A DNA stretch of 64,000 nt from Peromyscus leucopus (Eukaryota; Chordata; Mammalia; Rodentia; Cricetidae): assembly GCF_004664715.2 (NCBI RefSeq), contig NC_051063.1, forward strand, positions 141,673,819-141,737,818, given 5' to 3'. The position numbers and the translations under genes are program-made. This document shows, piece after piece, positions 1 to 64,000 of this stretch (positions are counted from its first letter, which is position 1; the number at the start of each line of letters is the position of its first letter). Under the pieces are notes generated by a model that did not search any database, had not been told where the DNA came from, and was given only the letters and a program-made list of their open reading frames with translations.

Positions 1-235
1 TGATGGTGATTTAGGCCCTTATATGGTTATTTATTAATTAATTTTATTATTTGCCAATTTCATACATATGTATAATGTATTCTGATTGCTCTCCCTTGAG
101 CCTCTCCCTCCCATCCCCATCCAAATTCCTATCCTTACCAGAACCTTTCTCAGATTCATGACTTCTGATTTTATTTGTGACCCATTTAGTTTAATCTGGG
201 CCAATTTGACATAGGGAACTCCATTGCTAATAATA
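1..235 (-). repeat. Possible L1 (Lx-type) 3' end fragment, antisense
   Basis: The stretch from about 40 to 130 (CATACATATGTATAATGTAT followed by a C/T-rich run) resembles the reverse complement of rodent L1 3' UTRs. The following AGTTTAATCTGGGCC also fits that consensus loosely. The element would run off the left edge. The call is by eye and the borders are approximate. Confidence 0.35.
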
Positions 236-2795
236 TAGTTAGGAAGATGGAGAACAATACATATAGAAATCCATATCTAATAATGATGCCTGAAAGTGTT
301 ATATGGAAAGCAGATCTGCCATAGTATGAAGGAAGAATCAAGTACAGTGAATGGTAAAGACATGTTTGTGAGGACAGAATGGAAATAAGGGCTGACTCAG
401 GAGCACAGCTTGCTCTGGACACAGGAGAGGCTTTTACAGAGATTCTGAGGGAGAAGGACACTGGTGTCTGAAGGGTCTGAAAAGCCAATGCTGACTGGGT
501 ATGACCAACAAAGGAAAGGAATGCCTCAAGTGCAGTGAGAGACTAAAACCCTGCCTGTCAATCAAAGCTGCATAGACAGCCATAGGCAAAGGTTTAGATT
601 TCACTGAAAGTACAGAAGACACGGAAAGTTACAGACCAGTGTCAGCACAGGAAACATGGTAATGTGGCCTTGGTGATAATTAAAGGATGGGAAATCAGTG
701 CTTGGACTTGGTGGCACCAGCATAGACAAAGACAACTAGAAAAAATATATGATTTGGACTTCAGGGAGGGAAAATAGGAATAATACATGGGATTAGGAAA
801 TTGTCAGAATGGTGAACAGTGATGTACTGCAGTTTTAGAAACAATGAAGAGAGATATAGGAGAGCATTTTGGCCTTGCTTACCCTTATGCTTTGTGGTTG
901 AAGTGTTTAAGATGTTAAGAAGACATCAAATCTGTAGATCTGAAGCTCAAATGGGACAGTTATGGTTCTAGAATAGTTGTTCTGTGAAACATAAAGGGAG
1001 TCAACATATTCACAGAAAACACTCAGGGAAAGAAAGAAAAGCAATGGAGAATAAGGCTGAGAGGCAGCAGCATTTCAGAATAGAGAAGGAAGCTGTGGAG
1101 AGGAATGAGAAAGGATGCACACAGAACAGATGACAGAATCCTCATCAGATACACGTTGAAGGAACGAAGGGACTCTAAAGGCACCAGCCAAACAGCTAGT
1201 CTTCATAAGAAATGTGATAATCCTATTTCCAATAGGAGGTAAAAAGCTATGGTCACTTATTGAAGTACAACTATAGATTTATGAAATTTGTGGCTTATAT
1301 TACCTTAATATAATAGCGGGCTGAAACTTCAGATCAGAAAAATAAGGAAGGATGGGAGAGTAGGAGAGAAAGAAGAGGAAAGGGAACGAATTCCTGACAG
1401 AGAGAGGAACACAAGCAAGGCAAAAATCAAGCTTGACCAGAAAAAAGCAGTTTTACCAGAAAAAAAAAAAAAAGTATAGAATCCGTTGTCAGTGTAGCTT
1501 TTTCATAGTCTGCATAATGCTTTCTGGTTTACAGCACTGTAGTTTGTGTCCAGGATTTATTTATTTTTTTCTCAGTAAATTTTAATGGGGACCCAGCTTT
1601 AGTGGTGATCCACTCTAACCTGTGGACAGAGGCCATGTCCTATGGACAGTAGACAACTACCCAACAAAAGGGACTCTGCTGCTTGACTGACAGAATAAGA
1701 AATCCACCAAGTTTTCAGCCACTAACTTCCATGTCTCCCTCCTCCCATTCATCCTCAGTGCATAGCTCCTCTTTAGACTTAAACAGTAGTATAGAGATCT
1801 GGATACGTGACTTTTCACTAATGTTAAATTCTTGGACGATATGATTAAAGATAAAAATGACAAGTCATTTCTAGATACCAGCGCTATCTTTCTAAAAATG
1901 CAACCCACTCTGATTTAGCCCTCAGATGAGGCTCTACACTGACTGAAGACTTGCTAGGGTCCCTATGTTTAGAGTGACATGAACAGTGGAGGCAGCTAAA
2001 GAACCAATTTACTCGATTTCGTCCCGCTCACTTGATTGGCCAGTGGACTGAACCTCCCAGAAAGCCCTGTCATGGAAACACAAGTCACCTTTTCCTGGAG
2101 GGGCATGCTTGCCTGAGAAACTCTTATTAACTCTTTCAGATCATGAGGGAACTTCTAAAACTAACCTGGCAACACATGTTAAACCATCCTAATATGAAGA
2201 AGACAGTCAGTTCAGACATAAAGCCCCAGGCAGCCGACTGGCTCCACTGGCCCTGTGTCGGGATTGCAGGTGTCTGGTACACACACGTTTTTGACCGAGA
2301 TACTGGTGTAAGGAACAATGGTCCTCACTTCATAATAAGGGGACTGGGGACTCAGAGTATCGAAAATGAAACCATTTATTTTTTTAACCTTGCACAGTCA
2401 GGTGTCAGCCTAGACAAAAGGCAGACGTGACTGGGACACTGATATGGCACAAAGCAGCAGTTTTTTTATAGTCCGTGGACACAAACCTTCTTCTCTTTTC
2501 CCCTTGGACTAGTTCTCCAGAGAGTTACCATCTCTCCTTCTTTCCTAGCATCGTCTGCACCCCAAACTCCCCATCCTCCTAGGGTTTGAGATTCCCCCTC
2601 TTCCTTGACAGGTGGGCTCAGTCACACAGCTGTCCATCTGTAACTTTTTAACCATAAGATAAACTGAAATTTGCCCAAACAAGCAGGTGTCAGTCAGCTG
2701 CTAGCTAGGGAAAAAAGTGGCCTATGCCTCCTGCTCATGTGTGATTTATAGATGAGGCATAAACATGCCTCATACAGAAACCAAACCATAAGGAA
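236..2795. other. Unassigned, non-coding
   Basis: No gene, SINE or LTR was recognised here. There is a short A-run near 1459-1472. The longest open frame (2143-2430, +, 95 codons) has no motif I recognise and no splice or promoter context, so I do not call it a gene. Confidence 0.5.
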
Positions 2796-2799
2796 TTAT

Positions 2800-2878
2800 T
2801 TCTTACATGGGGATTGAACTCAGGTCCTCACACTTATATAGTAAACACTCTGGGGATTCAAGCCTTATCCCAGCCCTA
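2800..2878 (-). repeat. tRNA-derived SINE fragment (B2/B3/B4 head), antisense
   Basis: The segment reads GGGGATTGAACTCAGGTCCTC, then a degraded AGTAAACACTCT and CCCAGCCCT. This is the reverse complement of the tRNA-like head of rodent B2/B3/ID-type SINEs. It is an old, truncated fragment. Confidence 0.45.
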
Positions 2879-3489
2879 AATTTTTACACTTTTTCATACC
2901 ATATCTCTCATTCATCTCATTTTTCCTTCAGGCCTCTATAGGTCCATGGAAAACATGACAATGACTCAGATCCAGCGTGTACTGCTTTCAGTTTCCGGTG
3001 AATCCATACCAAGGATTGAGAAGGAGAGAGAGGAAGCATTACCTAAGCGGTTTTTAAAGGATTAGCGAAACTCCCTTCAGCTGTAGTGTGTTGATTATGT
3101 GTCAAAAGCGTAACGATGCTTCTCCGGTATCTGAACATTGTAAAGTTTTAAGAGCAATGGACTCCTGCAGGATGCCTTCATTTCTCAGACTTTGTCAACT
3201 GCGCCCAACAGGTGAAGCAAGAGACACAGATTCTCTGATGGCTGAGTAATGGAAGGAAAAGTAGTGAAGAGAGATCAAAGTTGTAGTTAATTTCTGATTA
3301 GTCTCTTAATCAAAATCAGTTGCATGAGATTTTGGTGGAAAGAGGTTGCTAAATGATCTTGGAAACCCTGTAGACTATCACTCCAAATGCACTATTCACA
3401 CATCAGTCCTTGAGTATCTGTATTCAACTTCTGGTACAGAGTGAAGACACGGAAAGTCTCCCAGCATCAATTAACTTTAGTAATTGTAC

Positions 3490-3640
3490 AAAAAAAAGGA
3501 AGGAAGGAAGGGAGGGAGGAAGGAAGGAAGGAAGGAAGGAAGGAAGGAAGGAAGGAAGGAAGGAGAGGAGAGGAGAGAGGAGAGAGAGAAGGAAGGAAGG
3601 AAATCAAGAGAAACAAAGAAAGAAAGGAAAAGAAAAGAAC
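3490..3640. repeat. (GGAA)n purine microsatellite
   Basis: An almost pure purine strand of GGAA/GGGA units that changes to GGAGA and then AAAG-rich sequence. All overlapping open frames (runs of Lys-Glu-Gly-Arg, or Phe-Leu-Pro-Ser on the other strand) are products of the repeat and not genes. Confidence 0.95.
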
Positions 3641-4713
3641 GTACAGATTCAAATTTTTGGGCATGTAGAACACAAATCTGTCGATCCCCTCTAAGAGAGA
3701 ATCCATAGAAAGTACTTCTGCTTTTGTTGGTTTCTGCTTTCAGGTTAGATGTTTCCATGCCATGGGCTGTGACTGGGGTGAGCAACCTTTGCTGGCTCAT
3801 TACATTTGATCACGAATGTCTCTGTTTACCACCAGTTAGTGGCTCAAATAAGAACAAAGGGGCTTACCCCTAAAAGAAAAGTCATTTACATTCGAGTGTC
3901 TCACTCAAAAACACAAAAACAAAACAAAACAAAACGCAAAGTGCCAGTGATGTCAATGAGGAAGAAAAAGAAAAAATAAAATAAATAAAACTGCTGAAAA
4001 TAATGTTTTGAAAAAGTAGCCACAGCCTTGTGAGAACACTGTGAACCATGGCTGAAGCAGAGAAGTGCAGTCGCCTCACCTCAGACTCCAATCAGGCTGC
4101 CTTTGTTCTGCAGCCTCTATTTTAATGAGCAGGTCCTCTGTGATACCTGTGCACATCCTTCTATTCATATGGTAATCGTATCAGAGCTGTTATTCTTTCT
4201 TCGCCTCAATCTGCTTTCAAAGTAATAACGACATTTATGAAGGACTGTCTAGAGAGGTGAGTGTCTTGAACATTGAAAGTCTCTGGAGGTGTACCAAGCC
4301 CCAAAGTGGCCATCATGAAGGAGAAGCTCGTGCCTGCCCTTCCCTCAGGGATCTACTTGAACATTAAAGGGTTATCACAAGAGCCCTTATGGGCTTTCGC
4401 CATTTTCATTGATATGACATTCGGGTTTCAATGGCAGTTTTATGACTCTCTTTACAGCTGTGATCAGAGCAGAGATGTGTAGATGATCCCACTGCCCCTC
4501 AGGAGAAGGGAAACTTGTCTCTCAGTCACAGGGGCAAGGAACCACACACCTCAATCCTATTCATGCTCAGCTAGGCACCTGCTAGATGGCACGGAGGAAG
4601 GGGCAGAACATTACACCGGCCTCCCCTTTCTCTGCATACGATTAATTGCCTATGGCAAATGTTGCGTGCAAATTTCAAGGGCAATTGAATCCTGTGTGCT
4701 TCCAAACATGCAC
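3641..4713. other. Unassigned, with a short (AAAAC)n run
   Basis: An AAAAC-type run lies near 3905-3935. The rest is unremarkable sequence without a recognised gene or repeat. Confidence 0.45.
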
Positions 4714-4734
4714 CTCTCTTCTTTCTTTCTTTCT

Positions 4735-4789
<55 letters not shown>

Positions 4790-4858
4790 CACTCTCTCTC
4801 TCTTTCTCTCTCTCTTTCTTTCTTTCTTTTCTCCTCTCTCTGTCTCTGTCTCTCTTTC
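4714..4858. repeat. (TTTC)n pyrimidine microsatellite
   Basis: About 145 bp of TTTC units with CTCT interruptions. It is strand-complementary in character to the purine tract 1.1 kb upstream. The low-complexity Ser/Phe/Leu and Lys/Glu/Arg frames over it are artefacts. Confidence 0.95.
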
Positions 4859-6768
4859 AAAGGCTAAGAGTTGTCAATTTTATGTGCAATTGAGTTATGC
4901 ATACTACACCAAGCCTTAAGTGAGGCACCTCAACTACCCTTCAAAACCATCAATTATAAATATATCCTTGATATCCAATGTCTTTAGGGAGTAGTCAGAT
5001 TGCTTTGATGGAGTTGTTTTATGTGATTCTGTTTCCTGTTTTTACAAGAGTGCTCTGGTTATTAGTTTAACCAAACAGGACATTTCATTCCTATATACCT
5101 TATTTTCTCGCCATGCTAAAACATAAGGAAATAAAACATATTTATGAGTGTCTTAAGTTGTTAAGATTGAAAAGAACTGAGATACAATTTCAAACACATA
5201 AATACCAAATATCTCCAGTTCTCATTTATAATGTGCCCCAAGATGTGTTCACCATTTAAAAAATGATAGCTTGTAAATATGTTTATTAAAGAAACCAAGT
5301 GTTGGGACCCCCCATTTCCTCCTCATCCCTCCTCCCACCCCACCCTTGGGTAAACTTTATGTGGAAAGTATTGCCTGTGATCAAGAAATTGCAGATTTGA
5401 ATGCCAGCTTTGTTACTAAAAACTGTGATTTTGAGAAAAGCTGTTTTCTCAAACACACTGGTTTTCTGATCTCTGCAAAGGAGGACTGAATAAACAAATT
5501 CACATTGTGGGATTGAGGAGGGTTACATGGGACGGATGGTAAGACTCAGCCACCAGGAAGGATCTCAACAAACACGTCAAGTCCCTAGGACCGTTTGGAA
5601 ACATGCTGATATCCAAGAAGTCTAGGGTTGTCTAAAACACCAGGCTGGCCAATCAAAAAGGATAGAAAGTATGATTTAGATTTTCAACCAGTGATTGAAT
5701 AGATGCCCACTGGGTTTGTGGTTGCCTCTGCCTGGTGAATCCAGAGGTGGCAGAGATGTGCCCCGCCCATTATTAGTCCAGGGTGGAGGGAGGAGTTTCT
5801 ATTTTCTTGTCTACCTGATCTCATTCCATCTCCGGGGCTTCCTCGTTAGTGTTCTTTCTATGCTTTGCATGGTGTACAATTTAACAAGAGATGTTAAAAA
5901 TGATAAAGGCACCAACTGCCATTTCTGCTTGAAGACCGAGATAGGGTGCAGTGCCGTGAAAGCACCGGGCCGACCGCGCTTCAGTCTGCTCGCCAGGGCT
6001 TTTCCTTCGCATATTTTACTGTCTGTTTCTTGACATTTTTGTCAGCTTAGGACTGGAGGGCATAGGTGCTGGCGGCAGGTTCGACCACATTTTTATTCTC
6101 CATTGCATTTTCAGAGACTATGAAAAAATGAAATAAAACCGGGGCTGGAGAGTCAGGCGCTGAGGAAGAATTGGGGAAGAGGTGATGGTGGAACCTTGGA
6201 GTCTTGCGAGGGTCAAGGTTATGAAAGTCAGAGACACCGGCTTTTCTCTGGCTGCTGGCATCCTGGAAAGAGCCAGAAGCTGCAACCCTTCCCCCAGCCG
6301 GACCCCCAGTTCCCGAGATACAGAGCTTAGAGACTTACCATCTCATTCTCTCCATTTCCTCATAATGCAAGGAAATTAGAGGGTAAATATTTGGATCTGC
6401 AGCTTGCAGAAGGAATCTTTCCTTTTCAATGTTCATTCACCCTCTAAAGAGGAACTGTGTTTACCCTGAAGCGAAGATCTCTGCACCACATGCCAGTTGT
6501 TTTCCCAGCAAGGGCTGCTCTGTCTCAATTCCCCTGGTTCTCTGCCTTTTGCAGCTGAGCACTTTCTTTTCAAATCGTGAAAAACATGGACAGAAGCACC
6601 TCTAACCCATCTCTCCAGAAGCACTGGTGTTGGAAGCAGGTTTTCTTGTCATCTTCCATTGTTTACAAACACAGAAAGCAAAACCGGAACAGAAGACCCT
6701 GGGGCTCGAGTCAATTTTGGTTCTGACAATGCTCAAGTAGTATAATAAGTATAGTGATGAAAATAACT
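4859..6768. other. Unassigned
   Basis: No recognisable gene or repeat. A small cluster of CpGs sits near 5940-6010, inside a 112-codon open frame (5695-6033, +) that shows no domain. I see no polyadenylation or splice context that would make it a gene. Confidence 0.45.
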
Positions 6769-7521
6769 TGTTAGGTCCAAATGGCACCCAAAATGCTGGT
6801 GACTGTGGGGGCCCCCAGAGCAGCTTGACCACACAGCTTAAATGACAGGTTTAGTGGCCCAGACACAGCTTCTGGCAGGCAACGGTGGACCCAGGAAAAG
6901 CCATAAGCTGACCCCACCCAGGGAGGGCCTGCATCTAATACCTGACATTCCAAACTTTCCCTATACCCCTATGTCAGCTAATTAGGGTCCCAAACCCTGG
7001 AAATCCCCTCACCCCAACCTCTGCTATGATAAAAACCCCACTCTGCCTAGGCTCTGAGCTCTCTGCTCTCACGGCTGGGTTGGACAGAGAGACCAAGGCC
7101 CGAGCTTGAAATTAAAGGCTCTTTGCTTTTACATATGAGCTTCAGTCTCCATGTTGGTCTTTTGGGGGTCCCTGTGATCTGGGAAGAACAGTGACAATGT
7201 CCTAATTAGAAGAACCTAGGCTGAGTAAACAGGATTGTTATTGGGTAAACAGAAGCCTACAGGCCAGTTTTCATTTACTTCCCCCAAAGGTCAACTACCT
7301 GGAACAAGGACATCTAGTTCCCAGGCAATCAGAACAGCCTCTGTCCGCTCATATAGAACCCACCCTGCTGACTGTCTTGCTAAATCTGCTTGCTTTTCTG
7401 CCATTTTTTCCCTCTCTGTACCACCCCTCCCCCAGAGCCTGGGCAATTTGATTCCCAATAAACCTTTCTTTCCAACCATGGTAGTCCAGTTTGATGGTTT
7501 CCCTGGGCCCTAGATTACACA
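6769..7521 (+). mobile_element. Possible outer LTR interrupted by a younger LTR
   Basis: Without the insertion at 6804-7190, the remaining pieces read as one LTR-like unit. It starts TGTTAGGTCC, has a TATA-like CATATAGAACCC near 7351, an AATAAA at 7457-7462 followed by a T-rich U5-like stretch, and ends near GATTACACA. The ends are uncertain because no clean target duplication was found. Confidence 0.35.
6804..7190 (+). mobile_element. Solo LTR with 5-bp target duplication (GTGAC)
   Basis: The element begins TGTGGGGGCC and ends GGGAAGAACA. It is flanked by GTGAC at 6799-6803 and 7191-7195. It has a GATAAAAACC box near 7027, an ATTAAAG polyadenylation-like signal near 7111, and a U5 ending in GGTCTTTTGGGGGTCCCTG, which resembles gammaretrovirus-like (ERV1) LTRs. 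No internal region is present, so it is the product of LTR-LTR recombination. Confidence 0.8.
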
Positions 7522-8401
7522 ACTAAGAAAGCTCAATCCGTTTCCCCTTCCTCCTACATTTCCTATGCACCAGTTTTTTGTTTTTGTTTTTTTCAGACTA
7601 GTCAGTTGGGTAAAATTGTGAGGTCTGACCCCAGCCAAAGGGGAAAGGAGACACCACCACCTCAGTGAGAATAAAAACCAAATGCGTTTCTTTGTCTCAC
7701 TGGGTTCCATCTTCCAAAGGTGCCCTCTTAATGAAGAGTCAACTTCACTTTGTCCAGACACTTCAGTTGGAGTGGGGGGTCTCTTTCTTTGCAACACCAA
7801 GCACGTTTCTAACAGTAAGCACATTGGTGATTCTAATTAACAGGTGTTCTCTGTTAAAGGCTTGGCTTACTGCATCTGGCCACTTGTTTTCATTGCAAAG
7901 GAATTTAAAGTATCTGACTATTGCAGAAAAGGTGAGAATTGTTTCCCAAACACTTCCCAGAATATTCCAGGGTTCTTGTGAGTGGAGAGCAGAAGCAATC
8001 ATCTGTTAAAGGCGCAGCAGGAACCCTGAAGCAACAGTTCTGAGACTGCCCTTGCTGGAGGCCGGATAAGCCAGAAGATAGTTCTATTTCCTGCTTGTTA
8101 TTCATTATGAGTGCCTTGGCCTAATGGCTAAACAAGACCAAGAGACTGAAACTCACAGGGGATATATGGAGACATAATTGGGCCAGCTATCTCCACAGAC
8201 CTCACCCCAGTTTCTGCATTAAGTCCTTTTAAGGATCCTAGACAAACAGGTCAATGTCATGCTATTTTCTTGGATCTCTCCTGCTATATAGAAATTCTGC
8301 ACTCCCCCCTCCCTTTCTGTCTCTGTCTCTCTCTATATATATCTTCTTTCCCTTACTCCACTTAAGCTTCCACATAGGAATCTTTAATAAACTTCCTCTA
8401 A
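7522..8401. other. LTR-like segments, family not recognised
   Basis: Two stretches have LTR character. One around 7600-7740 carries AATAAAAACC followed by TTCTTTGTCTCAC. The other, around 8100-8400, has a TATATAGAAA box, a pyrimidine-rich run and CTTTAATAAACTT at 8384-8396. I could not define ends or target duplications. The 114-codon frame over this area has no motif. Confidence 0.3.
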
Positions 8402-8542
8402 GGGTGGTGGTGGTGCACACTTTTAATCCTAGCACTGGGAAGGCAGAGTCAGGAGGATCTCTGTGAGTTCGAGGCTAGCCTGGTCTACAGAGAGAAAGAT
8501 CCAGGACAGGCACCAAAATTACACAAAAAACAACAACAAAAG
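8402..8542 (+). repeat. B1 SINE, sense
   Basis: A 7SL-derived B1: GGTGGTGGTGGTGCACAC, CTTTTAATCCTAGCACT, AGGATCTCTGTGAGTTCGAG, CTGGTCTACAGAG, CAGGCACCAAAATTACAC, then an A/C-rich tail. The Pol III A and B box regions are still readable. Confidence 0.92.
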
Positions 8543-8554
8543 TACATTTTCTGT

Positions 8555-9478
8555 ATGTCACTAGTAAACTCACTGAGGAGCCAGGAAAACAATTCCATTC
8601 ACAATATATAACACATATGTAGGTACAAGCTTAACCAAAAATGTTGAAATCCTATACAATGAAAACTATGTAGACCTGAAGGAAGAAACTGTAGAATACA
8701 CTAAAAATTGCTATGTTCATGAATCAGCAGAATGATTAAGTGAGCTTATTACTAAACCAATCTATAGTTTAAATGCAATCACTATCAAAATTCCAAAGAC
8801 ATACCCCACAGAAGTAGAGAAATATTTTTAAAATTATATAAAATAAAATGACCCTGAACAGCCAAAACAATCTTGAATAAAAAGGGTAGTGACAGAAATA
8901 TCAAAATATGTAATGGTATTTTGTGTGTTAACAAATAAAAGCTTGCCTGGCGATCAGAGTGCACAGCTAGCCACTAGTTAACCATGGAGGCCAGGCATAG
9001 GCCAGGCAGTGGTGGCACATACCTTTAATCCCAGTGCTTGGGAGGGACATGCCATTAATCCCATCCCTAGGGAGGTGGAGACAGGAAGTGATATGGCTGG
9101 GCAGAGAGAGGAATATAAGGCAGAAGAATGGAGCTCAGCTCCTTTTTGGATTGAGGATTCAGTAGAAGTAAGAGTATCTCTAGTGGCTGGCTTCTTTACT
9201 TCTCTGATTTTTCAGCATTTACACTGATATCTGACTCCAGGTTTTTAGTAATAAGAACAACTAGAGTTGTAGTAAGAACAACTTGACTTTAAAGCATACT
9301 ACAGAGCTATAGTAATAAAACATTACAGTTGCTTACATACACAGAGAGAGACAGAGAGAGAGAAAAACACCATAGAATAGAAATAAACCTGGGCAGCTAT
9401 AGTCATCTAATTTTTTAAGAAAAAAAAATGTCAAAAACACACCCTGGAGAAAAGACAGCGTGTTTAACAAAGGGTAGT
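8555..9478 (+). mobile_element. L1 ORF2 fragment, sense, split by an LTR insertion
   Basis: 8640-8908 and 9283-9478 match the late part of rodent L1 ORF2: ACCTGAAGGAAGAAACTGTA, ATGCAATCACTATCAAAATT, then after the interruption CATACTACAGAGCTATAGTA and ACACCCTGGAGAAAAGACAG. The frame is broken by many changes. An LTR (8909-9271) sits inside it, and the next ERV (from 9479) interrupts it again. Confidence 0.8.
8909..9271 (+). mobile_element. Solo LTR, ERVK-like, carrying a B1-like segment
   Basis: Starts TGTAATGGTATTTTG with an early AACAAATAAAAG and ends AACAACTAGAGTTGTA. The 5' half contains CAGTGGTGGCACATACCTTT, a B1-like piece. The 3' half (GTGGCTGGCTTCTTTACTTC, ATCTGACTCCAGG) matches the partial LTR at 19998-20166, so both belong to one family. 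It is inserted into L1 ORF2. No clear target duplication was found. Confidence 0.65.
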
Positions 9479-9824
9479 TGCTGTGGATATCACTCTATAT
9501 AAATAAAACACTGATGGCCAGTGACCAGGCAGGAAGTATAGGTGGGACAAAGAGAGAGGAGAATTGGGGAAACAGGAAGAAGGAGGAGAGACATTGCAGC
9601 CACCGCAGGGAGAAGCAGCATGTAAAGACGCCGGTAAGCCACCAGCCACATGGCAAGGTATAGATTTATAAAAATGGGTTAATTTAAGATATAGGAACAG
9701 TTAGCAAGAAGCCTGCCATGGCCATACAGTTTATAAATATTATAAGCGTCTAAGTGATTATTTTATACTTGGATTGTGGGATTGCGGGGTTTGGTGGAAC
9801 CTGGAGAAAAGCCCTCCAGCAACA
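9479..9824 (+). mobile_element. 5' LTR of an ERVK-type element
   Basis: Begins TGCTGTGGATATCACTCTAT with a TATA-like ATATAAATAAAA. It contains GCCGGTAAGCCACCAGCCAC and ends CCCTCCAGCAACA, directly before a primer-binding site. The same family occurs as an antisense solo LTR at 19080-19442 and, more distantly, in the antisense element at 12950-13524. It disrupts L1 ORF2 at 9478. Confidence 0.85.
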
Positions 9825-10282
9825 AATGGCGCCCAACGGCTCGAGTTTCCACCTTAAACCTGAGAATATTTAATAACCAATTCTAAACCGAGCCAAAACC
9901 AGGTTGTGCTTCTTGTCTCATACTGGCAGCTAGACGCCACAAAACGCGGGTTTGAACACTGGTGGGTTCCTGGCGTGTGCATTTGACCAGCAGTATGGCG
10001 GAAATGAGCTGTCTGCCAGCGGCACATTATGCTGTGTGGTAGATTTAGTCTTTACTAGACTTTTTTACTTTAAAAAAAATTAAAGTTTCTGGGCTACACG
10101 CTGCTTTGATAAAAGCGTAGACCCATTATTTCTGAGACTTGATGACTCACAGAACTGGCAGAAAACGCCATGCTGGTAAGCTGAAATGGGCGGAGCCAGC
10201 AGCCACACGGCCATTTCAGTCTTAGAATGGTACAGTTTAAAGCAATAGGCTCAAGGTAATATAAAAAATAAGCCACGTAAAG

Positions 10283-10561
10283 ATGGCTACCACACAGAGA
10301 ATCTGGATTATGTTCTCTTTGATATTCATAACTGAAGAAAAACATTTGATTGCAAAAGTTGTTCAGTTATGCCAAAATGTATATTTTAAAGGTACCATGA
10401 CTTCAAAATTTGGATTTAAGGATATGTTGCTTTGGAAAAGAGGTTCTGCTTTTGTTTCCACAGAAAGCCAGAGGCTGTGGATTTGTTCCAGATTAAGATA
10501 CATCAGGTTTCACCAGCCAAGACCCCCTGAAAGGTCTCCAATGACACCATGGCCCAGATGA
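10283..10561 (+). pseudogene. ERV remnant ORF, possible integrase C-terminal piece
   Basis: A 92-codon frame. Residues about 48-76 (DMLLWKRGSAFVSTESQRLW, then ICSRLRYIRF) have the spacing of the C-terminal end of betaretrovirus-like integrase: a V/L-L-x-W-x-R-G core, a short strand, then LW-x-P/C-x-R-L. The N-terminal 45 residues look like a different exon or deletion join. A homologous frame of the same length is on the minus strand at 13749-14027. The catalytic D,D-35-E core is absent, so this is a relic. The integrase assignment is an inference from pattern. Confidence 0.45.
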
Positions 10562-10779
10562 TTCAACATCCAGAGCTGTTTCAAGGCAACAGGTTCACAC
10601 AATACAGCCTCAAAGATTACCCCATAGGCCTAAAATTTTCTTTGCGTTCCCATGAGATACAGCGTCCCCCTCCAGCAGGAAGTAGTAAGAGATGCTACGC
10701 CCAAATTCCCAAATATACCAAGCTGGCTTTAGAGGTGGAATTGGCTCACTCCCCATCTAAACCCAGACATATTGCTTAA
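10549..10779 (+). pseudogene. ERV internal open frame, function unknown
   Basis: A 76-codon frame overlapping the end of the preceding one (starts at the ATG in CACCATGGCCCAGATG). It has no domain I recognise. The same sequence, broken, lies in the antisense element around 13560-13770, so it is part of the shared internal module between pol and the 3' LTR. It may be the remnant of an env or accessory region. Confidence 0.3.
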
Positions 10780-11013
10780 AAAAAATGGTTAAGAGATTCT
10801 TCTGTCTCAAATCAGAAGAGCCCTCTGGTGTGGGATAGAGAAAAACCAATATTTTTATTTAAAACAGATTGATTATAAATGTGATCTCTTTCTAAAAAAG
10901 AAAAGGGGATATGATATAGATATATAAGAGGATATAGAGATGATAAGATAAAAGGGCAGATTAATGAACCTACTTTTAAAGAACAACTTGCTTAAAATAT
11001 TTTACATTGATAC

Positions 11014-11368
11014 TGCTGGGGTGTGGGGCATTTACCCACCAACCCCACAGCTCCCCAGAGTTTTCTTGAGTGTGAGCAGCAGGAAATATTAGATAGAAGG
11101 ATTTTTATTGTGGAGAATATTGTGGAGATAAACAGATAGAAAATAAAGGATAGCCTCGAGAGGGCCTGGAACCTTTTCCAACGGGCTCTGACTGTCTCTG
11201 TCCCAGGGTATTTATAGAGATGCCAAGGGGTGGAGCAAAAGACCTCCTCCCCCAGCACAGCCAAGTGCAGACCATCTCAGACACCTGCACTCAGGCTCGT
11301 GGTCCTAATCATCCTCTATGCGGACATGCTGGGTAAAGCCACAAGGAACCTGAAAATGGGCTCCCACA
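11014..11368 (-). mobile_element. Solo LTR of another ERV family, antisense
   Basis: Read on the minus strand it starts TGTGGGAGCCCATTTTCAGG, has a TATA box (CTATAAATACC), an AATAAAAATCC signal and ends GCCCCACACCCCAGCA. It abuts the end of the sense ERV interior. Its first ~118 bp recur as an insert in the antisense LTR at 13373-13500. No clean target duplication is visible. Confidence 0.65.
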
Positions 11369-11766
11369 CTAGGGGATATCTTTCTATACACTGTGAATAT
11401 ATGTTGTTCCCATTGGTTAATAAATAAGCTGCTTTAGCATATGGCAAGGCAGCTTAGTGGCAGGTGAGAAACCCAAGGAGAGAGACAGGAAAGAGAAAGG
11501 CAGAGTCTGAGGAGAGATGCTAGTCTGCTGCCCAAGGAACAACATGCCAGCAGACCAGTAAGCCATGGAGCATGTGGCAACATATAGATTAATAGAAATT
11601 GATTAATTTAAAGTATAAGAGCGAACTAGCAAGAGGCTGCCATAGTTCGTAAATAATATGAGCCTCTGTGTGTTTACTTGGGTCTGAAAAGTTGCAGGGT
11701 TACAGGTGAGAGAGATTTGTCTGGATAGTGGAGGGCCAGGCAAGACTGGAGAAACTTTTGACTACA
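11369..11766 (+). mobile_element. LTR, RMER17-like, sense
   Basis: Begins about AGGGGATATCTTTCTATACA, then TGTGAATATATGTTG and CATTGGTTAATAAATAAGCT, and ends AACTTTTGACTACA. Its U5 half (AGTAAGCCATGG..., TTAATTTAAAGTATAAGAGC) is related to that of the LTR at 9479. It could be a divergent 3' LTR or an independent solo LTR. The start is uncertain by a few bases. The name rests on memory of the rodent consensus. Confidence 0.65.
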
Positions 11767-12005
11767 GGATATCTTTAAAACAAAGATGCACAAATGCCTG
11801 AAATATACATACAACAATGTTCAAAATCTTTAGCCAAATTAAAGTGAGTTAAAGCATGGAAACATATCATGAAGAAATACAATTGTGGGTTTACATACAG
11901 CCCTTCAAAACAAGCTTAATTATGCAGCCATAGCTGTGTGGCCTTATTTTTACATGCTCAATTCTATTCGATTAGCTTGCAGCTCTGGTTTTGTGTCAGT
12001 GCCAT

Positions 12006-12046
<41 letters not shown>

Positions 12047-12735
12047 CTGTTCCCATGACTCTGTAATAATTTGAGGTCAAATATTTTGAGACTTAGCATT
12101 GCTCATTCTGATACGTGTCCATCACCTGGCTAGCTAGGGTCTTCTATGCTTCAGTATGAATCTAGAGATTGTTTTTCTAGTTCTGAGTAGAGTATCATTG
12201 GAATTTGAAGATTGAGTTGAATGTGCACATCGCTTTTGGTAACATAGTCATTTTCACAATGTTAATTGTGCCAAACCATGAGCATGGAGGAGGGTGCCTT
12301 TTTATCTTCTCTGGTCTTCTTCTATTTCCATTTTCAATGTCTTGATGGTTTGACTGTATAAAGTCTTTGATTTTTTTAAGTTAGTTATATTCCTAGAGTT
12401 TTGTCGTTGTTGTTGTATATGTGTGCTTAAGCTCTTGTGAATGAGATTCATTCCTTCTAATTTCTTTCTCAGCAGGATAGTTGATATATAGAAAAGCTAC
12501 TGGTTTCTGTATGCTGACTTCCCACCCTACTCTTTGACTGGAAGTGTTTTGTAGGCATTAGAGTTTCCAGTGGAGTTTTTAGGTTCTTTTGAGACTAAGG
12601 CCATGTTATCTGTAAACAGGAATAATTTGATTTCTTTTTTTCCTATTCTAACTCTTTTTGGTTTATTTCTCTAGCTAAAAGTTCAAGCACTGTATTGAAT
12701 AAGAGTGAAGTGAGAAGTCTTGTCTGGTTCTGCAT
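11767..12735 (-). mobile_element. L1 ORF2 3' part, antisense
   Basis: From about 11930 the sequence reads as reverse-complement rodent L1 ORF2: GGTTTTGTGTCAGTGCCATG, CCATGACTCTGTAATAATTTG, AAAGTTCAAGCACTGTATTG. 11767-11930 may be L1 as well but is too diverged to call. It is interrupted at 12736 by an MaLR-like LTR and continues at 15003. Confidence 0.7.
12007..12046. repeat. T40 homopolymer inside antisense L1
   Basis: Forty T in a row directly after TCAGTGCCATG and before CTGTTCCCATGAC. It lies inside the L1 coding match and not at an L1 3' end. It therefore looks like an expansion or an inserted oligo(dA/dT) tract. Confidence 0.9.
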
Positions 12736-12949
12736 TGTCTAAGTCAGGTTTTTATTGCTGTGAAGAGACACCATGACCATGGTAATTCTTGAAAAGGAAA
12801 ACATTTAATTGGGGCTGGCTTAAAGTTTAGAGGTTTAGTCCATTATCACAATGGAGGGAAGCTTGGTGACATGCAGGCAGACATGGTAGCTGAGAATTCT
12901 ACATCTTGATCCTCGGGCAGCAGGAAGAAACCTTGAGCCACACTGGGCA

Positions 12950-13524
12950 TGTAGCTTTAGAGTTTTTTCTGCCTTGCCCACAGTCAGGACAAACCTCTGC
13001 CACCCGCCAGTCCCACAGCCGCTCAGACCCAACCAAGTAAACACAGACACTTATATTGCTTTCAAACTGTATGGCCGTGGCAGGCTTCTTGCTAACTGTT
13101 CCTTTATCTTAAATTAACCATTTCCTTTTATCTATGCATTGCCACGTGGCTGGTGGCTTACCGGCGACTTCACATGCTTCTTGTCATGGCGGCAGCTGCA
13201 GTGTCTCTGGTCATGGCGGCGGCTGCAGCATCTCTGGTCATTGCGGTGGCTGCAGCAAGTCCTTCTGCCCTCCTGTCCTTTTATTTCTCCTCTCTGTTAG
13301 TCCCACCTATCTTTCCTGCCTAGCCACGGCCGATCAGGTTTTATTTATTTATCAATCAGAACAACTTGACATACAGACCATCCCCCAGCACAGCCAAGTG
13401 CAGACCATCTCAAACACCTGCACTCAGGCCCATGGTCCTAATCATCCTCTATATGGACCTGCTGGGTAACGCCACAAGGAACCCAAGAAGGGCTCCCACA
13501 GGACATACAAATCATCCCACAGCA
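12950..13524 (-). mobile_element. 3' LTR of the antisense ERV
   Basis: On the minus strand it starts TGCTGTGGGATGATTTGTAT directly after the polypurine tract and ends CTCTAAAGCTACA. It carries AATAAATAAAACCTGATC, the GCCGGTAAGCCACCAGCCAC block shared with the LTRs at 9479 and 19080, and three short GC-rich repeats (GCAGCCGCCGCCATGACCAG-like) near 13160-13260. An insertion sits at 13373-13500. Confidence 0.8.
13373..13500 (-). mobile_element. LTR fragment inserted in an LTR
   Basis: This 128-bp piece is nearly the same as the start of the LTR at 11014-11368 (minus strand TGTGGGAGCCC... to GCTGGGGGA). It is bounded by TGACAT (13367-13372) and GGACAT (13501-13506), a likely 5-6-bp target duplication. 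It is therefore a second-layer insertion that has lost its 3' two thirds. Confidence 0.6.
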
Positions 13525-14844
13525 CTTCCCCCTTTTTTTTTTTTTAAAAAAGGAAGGTTTTAACTTTTACACATCTCCAAAGCCAGCTTGGTATATTTGG
13601 GAATTTGGGCGTAGCTTCTCTTAACTACTTCCTGCTGGAGGGGGGCGCTGTATCTTATGGGGATACAAAGAAAATTTTAGGTTCATGGAGTAGTCCGTGA
13701 GACCGTATCATCTGAGCCAGTTGCCTTGAAACGATTCTGGATGTTGGATCATCTGGGCCATGGTGTCATCGGAGACCTTTCAGGTGGTCTTGGCTGGTCA
13801 AACCTGATGTATCTTAATCTGGAACAAATCCACAGCCTCTGGCTTTCTGTGGAAACAAAAGCAGAATCTCCTTTCCAAAGCAACACATCCTTAGACATAA
13901 ATTTCAAAATTGAAATACCTTCAAAATATACACATTGATTTAACTGAGCAGTCTCTACAATCACATGTCTTTCTGCAGTTAAAAATCCCAAAGACAACAC
14001 AATCCAGACTCTCTGTGTGATATCCATCTTTACATGGCTTATTTTTTATATTACTTTTACTTTCTCTTTAAAGACTTTATTTTTTTTAAACTTTCTATTT
14101 CTTTTTATAACTGTCTATGTTCCTTTTCCTCTCTCTTCCAAGCCTATGTACATTTTTACACACATTGTAAAGCATTTAAAGTCTTGTTCCATCTGAATCT
14201 GTCTTATTGCAAACTTATTGCTTTAAACTGTAGCCTTCTAAGCCTGAAACAGCTCTGTGGCTGCTGGCTCCGCCCACCTCAGCTTCCCAACATGGCGGTG
14301 GTACGTTTTCCACCAGCTCTGGGAGCCATCGTGGGTCTGTGCTTTTATCCAAGCAGTGTGTAGCCCAGAAACCTTTTTTGTTTTGTAACTAGCAAAGGCT
14401 AAATCCACCACACAGCTTAATGTGCCACTTGCAGAGGCCTCATTCCCGCCATACTGCAGGTCAAGCACACACACTAGGAACCCGCCAGTAACTCAAACCG
14501 GCGGCTGCCGCTCATTTCAGAGAGAGAATTAGGAACTGTGGGGCGTTTACCGACGTCACCGTTCCTGGAGAACTTAAAGACGTCACCGCTCCGTGTGTTG
14601 AGTTCTGAATCCTCTTTACCACCACGTGAGGATTCTTCTCAGATCACACTTTATTGGAGCGCCTCTTGGTTAAGGGACTTTGTCTTTAGTATATATATAT
14701 ATATTTTTTTTCTTTTTTAACACCGGCCTTTATCCCTGTTCATTTGTCCTTTTTCTTTAGTCCCTCTTTTTTTTCTTCCCTTTTTTTCTTTAGCCCTTTT
14801 TTCTTTAGCCCTTTTTTTCTTTAGCCCCATGTTCGGGCGCCATT
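13525..14844 (-). mobile_element. Interior of the antisense ERV, with PPT and PBS
   Basis: The polypurine tract is 13525-13551 (minus strand A-run then GGGGGAAG). The primer-binding site is 14831-14842 (minus strand TGGCGCCCGAAC, tRNA-Lys type). 13560-14500 is homologous to the plus-strand element at 9.96-10.79 kb. Near the 5' end (14550-14590) two copies of GGTGACGTC occur in minus orientation, with an AATAAAG and T/C-rich stretches, possibly a relic of an older promoter. No intact retroviral gene remains. Confidence 0.75.
13749..14027 (-). pseudogene. ERV remnant ORF, possible integrase C-terminal piece
   Basis: A 92-codon frame, same length as and collinear with the one at 10283-10561 on the other strand. 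Its residues about 47-66 (KDVLLWKGDSAFVSTESQRL) followed by WICSRLRYIRF show the integrase-C-terminus-like pattern. The R-G of the core has become G-D here. The N-terminal region is hydrophobic (VWIVLSLGFL). Two independent copies keep the frame open, but no complete enzyme is present. Confidence 0.45.
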
Positions 14845-15002
14845 TGTAGCTTTAGGGCATGGCTTGAACATCTGAAACCCCAAGCCCCACCCCCAGTGAC
14901 ACATCCCAACACTGCCACATCCATTCCAGCAAAGCCACACCTCCCAACAGTGCCACTCCCTGTGAGCCCAGGGTGGAGGGCATCTTCCTTCAAACCACCA
15001 CA

Positions 15003-15285
15003 TTTTTTTTTAAAAAAAAGTTCTTAGTTTCCCATTTACTTTAAGTTATCTTTAAGTTTGTCACTTACAAACTTTGTTCAATTGGAGAATCTCTCTACTC
15101 CCAGTTTCTTTGAGACTTCTAGCAGGAAAAGATGTTGATCTTTGCCAGACTTCCCCTGCATCTCCTGAGAAGATATTGTGATATCTGTCCTTAAATCAAT
15201 GTATGTACTGCATTATATATACTGATTTAGCCAACCTTGCATCCCAGAATGAAACTACCTAAATGAATATGTGATCTTGAGCAAC
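15003..15285 (-). mobile_element. L1 ORF2, antisense, continuation
   Basis: Continues the antisense L1 that ends at 12735: CCCCTGCATCTCCTGAGAAG and AGCCAACCTTGCATCCCAGA are reverse-complement L1 ORF2. It changes orientation at about 15285. Confidence 0.65.
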
Positions 15286-15690
15286 CATTATGGAAATCAG
15301 ATAAAGGCTTTGCAATAAAAAAAAAAAAAAAAAAAAATCCTAAAACTAAAACTACAATATGACTCAGTTATACTACTCAGGTTAATATCCAAACTATTTT
15401 AAATGTACATAGCACAGATACTTGCATATCCATGTGCATTACTGCCCTGTTGCCAATAGCCAAAAACTGGTAAGAGCCTAGATGTCTAGAAATATGGATA
15501 AAAAAAAATGTGGTGTGTGTACACAATGGAATTTTATGCAGCCTTAAAGGAACCTAAAATCAGGACATTTGCAGGAAAATGGGTGAAAATGGACCCTATT
15601 ATGTGAAGCTAAATAATGAGAGTCAGAAAGATGAGTGATGCAGACTTTCCTTTCTATGTGGGACCCAGGTTTAAATACATAGACATGTAT
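15286..15690 (+). mobile_element. L1 3' end, sense
   Basis: AAACTACAATATGACTCAGTT, AAAATGTGGTGTGTGTACACA, ATGGAATTTTATGCAGCC and CAGGAAAATGGGTGAAAATG match the end of rodent L1 ORF2 in sense. An A-run is at 15318-15338. With the antisense piece to its left it forms the structure expected of a 5'-inverted L1. Confidence 0.7.
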
Positions 15691-16259
15691 GTGCACATTC
15701 ATACACACTCCTACGTCCAGGTTGATTTAGAGACACACTTTTAATTCCTCAAAGGAAACAAAAATATTATGTTCTTAGCTAATTCATGTCTGGAGGAAGA
15801 AAAGGAAACATGCAAACATGGCAGCAGTCATTATTACAGATATGCAGTAACGGGAGCATCAGCAGCAAACAAATCAGAAAAGTAGGGAAACAGATATATT
15901 TCACCTTGAATGCTAACATAAATCATTTTTAATGCCGTTGTCTTATTTTGAAATATTTTTCTTTTAAATTAAGTTTAGGTTAACATAAAGTAATAGGATT
16001 TATTGGGCCATTTAAATACATGTGAATCATTACACTTTGTTTTAATCCATCCACTTCCCTAACCCTTGTCCCATCTCCCATTCCATATGGTATCCTTCAT
16101 TCCTTCTAAATAATCTGCCCTGGACTTTCATGTGACATGTGTCCCATATTTTCCCTCTTTTGCCTCCTTCCCTTGAGATGCATTCCTTTCCTCTCATAAC
16201 AGTTCCTCTTTCTAGCTCTCTGACATACACAAATACATAGACACAGGCATGCGTTCGTG

Positions 16260-16282
16260 CACACACACACACACACACACAC
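16260..16282. repeat. (CA)n microsatellite
   Basis: About eleven uninterrupted CA units. Confidence 0.95.
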
Positions 16283-17370
16283 AGTAGATGGGCTAAGGAA
16301 ATGGGATTCTTAACAGGCTGTATATTTTTTCCTAGTGAGGGTTAATTATCAATAATATTCATAAATGAGATGATTCATACATCACCCCTATACCATCAGA
16401 TAGATGCAAGACAAGGGCCAGCATGGTTTTTCTAAGCAGAGGACTCTGAGTGGATAAATTACTTTGGAAATCCACGTGTCCTCTCATTCTACTTGATTTT
16501 CTTTTTAAATCATGTTCATATTTTAATCTGGACACAAAATTGTAGTAGCCATGAAATTTGCTTCAGCCTTCCAGAATTCTTTTCCAAAAACCACAAATGT
16601 ACAACTGGGGACAATTCTCTGAAATATAGTAGATGTCTAAACTACCAGGAAGACAATCATTAGGTGAAAACTTTCCCATTGCCACGGAGCTTTCTAGAAT
16701 CCATTGCTGTTACCATTGCAAAGTCATTCCCTCATCAATATCTATTCAAAGCATCTAAAAACAAATTTTAATCAAATTTGCTATAGGGAATAGAGTACTG
16801 AATTTAATCTTGCTTCCAAAATACACTTTGGGCTGCACAGCTTGAGACACATGAGGCTTCATAACAGTTGTCTAACTGGGAGAATATCTTAGTTCTCTTG
16901 AGGAGCTGCCTCACATGTCCCACAGCAATAAATACAAGTAAATCGACATTAGCTAGTTATTTACTCTAGTGATGTCTAGACTTGGGTGAGCCTCAAGCTC
17001 TCTAGGGAAGCATTGCTCTCTTCCTGCTCTTCCTGGAACAGGCTGGGTTCAGGGCAGTATAGAAACCTTATTTAAAGGTGCCCTAAGCTTGGCTAAGGAC
17101 ACTAGCAAGCCCTTAACTCCTCTGTTCTTATACTCTTTTCTCTGAACACTAGGAAACTTGGTCGTCAAAGGACTCCTGAACTTTAGCAAAGTCATGAGTC
17201 TACAACTCTGTCCCCAACTATTCCTTTTGATTTTGACCTTTTGACCTTGCTAAGATAGGCTCCAATTTTCATTTTAAAAAATAAATGGTGAAATAAACAT
17301 ATAATTTATGGATTGCATAAACTAGTGGCTTAGATGGAATTTGTTTAGATGCTGCTTAAAAAAATGAACT

Positions 17371-17396
17371 AAAAAAAAAAAAAAAAAAAAAAAAAA
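17371..17396. repeat. A26 homopolymer
   Basis: A run of 26 A after ATGAACT. It could be the tail of an unrecognised retroposed sequence upstream on the plus strand, but I see no parent sequence. Confidence 0.85.
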
Positions 17397-17554
17397 CCAG
17401 AATCAGTTAGATTAAGGGAACAACTTAAACAAACAGGAGCCAGTCTGAAACATGTCTCAGTGAACCTCTATACAGGCAAAATTGCCATTCTGATGCCACA
17501 GAGCTTTACCTAGAGACTTACACTTTTAGTATCAATGAATTTTTTTGCACCTGC

Positions 17555-17634
17555 CCACCACACACACACAAACACACACACACATATACACACACACACA
17601 AATAAGTAAATATATAAATAAACAAACAAACAAA
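17555..17634. repeat. (CA)n and (AAAC/AAAT)n compound repeat
   Basis: Interrupted CA units followed by AAAC/AAAT-type units. Confidence 0.9.
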
Positions 17635-18256
17635 ACTATAACAGAGTTGAAACTAGAATAACAATTAGCTTTGTAACCTCTTCTGAGACTCATGTCTCTT
17701 TGCCTGCATTCCACCCTTCCTCATCACTTAGTATTACCCTTCTTTCATTCCTTTCTAAATGTCTTGGTTTGCCCATGCTCACATCTATTTACATATAAAT
17801 GCATAGATATTATAGGTAGGATCTGAATATAAGAGTGAACAGGCACTTTTTTTTCCCCATTTGAGTTTCTTTGACCTAGCTTAAAATTATATATTCTAAG
17901 TCCCTTCATTTTCATACAAATTTCATGATTTTAATTTTCTTTGTTAACAGAACAGTATTCCCACTCTATGCTATTTTATGAAGTGCAAAGAAAAACAGCT
18001 CCATGAAGGCCATAGCTATTCAGGAAACCTACTTAGCCAGAGCTGTCACTAAAAAGACCAGTCCCCTGGTGGTATAGATGTCACATGAGGGCTTCCTCCT
18101 CAAGTGCAGTTTCATCTGAGAGTGAGTACAAAAGTAGGAAAAATGAATCCACATTTATGTACCTTGATAAATCCTCTTAGAAATATGGAAGAGGGGCAAC
18201 ATTTTAAGACTGTAAAAAGTTTGTTGTAGGTGAGAAGGAAGAATACACAGCTAAGT

Positions 18257-18296
18257 TGGAATGTAGCTCAGTATAGCGTGCTTGCCTTGTGCAAGG
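18257..18296 (+). repeat. ID-type SINE fragment
   Basis: GGAATGTAGCTCAGTATAGC, then GTGCTTGCCTTGTGCAAGG, match the head of the tRNA-Ala-derived ID element. No tail remains. Confidence 0.6.
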
Positions 18297-18680
18297 ATAA
18301 AATGGTCAAAGTTGGAAAGAGAATCATGCTTTGACCTTTTCTGTGACACAGAAAATGACATGGCTCTACCATGTCTGCTCTTGGTACTGTGGACATTTGT
18401 TTGTTTGTTGTTTGTTAGTGTAAGCATTGAGAGGGTGCATCCCATGAACTTCTCACTTCTGTGGCCTCTCAGAAGCAAATTAGCAAAAATTTCTGGAAGT
18501 TACTTGGCAGAATTATGCCCACAGAGGCTAGTTCTGGTCTCATGATTCTTTTTTCCCCTTAATCTGAAAAAACAAGCTCTTTTTATAGCATGTTTACAAG
18601 GTGTAAGGGGGGACAGAGTTGGCTGTAAACACTTCAGTGTAGGACTGTTTAGTCTACAAGAGTCATTTTTTAAAATTATA

Positions 18681-18685
<5 letters not shown>

Positions 18686-18727
<42 letters not shown>
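18686..18727. repeat. (GT)n microsatellite
   Basis: About 20 uninterrupted GT units. It forms the A/C-type tail of the antisense SINE that follows. Confidence 0.95.
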
Positions 18728-18728
<1 letters not shown>

Positions 18729-18734
18729 ATGCTT

Positions 18735-18880
18735 ATATGTGTATATGTGCTATTGCATATGAGTGGAGATCAGAAGAGAACTAACTGCTAGGATGTTCTT
18801 TCCTTCTACCATGTGGGTCCCTTTGATCATCAAACTTGGTAGCAGCTTCCTTTACCGACGGAACCATGTGGCAGGCCCTA
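18735..18880 (-). repeat. B4/B3-type SINE, antisense, old
   Basis: TCCTTCTACCATGTGGGTCC, GATCATCAAACTTGG and CCTTTACCGACGGAACCATG match the reverse complement of a rodent tRNA-type SINE body with its (GT)n tail on the left. Confidence 0.55.
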
Positions 18881-19079
18881 AAAGGTCACTCTTAAATTGG
18901 AGAAAGGAGGCAAGATGGAGGTGATCAAGACACTTTCAAATGCCAAAAGAGAAGGTGAAGCAGACTGAATGATGTGAACTTTTCTGCCCTGCAGGATCTT
19001 CCACTGGATATCAGACTAGGCTACTGAAGTTGGAAGATCATGACAACACAAGCCTTCCACTGCCCATTTGCTACCAGAC

Positions 19080-19442
19080 TGTTTCTGGAGGGCTTCTCTC
19101 CAGGATCCCCAAGCCCTGCAGTCCCACAATCCACGTATAAAATAATCACTCAGACGCTTATAATACTTATAAACTGTATGGCCGTGGCAGGCTTCTTGCT
19201 AACTGTTCTTATATCTTAAATTAACCCATTTTTATAAATCTATACCTTGCCACGTGGCTGGTGGCTTACCGGCGTCTTCACATGCTGCTTGTCTTGGCGG
19301 TGGCTGCAGTGTCTCCCCCTCAGCCTTCCGCTTCCCAGAATTCTCCTCTCTCCTTGTCCCACCTACTTCCTGCTTGGCAACCTACTTCCTGCCTGGTCAC
19401 TGGCCATCAGTGTTTTATTTATATAGAGCAATATCCACAGCA
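19080..19442 (-). mobile_element. Solo LTR, ERVK-type, antisense
   Basis: On the minus strand it begins TGCTGTGGATATTGCTCTAT and ends CCCTCCAGAAACA. It matches the LTR at 9479-9824 along its length (ACACTGATGGCCAGTGACCA, GCCGGTAAGCCACCAGCCAC). It is flanked by CCAGAC (19074-19079) and CAAGAC (19443-19448), a 6-bp duplication with one change. Small ORFs inside it are not genes. Confidence 0.87.
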
Positions 19443-19902
19443 CAAGACTCCTACAGGCAAGTATCTTCTGAAGTAAGAAGGGACAGCCAAGCATGGAAAG
19501 TCGGCCATACATCTTCTTTGTTGTAGCTGTAATTGAGACACGGTAAGTTTGTGGTGTCCTACCCTGTCTTCCCTGATGAGGTTAGGATTCAGTGTTAACG
19601 GAGAGAAAACAAAGAGAAGCTTGTCTTGAAATCTTAAGCACTGATGAAACGGTGGGGGATTGGGGTGGGAGTCTGTTAACCCCTCTCTCTCACATGCTTC
19701 AGCAATTTTGCTGTATGTATTTTACACCTATGTACACCCTCACTGAAAGAATGTAGAAAACATGTAAGACATGTGCCTTTGGGGGATGGTGACAGTATTT
19801 GCATACCACACACAGAATTATAGCTTGGAAAAAGCTATATGTCTAGCTGCTTCAGTAAGAAATGCTTCATACTCAATTAAATATGACATTTTTTACACCG
19901 TG

Positions 19903-19930
19903 TATAATGGTACTTAATGGTACCATTATA
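19903..19930. other. Perfect 11-bp inverted repeat
   Basis: TATAATGGTAC at 19903-19913 and its reverse complement at 19920-19930 with a 6-base loop. Function unknown, and it may be chance in A/T-rich DNA. Confidence 0.7.
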
Positions 19931-19997
19931 ATAGTACTTAAATGACATTTATATCATGCTGCCCCTGGTATATTTGGGGTTCAGGGCAGGACCCCTA

Positions 19998-20166
19998 TGG
20001 TGATATTTAATTCGTGCACCCCAATAAAGTTTATCTGAGGATCTGAGAAAAATCTAGCGGTAAGAATGTGGCTGGCTTCTTTCTGCTTCCCTGATCTCTC
20101 AGTTTTTACCCCCATATCTGGCTCTGGGTTTTTTATTAATAAGACCGTTTAGCAATTTGTCTTACA
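19998..20166 (+). mobile_element. Partial solo LTR, same family as 8909-9271
   Basis: Starts TGGTGATATTTAATTCGTGC, has CCCCAATAAAGTTTATC, and ends TTAATAAGACCG...TTACA. The 3' half (GTGGCTGGCTTCTTTCTGCT, CATATCTGGCTCTGG) matches the LTR at 8909. The middle of the LTR is deleted. Confidence 0.6.
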
Positions 20167-23100
20167 GAGCCCTTTTCTAAGTTATATAATTTTTTTTAAA
20201 AGGTAGAACAAAATGATGTTGGAGAAGTTTAATTGTTTAGGAACATTTCTAAATTTTCTAGATTTTTGAATTTAGATCCTAACACTTTTCTCTAGAATAC
20301 CCTAATAGAAAAAATTAACTGGATGTGTTGTCTGGTGTTTGAAACAGAGAAGTTGAGAAACTCTAAAAGACAGTGCAGTGTGAATGTTCTCTTATTTCCT
20401 CTGGGCAAGATATGTGCACAGTACATGACAGACTCTCCATGTCAGGTTCCAAACAAACTTGTGGAAAGCCAAGCAACCTCACAGAGAATACGGAGTTGGG
20501 GAAGCCGGTGCCAGGGATACAGGGATATGTTCTCCCCACATCTATGGGCCAAAGCTGCTTTGTACAACAAAAATCACTGTGATCTCATTGTCTAGACCTG
20601 TCTGAACTGGAAGCCATCTCCCCCATTCCCTTTCCTAGAGAAAATTTAGCCCCTTGTGATACAATAAATGGCAGTTTTTCTCCTATTGATTATTTTTTCC
20701 ACTCTTCAGTTGAAAAACCCAAAGCTTCTATAGTTCTAGCAATAACCCTCTCCCAGAAGAAATTTGCTCTGTCTCACACCCTATTTAACCCATGGGAAAG
20801 TTACCAGTGACACTATGAACTTTGTGTGTGGTGACAGACTGTTACAGTTATTTCCTGTTGTCCAGGGTAGTTAGCCTTTTTTCTAAGTGTTCTAGGCCTT
20901 ATAAGAATATTGAGGAGAGGAAAACATCAGGAATGAAAGCTGGTGTTCTCCAGCCTTTCTTCTCTCCACATTCTTCAGGAGAAGTCTGGGGTCTGTGGAG
21001 CTTCCCCTGCTTCCACCTCCCGTTGTCTGCAGACTGCAGCACTTGTTTTCAGAAATAACTGATAGAGTGTAATTAGACTTTTTAAAATGACAAATTAGAA
21101 ATGCTCACCCTTACTAAAAATCTTTATGTTGAGATATCCCTTTAGTTTTATATGCAACATATATTTGATTTTTAGATATTACAAATAGAAATATTTGATA
21201 ATATATGAAAATGTTTTTAGTATTTTTCCCTGACTGGTGTGTTGAAAAGGGAAGTCCACTGTAGAGTCCCTGTACATTGTGTCCCTGTACATTTTTGCTG
21301 AGTACATGGAACCATGAGACCTATTTTTCTTACTTAAGGTTGAGTAATAGCTAATTTGTCTTATAACCAATCTTGATTGTTAGTGTTGTCTACTTAAAAT
21401 AATCTAGAATTACCTAGTTGATGGGCCCCTGGGCATACCTGAAGGGATTATCTTGATTGTACTGAGTGGGATGGGAAGGCCAGGCCACTGTGTGTGTCTC
21501 CATTCCTTAGCTAGGAACTTGGGCGATATAAGTAGAAAAAAGAAGTGGAGCAGCATAGTGTATCTGCTTATTGACTGTGGGTATGAAGAGAACAGTGTCT
21601 TCAGGATCATGTCCCTTTGCCTTTCCAACTATGGTAGACTCTACTCTGGAACTGTGAGCTGAAATGATCCTTTTTTCCCTTAAGTTCTTTTTGCCAGAGT
21701 TTTTTTCTTACAACTGTCAAAGAAACTAAGACAACTCTTCTCAGAAACAATGGCTTGTTCCGGAATGAATGACTAAGGATACTGAACATTTTCTCAGACT
21801 ATTTCACATCTGGATGTCCATGGAATCTGTGAGAAAGAGTAGAAGGGGCCTAATTTCATAGATTGGATAAAGCTTTGAACAGTTACCTCCCAGAGATGCC
21901 ATGATATTTTTACATAACCCAGTTTGCTGATACGTTAAAAAAAATGGCTTCCTAGTGCCATATACCACCATGGCATCTGTCAAATTGTAAATAGGGAAGT
22001 CAACATATAACAGTACTGACAAAGAGTTGGGGTTTACTACTCTGCAACATTGAGTTCATTGATGTGAAATGTGGAACACAGAGGTAGGTGACAATGAACT
22101 TGAAGATTCATCACTCATCCCGCCACAGACGTTGGCTTGCAAAGGAGGAGGGTGGGACTGGCTATCAAAAAGTACACCGAAATCCAGGGGAAATAAGTAA
22201 CTTTTCATATTTATTAACACCGTTTTTTTTCTGTAAATTTGATGAAATAACCCCATGCTGTCTTGGAGTCAGCATACGTTGAAATCATTATCACAAAGAA
22301 AAAAAAAGAAGAATGTAAAAGAATGATGATAGCAAGAATTCTAAAGAGCTAAATGAGGTGGTGATAAGTAATCAAGGCAAAAAGAAAACTGCCTTTCAAA
22401 AATTGAATTTTCCTCTCTTCCATCAAGGCTTTGATTATTTCCAATATGTCCCTTACTAGTTTTTCTTTTCTGACAGTAACTCTGAATAATAAAAGGCTGC
22501 TTGCTGGCTTTGATATCTGCCTAACAAATATGTTTGTGACATTTTTTACAGACCAAAGTTTGAAGAGCATCAAATAAAGTTAACTATTAAAAAAATAACA
22601 GACCCAAAACAAACAAATAAAACAACAACAAAATACCCAACCAACCAACCAACCAACCAACACCAAAAAACAAAAACAAAAATAAAAACAAAACCCCGAC
22701 TTCTATAGCTTCTTGCACACACAATTACAATAGTGGAGTTAAAAGAAATCTTGTTTCCCACAAAGACGACCACTCTCCTCATGCCCCTTTCCAATTAAGT
22801 TAAGAAACAAAACCCTCTTGGGTAAATTGTCGCAATGCTAATACAATCCAGGCAGGCATCTTGAAACATGAAACAGAAAAAACAAAGTTATCCAATGGAA
22901 ATCCTTCATTAACAATCAATCCCTGGTTCAACGGAACTTAAAAAACGTGGAAGAAACGTGACCTCAATGTGTCACGGGTGATAATGATCTCATGCCCGGG
23001 CTGTGCTTTCTACCCAGATGGATCCCAAACACTTTTCCATGTTTCCTTAGGGGTGGGAAACAGGCAGTTGGCCATTATTACAAATTAATAACTGCTGGAC

Positions 23101-23706
23101 TATCTAACGGCATATGCCGACAGCTAACTTCCATCACTACCCCCAAGGGATTTACAAAACTGAACAGCCGAGCTCTCCTGATACATGCTCCTCACACCTC
23201 TACAGGAGTTCAGTAGAAACAGAATCTTCTACCAGCAATCTATGTTTACATCAGATTGATGCCTCTCTGCAGACTAAAAATAGAAATAACTAAGAACCGC
23301 CATCACTTCTAGTAAGGACAATGTTTGTTTATTGCTATTTTCAAATCTCTTCCCAGAATTCCACTGGCAAGTATTACATCATCCCAGAGTAAATTGTGCT
23401 GGCCATATCAATCCATGTATGAATCCTGGACCAGCGCTATTGCTAACTCGCCATCATACACAGGCTCTTTGTCATGGAGTCCATTGCAGCAAAGGGAGCA
23501 AGTTTGTAAAAGTTACTGAAAGAGCAGAGTGGCAGAGGGGAGACACAAGGACTGTCGCAGAGTAAGAAGGAAGCCTGGTAACTGCCCTTTGTTTGACTTC
23601 TCACTCTGCACCAATCCCAGCGTCTCTTAGAAATGGATCAGTTGTTCTCGGGAAAGCAGTGCCTCCACCTCAGGTGGACGATAGTGAAGTTCTGTCAGTC
23701 AGGTAC
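20167..23706. other. Unassigned, repeat-poor
   Basis: No gene recognised. A (CCAA)n/A-rich run lies at about 22590-22700. Open frames here are short (all under 100 codons) and show no domain. Confidence 0.5.
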
Positions 23707-24196
23707 TGTAGCACGAATCTTAAAAGGGCTTATTAATAAAATCAAACAGAAGCCAGGTATTGGGGTGAAGGCTGGGAGATCAGAGAAGCAGAACAAGCCA
23801 CAGCCAACCTCACCTTGCCAATTCCTCAGCTGATTCTGTTTCCTCAGACTGGAAGCTTCTGAGTCCTCATCTAAATGGATCTCAGCTGAACTGTGCTGCT
23901 CAAAGCCTAAAAGCTTAACCAGCTCTAGTTCCTGGTTTTTATGTCTTATATACCTTTCTGCTTTCTGCCAACACTTCCTGGGATTAAAGGCATGTGTCAC
24001 TATGCCTGGCTGTTTCCAGTGTAGCTTTGAGCTCACAGAGATCCGGATGGATCTCTGCCTCCCAAGTGTTAGGATTAAAGGTGTGTGTGCCACCATTTTC
24101 TGGCCTCTATGTCTATCTAGTGGCTGTTCTGTTTTCTGACCCCAGATAAGTTTATTAGGATGCACAATATATTGGGGGATACAATATATCATCACA
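23707..24196 (-). mobile_element. Solo LTR, relative of the 45-kb element's LTR, antisense
   Basis: On the minus strand it starts TGTGATGATATATTGTATCC and ends AAGATTCGTGCTACA. Order and sequence follow the LTRs of the 45,224-47,654 element: TCTGGGGTCAGAAAACAGAAC, two B1-like CCTTTAATCC blocks, a TATATAAGAC box, CAGTTCAGCTGAGATCC, TTGATTTTATTAATAAG. By eye it is clearly more diverged than the two LTRs at 45 kb are from each other. The 166-codon minus-strand frame inside it (23695-24195) is LTR sequence and not a gene. Confidence 0.85.
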
Positions 24197-24520
24197 ATCA
24201 GGCTCTTCCTAAGCTACGTGACTGAGTAACTTTTCCTTGCAATTTGAACATCAAACTGGGCAAAAAGACTAATAATGTTTTAGGTCATTGGTTCCCGTAG
24301 TAAGAGGTGGGGATTTCTATTATGTTCCCAAGACCAAAGCCATCTGCTCCTGTATGAGCTGGCTCCTTTGCAGACATGGTCTTTGAGGGTTTTTTTTTGT
24401 TTTGTTTTTCTTCTCTGTTTAAGCATATTACTGACTTACAGTTTTCAAAGTTAGTTTATATTGTTTTTATTAAAAACCTATCCAGTTTTCAATTTGTATC
24501 TGTCACAAAAATGCACTTTA

Positions 24521-24650
24521 GCTGAGTGGGGTGGCACATTCCTTTAAGGAAGCAGAGACAGGAGGATCTCTGTGAGTCTGAAGCCTGTCTGGTTTACATA
24601 ATGAGTTTCTGGCTATGCAAGGCTACATAGGGAGGCTTTTCCTACAACAA
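24521..24650 (+). repeat. B1 SINE, old, sense
   Basis: GCTGAGTGGGGTGGCACATT, CAGGAGGATCTCTGTGAGTC, GGCTACATAGGGAGGC. Diverged from consensus, with a deletion after the first third. Confidence 0.75.
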
Positions 24651-24694
24651 ATTATTGAATCTTGAGAGATATTCAACAGTAATCTTAAGTCACA

Positions 24695-24880
24695 GATGAC
24701 CTGTCTTTGGTTCACAGCACCCACTTTGGGAAGCTCACAACTGCCTGTAACTCTAGCTCCAAGGGAATCTTATACCTTTGTCCTCTACGGGCATGTGCAT
24801 TTACATGTTCATATGTACACTGACATATACACCTACCCATCACTTAAAAATCATAAAAATAAATCTTTTTAAAACTACAA
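24695..24880 (+). repeat. B2/B3 SINE, sense, head missing
   Basis: TTCACAGCACCCACTTTGGG, CTCACAACTGCCTGTAACTC, ATCTTATACCTTTGTCCTC, and a tail with ATAAAAATAAATCTTTTTAAA, as in the 3' end of rodent B3. Confidence 0.75.
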
Positions 24881-25049
24881 ATAAAATTTTCACTCCAAAT
24901 ATCTACTCTGAGAAACAGTAGTCTTATATACACAGTTCAAAAACAGTCTTTGAAAATTTCTTAAATGTGTACAAGATATCACGAGTACATTCACCTTTCC
25001 ATGTCTCCTACCCATCTAACTCCTTGAAGAACCACTCCATCAATTACGT

Positions 25050-26200
25050 AGATTTTTAATTGATGTATAACATAAATACAAGAAGTACATAAATCATAGG
25101 TACCTAGACATTGGATGGAATCTTACAAGTAAACTTGTGTATCATTCAGAAGAAGATATCAAACTTGCATCCCACAATCTGTTCATTTCAAGGGTAATTG
25201 TTAGAAATGCAGGCTATTAGGTCCCACCAAATCTAGTGAACGAAAATGTACTTTTCAGTACAATTTCAAAACATCTCCAATGCATGCTAATATTTGACAA
25301 ACACAAATATAGAACATGGTAAGCACTCTGGGACTCTTCCTTACTGTTCTTCCTACTCATTCACTCCTCAAAAATAAGCACTCTATTGATGATTCCATGA
25401 GTTTTCGAACTCTGCTATGCTCTGAATGAGTGTGTGAAATGTACTTTGCACATGCAGCTCTTTCTTTCAACACTGTGTTTGGAGAGCTTTCTATGCTCTT
25501 GCACATAGGCACATAGTAGTGAGGCTATCTTCTTATTTTTAAATGCTGAATAAACATGCCATCTATCCCTATTCCATTGCTCATAGTCATCTGGATTGTT
25601 CTATCTAGAGGCTACTACAAGCAATGCTGGAAGGATCATGGACTTTGGAAAACATCTTGATGGGTTTCTGTTGAGTAAAACCTTAGAATTGGAGGTCCAG
25701 GGTCATGAGTATATATGCGTAAGTGTAGTCACTCTATAGCTGTATGATGATGTGATGTTGTGGTTTTCATTTTTATTTCTCTATTAATTAAGGCTATTGA
25801 GAACAATGATTTATAAGTACAATTTTGCATTTATCATCCATTTGGCCATTTTCTTTTGTAATGTGATTGTTAAAGCTTCCCACTCAACTGTTTTATTAGA
25901 TTACTTCAAAACTGCCTTTTTTGATTTTTGGAGATCACTTCTATAGCCTGACAGTGAGTTTTGTTTTGTTTGGTTTCATTTTGTTTGTTTGTTTGTTTGA
26001 GACAGGGTTTCCCTGTGTAGCCCTGGCTGTTCTGGAACTCACTCTGTAGACTAGTCTGGCCTTAAACTCAGAGATCTGCCTGCCTCTGCCTCTGCTGGGA
26101 ATAAAGGTGTGTGTCACCACACCCACCAACAATGAATCTTTTGTTGTGATAACATCCCTTTACCATGGAGCCTGTCATAGATTTATTTAGTCTGATTTTG
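25050..26200 (-). mobile_element. Ancient L1 (L1M-like) 3' region, antisense
   Basis: Diverged match to the reverse complement of old mammalian L1 3' ends: TTAATTGATGTATAACATAA, GCTGAATAAACATGCC, GCAATGCTGGAAGGATCATG, TCTATTAATTAAGGCTATTGA, CATCCATTTGGCCATTTTC. A younger B1 is inserted at 25981-26128. Confidence 0.55.
25981..26128 (-). repeat. B1 SINE, antisense
   Basis: TTTGTTTGAGACAGGGTTTC, TGTGTAGCCCTGGCTGTTCT, CTCAGAGATCTGCCTGCCTC, GTGTGTCACCACACCCACC. Confidence 0.92.
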
Positions 26201-29200
26201 CCAAGAAACTTACAGGATCTGTTTAGTGAAAATCTCTTATCGATATCTAATTGAGTTTCTTTCTTCCCACACCCAATAACTTATAACAAAAGTCCAATAT
26301 AGTTAAATGGGTAAAAAACACAACTTAATGGTTCTTCTCAGTAATTTTCTATCTCTTGGATCCTTCCCTGGTCTTTGGTTCTAAACTTTCATGTCTTTAA
26401 CACGTTAGTAGCTCAGCTTACTTGCTTTCTCTCCAACTGCAGGACTCCCTGGAATGATGGAAACTTTAAGAGGTTAGGTCAAGTATGTGGTTTTCGGTCA
26501 TGAAAGCAGACCCTTGAAGAAGAATGTGGGACTCCAGTCTCTTCCTCTATTTTCCTCCTATTAAGACACTGAGGCAACCAGTTTTGCTCCACTTGATGGC
26601 CTTTATTGCCCCAGATCCAAAGCAACAAGGCAATGGAATTGCAGAATAGACATTTTTAGCATAAAAATACCTTCATCTTTATAAACTGATTATCTCACAT
26701 ATTTGTTACAGAATCAGAAAACTGATTGTCAAGCACAAAGTGGATCCTACAAGTTATCAAGGCCAAAATCAGAATCTGTAACCTGAGTTAGAAGACCACT
26801 TGCTAGCTGGGTTTAAATAGAAATGATGTGGGATCCATACCCAGCAGAAATAACCTACTTTTTCATGCTGGACTTAGAAAACTAGACCCTCAAAACTAAG
26901 GCACAGCCATAGCCACCAATGAACAAAAGGGAAGACTTGTGGACATAGAACACAGAAGCTCTCAACTTAAAATGGCATTCTATCTTCATAAACTCACTGG
27001 ATGGTGAACATATTGTAAGTTGCAGACATTAATCATCACAGTTTAGAAACCCAGCATTAGAGCGTTGGTTGCTTTCCCTTGTGACCATGTTGCTGATTGG
27101 GACCAGTGGCTCCTTGATGTCTCCCAGCTTTGTGAAAGAGTCTCATGCTAACCCAAGGAACCATCAAATTCCAAGATTGGAATTATGTTTTTTATTGCAG
27201 GAATATTAATGTCACTGCCTCACAAAAATCAGAAAGAGTGCCATTGTTAGGTCAGAACCCAACTGTAGTTCTCTTGTTATAGATTTTGAGAAAATTAGCA
27301 TAAACTCTATTCTTCTCGAAGTCAACATTCCTCGTTTCTTTAACTTTGACCTTATTGTATGTTTTTTCAAGGCACTGTGGTGGTCACATTCTTCTGACTA
27401 GATCATGATTTATCCACTATCGTTAAGTAAAAAGACATAACCATCACATTCATTTGCATTTTAAAAAGTATACTTAGTGAAAGTCAGAGTTGTTCAGGTG
27501 CAGGGGTAGTCTGGATCACAGGGTCTGCCCTGCCATCCACCTTGGTGCACAGCTATCTCTTTGTCATGCGTTTATTCATGGACTGATTGCAACTCCCAGT
27601 GCTGGACTTTCTCACGTAGTCTCGGATATTTTAAAAGATCTTCCAGTAAAAAAAAATGGGAGAAATTAGCTCATTCAATATTTCTTGTGTAATCCTTACA
27701 ATCAGGTTGCCAGATTTCTGACTAGGCTCATTAATTTACTTAATTATTAGATTTTAGAAATAATTGAACCCTCAATTTAAAGAGCCTTGGGGCATAACTC
27801 AATAAAAACTTGCATTAAAATATCAATGAGCAGCTGCAATAATAACAAAAATAAAAGCTATCTGCATAAAACTGCATACTTGCCCACTACTTTGTCTGGA
27901 CAGAGCAATTTATAAGAGCACATTTAGACCCTGCCATAAAATTAATTTGTCAGGGCTCCCTTAGGCCCAGCAATGTGTAGGTCATTATAATAGGCAACTT
28001 TTCTCTTGACATATGCTGCCTCTAAATTTCTACCTTAAAGTAGAAATTGGGCAAGTGTAGGGACTAGTATGGGACGTACTGGGAAAGACATTGTGTGCCT
28101 TGGGGTTAAACCTGGCAGCATCCCAAATCTTTGGGCAGGTCACACAAGTTATTAAGGCTATCAATTTCAAACTTTATTAAACTTATTAGAGTACATATTT
28201 CTATCCCAGAAATACTTTAAACCTATAAGCAAAGCATCAATTAGTTAAGAACAACACCTAGAATTTTGTCAATATTTTGCATCCTGTTTATTATTCACCA
28301 CTGCCAGCCTTTTGACTTGTTTTCCAAACTCTAGAATCATATCACCATTAGTGGTTCATATTCATTTAGAATCCATGGGCCCAGAGTGATTTATGGAAGT
28401 TTATAAAACACAGAGAAGATGTGATCTGTGCCCTTGATGTACTTACAGCAGAGTTTCTGTTTTGTATACACTCAATTATAATAACAGACTCCTTTTCCAT
28501 ATGCAGAAATATCTCCCAGAAATAATTAGCTGCAGACACAAAACAATTAGGTGGCTGCAACCTCATAAAATGTGGTTGTTGGTTAATTGGCTCATATTCA
28601 CATTGTGATGTTTGCATCTACCACTCAACCACCTGCAAAATTTTAGCTTGCAAAAAAATCGAAGAGAGGTTTCAAAAATACGGCCTAGCCAGTGTAATCT
28701 AAATAGTCCATGTGACCTGAATTTTCTATGGGCATACTTAATAGCACTCAAAAATGCTCAAGTATATGGAAATAAAAAATGCTAATCTCAGGACTACAAA
28801 CTCTTTGCAGAAAAAATAATGAATGCCAAGGTCTTGAAGCAACAGTCTGGTCTCACATCAATTTTCTGTCTAAACCTGTTTTCCCCTATGAGTTCATCTC
28901 TTCATTTGGTTATACTTTATTTTCAGATCTTAAATAAATGGAAACTTTTCTCCATTGGTATGGCTAATACATCAGTAAAGCATATCTGCTTTAAGTAGTC
29001 CTATTTTTTTCCTATGCTTTTGATGGGAATCTGCCTTTACTCTCCATAACTCTCCAGAGTCTGCCATTATCAGACTGAGAAGCATAAACATGTTTTACCT
29101 TTTTACTCATCGGGAGAGTAAAAGTCAAAGCCAAAATCCTAACACTTACTTCTAAGTGACCATGTAAAGTTGATCAGACTCTACACATATGGAGATAAAT

Positions 29201-29805
29201 GCCAAATGGCATGGCATATGGCATTCAGACAGCCAAAACTGTTACAAACAGAGAGATGTTTTGGCCAAGACTTGGTTGGGATTGGTATCTTTTATCAATC
29301 ATGTCTGGCTTTAGAGTTGCTTAACCATACCTCTGGAATCTTTCATGCATCGTCATTGAAGTGACCATAAGCAAGCAAGGAGCAAAACCATGACACTATG
29401 AGTATTTTGAGAGATTTTTCAGGTCTAGACTCATCATTCCCCATAAGTGGACATTGTCACTTCTAAAAGACAGGGGCCCTAACAACACTTTCCCAGCACT
29501 TCCTCAGGCTCTCCACTGTGGAAATGCCTTGAGGCATGAACAGCTAAGGGTGGTGTTTCTAAGCTTATTTTTTCAACAAACACTGGTTTTCTCTCCATCA
29601 ACTTTCATGATTCTTGGTATCTTTCATGATTCCATGTTGGGCTGAGAACTGAAGTTGGTTATCAAAATGATGGACAGCTTTGGTGAGGTCCAGACACATG
29701 AAAAAAAAAAAGTCATTGTGAGGAAAACAGGAAGAGGAAAAGTAGAACAAAAAAAAAAGAGGAAGACAGAGTAGAACAAACATGCAAAGCAAAAAGGAGG
29801 AAAGA
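26201..29805. other. Repeat-poor unique sequence, possible conserved noncoding DNA
   Basis: No SINE, LTR or gene recognised over 3.6 kb, the longest such stretch in the window apart from short A-runs. 27700-28080 and 28480-28700 are A/T-rich with TAATTA/CAATTA homeodomain-like cores and an E-box (GCAGCTGC at 27832-27839). A perfect 9-bp inverted repeat lies at 28025-28048. Conservation cannot be judged from one sequence. Confidence 0.35.
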
Positions 29806-29990
29806 GCCAGGTGGTGGTGGCACACACCTTTAATCCCAGCACTCGGGAGGCAGAGCCAGGCGGATCTCTGTGAGTTCGAGGCCAGCCTGGTCTACAGAGT
29901 GAGTTCCAGGAAAGGGACCAAAGCTACACAAAAGAAATTCTGTCTCAAAACAAAAACAAAAAAGCAAAACAAAACAAAACAAAAAAAAAT
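29806..29990 (+). repeat. B1 SINE, sense
   Basis: GCCAGGTGGTGGTGGCACAC, AGCACTCGGGAGGCAGAGCC, GAGTTCGAGGCCAGCCTGGT, AAGCTACACAAAAGAAATTC, then an AAAAC-rich tail. Confidence 0.95.
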
Positions 29991-29991
29991 T

Positions 29992-30250
29992 TAAAGAGAA
30001 GAGGGGAGGAGAAGAAAGAGAGAAAGAGAAAGGGAAAGAAATATGAGAAAGAAAAACAACATTCAAGTGTGATGGGGTAGTTAACTGTACACGCCTTATT
30101 CACATGTTCTCAAAGCAATGTGTTGAGGGAAGGAGAGAGAAAGGAGAAAGGGAAGAAAGACAGAAACAGAAAAGGAGGAGAGGGAGGATGAGGGAAGAAG
30201 GAAAAATAGAAGAAAGGAAGGAAGGGAGAGAGGGCTGGAGGGAGGGATGA
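29992..30250. repeat. Purine-rich (GA)-type low complexity
   Basis: Mainly GAAA/GGGA/GAGA on the plus strand (29992-30060 and 30118-30250). The 185-codon minus-strand frame across this region (30096-30653) is built from this tract and the next B1. Confidence 0.8.
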
Positions 30251-30336
30251 ATAGAAAGTCTGTTGAATAACAGAAGGCTGAGCCAGATGGAGACTGAAGA
30301 TTAGAAAGCCCGGCCCAAAGCCATGCACCAATAACC

Positions 30337-30476
30337 ACCTGATGGTGGTGCACTCCTTTAATCCCAGCACTTGGGAGGCAGAGGCAGGTGGATCTGAGTT
30401 CAAGGACAACCTGGTCTACAATTCGAGTTCCAGGACAGCCAGGGCTACAGGGAGAAACTGTATCTGGGGAAAAAAA
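30337..30476 (+). repeat. B1 SINE, sense
   Basis: GATGGTGGTGCACTCCTTTA, CAGCACTTGGGAGGCAGAGG, CTGGTCTACAATTCGAGTTC, AGGGCTACAGGGAGAAACTG and an A-rich tail. A short deletion removes CTCTGT. Confidence 0.92.
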
Positions 30477-30954
30477 ATGAAAATATAATAATAAGAGGTT
30501 CCTAGGGTGTCTTCCCTGGAACTCCATCACCAAGATGTGTCTGTAATTTATTGAACTATAGTGTGTGGTGGCTGTTGCAGGCATTAGCAGACATCTTCCA
30601 CATTCCTTTCTCAGCTCAAGGTCAAAGTCCTTTAAACATCTAGTGGAAGACAAACTCAGAAAAATTAATATTAAGAAATGCAGGGAATGAGAAAAGAAGG
30701 TGGATAGATGTGTTTGTGCAGTGTTTAGAATGAAACTGTTGAAAATAATTTCTCTTAATTATTAATCATTGCTTAATTAACTAATTCTTTCCAGGAAATA
30801 CAGTAGCAGAAACATCTTTCGCTTAAAGGAAAGCAAATTGCTTTGTGACTGAAGGTTAATAAAGCTGAGCTTTGTAAGCACTGGGATCTAATATTCTTCT
30901 CTTTATTCCTAGGGAGTACTTCATAACTTATTATTCTTAAAAAGTGTGGTAACT

Positions 30955-31185
30955 TCAGGAAAGTGCACGTCTCCCATGGATATCAATCAAGTACAGCATG
31001 TCAAGTTGCAATAAGACTAGGCACCTCCCTAGTAGGAGAAAAAGGGTCCCAAAAACCAGGCAAAAGAACAGAACAGAGGGGGAGTGTATCTGGAAGAGAG
31101 GAGAAGGGGTGTGGGGGGAGAGGACTGGGAGGAAAGGATGGAGGGGAAACTGTGGTTGGGATGTAATATATGAGAGAAGTATATA
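30955..31185 (+). mobile_element. L1 3' UTR, sense
   Basis: ATCAATCAAGTACAGCATGT, AAGTTGCAATAAGACTAGGC, AGGAGAAAAAGGGTCCC and a G/A-rich run (GGGGGAGAGGACTGGGAGG) are typical of rodent L1 3' UTRs. TATA-type simple repeat follows to 31232. Confidence 0.7.
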
Positions 31186-31235
31186 TATGTATATGTATAC
31201 ACACACGTATACATACATACATATACATATGTATT

Positions 31236-31384
31236 AGTTTTTCGAAATAGGGTTTCTCTGTGTAGTTTTGGTGCCTGTCCTGGATCTCACTCTGTAGATC
31301 AGGCTGACCTCAAACTCACAGAGATCTGCCTGACTCTGCCCCCCAAGTTCTGGGATTAAAGGCATGTGCCGCCACCACCCGACT
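31236..31384 (-). repeat. B1 SINE, antisense
   Basis: TTTCGAAATAGGGTTTCTCT, TAGTTTTGGTGCCTGTCCTG, CACAGAGATCTGCCTGACTC, GTGCCGCCACCACCCGAC. Confidence 0.93.
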
Positions 31385-32193
31385 AAAGAATACATTTTTT
31401 TTTTAAAAAGTGTGATAACTGTCAAATAATCAAAGTAATATGTAAAGTCTTTCCAAATTAAAGCTTAAGCCTAGTTCAGGGTTACAGGCATAATCATTTT
31501 GAATCCCCAAATATCCAGTACATGTCTCCAAGGAATAAAAATAGATGTAAGCTTCCAAAACCTAGTCCATTTGAGATCCAGAGAGTCTTCCCGCCACCCC
31601 ACCCCACCCCCGCCTTATTTGTAAAAGCAGAAACTGTTTAGAAGACTTCGAGATTATGAAGCCAACTGGGAAGGGCCAGTCCAGAAATAGGTGTGAAGGA
31701 AGCCAAAGCTAGAGATCTTCTTACCTGGGGCAGTAGAGACATCTCACCATTAGAGTGTGAGGAACTAAAGAGCACCAGGGAAAGCAGGTGAGAAAGCAGA
31801 GCAGTGAGCTCCCACTCTGCCCCAGAGGGCAATGCAGACAGTCTGGTGTTTCTCTCAGGTATACAAACACACCTCTTAGATCATTTTCTCATTTCTTGCA
31901 CAAGATACTTAATTATAAGCTCTGTGCATCTACATACTTTAGGCTTAATACAAAAGGACCTTGAGCTAGCCATTGACAAAGGGTATGGAATATGCCCACT
32001 AATGTCTCAAAGTAGAACTCATTGTGTATCAGTGAAGCAAGCTTTCTGGACATATAGTAAGTACATAGTGTATGTATGTGCATATATACATGAGAGACAT
32101 TGATATCTAAAGAGACAGAACTATGTAGGGAGAACTCGGCAGCTGGGGAGAGGTTGTGATCATTGAGGAAAGTTCTCCTTGTAGTGTTTAAAA
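31385..32193. other. Unassigned
   Basis: No gene or repeat recognised. A C-rich run lies near 31590-31612. Confidence 0.45.
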
Positions 32194-32403
32194 CAGTGGT
32201 TCTTAACCTGTGGGTTTTGTTCCCTTTGGAGGTCAAACAACACTTTCACAGGGGTTGTATATCAGATATCTTGCATATCAGCTATTCATATTATAATTCA
32301 TAACAGTAATAAAATTACAGTTATGAGGTAGTATAGTTGGGGGCCACACAACACAGGGAATTATATTAAAGGATTACAGCACTAGCAAGGCTGAGACCCG
32401 CTG
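32194..32403 (+). mobile_element. URR1-like hAT DNA transposon fossil
   Basis: Starts CAGTGGTTCTTAACCTGTGG and ends GGCTGAGACCCGCTG, which are imperfect terminal inverted repeats of the hAT-Charlie type seen in the non-autonomous rodent URR1 family. Middle parts (TTTCACAGGGGTTGTATATC, CAGTTATGAGGTAGTATAG) also fit. Flanks GTTTAAAA and ATTTAGAG could be a decayed 8-bp target duplication. No transposase. Confidence 0.8.
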
Positions 32404-32589
32404 ATTTAGAGGTCTTTGTCAATAGGCTTAAGTCAAAGCCCACCAACCAGCTTCATCACTCTATGCACAGAGCTTATGCTAACCTAGTATACTTCACTTT
32501 TCAATAAAAACAGAGAATATAGTTAGAAAGTTTAGGGCTATTTTGGTACAGAGAAAAGCAAAGGCGATAACAAAGAACTAAAACCCACA

Positions 32590-32760
32590 AGCACACAAAG
32601 AACCAAATGGGAATAAAAATGGACGGAACCAGAAGCAAATAAAACAAACTCTCTAATTGCTATCCTCAAAACAAGGGAGGGGGCGGGAGAGGGGAGAACA
32701 AGGGAATCCGTGGCTGATATGTAGAACTGAATTGTATTGTAAAATTAAAAAAAAAAACAC
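32590..32760 (+). mobile_element. Probable L1 3' end, sense
   Basis: A G/A-rich stretch (AAGGGAGGGGGCGGGAGAGG), then GAACTGAATTGTATTGTAAA and an A-run, resembles a rodent L1 3' terminus. Confidence 0.4.
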
Positions 32761-34045
32761 AATATGAAAAAGTATACTAGTGGAGGAAAAATAATCTGCT
32801 CTGAAAAGTGAAGTATTGCAAAGCAGAGAAGCTTCTATAGAAGAAAGTTAGTACATGCTGTGTGCAAAGAAAAGAGAATGGTGGAAATAAAGGACAGTAC
32901 ATCTGTCAGGATGTGACACACACAGGTAGAAAGACGTTTAAGAAACAATCTCTTAATTGTAAATCCTATAAGGTAAAAAAGTAAATTACACAGTTCCAGC
33001 ATACAATGGCACAGAATACATATTACCGTTCCAAAAGAGAGGAATGGGGGGCATGGTGAGGAAATACTAGCCCAAAGCAAGACTAGAGCTTAGTGGGACA
33101 GACACCCAATCCTGTAGCTCTGTGTCTGGTGTCATGTTAAGAAAATTTCATGGCTCTACCCCTCTTGATTTTCTGCTTATAACCTATATATCTCTCTATT
33201 GGCCTGGTTTTGCTCTCTATGTGCAACTCTCCTTGGCAGATCTTTTATGTCTCTGGCGTCTCCAACATCTTGAGTTCTCCACTGCAATTTGTGTTTCACT
33301 TTCACATCTTCATGCAATGGCCTCATGATCTTAAAGCACAAATGAACATAGTAGAAAACCAACAAGTGTATAGCAAAAGCACAATAATTGAAATACTGGG
33401 CAATGTTATGTGAGAAAATGTGTCCTGGGAAGTTTAGTGTGAGGCTCTGTCATGTCTGGCACCTCTGATGCTGGCACTCCCACTTTGGTTTAGAAGGTCA
33501 GAAGAAAGCAGACCAGGAAAGAAGTAGGGTCTAGCATCCTTGGTTACTTATGCTTCAGTGATCCTTGTTAGAGGCCCATGAGCACAGATCCCGATCACCT
33601 AACTACAGACTAAACTCAGTTGTGAGGGCACCCATGAATATTTGCAAGTGTTACGTGTATTGACAAGCCCATTTGGGAGTGATGAGGGACACAGGAAGAT
33701 CCAGACAAAGAATACCCGGTGGTCAGAAGGGACCTATGAAAAGGCAATGAAAATACAAAGAAAAAACAGCTCATGGGAATTCCAGCTCTAAATAACCAGT
33801 TCACTGAAAGAAGGGGCTGGATAACCTATTTGGTTATTTCTTCATGTACAAAATACTTCTTTTGGAGCCAAAGGAAACAAAACTGAGTAGAAACAGAGAG
33901 AAGAGGAAAAGAAAGTCTCACAAAAGAGGCAGATGTAAAAGGTAAGAAGGTCGTCATGAATTTGAGGCTAACTTGGGCTGAACTGACTCTCCAAGCCGGT
34001 ACTACCCAAAAGGGAAAAATATTCAAGAGAGTGGAAAGAAGACAC
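32761..34045. other. Unassigned
   Basis: No recognised gene or repeat. Confidence 0.45.
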
Positions 34046-34410
34046 TTGTATTAATTATTTTTCTCATTCTTGTGGACAGAAACATGACACACAGGCAGCT
34101 TAAAGGGAGAGGGAGCTTTTTTGGCTCCTGATTTGAGGTGATACAGTCCTTCATGGTAGAGAAGGCCTGATGGTCGGTCGGAATGGGCAACAGTTAGATA
34201 CATCTGCATCCACAGTCAGGAAGCAGAACAATGAATGTTGGTACTCAGCTGGCATCCTCCTCCCCCTGTTTTATTCAGTGTGGTCCATGGAATGGTGTTT
34301 CACACAACCAAAGTGGGTCTTCCTGCTCAGGGAACAACCTTATTTTCACATTCAGAGGTGTGTCTCCTAGGTGTGTTCAAACCCAGTGACGGTTTTGAAA
34401 ATTGAGTATC
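34046..34410 (-). mobile_element. MaLR-like LTR, antisense, old
   Basis: TTCTTGTGGACAGAAACATG, GCTCCTGATTTGAGGTGATA, CATCCACAGTCAGGAAGCAG, AGTGGGTCTTCCTGCTCAGG and GTGTGTCTCCTAGGTGTG follow, in order, a common rodent LTR-like repeat that I know but cannot name with certainty. Ends are approximate. Confidence 0.55.
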
Positions 34411-34596
34411 ATACCACACACATGGACAGAGTGAAGGTTCTCTTGCAGGTGAAGGTCAATTCTTCTCCCATCAGAAGAGGAAAAGAGCAAAGAAATGAAC
34501 ACTTATGGAGCACGACTATCTGGAAGTGCTACACCGCATTGTTGATTTCCACGGTGCATTTTCCTATTGTCAACACATTCGCCAAGTATTCATTTA

Positions 34597-34797
34597 AAAA
34601 TTATTTATTTTTTATTTTATGCTTATGGACGTTTTGCCTGATGTGCCTGTGCATCACATATGTACAATTTCACAGGAGCCAGAAGAGGGAGTCAGGTCCC
34701 CTGGCCTGGGGTAAGCTACTATGGGTGCTGGGAACTGAACTCCTGTCTTTGGTAAGATCCACAAGTACTCTTAACTGCTGGCCCTCTCTCTAGCCCC
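34597..34797 (-). repeat. B3/B2 SINE, antisense
   Basis: ATTTATTTTTTATTTTATGC, GCCAGAAGAGGGAGTCAGGT, GGTGCTGGGAACTGAACTCC, CTCTTAACTGCTGGCCCTCT, CTAGCCCC. The tRNA-like head is at the right end. Confidence 0.88.
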
Positions 34798-36867
34798 AAG
34801 CATCATCCATTTTTATTCTCTTTTTGTGAATTTAGGTTCTCAAGGGCTAACTGACTTGCCTGAGTTCACTTACATTGAGTTTGCAGTCCAAGCCCAATGT
34901 CCCATGTGTACGTGTTCATTCTACTAAACCTTCTAGCGAGGAGGAGCAAGAGCAAGAAACAACTCTTCCTATGTGTCCTAATGTAAAATGACCCATCAGA
35001 GTTCAAGAGGTTTGGGCCAAATAGGTGTGTGTATCTCAACAGCACTGAGGCTGCTCCCATGAAAGTGGGAAAGGAAATGAATCAATGTAGTCCATGGATC
35101 AGGGTGCAGGATTAAAGAGTTTCCTGTTCATGTGTATGATAAAGACCGTCTTTAGGGCTACAGGTCTAGTTAAGCAGTCGAAGGCTCCAACACATGAAAG
35201 AGTCCCAGGTCCTATCCCCAGCATACCATCAATAACACAACCACAAAACAATCTTTAATATTAGCCACATAAAACTGGCTCACAAACAGAACCACAGGTT
35301 GAAAAAAACAATGTGAATTATTTGAATGTTCATAATGCAAAAAAAAAAATTATTAAGAAATGACAAATTCTCTGCAAATGTCAGATAAGAGACATGTGCA
35401 TGTCCTGAAAATATTTGTATCACTCATGGATAATTAAGATACTATTGTTGGTAGGGAAGACCTATTATTTCCACTAATGTATGAGTAGAGAGGTTTTACA
35501 TCTCCCTATCTATCCAGCTTTTCTGTCTGTCAAACTCCCCATGGGATAGGAAACAAACATGGACAAAACCCACTGACTATTGTATTTCAACAGCGTGTGC
35601 TCAATACACAGGAACCGAGACAGATTATAAAATCACATTTGTTTTATCTGTGAAGAAGTGGGGGATGGGCAGAAGCGAAGAAACAAGAGAGGGTGTAATA
35701 AAAGAAGGTAATATTGTAAAGGAAGCCTATGTTTTAGTTGCTATAAATTATTCCAGTCGCTGTTGGTGTTTGGGGGAGTCCCTTGACCCCTGACCCTGTT
35801 TTGTGCTGGAGCGAAGAGTAATCAGAGAGCGGATGGACAGGATTCTCTCCTTGCCCTCTTGGACTCCATGGCCTTAAGCGAGCACCTTCGCCATGTGCAC
35901 TTCCTTTCCCAGCTTCAAAATCGTCATCTAGAGGAGAGAGCAAGCTGACATTCCTAAATGTGGCAGACTGTGGACATCTGAGAAATACCCCAAATAGTTA
36001 AAGGCCAGGACAGGCTGGGGGAAGGCATACAAGAGGCCACATGTTTTCTCAGTCTCTGACCTGCAGGCACACACCTGGACTCGGTCAGGTTACACCCGGC
36101 TCCTTCCCGCCTTCGGGTCAAGCCCTGGTGGATGGATGATAGACCCAGGAACCTCCTTAATTAAGCATACCAGTCACCTAAAGCAACAAAAGGGTATTAG
36201 GGACTATTGAATGTCATTCAGTTTCTCCGAAGACTTCCTTTCCCTCTAATTATTACAAAAGAAAAATGCTGTTATTTTTTTTAAGCAAAACAACAAAACA
36301 AAACAAAAACCCCAAAAAACAAAAAAACAAAAACCAAGCAAAAAGCAAAAAGCAAATCTTCTTTAGAAAGCAGAGGTCTGTGCATATAAAGCAGTAACTC
36401 CCTGAACTGTAGACTGTCCTGTTTTTGCTGCTCAGTTTGACTGGAGGCTGAATGGAGGAGGCAAGTCCTGGGTTATCTGTTCCCACTCACTGGCTTGTAC
36501 TGCTTTCTCCTTTGGAAGACAACACCATTTGGTTTTCTGAATGCTGTTTTGGCAAACAATTGATTCTTTCTTGCTGTGAATCATCTTGTTTTTGTTACTG
36601 TTGCTTTCTTATTTCATTAACACTGCTTTCACATTCAAGGAAAGATGACTTCAGAAATGTCCTTAAGTCACCAAAACAAAGGGGAAGAGGGAATGTCTCC
36701 TGTTGTCTGAAGGGATTCTAGGTGTGTAGCATGGGCTTCCTGCAGCAACAAGTGAGACAAACCATTCACAAATTTAGAATCTTTCACATGGGAAATGTGT
36801 CCAGAAGACTTAAGTATATCTGATACTTTCCATCCACATTCAAAAGATGAACTTGTGCAGTTTCATT

Positions 36868-36870
<3 letters not shown>
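34798..36870. other. Unassigned
   Basis: No gene. A weak tRNA-SINE-like trace is at about 35150-35235 and an A/C-rich run at 36275-36355. The non-repetitive stretch 36060-36240 (with CTTAATTAAGCAT) might be conserved DNA, but this cannot be tested here. Confidence 0.4.
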
Positions 36871-36871
<1 letters not shown>

Positions 36872-36911
<40 letters not shown>

Positions 36912-36918
36912 GTGTGTA
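36872..36918. repeat. (GT)n microsatellite
   Basis: About 20 GT units, then one interruption. It forms the tail region of the antisense B4 to its right. Confidence 0.95.
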
Positions 36919-36949
36919 TTGTGCATGTGTGTGCATGTGTTTAGGTATG

Positions 36950-37256
36950 TGCACACATGTATAGTTGCCTTTGAACATGTGTGCATATAATGAGACCATG
37001 GGTCAATGTATGAAGTCTTCCTCTATATCCTGTACCTGGTTGTTCACAGACAGGGTCTCACACTAAATCTGGAGCTTATAGATTAGTTCAGGCTACCTTG
37101 CTAGCAAGGCCTAGGAACCTTCTTGACTCTACTTCCCCAACACTGGAGTTACAGACTTGCTATTATTCCTGGCTTTTTATGTTGGTGATGAAGATCCAAA
37201 CTGAAATCCATATGCCTTCAGGACAAGCACTTGATCAACTGAGCCATCTCCAGCAA
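36950..37256 (-). repeat. B4 SINE (ID+B1 fusion), antisense
   Basis: CACAGACAGGGTCTCACACT and AACACTGGAGTTACAGACTT (B1 part), then GACAAGCACTTGATCAACTG and AGCCATCTCCAGC (ID part). The order is as in B4 read in reverse. Confidence 0.75.
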
Positions 37257-37503
37257 AGATAAGATTACTTCTAAAGAGTATAGTTATTCAGTATTGTTCT
37301 CTATGAATTTTTTCATCCATTTTCTTGGTAAAGAGGGTGATTCTTTAAAAATATTTCTGAATGGTGTCTATAATATCAGTCTAAGACTATCACATAACAT
37401 ATCACTCCTACTGTTTTTTTCTTTCTGTCTTCTTAAAGTAATTGCTGTCTACTGTTAAATAGTATATCATACCCCCACTACAAGGTGACCACAGTATGCT
37501 CAC

Positions 37504-37930
37504 TGTGGTAGTTGGAATGTATTTGGCCTCCATAAGCTCATAGGGAGTGGCACTATTAGAAGGTGTGGTCTTGTTGGAGGAAGTGTGGTCTTGTTGGAGG
37601 AGGCTGGATGACGAACATCTTTAATTCAGACCTTGAGCCTGGAGGGCACACCTTTAATCTGGGCCACACTTTCTGTTGGAAGTGTGTCATGGTAGGGGCT
37701 GGCTTTGAGGGCTTTTTCTCAAGCTTCACTCAATGTGACAGTCAGTCAACTTCGTGTTGTCTCTGCCTCAAGATGTAGGACTCTCAACTCCAGCACCACA
37801 TGCTGCTATGCTCCTTGCCATGATGGACTGAACCTCTGAACTGTAAGTGAGCCACCACAATTAAATGTTTTCCTTATAAGAGTTGCTGTGGTCATGGTGT
37901 CTCCTCACAGGAATAAAAAGCCCTAAGGCA
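37504..37930 (+). mobile_element. Solo LTR, ERVL/MaLR-like, 5-bp target duplication (CTCAC)
   Basis: Starts TGTGGTAGTTGGAATG, ends GGAATAAAAAGCCCTAAGGCA. It contains GGGAGTGGCACTATTAGAAG, TGAACCTCTGAACTGTAAGT, TTAAATGTTTTCCTTATAAG and a terminal AATAAAAAG. Flanked by CTCAC at 37499-37503 and 37931-37935. A short local duplication (GTGTGGTCTTGTTGGAGGA twice, 37563-37605) is private to this copy. Same family, antisense, at 12736-15002 and 51946-52407. Confidence 0.87.
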
Positions 37931-38194
37931 CTCACCTAAGTCACATTGCGTACTGTCAGGATTTCTTGTAAATAGAATCTTAGCCCCATGAACTTATTGA
38001 TAAGATCAATTAAATATACTCATAAATTAACAGAAACACAGTGTTAATTGATTAATCCACAAACCAATGATTTAGGAAGATATCTATTCTCTAAGCTTAA
38101 TTTATTTAATTCATAGTAGTCTTGTTCAAATGTATACAATGGTTTTTAGATAAAATCTATTGATGTTCATGAGTGATTATTGATATGTGTATTA

Positions 38195-38345
38195 TCAGTC
38201 AGATATGGTAGCACCCAGCTGTCATTACAGCTCTTGGGAGGTAGAAGCAGAAAGGAAGAAGCTGAAAGTCACACTTGACTTCAAAATGAGTTCAGTTTAA
38301 GGCTACAGTCTGGGCTACATGAGACCCTGGATCAAAAACAAAACA
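38195..38345 (+). repeat. B1 SINE, old, sense
   Basis: GATATGGTAGCACCCAGCTG, CTCTTGGGAGGTAGAAGCAG, TCTGGGCTACATGAGACCCT, then an AAAAC tail. Strongly diverged. Confidence 0.65.
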
Positions 38346-38363
38346 ATATTACCTCATGATTAG

Positions 38364-38466
38364 GTTATGGATAGGATAGATAGGTAGATGGATAGATAGA
38401 TAGACAGACAGACAGATAGATAGGAAGGACATGATACAGTTGATAGGTAGATGGAAAGACAGATAA
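38364..38466. repeat. (GATA/GACA)n microsatellite
   Basis: GATA, GACA and GGTA units with interruptions. Confidence 0.9.
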
Positions 38467-38501
38467 CCTGAAAGTAGCATAATGTAAAAATAGGATAATT
38501 T

Positions 38502-38653
38502 GCCGGGCGGTAGTGGCGCACGCCTTTAATCCCAGCACTCGGGAGGCAGAGCCAGGTGGATCTCTGTGAGTTCTAGGTCAGCCTGGTCTACAGGGTGAGA
38601 TCCAGGAAAGGCGCAAAGCTACACAGAGAAACCCTGTCTCGAAAAAAAAAATA
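38502..38653 (+). repeat. Young B1 SINE with perfect target duplication
   Basis: GCCGGGCGGTAGTGGCGCAC to AAGCTACACAGAGAAACCCT, GTCTCGAAAAAAAAA. Flanked by ATAGGATAATTT at 38490-38501 and 38654-38665. Near consensus with many CpGs left. The GGCGCAAAGCTACAC block is typical of cricetid B1. Confidence 0.97.
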
Positions 38654-38899
38654 ATAGGATAATTTAAATGACATTAATAACATGTGGGTCGCATATAGGA
38701 TATGGTATAAAATTTTAGGAAGGTTTCAGAAGGACATATGTTTGATTCCAAGTTTGACAATTTAAAATATGACCTTATGATATTTAACTTCTATGTATCA
38801 TAAATTTATCACCTCAAAACAGAAAGGAAAAAAAAAGAATCCACCTACTATATCAATATGTCACAAGTATTAAAAATAATATATTAAAAAACCCACTGA

Positions 38900-40230
38900 G
38901 TTCAGCCATTATGGACTGAGCAAGACGAGGAAACTCACATACATGCTCAGGACACCCTGCCCAGGACACCAAGGAGGAAACATGAATCTACCCAGTGCCC
39001 TGTGGCACTGGAAAGTCTGGCACTTTTATGGTGAGCAAATGTATGGTATAGTATTGGGGCGGGGAGAGAGAGACAGAATGGTTGATGTCCAGTGGGCAGA
39101 GCTGTATCTGAAGAGATGAAAGCAATGAGGAGTGGGCTGAGGTAGGTGGCTTGATTGCCACCCAGGGCCATGGTGATGTCTGGGCCTGGGTTGCTGCCAG
39201 GACCCATGTCCAGGTTCATGGACCTGTTGCAGGCATGGTCTGTGTTGATGTTGCTGGCTCCTGATACCACCAAAGGCCCAGAGAATAGGCTGTACAGAGT
39301 TGGCCCTACCCCCGACTGACTGCAAAACTAGAGAGAACTGGTCCTGCCCTTGTCCAGTTGCAGCACTCAGGAAAGCATGTCCTATGCCTCAAAATAAAGC
39401 TGACCTTATTGGCGGGGACATGGGTGAACTGGTCCTGAGGATATGAAAATGTTCCTGCCTCCCTTATCTGCCATGAGGTGGTGTGGGTGAAGAAAAGATG
39501 CCTTCTCTCCCTTTCCCCCTTGTTTCCTGAAGCAAGGGAGCAGCTGCTGACCCAACCCCTCACCAGCTGCAGCACTCTGGGAAACCTGCCTGGGCAGCAC
39601 AGTAGAGTTGAGCCTGTTTGTTGATGGGAGTGCAGGTGAACCGGCCTGAGAACTTGAGCTTGGAAGATCTGGCTCCACCCCTCATCTGCTTTATGGTGGG
39701 GTGGGTGAAGGAGAGATGCTCTTTCCTGTGGCAGTTGGGAGAGCTGGCCCTAAGGTCATAAGAGAACTGTCCCTGCCCTTTACCAGCTTTAGCACTTGGG
39801 AAAGTGGCCCCTGCACCCCACCTGGCCCTGATGGTGTAGGTATGTGTGACCCTGAGGGCATGAAAGTAGAAGAACAGGCCCCACCTGTTGCTCATTGCTG
39901 CAGACGATGAACTGGCCAGGACAATCCCAGAGAGCTGACCCTGGTGATGAAGCTGGGGGAGAGCTGGCAGGCTGACCAACCCTGCAACTACCAGGGCCCA
40001 GAACCTGGGTTATGAGTTGGCCCACCTCAACTTCCACCCCATCTATGTTCTGCTGGAGCACGTGAAGGGGCACATCCTGCAGATCCAAAGCGGCAGGATC
40101 TCCATGACACAGGGCAACAAGAGGAGTCCCAGTGAGGACCTGGTATGGATGGTATAGCAGAAGCCAGAGGCCTCGAACCAGACCAATGACTCTGCAATGA
40201 ACACTTGTAAATAAAGTTATGTGGAGAAAA
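38900..40230. repeat. Internally repetitive sequence, family not named
   Basis: A G/C-richer block with imperfect direct repeats. The motif CAGCTGCAGCACTCTGGGAAA recurs in variants near 39350, 39552 and 39784, followed by GGCAGCACAGTAGAG/GGCCCTGATGG and GGTGGGGTGGGTGAA variants, with a period of roughly 200-230 bp. The right end resembles an mRNA 3' end with AATAAAG at 40209-40215 but no A-tail. I recall similar text from other muroid genomes, so it is likely a dispersed repeat or retroposed noncoding RNA. Open frames up to 153 codons on the minus strand overlap each other in several frames and look like by-products of GC content. Confidence 0.45.
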
Positions 40231-40612
40231 GGATATACTGTGTGACTCACTGTGTCACACTCCAGCTTACACTATAAGGTTTTTCTTTTTTCTTTACTGT
40301 TTTTTCTTCTCTTAAGTTTTATTTCATTTTATTTCGGCTGGGAGGCTGTAAGAGCAGAGGGAGGATATCCAGGAACAGGAAGATGAGTGGGACTGAGACA
40401 CATGATGTGAAAGGCACAGACTAAATAAAAAGAAAGTTAAAACAACAACACAGAGTTCAGTGCTTGGTGCGTGGTGTGGTTTCAAACCTGATGATGGCTT
40501 TAGGGGCATGGGCACACACCTGCAATCAGGTGTGAGGTTAGTATTACAAGCCCAAAGAGGATAACGCCAGATGTTAGAGGCCAGCTGGGGCTCCATAGTG
40601 AGACCATCTCAA

Positions 40613-40682
40613 GAAGAGAAGAAGGAGGAGGAGGAGAGGAGGAGGAGGGGAGGAGAAGAGAAGGGGAAGAGAGGAGGAGGAA
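40613..40682. repeat. (GGA)n purine tract
   Basis: AGGAGGAGG-type repeat with GAAGAG interruptions. Confidence 0.9.
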
Positions 40683-41790
40683 CAGCTTATAATCTTGAAA
40701 ATGTTGATTTCAAGTTTGCCATTTCAAGTTTGTCCTCTGCATAGACATCAGTTTGAATGAAAAATTGAATATAAGGAGACATTAAATTTGGCAAGGCTGA
40801 GGCTACACGTGTCTTCTAGAAGACAGAGTTTTTCTCTAGGGTGACTCATTTTGTAGGCTGGCAGTGAGAGTGAGCGAACCGCTCTTCAGGAGAGATACGA
40901 GGCTTTTTGTCTCACAAACTAACACTGCAAATTCAAGTTGAGCTTGCCATGTGTCAACCCAACTTGACTTCAAACCTTTAATCACCCTTATAATAAAAGT
41001 TTCAGATTCGGTGAATGAGTTGTGTCTATTAAACACCGAACTTCACTGGCATAATTAAAGACTCAGTTAGAACAGAATTACTCTGACATTCTTCAGGAGA
41101 AGCAGAAGCGAGTTCCTGTTCTTTATTAACTCATAACCTACTCTGAACTGGGATCTTGAGGCTGATGAAGGAAGCCCGATCTTCTCTTCCTGCTGTCTTA
41201 ATGTACTGTGTACTACTGTAACAGAATAACTGAGGCCAACTAAGTTATAAACACTAGTGTGCTTGGTTCAGGGTTTTGAAGGTAGTGTGATTTGTGAGGC
41301 TGTGCCTCTCTTTTTATTCAGTGCTGAATATTTTCAGTGATGAGATTATCCCTAGTTGTATATAGGACTGATCTCAGTTTCTCAGATCAAAAATTGGAAA
41401 TTTGTATGACATAAGAGATAAGTATTTTTGTATATAGGTAAAAATTGCCAGTTTACTTAAAAAAAAAATCTTCGGAATTTTCTTGTCAGCTGTGGGGGCC
41501 TAGAGGTGCTTTTGTCTGGGGTAATTGAGCATGGCATGTGACTCATCCTCATGAGACCAGCCACCAAAACGCATGTGCCCTGCTCTGGATGACAGAAGAA
41601 GAAGGCATGGCCAGCAGAGAAATCGTATTTTGGTCCCTCTGACTTGATAGGTCTTTGTTGAATGTGGCCACAGAGCCACAGTACTCAAAGTAAAAAGGTA
41701 GGTCAGAAAAACATCCATCATAAGAGTTTCCCGTGAGCTGCTGTAGCACAGATATGGCCATAGATAAAATGAAGAATTGGGATTAAGAAT
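40683..41790. other. Unassigned
   Basis: No gene or clear repeat. Confidence 0.45.
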
Positions 41791-41794
41791 CCTT

Positions 41795-41829
41795 GTGTAT
41801 ATGTGTGCATGTGCATGTGTGCATGCATG

Positions 41830-41868
<39 letters not shown>
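41795..41868. repeat. (GT)n / (GCAT)n microsatellite
   Basis: TGTGCATGTGCATG units, then about 18 pure GT units. Confidence 0.95.
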
Positions 41869-41889
41869 TGTGATGTGTACATATTTCAG

Positions 41890-42170
41890 TATGTGAGTGA
41901 GGGTATGCATACACCAAGTTATATGTCTATCTGGCAAAGGACGGCCTTGTAGGTCAGTCTTCAACTCCCACATTGTTTGAGTCTCTCCTTGATTGTTTCC
42001 TGTTGTGTATGTTAGGCAAACTGACCCAAGGGCTTCTGGAAATTCTGCTGTTGTCATCTCTCATCACATCCTGTAGTACTAGGATTATAGAAACATACTA
42101 CTCTGTCTAGCTTTTACACGGACTCAGGATTTGACCTTTGGTTCTCTTGTGCACAGTGTTACTTGTCCTG
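41890..42170 (-). repeat. B4-type SINE, antisense, diverged
   Basis: Pieces such as GGTCAGTCTTCAACTCCCAC, GTAGTACTAGGATTATAGAA, CTGTCTAGCTTTTACACGG, ACTCAGGATTTGACCTTTGG follow the reverse B4 order. The (GT)n tail is on its left. Confidence 0.5.
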
Positions 42171-42754
42171 GCTCGGTGATTGCCATGAGATGGATTCAAA
42201 ACTTTATTTCTGTGTCTGTTTATGGAAGTATTGCCCATAATAGAGAAAAACTGGAGGGAATCCACTCTTACTCTGAGATAGCCCTTTGCTTTCTTACTTC
42301 ATTTAATCTGAACTATGGTTATCAATGTTTATTATTGTCTGTGAGTTCTTAGAACTTTGGCCAAACAAAGAATTATTTTTTTCTGTGAAATCAAGCACAA
42401 CAATTTAAGATTGATAATTAAAAAATCATTTGAGCTTAAATAATAAAAAGTTAGGCATTTTCTTTCCTATCTGGAATTGCTCAATAGATAGTAGACATCT
42501 GGGGGTAGTGTGTTTATAAAAGTCACAATAGATTGTTAGTTTAGTTATGGGTAAATATGTGTTCTGGATATCAAGGGGTACAGACTGCAAATAGCTTTTA
42601 TCTCTTTTTATCTCTTCTGGGATATCAGGGCAAAACACCTAAAATAAGAAAACAGAAAATCTTGGCTTTTGGTCTATATGTGTATAGAAATGATAAACTT
42701 CAAAGTGGAGGTAATTACAGTCTCGGGAGATATCTCAAATTCAGATTCTCTGCC

Positions 42755-42955
42755 TCCATGTATAAAGAAAGTGTGGTGGTACCAAGTGGGGTGGTACATG
42801 CCCTGGCACTGGACAGGATAATCCTTGGGGGTGGTTGACCCACTTGTCTTGCCGAATTGGACAGGTTCAGCGAGAGATACTGTCTCAAAAAGTAAGATGA
42901 AGAGAGATGGAGGAAAATGCCTGACATCAAACTTTGGCCTCTACACAGGGATACA
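42755..42955 (+). repeat. B4 SINE, sense, partial
   Basis: GTGGGGTGGTACATGCCCTG, GGTTCAGCGAGAGATACTGT, CTCAAAAAGTAAGATGAAGA, TTTGGCCTCTACACAGGG, leading directly into the (GACA)n/(CA)n tail. Confidence 0.7.
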
Positions 42956-42977
42956 CAGACAGACAGACAGACAGACA

Positions 42978-43013
<36 letters not shown>
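42956..43013. repeat. (GACA)n(CA)n compound microsatellite
   Basis: About six GACA units, then about 17 CA units. Tail of the B4 SINE at its left. Confidence 0.95.
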
Positions 43014-43019
<6 letters not shown>

Positions 43020-44110
43020 ACATTTTGAAATGCTGATATAATAAGGTGTTCTCACTTCTGGGGAGGGAAAAGGGTATATTTTCTCTGTTCAGAACCTTGA
43101 GAAATGGGAAGCTACCTCTGTGGAGAGATCCTGAAAGGCGGATAGATTCCAGCTACCTACCTGATAAGGTCACAAATTTGCTTTTATTTCAGCTTCTAGT
43201 TCAACACTAACTTTAGCTTCTTATTTAGAGTCCCAAATAAAGTTTTGTAACCAGGGCAATTTATTCATTTATCAGGAAAAGAAAGTAATCATAGTTTAAT
43301 ACTTTTCTCTAGTTAACATCCAAACTGTGAGCTCATGGAACCCTTCCTTCATGAGAGGCCACTGTTGATAGGTGGGAGGCTATGCCCAAGGCACTGGGAA
43401 ATTCACATGTTATATGTTTTATTCTTTCTTTTGTTGATGTGTTCAATAATTTGTTTAGCAAATGTTGCAAAAATATTGGAAAGTTCCACTCTTTGCTTTC
43501 CTTGGCATGGTTTATCATTGTAAATATGACCTTTACAATCCAATAATACCAAATATGCACAAGATGGCAAGCCAACTTCAAGCCAAGGAGCACTAATGTT
43601 TAGTATATTAAGTTAAAGCTTGACACTCAGGTAAAAGGGGGTTGTCCTTCCAGCTCTCACATGGGGGACTTGAAAGGCCCAATCAGATATCATGCATATC
43701 TGGAGTCTTCCTTCCATCTAAAAGTATCAACCACTCACCAGTTACTTTGAGGAAAAGTGAGCTTTGAACAGTGGGTTTGGGATCCCTGATTTGAGCAGCA
43801 TCAGCAAAAAACAGTCTCTCCTTTATCTCAAATTAACTACAAATTCAATTAGAATAAAAATCTTCGCTCACCCTGCAGAAGAGATTTTACACAAAGCAAA
43901 GCAGATGTTCCCACAACATTGAGCGCACTTTGCCCAGCAGTCAATGGAATTTTCCATCTTGCAAGTCCAATCAGTGGTGAAAGATACACAGGCAGCCTCT
44001 CCAACTCTCAAAACAACTTCCATTTCCTGTGTGCCTTTAATTAGATTTACATCTTCAACCAAAATAATATGAGGCCACAAGAATGAGCGGAGGGGGACTC
44101 TGCCTAACAT
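43014..44110. other. Unassigned
   Basis: No gene or repeat recognised. Confidence 0.45.
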
Positions 44111-44410
44111 TGGGCTAGCTCTGTAAAGTGCTTGTGGCAAAGCATCATAACCTGAGTTCAAACCCCAGAACAAAGGTTTAAAAAAAAGTGCAGAATGTGG
44201 TAGAGTTTTAAGCACTCTAGAGGCAGAGATAGGAGTCCTGCAGCTTACTCAAAACTCAATAGCCAGCCTGGTTGAATTGTGGAGTCCCTGGAGAGACACC
44301 CTCTCAGAACAAGCAATATGGATAACTCCTTAGGAACAACATTGAGGTTGAAGTCTGGCCTCCACAGGCATGAGCACACATGTACACATCTCCCTCACAC
44401 ACGTGTATAC
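44111..44410 (+). repeat. B4 SINE, sense, near full length
   Basis: ID part GGGCTAGCTCTGTAAAGTGC and ACCTGAGTTCAAACCCCAGA. B1 part AGCACTCTAGAGGCAGAGAT and AGCCTGGTTGAATTGTGGAG. Tail GTCTGGCCTCCACAGGCATG followed by CA-rich sequence. Confidence 0.8.
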
Positions 44411-45217
44411 AATAATGGGCCAGCAAACACAGAAAAGGTTCAAGATTTCTTCCTGAGGTGCATTCACAGATGAAGCCTTTCTTACTTATTGAGAGTTTGT
44501 TCATACTGTAATAAAACTAACCTCTGAGATTGTAGTCGATCACAGCTTAATCCGATGTTAGCTTCGAACAAATAATGGAACACAAATGGAAATTAGAAGA
44601 AACCTACCGTGGATTTAGACAGCATTTTCTTTATTTTTTTATGTACATGAAAAATGGCCTATGAGTCAAGATGCTCAATGGAGAGACAAGGGGCCACAGG
44701 TAGTGACAGAGGCACAGAATTGAAGGGGCACACATGTGACAGTCTGTCATGAGCTCTTTGGCTTCTGGAAATGTCTTAACTTTGCATATGTAAAACCTAT
44801 TTTCATGTATTATCATCCATTGGACCAGAAAGGTAACTTTAATGATAAAAATGAGATCATATTTTCAGTTTTACCAAGAATAGTAATGAATTATTGAAAT
44901 GTATCTCTTAGTAGTGGGTCCCCTTTAGTTATTATTCTTATTACTAACTAAAGCAAAATAAATGAACCCACCTGATGCTGTTTCCATTTCTTCCCACAGG
45001 ATGGTATTGGAATGTGTCAGAAAAGTATTCCCACAGATCTTTCTATTCTTGGCCCTAATGGGTCTCTTCCAGACTGGTTTTATTTCCCCAAATTCAACTA
45101 GATTGGCTTTTCTGTATAACTGTTTGGCCAGAGATCTTCCTAAGGAAACACCCCTTGGATCCTATTTTTCCACAGTTCTTCTCTTTCCTAGGCCATTTCT
45201 CTTGCTTCTTCCTACTC
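44411..45217. other. Unassigned; left flank of the young ERV
   Basis: No gene or repeat recognised. It ends in CTTCCTACTC before the target duplication. Confidence 0.5.
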
Positions 45218-45223
45218 ACCATC

Positions 45224-45772
45224 TGTGGTGGTATTGTGTTCACCAAAATATTGTGTACTCTAATAAAAATATCTGGGGTCAGAGAACAGACAGCCACTAG
45301 ATACAAAGGCTAGAAAGTGGTGGCACTCACACCTTTAATCCTAGCATTCCAGAGATAGAAATCCCTCTGGATCTCTGTGAGTTCAAGGCCACATTGGAAA
45401 CAGCCAAGCATGGTGACACGCCTTTAATCCCAGAAAGCCAGCCTTTAATCCTAGGGAGTGATGGTAGAAAGCATAAATGTATATAAGGCGTGAGGACCTA
45501 GAGGCATTTGGCTAGAAGGTTTTGGCTGGTTAAGCATTTGGCTGGTTAAGCATGTGGCTGGTTAAGCATTCAAGCTTTGAAGCAGCAGTTCAGCTGAGAG
45601 CCATTGGGATGAGGACACAGAAGCCTCCAGTCTGAGGAGACAAGACCAGCTGAGGATCTGGCGAGGTGAGATAGCTGTGGCTTGCTCTGTCTCTCTGATC
45701 TACCAGCATGGACCCCAATAACTCGCCTCGAGTTTGATTTTATTAATAACAACTTTTAAGATTCATGCTACA
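45224..45772 (+). mobile_element. 5' LTR of the young element
   Basis: TGTGGTGGTATTGTG ... AAGATTCATGCTACA. U3 contains two B1-like blocks (45335-45395: GGCACTCACACCTTTAATCC, TCTGTGAGTTCAAGGCCA; 45400-45433: GCCAAGCATGGTGACACGCC). CCTTTAATCC occurs three times. A TATA box (GTATATAAGG) is at about 45479-45488. Just downstream, a 16-bp unit (GGCTGGTTAAGCATTT-like) is repeated three times at about 45524-45569. A canonical AATAAA after the TATA box is not evident. Confidence 0.95.
45479..45488 (+). promoter_or_regulatory. Likely TATA box of the LTR promoter
   Basis: GTATATAAGG in the 5' LTR, repeated at the same place in the 3' LTR (47361-47370) and as TATATAAGAC in the related LTR at 23.7 kb. 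Its conservation between family members supports a core promoter role. Confidence 0.65.
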
Positions 45773-45774
45773 TC

Positions 45775-45786
45775 TGGCGCCCAACG
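45775..45786 (+). promoter_or_regulatory. Primer-binding site, tRNA-Lys type
   Basis: TGGCGCCCAACG two bases after the LTR end, complementary to the 3' end of a lysine tRNA. The match stops after 12 bases (TTCG follows). The sense ERV at 9827-9838 uses the same 12-mer. Confidence 0.85.
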
Positions 45787-45802
45787 TTCGTGTTGCGAAT
45801 TC

Positions 45803-45907
45803 ATGAAAAAGCTGTTTGCCTGTAGCCTTGTGAGCCCCAGCTCAGGCCCGAGCTACACTCGGCCGGTGGTGGTGGCGGTGGCAGCGCACGCCGGTAGGAT
45901 TTACTGA
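45803..45907 (+). CDS. Short upstream ORF in the element's leader
   Basis: First ATG after the primer site: 34 codons starting MKKLFACSLVSPSSG and ending before the captured region. It reads through a B1-like, GC-rich stretch (45860-45955, GGTGGTGGTGGCGGTGGCAG, then AGGCAGAGGCAGGAGGATCC). No homology recognised. If transcripts start in the LTR, this uORF would precede the TGFBR1-derived start codon. Translation is not shown. Confidence 0.25.
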   Translation: MKKLFACSLVSPSSGPSYTRPVVVAVAAHAGRIY

Positions 45908-45969
45908 AGAAGGCAGAGGCAGGAGGATCCCGAGTTTGAGGCTGGCCTAGGAGGTTTGGGAGAAGCTTT

Positions 45970-46284
45970 GGCCCGGACTGAACCACAAACAGTGGTGGGA
46001 CCATGGAAGCAGTGGCTACTGCTCCACGTTGCCAGCTCCTTCTCATCATGTTGGTGACTGCGGTGAGGCTGCTACTTGGAACAAAGGGTTTACTGCTGCT
46101 GTTTCAGAGAAGAATTGCCAGGACCATGGCGTTACAAGAAAGCAAAGGTCAGTTTGGAAAAGTTTGTCAAGACAAATGGTGGGGAGAAACTGCTGTGAAG
46201 ATTTTCTGTTCTAAGGAAGAACGTTTATGGTTCCGAGAGACAGACATTTATCAGACTATGATTGCTCCAAACCACAGAGGAGGC

Positions 46285-46315
<31 letters not shown>

Positions 46316-46338
46316 CAGGAAACCATGACCATGCCTAA
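45970..46338 (+). pseudogene. TGFBR1: Captured, internally deleted TGFBR1 mRNA, ORF still open
   Basis: The ORF at 46003-46338 (111 codons) starts in a strong context (GGGACCATGG) that, with the ~30 bases before it, resembles the TGFBR1 5'UTR. Residues 1-28 match the signal-peptide region (MEAVATAPR). Residues 29-86 match the end of the GS domain and the kinase N-lobe: [14 protein letters not shown]-loop KGQFGKV, AVKIF with the ATP-binding lysine at 66, then [14 protein letters not shown]. Residues 87-94 (IAPNHRGG) match the activation loop. A lysine run from A26 and 7 more residues follow. The extracellular, transmembrane and catalytic (HRD, DLG) parts are missing, so it cannot be an active kinase. 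LQES and IAPNHR favour TGFBR1 over its paralogue ACVR1B. By eye about two thirds of residues agree over 58 positions, and gaps are in multiples of three. Could encode a secreted or cytosolic fragment, or nothing. Confidence 0.9.
46285..46310 (+). repeat. A26 at the 3' edge of the captured sequence
   Basis: Follows GGAGGC, where the cellular gene has a short A-rich stretch in the codons after the activation-loop motif. It marks the end of TGFBR1 homology. It could be expansion of that stretch or a relic of template switching in an A-rich or polyadenylated RNA. Confidence 0.85.
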
Positions 46339-46392
46339 CAGTGACTTTGAAATCTTCAAAAAGATGACAGGATCCTACAACGATGATTCCAC

Positions 46393-46674
46393 ATGGACTA
46401 TGATAAAGCCATTAAGCCGATTAACACTGTGGAAAAATCAACTTTGGACTACAAACTGGTCAGAACAATTTCGAGAGGACTAGTTGAGATGATCCAGCCT
46501 GACAGACTACTCAAACAAGGACTTGAAACAAGCCCTGAACTTTCCTATTATGCAGAGACTGGACAAACGATACAGGACTTGATGATTAACCCCAAAATTT
46601 TCTTTTCAAGATTCCCTAAAGATATCTTCACCCCTAGAAAGCAAAAAGAAAAAGAGAATATAGATATGAGATAG
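46393..46674 (+). CDS. ORF in the element's 3' interior, function unknown
   Basis: 93 codons starting MDYDKAIKPINTVEKS, hydrophilic, no membrane segment, ending in a Lys/Glu-rich tail. I do not recognise it. Parts of the DNA (GAGATGATCCAGC..., CCAAAATTTTCTTTTC) resemble 10550-10650 in the older sense ERV, so it belongs to the ancestral internal module and not to TGFBR1. An overlapping frame (46262-46483) exists. Coding status is doubtful. Confidence 0.3.
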   Translation: MDYDKAIKPINTVEKSTLDYKLVRTISRGLVEMIQPDRLLKQGLETSPELSYYAETGQTIQDLMINPKIFFSRFPKDIFTPRKQKEKENIDMR

Positions 46675-47091
46675 ATCATCGAATCTACTCTGAGAAAAAA
46701 GATAAAGAAATAATAGGATAAATAGGTAGATCATTGAATCTACACTGAAGAAAAAGGGGAAGATATAAAAATGACAAAAGGTAGACTACTGAATGTATTA
46801 TGAAAAGAAAAAAGAGAATATGGATATGATAAGATAAAAAGGGAGATTATGGAATCTACTTTTAAAAAGGAACTACTTGTTTTAAATAAGATAAGTAATC
46901 AAAATTTTTTGGTCTGAGTTTATCAGATGTTACTGGACTGGACATTGTTAATATATATAATGGAGTTTTTTGTCTGGATCTGTCAAATGTTAATGGACTA
47001 GACATTGTTAATGTAATCTTGACTGTATATTGCATATACTTATTGAAGATAGTTTTTCTTGTATTAGTTATAAGCTTTTTTAATTTTAGAC

Positions 47092-47105
47092 AAAAAGAGA
47101 GGAGA
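47092..47105 (+). promoter_or_regulatory. Polypurine tract of the young element
   Basis: AAAAAGAGAGGAGA directly before the 3' LTR, as needed for plus-strand priming. Confidence 0.9.
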
Positions 47106-47654
47106 TGTGGTGGTATTGTGTTCACCAAAATATTGTGTACTCTAATAAAAATATCTGGGGTCAGAGAACAGACAGCCACTAGATACAAAGGCTAGAAAGT
47201 GGTGGCACTCACACCTTTAATCCTAGCATTCCAGAGATAGAAATCCCTCTGGATCTCTGTGAGTTCAAGGCCACATTGGAAACAGCCAAGCATGGTGACA
47301 CGCCTTTAATCCCAGAAAGCCAGCCTTTAATCCTAGGGAGTGATGGTAGAAAGCATAAATGTATATAAGGCGTGAGGACCTAGAGGCATTTGGCTAGAAG
47401 GTTTTGGCTGGTTAAGCATTTGGCTGGTTAAGCATGTGGCTGGTTAAGCATTCAAGCTTTGAAGCAGCAGTTCAGCTGAGAGCCATTGGGATGAGGACAC
47501 AGAAGCCTCCAGTCTGAGGAGACAAGACCAGCTGAGGATCTGGTGAGGTGAGATAGCTGTGGCTTGCTCTGTCTCTCTGATCTACCAGCATGGACCCCAA
47601 TAACTCGCCTCGAGTTTGATTTTATTAATAACAACTTTTAAGATTCATGCTACA
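47106..47654 (+). mobile_element. 3' LTR of the young element
   Basis: 549 bp, the same as the 5' LTR except T at 47544. Followed at once by ACCATC and unique sequence. Confidence 0.95.
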
Positions 47655-47660
47655 ACCATC

Positions 47661-50210
47661 CGCTTCCTTCATAGGGGTTAGTTGCTTCTTCAATTCACAT
47701 TGTCCTTGTAGTACATTTTTAAAAGTATATGTGTCAGACAATGTTATAGACCCTGGGTAAAGCCACAAACAATATCAGCAAAGTCTACCCAGCCTTTCCT
47801 AGTGCAGTGAGATGGATTATTATATACCAACAACTGCAGGTGTAGATTATAAAGGGGACTGGGAAGAAAAGGGGAGAAGTAAGAGAAGATGAAAGATTGC
47901 TGTTTACATTGGTAAACCAGATCTACAAAGGTGGCATTGGATTTAAATGAAGCAAGCGACACTGAGAGAACATCTGCCACCTGGGAACAACCTTGGATCT
48001 CCAGAAACTTAGACTAGACTAGACTGCATTGATGGAGAAATGGACAGTATTTGGTTATAATGGTTTTTTGAACACCACACCATAGCAGTTTGCTCATGCC
48101 TGACCCTTAAGGCTCCTGCCATTAACACCCTCTATAGGTATCCTGATGGGTCCACAATGAAGTGATTCCCTTTCTGTCTTCCCATTATACTTTCATATCA
48201 CGAATCATGAACCATACCCCAATTATTATTGTTCATGAACCATGGTCCCATTATTATGTTTGTCTCTCTGAATTATAAGATTTTATTCATCTTCCTATGC
48301 CTGGGTTCTAGTGTACACCATTGGTGTTAGTAATGGTTGGGCTATTGTTAAATAAGTGATGAGATGAATATATGACTAAGCAAATGAATAAGTAAACAAA
48401 CCAATGCATTTGATAGCAATGGCTCTACCTGGTAGAAAACAGGGAAAAATAAAATATTCATTCTTTTTTTAACTAAATATTTTCTAAGTATTCTAAATTA
48501 ATAGAATTTTATGTTCCTGATATATTATTTATTAATGTTTCTTCAATTATAAAATGGTTAGGATGATTAAACTATATTTACATGATATAAATAAGTTACA
48601 TGTAAATAAATATATGATATGTAAACAACAATATGTGTCTGTCTATATGTCAGCTGCACATTCTTTTGCTTTCCTGAGTTTAGAGGCACAGTATCATGGA
48701 GGTATGAGAAGGAAACAAGAAACCAGCATAAAAAAATGACTCTCTCCTGAGAAGCAGGTAACACAGAAGAAGAACTGCCCATCAGGGAGGCTAGGTGTGG
48801 TGGTAGCTGGGATTGTTATGGTGGATATAGTAAGCAATGGCGAGGAAGGTGAGAGTCAAAGGTGGACAGTTTGGATTAGCCTGGTTAAGGATAAAAGAAT
48901 GAGATGCTATCTACAAACTCACATGCTGAAGATCAGAGATCCCAGTGAGTCACTACTGACTCTGAACTTAGAAACCCTGTAGTAATCTTCCTTTAAATGT
49001 TGCATGCTCTATCATTCAGGCCTAGGAACCATGGTTTTTCAAATATTTCACATAAATTATGATTAAAAAAAAACCATAAAAAATCCACTTAGTTTAGCTT
49101 GGAGCCAGGCAAACGGTGTTTACCAAAGGGTTAGCTCTTGTTAGTTTCTCTTGTAGTATTGAGGAGATAAGCACATTCATAAACATCATTTCATTTTTGA
49201 ACTCAGCTTGTAAAGTAAGGAATGTAAATCTTGTCCTGCCCACTCAACTGCTAAGAAAGTATTCTCAAAAGCACTGAACATTTGCCCAATATTGCCTGTA
49301 ATCCAAATGACAGTCAAATTTACTTGAGTGTAAGTTCAGAGTGTTAGAACCTTTAGATTACTAGGTGTTAAATTAAATTTTAATGTTGAGATCATTATAG
49401 ATTAATATGTAAATGTAAGACTATTAAATAGTCCTTTACTCAGTTTCTCCCAGTGCTATATCTTACAAAATGCATAGTATATCCATTATTGACCTTTATA
49501 GAGTCAACAGAAGAAATACATTTTTCTGTAATATATCCATAGGGCCCTTCCCACTGCCCTCTGTTGGCCATACTTCCTTCCTTTTTAATTCTTCATGCTC
49601 TCAATCTTCATACTGTTATTGTCTCAATATTGTTGAATAAACGGATCCCTGTAACATGGAACATTGTAAAGCTAGCATCTGCTATTTTCCTAACTCCAGG
49701 GTCCTTCATGCAGGTGGACTGTTGTAATTGGTACATGTGTATTTGGTCTTTAGGTTTTTTGTTTGTTTGTTTTTTTAATTATCAGTGATGTGCTTTGGTA
49801 TGGATTTCTTTGAATTCATCCATTAAATTCACTCTATGCTATAAACGCAATATACATATTTTGTCAAATTTAGAAAAAAACCACCCATCACTTATTAGGG
49901 AACCTTTCCAAGCCCTTACCCTTCTTTCCCAGTAGGACTTTGATAATGCAAATATCAGGTCTTATGTTAAAGTCAGAGGGCCTTGAAATTCTGTCCATTT
50001 CTTTTCAGATGACTTTCTGAAAGAACTATCTGCACTTTCTACAGATCAGCAGTTCTTGTGTCTTCCAGTTCAACAGTATTTCTCTGTCTCTTCCATTCTG
50101 ATGCAGAGGCCAAACACTGCTTTTATGCCAATTGTTTCAGTTCAAACATTTTCCAACTGGCTTATCATTGTATTTTTTTGGGGGGGGGGTTAGGAAAAAA
50201 ATTTCCCATT
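47661..50210. other. Mostly unassigned
   Basis: No gene. A degraded B1-like trace (GGCTAGGTGTGGTGGTAGCT, 48789-48925, +) is possible. T-rich and G-rich short runs occur near 49755 and 50180. Confidence 0.45.
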
Positions 50211-50212
50211 TT

Positions 50213-50262
50213 TTATTTCCTTCTTTCCCTTCCTTCCTTCTGTTCTTCCTTCCTTCCCCCTC
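50213..50262. repeat. (TTCC)n pyrimidine repeat
   Basis: TTCCTTCC-type units with interruptions. Confidence 0.85.
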
Positions 50263-50448
50263 TTTTATATATATTAGTTTCAGGAGTGTTTACGCTGCTT
50301 TATTGAATAATTTCCATGACAGCTGCTTTAAAATTTTGGCCAGATAATTCTAGAATTTACATCATAGATGTCATGGAACATGTGCTTCATTTATTGTTTT
50401 GTTTCTTTCAGGTTGATTTTGTTCTTGTTCTAGACATGATGAGTTGAA

Positions 50449-50480
<32 letters not shown>
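50449..50480. repeat. (ATT)n microsatellite
   Basis: About ten ATT units. Confidence 0.95.
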
Positions 50481-50481
<1 letters not shown>

Positions 50482-50515
50482 AATTTGGACATTGAGAAGC
50501 TACAGAGTTCCTTTT

Positions 50516-50663
50516 TTTCCTCTGAGACAGGGTTTCTCTGTGTAGTTTTGGTGCCTGTCCTAGATCTTGCTCTGTAGACCAAGCTGGCCTGGAACTCAAA
50601 AAGATCTGCCTGACTCTGCCTCCCAAGTGCTGGGATTAAAGGCGTTCGCTACCACTACCTGGT
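50516..50663 (-). repeat. B1 SINE, antisense
   Basis: CTGAGACAGGGTTTCTCTGT, GTTTTGGTGCCTGTCCTAGA, AAGATCTGCCTGACTCTGCC, GGGATTAAAGGCGTTCGC. Confidence 0.94.
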
Positions 50664-51945
50664 GCTATAGGGTTCTTTAAACCTTCTTTTTTACCTGTCT
50701 CCCTTTGGGACCAATCTAGGTGGGGAAAGGGAATAAAAGTTAGTGCAGAATTCCAGGTCCTTCGGTCACTTCTGTTGACAGATGGGAGAGAAGGAGGAGT
50801 AGATGCTGTTTGCTGAAGTTGAGCTGGGATGAATCTCCAACAAGGCTGCCCCATCTGGGAGGGACAGATGTACCTGCCATGGCTCTACCTTTGCATCCTT
50901 CCACAAGCCCAAGGCTGTGGCTCTTTTCTATCTTGCAGAAGTGAACATTCCTGCTTCCCGGATAAACTCATGGAGCATCCCCCAGCTCCTTTCATATGTT
51001 TGGCTTGGTACAGCAGTTACTGTTTAAATGTTTTCTTTCTTCCTTGCTTTCCTGGTCCTTTGACACCTGAAGGAGAGAGGATGGGAGGGTCATGAGGAGA
51101 GGGGAGGCTATTACAAAGATTCTTTTGTCTGTGTCCATTATGACTCTGGGTTCCTCAACTTTTTGAGATCTAACTCTCCTAGGAAAATGAAGGAGAGGGA
51201 AAACCCAGGATCCTCCTTAGTGTTCTCGTGCCCTGAAATTCCTGGTCCATCTGACTTCTCCTCTTCACATCTCAAAAACCTTCTTTTGTGTGTTTCATAC
51301 AAATTCCTAGCATGATGTCTGTACATAGAAAAAGAAACAGAAGAAAAAAGCATTGTATTATACCCTCACCAGGGCTGTTAATAAGAACACTGAGGAAACC
51401 AGAGATTCAAATCACAGTAAGATTTGATCATTTCAAGCATCTTTTTGTCACAGTTGCTTCTTCGGGGGAAGAGGTGTCTCCTTCTGTAAGGACTGCAAGT
51501 TGCCCGGGGTCATGGTCCTCTGCAAGGTCTGGAATCACAGGCACGTGGCACTTTCATTAGCTTTGCCACCAACTATTTTCAGTGGAAAGTGAATTGTGCT
51601 TACTGATTTGTATATGTCAACTTGATCAATACATCGTTAAGAATACCTAGCCTCTCAGTTACGGCAACTAGACAATTCCACTTCACATCCCAAAATGCAA
51701 TTCCTTGAGGCCCTCCTTGATTTAGCATTGAAGTCCTAATCACAGCCATGACTCCACAAGGTCTCACTGAAGAGAGAAACCAGGCAGCCATTTTTAAGCT
51801 TTAATTTCCCTCTTCTGGTAATTCCACAGCACTCACTCGTGGAGCTGTGTCAATTCATGTTTTGCAAGCCCCATTCTCTCAACTATAGGAAAGATATTTA
51901 CTTTAACCACTAAAATAATATCAATAAAGAGATGGGTTTTGTACC
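50664..51945. other. Unassigned
   Basis: No gene or repeat recognised. Confidence 0.45.
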
Positions 51946-52407
51946 TGTCTTAGTTTTAGTTTTTTATTTCTGTGAAAAGACACCGTGACCACAGCAATTC
52001 TTATAGTAAGAGAAAACATTTCATTGAACATGGTTAACTCACAATTTGAGAGTTTCAGTCCGTTATCATCAATGACAGGGAGCATGGTGGCTTGCAGGCA
52101 GATGTGGTGCTGGAGCTGAGAGTCCTACATCTGGATTCAGAGGCAACAAGAAGTTGACTGACTCACTGGGCAGTAGCCTGAGTATATGAAACCTCAACGC
52201 CCCCCCACCCCACCCCCAGAGTGAAACACTGCCTCCAGAAGGGTTGGCCCAGATTAAAGGTGTGCCCTCCAGCCTCAAGGTCTGGGTAAAAGGCTGGTGT
52301 CATCTAGCCTCTTTCAACAAGACCACACTTCCTCCCACAAGGCTACACCTCCTAATAGTGCCACTCCCTATGATCTTATGGGGGTCAAACACATTCAAAC
52401 TACCACA
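51946..52407 (-). mobile_element. Solo LTR, ERVL/MaLR-like, antisense, 5-bp target duplication (GTACC)
   Basis: TGTCTTAGTTTTAGTTTTTT ... CATTCAAACTACCACA, flanked by GTACC at 51941-51945 and 52408-52412. Same family as 37504-37930. About 55 extra bases near 52254-52310 (TTAAAGGTGTGCCCTCCAGC...) are not in the other copies. Confidence 0.87.
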
Positions 52408-52820
52408 GTACCCAAAATGGTCTCTCCAATCATACTATCAAACATCTTTGTTTATTCTATAATTTGTTCTCAAATTTTTAAATTGTCTATTTTTACAGTA
52501 CAGCGAAAGGATCCACTATGATTGACTGCTGAGTGTTGGAAAGAGTGACCAATATTGATAGTGGAAGTTTCAGTAGGTTGATATGTCCATGTGATATGAG
52601 CAAATTATTTCAAATTGTTTTCCACGCTGTCTCTATTTTAGCCACAGACCCAGATAATTAACGTCCACTAATATACTGGTTGAAGTGGAGCTGGAAAGCT
52701 AATACACAGAGTTGGAGTTTAATCTTTGATTTAGATTTTTTTTTGCTTTATGAATGTATTTATATGACACCATGGACTCAAATAACAATGCTCTTATTAT
52801 ATCATCAGAAATTAGGTGTA

Positions 52821-52920
52821 AGGGCTGGCAAGATGGCTCAATGGATAAGACAGCTTGCTGAAAACCCCGATGAACTGATGAAGTCAATCCCCAGAACCCA
52901 CGTGGTAGTTCACTTTCAAC
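52821..52920 (+). repeat. B2/B3-type SINE head, sense
   Basis: GGGCTGGCAAGATGGCTCAA, AAGTCAATCCCCAGAACCCA, CGTGGTAGTTCAC. The 3' half is replaced by unrelated sequence. Confidence 0.75.
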
Positions 52921-52999
52921 TTACAAAATTTCTGCTCCAAGCTCACCTAGGTAGCACTGAGAGAAAGTCTAGGCATCAGGAGAAAGCAACAAAATGAGG

Positions 53000-53400
53000 A
53001 GAAGAAGCAGCATTCTAGAAAGATTCGACAAGGAGTCCCTCAGGTTTTACAGTCTCAATATTTCTCTTGCAGACCCTGCTGACAGTAAGGTATTACAATT
53101 TTGCTGGCATCAGTGACCTGGCATCTCTGAATTATTCCCTGCATCGGTTTACAGAGGAATAAACCAGTAATTAATTATATATCAGAACATGAGGATCGAC
53201 CTGGCAATAATGTACAGGCTAAGAATGCTCTATTTACATATGTAGGCTATTTAAAATATGTCTTGTTAAATAAATATTTAAAATATCTCCTTATTTAGAT
53301 TATAAAGTGTTCGACCAGAGGCTGCAGCTTGACTTTGCAGAATGTTCCAAAGTGAGAGACTGGACATAGACGATCATCTCCGCCCAATCGGCATCCTTTA
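53000..53400. other. A/T-rich unique stretch, possible conserved noncoding DNA
   Basis: No repeat match. Contains TAATTAATTATATATC, GTTAAATAAATATTTAAAAT and GGCTGCAGCTTG. Reported only because its texture differs from nearby decayed repeats. Confidence 0.2.
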
Positions 53401-53541
53401 TGCCCTTGCATGACAGGGCAGACAGAAAATGTCCTTAATGAAAACAATAACATTAATTATTGACATCAGCATTGAAATATATAATAATGATAGGAAGTTG
53501 GTCTTCGGGATTTCATAAACCTTAAACATATATAATATAAA

Positions 53542-53551
53542 TACACACACA

Positions 53552-53610
<59 letters not shown>
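53542..53610. repeat. (CA)n microsatellite
   Basis: CA units with one CATA interruption. The C/V-rich minus-strand frame at 53398-53613 is an artefact. Confidence 0.95.
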
Positions 53611-53611
<1 letters not shown>

Positions 53612-55580
53612 AAGGAGCCTAGGCATTAATTATTCACTGTCACGATGTCTGCCTCAGAGTGAAGACTCAAAAGTGGACAGTAAGTAAGGAAAATAGCTGT
53701 GTCACAATAAAATGTTACCCCCCCCCCCGTGGGTAAATTTCCCCTTGTAAATAAATGTCCAGATTTACTTTTAAAGGGAAATAAAGACAAAATAGAGAGC
53801 TTAGCGATAGCTTTTCATACTTGTCAAACCAACACGACACTGGTAATAAGAACAGACAGGGGAGGTGACAGGGTGGGAAGATAAAGTCTCAAGGATGCGC
53901 AGGAGGAATCGTGCTCCTAGTTGGTGAACGCAGAACGGCCCTGAAGTTAACTTTTCTCTAGAGGGTTTACCTATACCTGCCCGTTTGGTCCCTGCAGAGT
54001 GGTTCCGTGAACGTGGCGGTCTCGGATCCACCAGGGGGAGCAGTTCACCAGCACAAAAAACGAAACTTCCCGAAGGAAGTCGCTGAGGGCGCCTCTTCCT
54101 CTCAATTTACACCGCTGACAGGACCCCGATTTTTATCAGTTCTCCTAGATGCAGCTCGCACATACCTGGTGCGGAATCCTTTCAGCCAGCCTCATGCGAC
54201 TGGGATACGTGTCGCAAACTCAGGATCACAGGCAGGCTGTTCTGTGCAAGGCAGCCCTTGTGATTTACTGAAATTCCTCTCTTTATTATAGCAAGTAATT
54301 TGGGCTCTGCTTCCACACCAGCTCTTAAGGGTAGAATGAATAGGTTTATCAAACCCGTTGTTTGGTGTGGCATAGGGGTGTGTGAGAGTCTCCCCCAGGT
54401 CTTGAAGGCGGGCCTCTACTGGAGTTTACTGATAACCCTGTTTCTCTTCAGCAAATCTTTTTTTTTTTTTTTTCTTCGTCATCTTCCTTTAACCAAAGCC
54501 CTGGGGCTGGGAAAGAAAACAGCTGTCAGAGAAAGGCTGGTGTCGGTGATAAGCCTTTTGTGTGCAAGCTCAAACTTTGAGACCAGCCTGTCCAAACAAA
54601 ACAGCTGTGGTCCTCAGTGTGGAGGGCAGAGTAAACCAAGGCTGTTCCTGAAGGGGGGTGGTTTGGTCGTGGGGGAGCATCCAGAAAATATGCTGGTCCC
54701 TGAAGCATTCTGCACATGGTTGCACAACCCACGAAGGAATTCCCAAGGGGAGCCAAGTTTTATTTTTAGTAGAGGTCAGTCCTTTGGTCTCCTTATCCTA
54801 ATCCTCCATTGTGGCACTTTAGCACATAGCTACTGCAATGGCCCTTGATGCTGGAGGTGGAGAGCCTGGCTGGGCAGCCCTGGCATGAGGAGTGCAGTGG
54901 AGACTCCGGGCTCATTTCTAGACTCCGGAGTCTTTAGTGAAGCTGCTCCTAGGAACCCTCGTCTCTGGATCAATCTTCTTTCCGTTAGGCGACACAGAGG
55001 ATATGCCAAGAGACTCTAAAGCAGGATGTAAAGGATGCCAAGGTTGCTTCGAAGCCTCTTAGTACGCTCACCCAGCTCTTAAAGCAACAACATAGACGTC
55101 AAACTCATCCTTTGGAGTAAAACAGACTGTCTTCAGAACTTCCCTGCTTTCTGGTGCCCCATTTCTCCTTCACAGACAACATTAAACTGTGTGGAAAGTC
55201 AGCCTGGAGCTGACATTCAGAGACCAGTTGATACTTTCTCCCAGCAGGGGTTAGTGTCCCCACTAAGAATATTAACCAGGAGCTCACGTGGGAACTTTTT
55301 CCTTCAACCTTTCTGTTACTCTGCATTCTGATAATTTTCAAATTGACTTCTGGATAAACCATAGAGGAAGAAATCATGATTCTCAAGTGATCTCAGATAT
55401 TGAACGTGTCAATTGCTATGGTGAGCAGTTTTGAAGAACAAGAAACTAAAACAGCTAAAAAATCATCACCGGGAAATTTTTATTTTTGAAATCCCAAGAG
55501 TCATTTTTAACGCTACTTCATCGAAAGAATTCATTCTTGAAACAAAAATGAAAATGATCCAAATTTAAAATATCTAATAA
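53611..55580. other. Unassigned, with moderately CpG-rich patch
   Basis: No recognised gene. 53900-54220 has more CpGs than its surroundings (GTGAACGTGGCGGTCTCGG, CATGCGACTGGGATACGTGT) but is too weak for a CpG island call. The 182-codon plus-strand frame (54300-54848) has no domain or homology I recognise. Confidence 0.35.
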
Positions 55581-55584
55581 TGTG

Positions 55585-55665
55585 AGCCAGGCATAGTGGC
55601 ATACACCACAACCCAGCACTCAGGAGGCAGAGGCAGGATTGAAACTCAGGAGCTCACCTTGTGAC
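55585..55665 (+). repeat. B1 SINE fragment, sense
   Basis: GAGCCAGGCATAGTGGCATA and CACTCAGGAGGCAGAGGCAG. The 3' half is lost. Confidence 0.7.
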
Positions 55666-56137
55666 CTAATGCTATCACGGGCATCTGTGAGGTAGCTGCT
55701 GTTGGGAAGGAAAGTCCGAGGAACAACACTTCTCCTGGCTCATTTTCTTCCTGGTCTTCATACTGTGCTTCCACAGATACTCTAATGCTGTATTCTGAAT
55801 CCTGGCACCATTCTATGAGAAAATGGATATTATGTGCTTAGCCACCAAGTTGAAGAAACTGAGTCGAGTGGATGCTCATGATAGATTTATACCTGACAGG
55901 TCAATAGAGTGCTGTCTCTCCCTTCCCCCATTCTCCCTATCCCCCTTCTCTTTCCATTCCCTTGACTTCATTTGCTTCTCTGGGATGCTCCAACTTAAGG
56001 CCTTGTACATGCTAAGCAAGCTCTCTACTGCCAAGCCACATGTCAGACACCAGCGTAGAGACTTAGCATGGCAAGCAAGAGAAACTCTGATGTCACCATG
56101 ATGGCAAAGTTTCACCCACATCTGACCAGGATTCTTT

Positions 56138-56308
56138 TTTTTTTTTTTTTTTTTTTTTTTGGTTTTTCGAGACAGGGTTTCTCTGTGTAGCTTTGCGCCT
56201 TTCCTGGAACTCACTTTGGAGACCAGGCTGGCCTCGAACTCACAGAGATCTGCCTGCCTCTGCCTCCCGAGTGCTGGGATTAAAGGCGTGCGCCACCGCC
56301 GCCCGGCC
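56138..56308 (-). repeat. Young B1 SINE, antisense, with target duplication
   Basis: A T-run, then GTTTTTCGAGACAGGGTTTC, TGTGTAGCTTTGCGCCTTTC, GCGTGCGCCACCGCCGCCCG. Flanked by ACCAGGATTCTTT at 56125-56137 and 56313-56325. CpG-rich and near consensus. The 198-codon frame at 56159-56755 starts inside it and is not a gene. Confidence 0.97.
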
Positions 56309-56325
56309 CATAACCAGGATTCTTT

Positions 56326-57586
56326 AACCCTCCACATGACAGAACCCCATTCCTACCCCCACCTGGACCCCTCTATGAGTCTTTGGGTGAGTCTAGGAGT
56401 GACAGGAAGCATTCGACTCAGTGTAGACTGTTTGGAAAGGGAGCTACTTCTGTTTTCCATAGAGTTTTGTGACAACTTCTGCCCTCCCAGGGGACTTCCT
56501 TGTGCTGTTCTCTTCCTTCGAGTCTCCCATTCAGCACTGAGAAGAAATATCTACTTTCTGGGCCATGAAATGAAGAGACGATATTTGTTTGTTACTCCTG
56601 ACCCACTTCAAAAGTTCTTATATATGAAAGAAAATGTAAGCAAATTGATTATTCACTCCCTACCCCTTAGCCAAACCCACCGCTTCCTCCTGCAGCCCAG
56701 GTCATTCCATCGCAGATTAGGGCATATTTTGTGCCATCCCATTTCATCACTTTGAAGTTCCAGAATGTTCTGCATGTTTTCCCCTGATTTTAATTTACAT
56801 TACACACTTGTGTGGGGATGCTGAGTGACCACCAGAATTTCTAATGGGTAGAATTTCACCTTAAATAGAACGGAAGAATGCAGTCATCAAGGCAGAAGGG
56901 GACTCTCGTCCTACTGGAAGCACATTGACGATACCCCAAAGAGTGACAGCCACAGGCCAGGGAAGAGGGACAGGACACACCCAGGCTGAGCCAGATTTGT
57001 GTCCAGCAGACACCAGTGACGGTGAGCACTCACTAAGCAGTTTGCTCCTGATGGTTTAAAGGCACAAACTCTGCAGTCTGCAAGCTTGCTCTTTACCCAA
57101 GCACACACTTTCCACTCTCTTAGTGTTTCCTCATTTTATAACCAGAATCAAAGAAGAAAAAGTTCTTCCTCTTGTCAAACATTAATATACAAACTGAATA
57201 ATTAGCATGAGTTATCTCTGCTCTTGATGTAAGCCATGTAGCCACATTCACAAATAGCCAAGTAATTGGCAAGATGGAAACAACTCAGACGTGTAGGAGT
57301 GAAGTATTGCCAGCATCAACGAGAGAAAATAAAATATCTTTCATTCCTTCTCTGGACTGTTTTTTTTTCTTTTGAGAGAGAGAGAGAGAGGCTTACTGGA
57401 ATGGAGTAAAATATGAGCAGTTTGAATAAGTTCCATAACTGCCTTTAATTTGTGTCCTTTTTAGCCTTCTTAAGAAAGCATCCAAATATTTAGAGGGCTT
57501 TGGGACTAAGCCCTTCCTTCATCTCATTTTTAAGTGTTCCCAATTGGAATAGGAGAGAGACTGGTCAGAAGAAAGAAAGAATCTCA
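56326..57586. other. Unassigned
   Basis: A short (GA)n run lies at about 57375-57391. Otherwise nothing recognised. Confidence 0.45.
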
Positions 57587-57912
57587 GGGGCTGGGGAGAT
57601 GGCTCAGTGGCAAAAGTGTTTGCCATGCATACGGACCCGAGTTCAGACTCTCAGCCCCCACGTAAAAAGTCAGTGGCAGGAGTTTATGTCTGTTGTGCTA
57701 CAGCTGGAAGCCAAGGACAGGCAGATCCTGGAGGCTCGCTGGCCAGCCAGTGTGGCTGAGCCTAGGAGAGAGAAACTCAGTCTCCACAAACAAGGTGGAG
57801 AGTGACCAGGGAAGATATTAGCCTTAAACTTCTGGTTTTCACATGCACATACATGGATAAATGCACCCGTGTGTGCGCACGCACGCACATGCGCACGCAC
57901 ACACAGAGACAG
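57587..57912 (+). repeat. B4 SINE (ID+B1), sense, full length
   Basis: GGGGCTGGGGAGATGGCTCA, AGACTCTCAGCCCCCACGTA, B1-like middle (GGACAGGCAGATCCTGGAGG, AGTGTGGCTGAGCCTAGG), and tail with alternating CACG/CACA. Confidence 0.85.
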
Positions 57913-58394
57913 AGACAGACATAAATTCCAAGAACAGCTTAAGTGAAAACATGCCTTTCTGTGGTATCTATACACCTGATTTCAAACTTGTCTGTAAGAC
58001 AACAGTATGTCTTTTTAAATAAGTAAAGTTTTTAGGAAAACAAAGGATCTTTGGGAAGAGCCCAGGCATGCATTCTCAGGAAGTCCAAGCAACAGACTTT
58101 CCCAGCTCTGGAAGAGGCTCCTATGTCAGTCAATCTTCCTCTGGAATTCTCAGTACCTAACAAAGCAACAGGAACTGTCCTCACTGAACTACAGTTAGTG
58201 TAAAACGTAAAACAATGTACAACCAAATATCCTGAATTGCACACCAAAAACTTCAGCCTTGGATAAACACTTTAAAGGAGTGATTACCTTCCTCTTCTAA
58301 ATATATTACTTTCCAGTCTTTATTTTTCAAGTTTTGTGTTATTTGATTTTACTTTTCTTAAGTGTATATGTTCATGTGTGTGGTCAGATGCATA

Positions 58395-58690
58395 TGTGTT
58401 CATGTGTGTGCTCAGACACATGGAGGCTACATGCTGCTGTCAGGTGTATTTCTCTATTGATTCCATCTTATCTGTTTGAAGTAGGGTCCCTCACGAAAGC
58501 TCGGTGATTTGGCTACACTGGCTGGCTAGCAAGCCTCAGAAATCCACCTGTCTCTGTTTCCCAGGCACCAGGGCTACAGTTGAGCGTTGCTGTGCCAGGC
58601 TTTCTGATTTAGACAGTGGGGTCCATACTCAGGTCCCCATGATTGTATGACAAGCCTTTGACAAGCAGAGTCATCCTCTCATGCTACTGA
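58395..58690 (-). repeat. B4 SINE, antisense
   Basis: GTAGGGTCCCTCACGAAAGC, GGCTACACTGGCTGGCTAGC, CTGTCTCTGTTTCCCAGGCA, AGGTCCCCATGATTGTATGA. Typical reverse B4 order, diverged. Confidence 0.7.
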
Positions 58691-60570
58691 TCTGTGTTTA
58701 GACAAACCAACCACTAAGGTATATAGATCACCCCACAACTTCTCTACCTCAGAACTCTCGACACTTAAAGCTGGCTAGTTTTCCTTGTAGGGACCTGTGA
58801 TGTCCGTCATGGGCTGTTACCAGCATCCCAAACATCTACCCACTAGATACAGCAGCACCCTCCTTATTCCCAGTTTGTGACAGCAGAATATGTTTTCAGA
58901 TAATGGCAGATGCATTTGAGGGTAAAATAACCTCCCATTGAGAACCATCACTGTGGCTCATTTACTTGAAATAAAAGCATCCTATGGCAAAGGATTATTC
59001 TGTGGACAGTTTGGATAACAACTCATGGCTTCTCAAAGTCCTTCACTTACTTTTTTGTGGTGAGACAAAGTTGGCCATCTATCAGAAAAGAACCTGCTTA
59101 TGTTTTCTTGGAGTCAGTGAGCTCTTTACAAACATATCCCACCAGGTTCTGAAGAAATTTGCTGACAGCTTTGGGCAGATTCTGCAGCTCTGTATCCAGA
59201 AGATGTAGGTCAAGTGATTAGCTTACTTCTTTTACATATTAAGTAAAGACAATTCATCAAAATAATAGTCTAAATGTTCTGACATAAATGAGCTATAGCA
59301 AGCAACACTGTGTAATACAACAACTGTAAAAGAATATGAGAGTATACAAAAATGATAACTGCTGTTATTATTAGTGCATGCAGTTAATTGTACCTCTGTA
59401 ATGAAATGGTTAAAACACATCCTTAATTGTCTTCAAACTGGAGCCATAATTTTATGAGACCTAGCTCAACAGATACCTGTTAGCTAGTGTCTACAAAGTT
59501 CTCAACTCAGTTTCAAAACCAAAATTTGACTCTACATAATTATAAAATGAGCTTAGTAAAGGTTGGAAGGGTATTTTAGAATTCATCCACCACCGACAAT
59601 TTAAGTCTGCCCATTTCCTGAGCTCAGACTTCCTCTGTGGAACAGTGAAGTCAAGTAATACAGGTGAGGCTGGGACAGCAGAGGTTGCTGAACAAGGCTA
59701 GCAGAGGCTGCTTGGAATCGGTCCTAGAGACAGCACCCAGGTTGTTCAAGTGTGCCCAGGCAGCTCCAAGCCCATACAGGGCGCCCTGTGATGTTTAATG
59801 TGTGATACAGCTAGTAGGGCAGGAGTTGGGAACTGAACACCAACCTTGTGTCTCCGTGTTTATTAAGTTGTATCACATGACATTCACCTCCCTAAATGGT
59901 GGCTTGGCGTGACACCAAATACTGTGATGTGTAACAGAAGGCAACACAGGCAGATCCAATCACTCACGTCAACAAAAGCTTCTTTCTTGAGCCCTTTGAA
60001 AGGGTCTTTGGACACAATTTCCTTGTGTAACACTCACTAAATCCTATTCTCTCTGAATTGTGCTATGTCCTTGCTCCTGGCTAGCCTTTGGCTGATGTCT
60101 CTTCTTACACTTGGGGTAGGTGACCTATTTTTCAGGGCTTCACCAAACACCGCCCCAGTTACCACCCAAATTAATTCAAACAAGAGCAACCCCATCATTT
60201 GAGAACTGAAGAGCTTGTGGCACTTCCCAGGAAGCTTTGTGCAGAGTTGTCCCTACTTAGGACAAGCTAAGGGCCCTGCCATTTCTTTCAACACATTCTG
60301 GGGACAACAAAACCAACCCACCAACTAAATCCTGAAAAGAGGAACTGCTGCCAAGGGCAAGAATTGATTTCTGAGCAGATTCTGAGAAGCTCTAGAATAG
60401 TGACAGATTCATGAAAATTGGCTCTGAGTGTCTTTTATTTTATAGTGTATATTTTTGTTATGTCTTTATACTTACCCAAAATGTCGTCGCACTGACCCTA
60501 CCTTTGACTTTATGTGGAAAGATCTGCAATTCTCTTGGAGGGTTGGACCTGTGCTTTTGATAGGTTGGTG
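58691..60570. other. Unassigned
   Basis: No gene. A 74-codon frame at 58984-59208 (+) has no recognisable domain. Confidence 0.4.
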
Positions 60571-60574
60571 TCAT

Positions 60575-60925
60575 AGTTTTGTTTTGTGTCTGTATTAACA
60601 CATTGCGCAAAAGCAAATTGAGGAGGAGAGGGTTTGCTTGGCTTACACTTCAGTTCACAATCCATCATTGAGAGAAATCAGGGCAGGAACTTAAAAGCAG
60701 TAACCTCACGTAGGAATTATGGGAAAGTGCTTCGTGTTGGCTCCTTCTTTGGCTTTGCACACTCTCACACTTAGCTAGTATTGTTGCATATTGTAGGGCC
60801 AGTCTGCCCAGGAAATAGAACCACTGACAGGGGCTGGGCCTTCAGACATCAATTAAGAGAATCAGGACTATCCTTTATAGACAAACCGGATTCTTGAGAT
60901 GATTCTAGGCTGTCAAGTTTGCAGC
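60575..60925 (-). mobile_element. MaLR-like LTR, antisense, diverged
   Basis: GGAGAGGGTTTGCTTGGCTT, CACTTCAGTTCACAATCCAT, TCAGGGCAGGAACTTAAAAG, GGGCTGGGCCTTCAGACATC, AATTAAGAGAATC and CTAGGCTGTCAAGTTT follow in order a widespread rodent LTR-like repeat. Ends approximate. Confidence 0.6.
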
Positions 60926-63655
60926 GGTGTAGAAGATAAAGTCACTTACTACCTGCAATGTCTCCATAAAAGCAGTCTTTTCCAATTACATGTGAGAATT
61001 AGGGACATTTGCCATTCAAATTAGTCCTTGTTTTTATGGATCGCTCTTAGGTTTATTTCAAAGTTCAAATCAAATTTGAAAACCAAATAAATATTCTGTT
61101 ATCAATTAGGTAAAGTAACAAAACACAGTCAGCAAGGCAACATGTGATTCATTTATGTAATAACGGCCATAACACCAAACGGAACTCTGTCATGGTTACA
61201 TTTTCTTTCCAACTGTAAGAAAGAATTGTTTTAAGAAGCTTGCAATTCTGTCTTTGGCCTCTGTCTTGCCTGTGCTTGTCATGGATCAAAAGAGGGGCCA
61301 GGTGATAACTCATGGTGAGACAAATCTATCATTTCTCCTGGATAAATCAACAACGTGAGTGGTTTCTCGAGTGGTCTGGGTAGCCCATAAGATTGATGCT
61401 CCCTCCAAATACCATCTTAAAGTGAGGGAATTTGTTGTTGATACACCAATGAACTTTCTCCTTATTCCAATTGAATCCGTCACCATGGGTATATTGATTT
61501 CACTTCCTTTGCCTCAGCATGCTTTTTCTTTCCTTTTGAAGTAACCCCCATTGAAATTTGTAGTAAAAAATGGAATTCATCTTGCTCCTTCATTGGATCC
61601 AATTGTCTTGGAACTAAGCTTTGCTTGAGCGCTGATGTCCTGGGGCATCAGAATTTGAACTTCTCTCCCTGAGCTGGGAACAGTATCAGTCATATTCTAA
61701 GCTAATACATGACTCAGGGTCTGAGGAATCTTCCCCCTTTCTTTTAACACTAATCTCAAAACAATACTCAGCGGTCAGGTTGCTGTCAGTAGCTTGCTCA
61801 ATGCGGGTCCCCCACCCCCCGAAAACCTTTCTTTTCCTTTTTTTGGCCAACTGCAGCCTCTGGACTCGAACATCCCACCCTGGATCACCCTTGGAATTCA
61901 GTCTGGCTCCAAATTCCAGCTGACTTCATTATTCAAATATAATTGCTGATACACTTTTTAAAAGCTTCCAGGAAACTGTAAACACTTATTTTTAGCCTGT
62001 AACAAGTGGCAGTATTTTATACTTGAAGAATGTGAGCATGGCTGCTAGAAAAATTCACATCTATCATTTATAATCTAGGAATCTGTTAGGAGGTTTAGTC
62101 TGTAGAGGAAGCCTCAGAAAAAGTGGCTTGCCCAGAGCACCAAACCAGAGTGACATGAGGACTAAAAAGAGGATCCAAAAGTCCTTTCTAACCCAGAATT
62201 TACCTTCAACTAGTAAAGTAGCCATCACTGCTCTTTGCTTTCTCATTTCCCTATGGCTATGAGATGTGACAGTATGTGACACTTAAGATCTACTTGGAAG
62301 GTGCCACTATAGAATCAGGAACACAATCCCTGTGAGTTCAGACCATGGCTTCTGGAAGCATCCTTAAAGTTCAGGAATGGGCAACCCAGAGTTACCTGCT
62401 GGAGAATAGGTCCTGCCTCTTATCTCTCTTAACTCCAGCCCTGGATGGTTGTCCTAAGCCTGCATTATGCTAGCTATGGTTTCCAGAAATAAGACCAAAG
62501 CCCCGGGTGGAATCCAAGGCTCCCAGAGGTCAGTACTTTGTTCAGTGAGTCCTTTTACATAGCCTTTATTACGTGATGGCTGTTGATATCTGTGTTCACA
62601 AACCACAGCTCTAAGAGACAGCTGACCTTCCTAACGTGGGAATCTGGATCCTGGTTTCCTTTGGCCCCCATATTCCATTGTGTAATAAATGTAAGATGGA
62701 GGAAGAGGAAAAAAAAGGGCATGAAGGAGTGCACTGGATGTCTTACATGCATCTGGAAAGAAGATGTCCACCCGGGACGGCCAGATTCTTCTGCTCCTCA
62801 AACCCCTGCACCACATCTGTCCCTCCCTTAGTTTCCTGCTGGGTTCTCTATCTCCCAGGGTACTCTGCCGAGGCCTCACATTTGCATTTTCTTTTTCCTT
62901 TCCATGGCCAGGCCCTATCTAGTCTGTTCTCCAGGCCCAGTACAGAACATGCCATGCTCTGCGTTCTGGATTTTTCATCTTCTGGACTAGAGACTGTAAG
63001 AACTTCCTGAAGTTGCTCAAGTCTCCATGTTCTTCCTGCCTTATTACTTCACATGCATGTCATGCCACAATCTTCTTACTCCATCCTAACCTTGGCTAGA
63101 TCCTTCTTAACCTTGGCTGATCCATCCTAACCTTGGCTAAAACCTTCCCAATGACTTCTCTTCCCATTCCCTTCTTTAAAGCACTCACCCCTTTCCCTCT
63201 GCTTGCTAATTCTCTATGGCAGCCAGCCCTTTTATGTTTTCCTGGTATATCAGAACTTGGATTCATTTTGCCTTTTGTTTGTTTATTTTTTAATTTTTAT
63301 TTTTTTTCTATTTGAGCACTATTACTCTCTCTTCTAGAAAGTTCCCTTTATGAGTCTTTCTGGTCTTATGCATCACTCCAACATCTGGGTTTATCAAACT
63401 ATTCTCTGCTAAGTAACTTGTTGCCAAATTCATTCACATCCTCTGCCAAGGCAGCACATTTTTTTTTCATTTCACTTTTTCTCTTGATGAATATTAGCCA
63501 CTGAGCAATCAATATTTACCAATGGGATTTACTTCTCTTGGGGAAAGAAAAAAGACAACCAATGATATGTATAGCCTTATTTTGTATTTAATGAAAAAAT
63601 TCAAAAGCTCTCAAAAGCCTAGAACTTAAATAATAAAAACAACCCATGTACACCT
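60926..63655. other. Unassigned
   Basis: No gene or clear repeat apart from a three-copy tandem at 63082-63145. The 124-codon frame at 62636-63010 shows no domain. Confidence 0.4.
63082..63145. repeat. Short tandem, about 20-bp unit, three copies
   Basis: CCTAACCTTGGCTAGATCC, TTAACCTTGGCTGATCC, CCTAACCTTGGCTAAAACC. Confidence 0.8.
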
Positions 63656-63862
63656 TTCTCAGCCTTGATGCAGTGGGGAGGGGCTTGGTCCTGCCTCAAC
63701 TGAATGTACTAGGCTTTGCTAACTCCTCATGGGAGGCCTTACCCTTTTGAGGAAGGGGATGGGGGTAGAGGGGGAAGTTGTGGGGGGAAGGAAGAGGAAT
63801 GAAAGGGGGATTTGAGGTTGGTATTTAATAATGAATAAAAAAAATTATTAAATAAAAAATGA
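63656..63862 (+). mobile_element. L1 3' UTR end, sense
   Basis: GCAGTGGGGAGGGGCTTGGT, CTCCTCATGGGAGGCCTTAC, GAGGAAGGGGATGGGGGTAG, a G-rich run and AATGAATAAAAAAAATTATT. Typical rodent L1 3' terminus. No ORF2 attached. Confidence 0.8.
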
Positions 63863-63986
63863 CCCATGCAATATAGTAATAGTCAATTCATAGGTAAAGT
63901 CTTTATGCTGCATTTTTCTAATTTGCACCAGTGAGATTCTACAAAAGATTATTTAGAACATGTGTCCTGTTAAGAAATTCATGTTT

Positions 63987-64000
63987 GGGGGCTGGAGATG
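63987..64000 (+). repeat. Start of a B2/B3/B4-type SINE cut by the window edge
   Basis: GGGGGCTGGAGATG matches the first bases of tRNA-derived rodent SINEs. Confidence 0.45.

Follow-up and report, generated by a model that had tools for sequence, protein, structure and literature searches.

The window analysed here is a stretch of 64,000 nucleotides from the genome of Peromyscus leucopus, hereafter the source species. An LTR element in this window carries a 111-codon ORF, in sense orientation, that resembles the type I TGF-beta receptor TGFBR1. How did part of a host receptor gene come to stand between two LTRs, and does it still serve a purpose there? The original prediction, made from the letters of the window, was that an LTR element had captured a TGFBR1 mRNA fragment and lost the catalytic part, perhaps leaving a decoy-like product.

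The ORF lies in a young LTR element

The element occupies window positions 45224-47654 and is framed by a pair of LTRs and a 6-bp target duplication. Its features are listed in Table 1. Self-comparison of the window showed that the LTRs, 549 bp each, are 99.8% identical, with one mismatch. Both begin with TG and end with CA, and ACCATC is repeated on the two flanks. Paired LTRs with these ends and a 6-bp duplication are those of a class II (ERVK-type) LTR element. As predicted, the ORF is found in sense between the LTRs.

The distance between the LTRs is 1,333 bp. In order, a primer-site-like TGGCGCCCAACG and a leader are followed by the part resembling TGFBR1, an A-run, a region of 794 bp and a purine-rich tract. 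The TGGCGCCCAACG motif, which may be of the lysine tRNA primer-binding-site type, agrees with such a site over only ~12 nt behind the LTR and then diverges. The leader includes a B1-SINE-like piece. No gag-pro-pol was detected by Pfam in three window ORFs tried, within an inter-LTR space of this size. Hence, the element is called non-autonomous. The ORFs at 46003-46335 and 46393-46671 had no Pfam match at E 1, and those at 46262-46480 and 46393-46671 had none at E 10. For ORFs of the 3' region there was no credible match to a solved structure, and Rfam returned 0 matches at E 1 over positions 44500-48500.

The 5' LTR includes a stretch similar to repeats elsewhere in the window. Each LTR contains 16-bp tandem repeats of the AAGCATTTGGCTGGTT type (45516-45585 and 47398-47467). 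The length of the LTR varies among copies of the element, and repeat number is perhaps the cause. An older second LTR of the same broad family is on the minus strand at 23707-24186 and is 73% identical to the LTRs of the element; self-comparison of the window gave no further match of that length.

Table 1. Features of the element in the window, and TGFBR1 exons of the same genome (contig C2).
Feature	Position	Strand	Basis
5' target-site duplication ACCATC	45218-45223		sequence read
5' LTR, TG...CA, 549 bp	45224-45772	+	self-comparison
Primer-binding-site-like TGGCGCCCAACG, directly behind 5' LTR	45775-45786	+	assumed motif, ~12 nt agree
Leader with B1-SINE-like piece, up to 5' fusion point	45862-45950	+	assumed consensus; longer-copy comparison
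End of TGFBR1 5'UTR, with exon 1 (region of the signal peptide); diverged	45951-46087	+	host-gene alignment, longer copies
TGFBR1 exon 4, first part (GS-domain end, P-loop, catalytic lysine)	46088-46262	+	host-gene alignment
TGFBR1 exon 6, 3' end (activation loop IAPNHR)	46261-46311	+	host-gene and longer-copy alignment
111-codon ORF across TGFBR1-derived part	46003-46338	+	ORF list, structure match
ERV 3' region, common with TGFBR1-free relative	46312-47105	+	alignment to relatives
Polypurine tract	about 47092-47105	+	sequence read
3' LTR, one mismatch to 5' LTR	47106-47654	+	self-comparison
3' target-site duplication ACCATC	47655-47660		sequence read
Host TGFBR1 exon 1 CDS, 97 nt	C2:58433660-58433756		
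Host TGFBR1 exon 4	C2:58477607-58477837		
Host TGFBR1 exon 5	C2:58483342-58483509		
Host TGFBR1 exon 6	C2:58483908-58484064		

The interior of the element matches a spliced TGFBR1 mRNA

Among solved structures, the ORF matched TGF-beta receptor type 1 chains best (residues 28-88; E 3.6e-18). BMPR1B (E 2.3e-12) and ACVR1 (E 7.9e-12) ranked lower and, at E 0.001, only type I TGF-beta-family receptors were matched. Another short segment, IAPNHR, can be aligned with the activation loop; it is insignificant by itself.

The genome searched for the parent gene comprises 2.475 Gb. A Pfam search with PF01064 gave 5 matches: one (L045) is TGFBR1, with exon 2 at C2:58466222; the remaining four appear to be other genes. 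A GS-domain Pfam search of the genome gave 4 loci, none of which matched the element interior. Exons 1, 4 and 6 were found in ten stretches neighbouring exon 2, and exon 5 through the longer copies described below. Alignment to the gene was significant for each part. Window positions 45959-46063 match the host 5'UTR and exon 1 (72% DNA identity, E 1.9e-11), positions 46087-46262 match exon 4 (81%, E 1.2e-45) and positions 46261-46291 match exon 6 (90%, E 1.8e-5). The matches have the same order and orientation as in TGFBR1.

The window join at 46087/46088 is the exact boundary between exon 1 and exon 4. With joints marked by a slash, host exon 1 ends ..GGACGGAGG/gtgagc, exon 4 starts tgtag/GTTTACC and the window reads ..AACAAAGG/GTTTACT. 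Skipping of exons 2 and 3 leaves the reading frame intact, the exon 1 CDS being 97 nt. By its sequence, the join results from splicing that skipped exons 2 and 3. A captured host mRNA is marked by joins between exons of a known parent gene, free of introns and placed between LTRs. Hence, the core of the original prediction is upheld by the parent gene, the exact splice boundary and the frame of LTRs and target duplication.

The join between exons 4 and 6 lies inside both exons, at ~2 nt that they have in common (microhomology), and therefore represents a deletion, not a splice. The terminal TAAAAG of exon 6 has been expanded to an A-run (46285-46310) in the window copy. The TGFBR1-derived core of the element is 45951-46311. 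The span first assigned to TGFBR1 was 45970-46338; comparison with the longer copies places the start of the TGFBR1 part near 45951, and the end of the ORF, from about 46285, is A-run plus element sequence. Similarly, the predicted P-loop is in the exon 4 part, but this copy is without two P-loop residues held by 35 of 40 copies.

A longer form has exons 1, 4, 5 and 6

With host exon 4 as the query, 40 places were scored from 1,419 candidates; they are the gene itself and 39 others. This number, like the 1,909 and 3,528 given below, counts loose candidates and not confirmed copies. The 39 places are 89-95% identical to the query, and every match extends to at least base 229 of 232, past the deletion point of the window copy. 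Eight were examined, six of them in stretches of only 1.6 kb. All eight contain the leader, the 5'UTR/exon 1 match, exon 4 and the beginning of exon 5, the 5'UTR/exon 1 match being short in L067 (38 bases) and L066 (73-78 bases). Exon 6 and then the ERV 3' region follow in seven. L065 has only the first 20 bases of exon 5, and part of this exon is missing from L066. The join of exons 4 and 5 is exact in L060 and L061, and that of exons 5 and 6 in L061; L060 is altered just behind the latter. None of the eight copies matched host exon 2. LTR matches were seen in six of the eight (none in L060 or L062), and on both sides only in L061, in stretches that are mostly 1.6 kb long. A second internal deletion was observed at L065:774-1042, where the sequence leaves exon 5 near its start and resumes midway in the ERV 3' region.

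The longer copies diverge from host exons 4-6 by 0.069-0.106 (mean 0.082). They hold 30 gap runs relative to the host, 27 of which are not multiples of three and 3 of which are. Because of this divergence, the decay by gaps and the fuller set of exons, we take the longer form to be the older and decayed one, and the short form of the window to be a later internal deletion. The prediction that the catalytic part was lost holds for the window. However, the catalytic-loop exon is present in the longer copies, and so would have been deleted after capture.

Copies of the short form and their relatives in Scotinomys

A DNA search with window positions 45960-46370 scored 40 places, one of them the window's own, out of 1,909 loose candidates. 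Identity is 88-100% at each of the 40, and the match covers 391 or more of the 411 query bases. Of the 40 copies read, 38 have an open frame across the TGFBR1 part; L020 and L024 are broken by stops. Within the stretches examined, an LTR pair was seen at 32 of the 40 loci, and none at L016, L018, L020, L024, L026, L032, L033 and L036. The median LTR divergence among the 32 copies is 0.0036, and the LTRs are identical in eight. Values range from 0 to 0.036; another computation gave slightly different values, with 0.046 for L031 as the highest. A perfect 6-bp duplication beside TG...CA was found in 24 of the 32 copies, two of these duplications being simple repeats (L023 and L031). At an assumed rate of 5e-9 substitutions per site per year, the median LTR age would be about 0.4 million years. 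Identical LTRs could in part be assembly artefacts. The LTRs of L006-L034 are 83-93% identical to the window LTR, and their TGFBR1 parts 93-98%. The lower agreement of the LTRs may point to their exchange or rapid evolution.

A protein search with the ORF gave 34 matches, all of them predicted proteins of Scotinomys teguina, 58-72% identical. Of the 34, 23 were aligned with the ORF and show the same joints; 16 of these 23 are without nine residues, in frame. Most aligned proteins begin further upstream, in the former 5'UTR. For three of the proteins, all Pfam matches fell short of the cut-offs; they were to kinase families (E 0.008-0.02) and, once, to a lipocalin (0.043). Because the Scotinomys proteins have the same joints, the capture appears to be older than the split between Scotinomys and the source species, unless the element crossed between them. 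The 34 entries, listed as STEG23_* "hypothetical protein", resemble pieces of the TGFBR1 retroelement and are probably an annotation artefact.

TGFBR1 sequence stands where relatives carry other sequence

The 5' fusion, CCTGG/GAGGCTTG or a near variant, is found in all eight longer copies. Its TGFBR1 side starts near what we take to be the start of the human mRNA. At the other end, host exon 6 reads CACTAAAAG/gtacac, with the edge placed according to GT and frame. The 3' fusion in L067 is CACTAAAAG/TTTTCTTCAG, where the element side begins TTTTC, and L062 and L063 read CACTAAAAATTTTCTGCAG. In the other four of the seven copies that have exon 6, A- or CA-rich stretches obscure the joint. The 3' joint is at the end of exon 6, but within AAG or AG common to exon 6 and the ERV.

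L059 is a relative free of TGFBR1 sequence, and its homology to the 3' region of the element starts at window position 46312. L059, the one relative tested, yielded pieces of gag p24 and integrase, both degenerate, together with a weak match to RNase H. A junction query was made of 70 bases upstream and 251 bases downstream of the 3' junction point. All 40 scored matches (own place included; 3,528 candidates) cross this point, starting at query base 18 or before. At the junction L069 and L070 read TTTAAG/TTTTCTACAG, L071 reads CTAAG/TTTTCTGCC and L068, which is the same place as L059, reads TTGGAG/TCTTCTGCAG. TGFBR1 exons 4-6 are absent from L068, L069, L070 and L071, the four relatives compared. 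Relatives of the element without host sequence are expected where a host mRNA has been captured. Since these relatives cross the junction without exons 4-6, TGFBR1 mRNA stands where they carry other sequence. Judging by L059 alone, the sequence replaced would have included gag-pol.

In the present TGFBR1 stretches no sense-oriented ERV of this family was found; two relatives there are antisense. They lie behind and inside the gene, at L059:1905-8676 (C2:58517005-58523776) and L056 (C2:58487811-58488215).

Taken together, these comparisons identify the element as one young copy of a non-autonomous LTR family, the body of which is a spliced, partial TGFBR1 mRNA. By the same comparisons, the leader and the 3' region fused to this body are those of a class-II-type ERV.

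A single capture probably founded the family

We think it likely that the family goes back to one capture of a TGFBR1 transcript, lacking exons 2 and 3, into a class-II-type ERV that then spread in trans. The founding event would have occurred in an ancestor of the source species and Scotinomys. There, the 3' end of exon 6 would have been joined to ERV RNA. We lean towards splicing into a sense ERV, in or behind the gene, because a joint at the exon end would otherwise be a coincidence. The alternative for this joint is a template switch at the shared (A)AG. Several points count against splicing. The ERV acceptor would be weak, and there is a better-looking AG about 10 nt downstream. Exon 6 and the ERV have the AAG or AG in common, and a simple template switch would therefore explain the joint equally. 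The joint is also blurred in four of the seven copies with exon 6, and the present TGFBR1 stretches yielded only antisense relatives. Reverse transcriptase may then have reached the capped 5' end of the chimeric RNA and been forced to jump to a co-packaged ERV leader, restoring the primer site and 5' LTR. The captured part would have replaced the upstream part of the ERV. The product, without gag-pol, would have been moved in trans by pol-bearing relatives.

The usual model of LTR-mediated retroposition would instead have two independent template switches, between TGFBR1 mRNA and ERV RNA co-packaged in one particle, with no chimeric spliced transcript. The 2-3 nt in common at the 3' joint (host CACTAAAAG; relatives TTTAAG, CTAAG and TTGGAG) are consistent with such a route, as is the deletion between exons 4 and 6, likewise at ~2 nt of microhomology. 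Switching guided by microsimilarity is described in a review (PMC5408686). Conversely, the 3' joint is exactly at the exon end in L067, the clearest copy, and the 5' joint is near the presumed mRNA start. One forced switch and a splice would therefore need fewer coincidences. Hence, two switches are a real possibility, but a less probable one than a chimeric transcript.

The captured ORF is predicted to be a passenger

Selection could have kept the frame of the short form if its ORF were a working TGFBR1 fragment, secreted or targeted to the membrane, that benefited the element or altered TGF-beta signalling. The open frame in 38 of 40 copies would fit, as would the 34 predicted Scotinomys proteins with the same joints in 23 aligned. 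Gaps between window and host are all in frame (3, 9, 6 and 3 nt), as against 3 multiples of three among the 30 gaps of the old longer copies, and the only indel among the 40 short copies is 6 nt. However, these copies are young and were chosen by similarity, and the Scotinomys set was chosen for open frames. Furthermore, the 3- and 9-nt gaps sit in triplet repeats, which commonly slip in steps of three, and 5 of the 40 copies have lost part of the P-loop. In neutral simulations the probability of an open frame was 0.01-0.44, depending on the assumed divergence and indel rate. The observed retention is somewhat above this simulation, a signal weakened by the triplet repeats at indel sites and by the selection of similar, young copies.

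Between the host and the 38 open copies, dS is 0.27, dN is 0.14 and pN/pS is 0.56; among the copies, pN/pS is 1.14. Nonsynonymous and synonymous variants number 28 and 7 when private, 7 and 2 when in two copies, and 16 and 3 when in three or more; 20 and 13 differences are fixed against the host. The neutral expectation is a ratio of 2.7. The private and the three-or-more classes are at or above it, which argues against a working ORF. The host-copy dN/dS is as would be expected if only the host gene were constrained, and so fits a neutral branch beside it. A lower share of nonsynonymous changes in the fixed class than in the variable classes would fit past constraint, but this class includes the silent changes of the host too. 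Amino-acid constraint on the captured ORF was not detected in these copies, which are biased to young ones.

We therefore consider a working fragment improbable, and the ORF is very likely a passenger. The TGFBR1 part would now be neutral stuffer; translation of the short ORF is possible, without sign of amino-acid constraint. The suggestion of a decoy-like fragment is unsupported, and the amino-acid changes look neutral. We are similarly doubtful of a combined proposal, in which a chimeric TGFBR1-ERV transcript founded the family and the short form still makes a signal-peptide/GS/kinase-lobe fragment, with its frame kept because this helps the element or dampens TGF-beta signalling in germ line or embryo.

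The A-run behind the TGFBR1 part might recall a LINE-1 processed pseudogene of TGFBR1 inserted in an LTR element. However, the run is at the TAAAAG of exon 6 itself; in L067, L062 and L063 it is missing or spans just 5 A. The TGFBR1 piece ends in coding sequence (exon 6) rather than at a polyadenylated mRNA 3' end, and the duplication that was detected flanks the LTRs on their outer sides. All eight longer copies have a similar 5' edge, and seven of them reach the end of exon 6. Finally, the sequence of the relatives differs upstream of the joint, so the ERV was not merely interrupted. Insertion by LINE-1 is thus very improbable. Chance or remote kinase similarity is ruled out by the exact host exon joins and a DNA match at E 1e-45.

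Comparison with known systems

Acutely transforming retroviruses have transduced spliced growth-signalling genes, have lost viral genes and need a helper. The TGFBR1 element resembles them in that a spliced growth-signalling gene is fused to retroviral ends. Unlike them, it is in the germ line and its kinase is truncated, and no transforming function is suggested.

In the open-licence literature, covered mostly at the level of titles and abstracts, we found neither TGFBR1 reported in an element of this kind nor any captured host mRNA described as having expanded into a repeated family in mammals. Neither TGF nor LTR is mentioned in the main text of a singing-mouse genome paper (PMC10521431). 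Among the consequences of many receptor-gene pieces in a rodent genome are those for RNA-seq mapping and gene annotation, and possible sense or antisense effects.

Crocodilian ERVs with captured KIT-ligand and nectin3 mRNAs have been described (PMC4299795). As here, a host mRNA is in an ERV with several insertions, and the nectin3 capture is older than a species split. In that account the nectin3 ORF is in place of env, and KIT-ligand was added without loss of ERV domains. The crocodilian ORFs are reported to be under purifying selection, whereas the changes in the TGFBR1 element look neutral. The TGFBR1 element also differs in that no gag-pol was found in it, the mRNA is partial and exon-skipped, there are at least 40 copies, and the host is a mammal (compare PMC4299795).

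The deer mouse has prolific non-autonomous ERVK subfamilies related to mysTR (PMC10089650). They keep the region from pol to the 3' LTR, and replacement has been suggested for their non-homologous interior (PMC10089650). The likeness to the TGFBR1 element is by layout only: both are short, have no coding genes and share the pol-to-3' LTR region with pol-bearing relatives. The source of the interior is not given for the deer-mouse subfamilies, and the paper leaves open the origin of foreign interiors in high-copy non-autonomous ERVs (PMC10089650); in the TGFBR1 element the interior is TGFBR1 mRNA. The donor gene, both fusion points, TGFBR1-free relatives of the 3' region, and longer and short forms are all in one genome. 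Hence, the successive steps in the birth of the family can be followed.

LTR-mediated retroposition by template switching, including maize Bs1, has been reviewed (PMC5408686). Such retrocopies and the TGFBR1 element alike have a cellular mRNA built into an LTR element. According to the review, retrocopies linked to LINE1 are dominant in mammals (PMC5408686). Here, in contrast, one LTR-borne retrocopy became a repeated family, which illustrates one way in which mammalian genomes breed new mobile elements.
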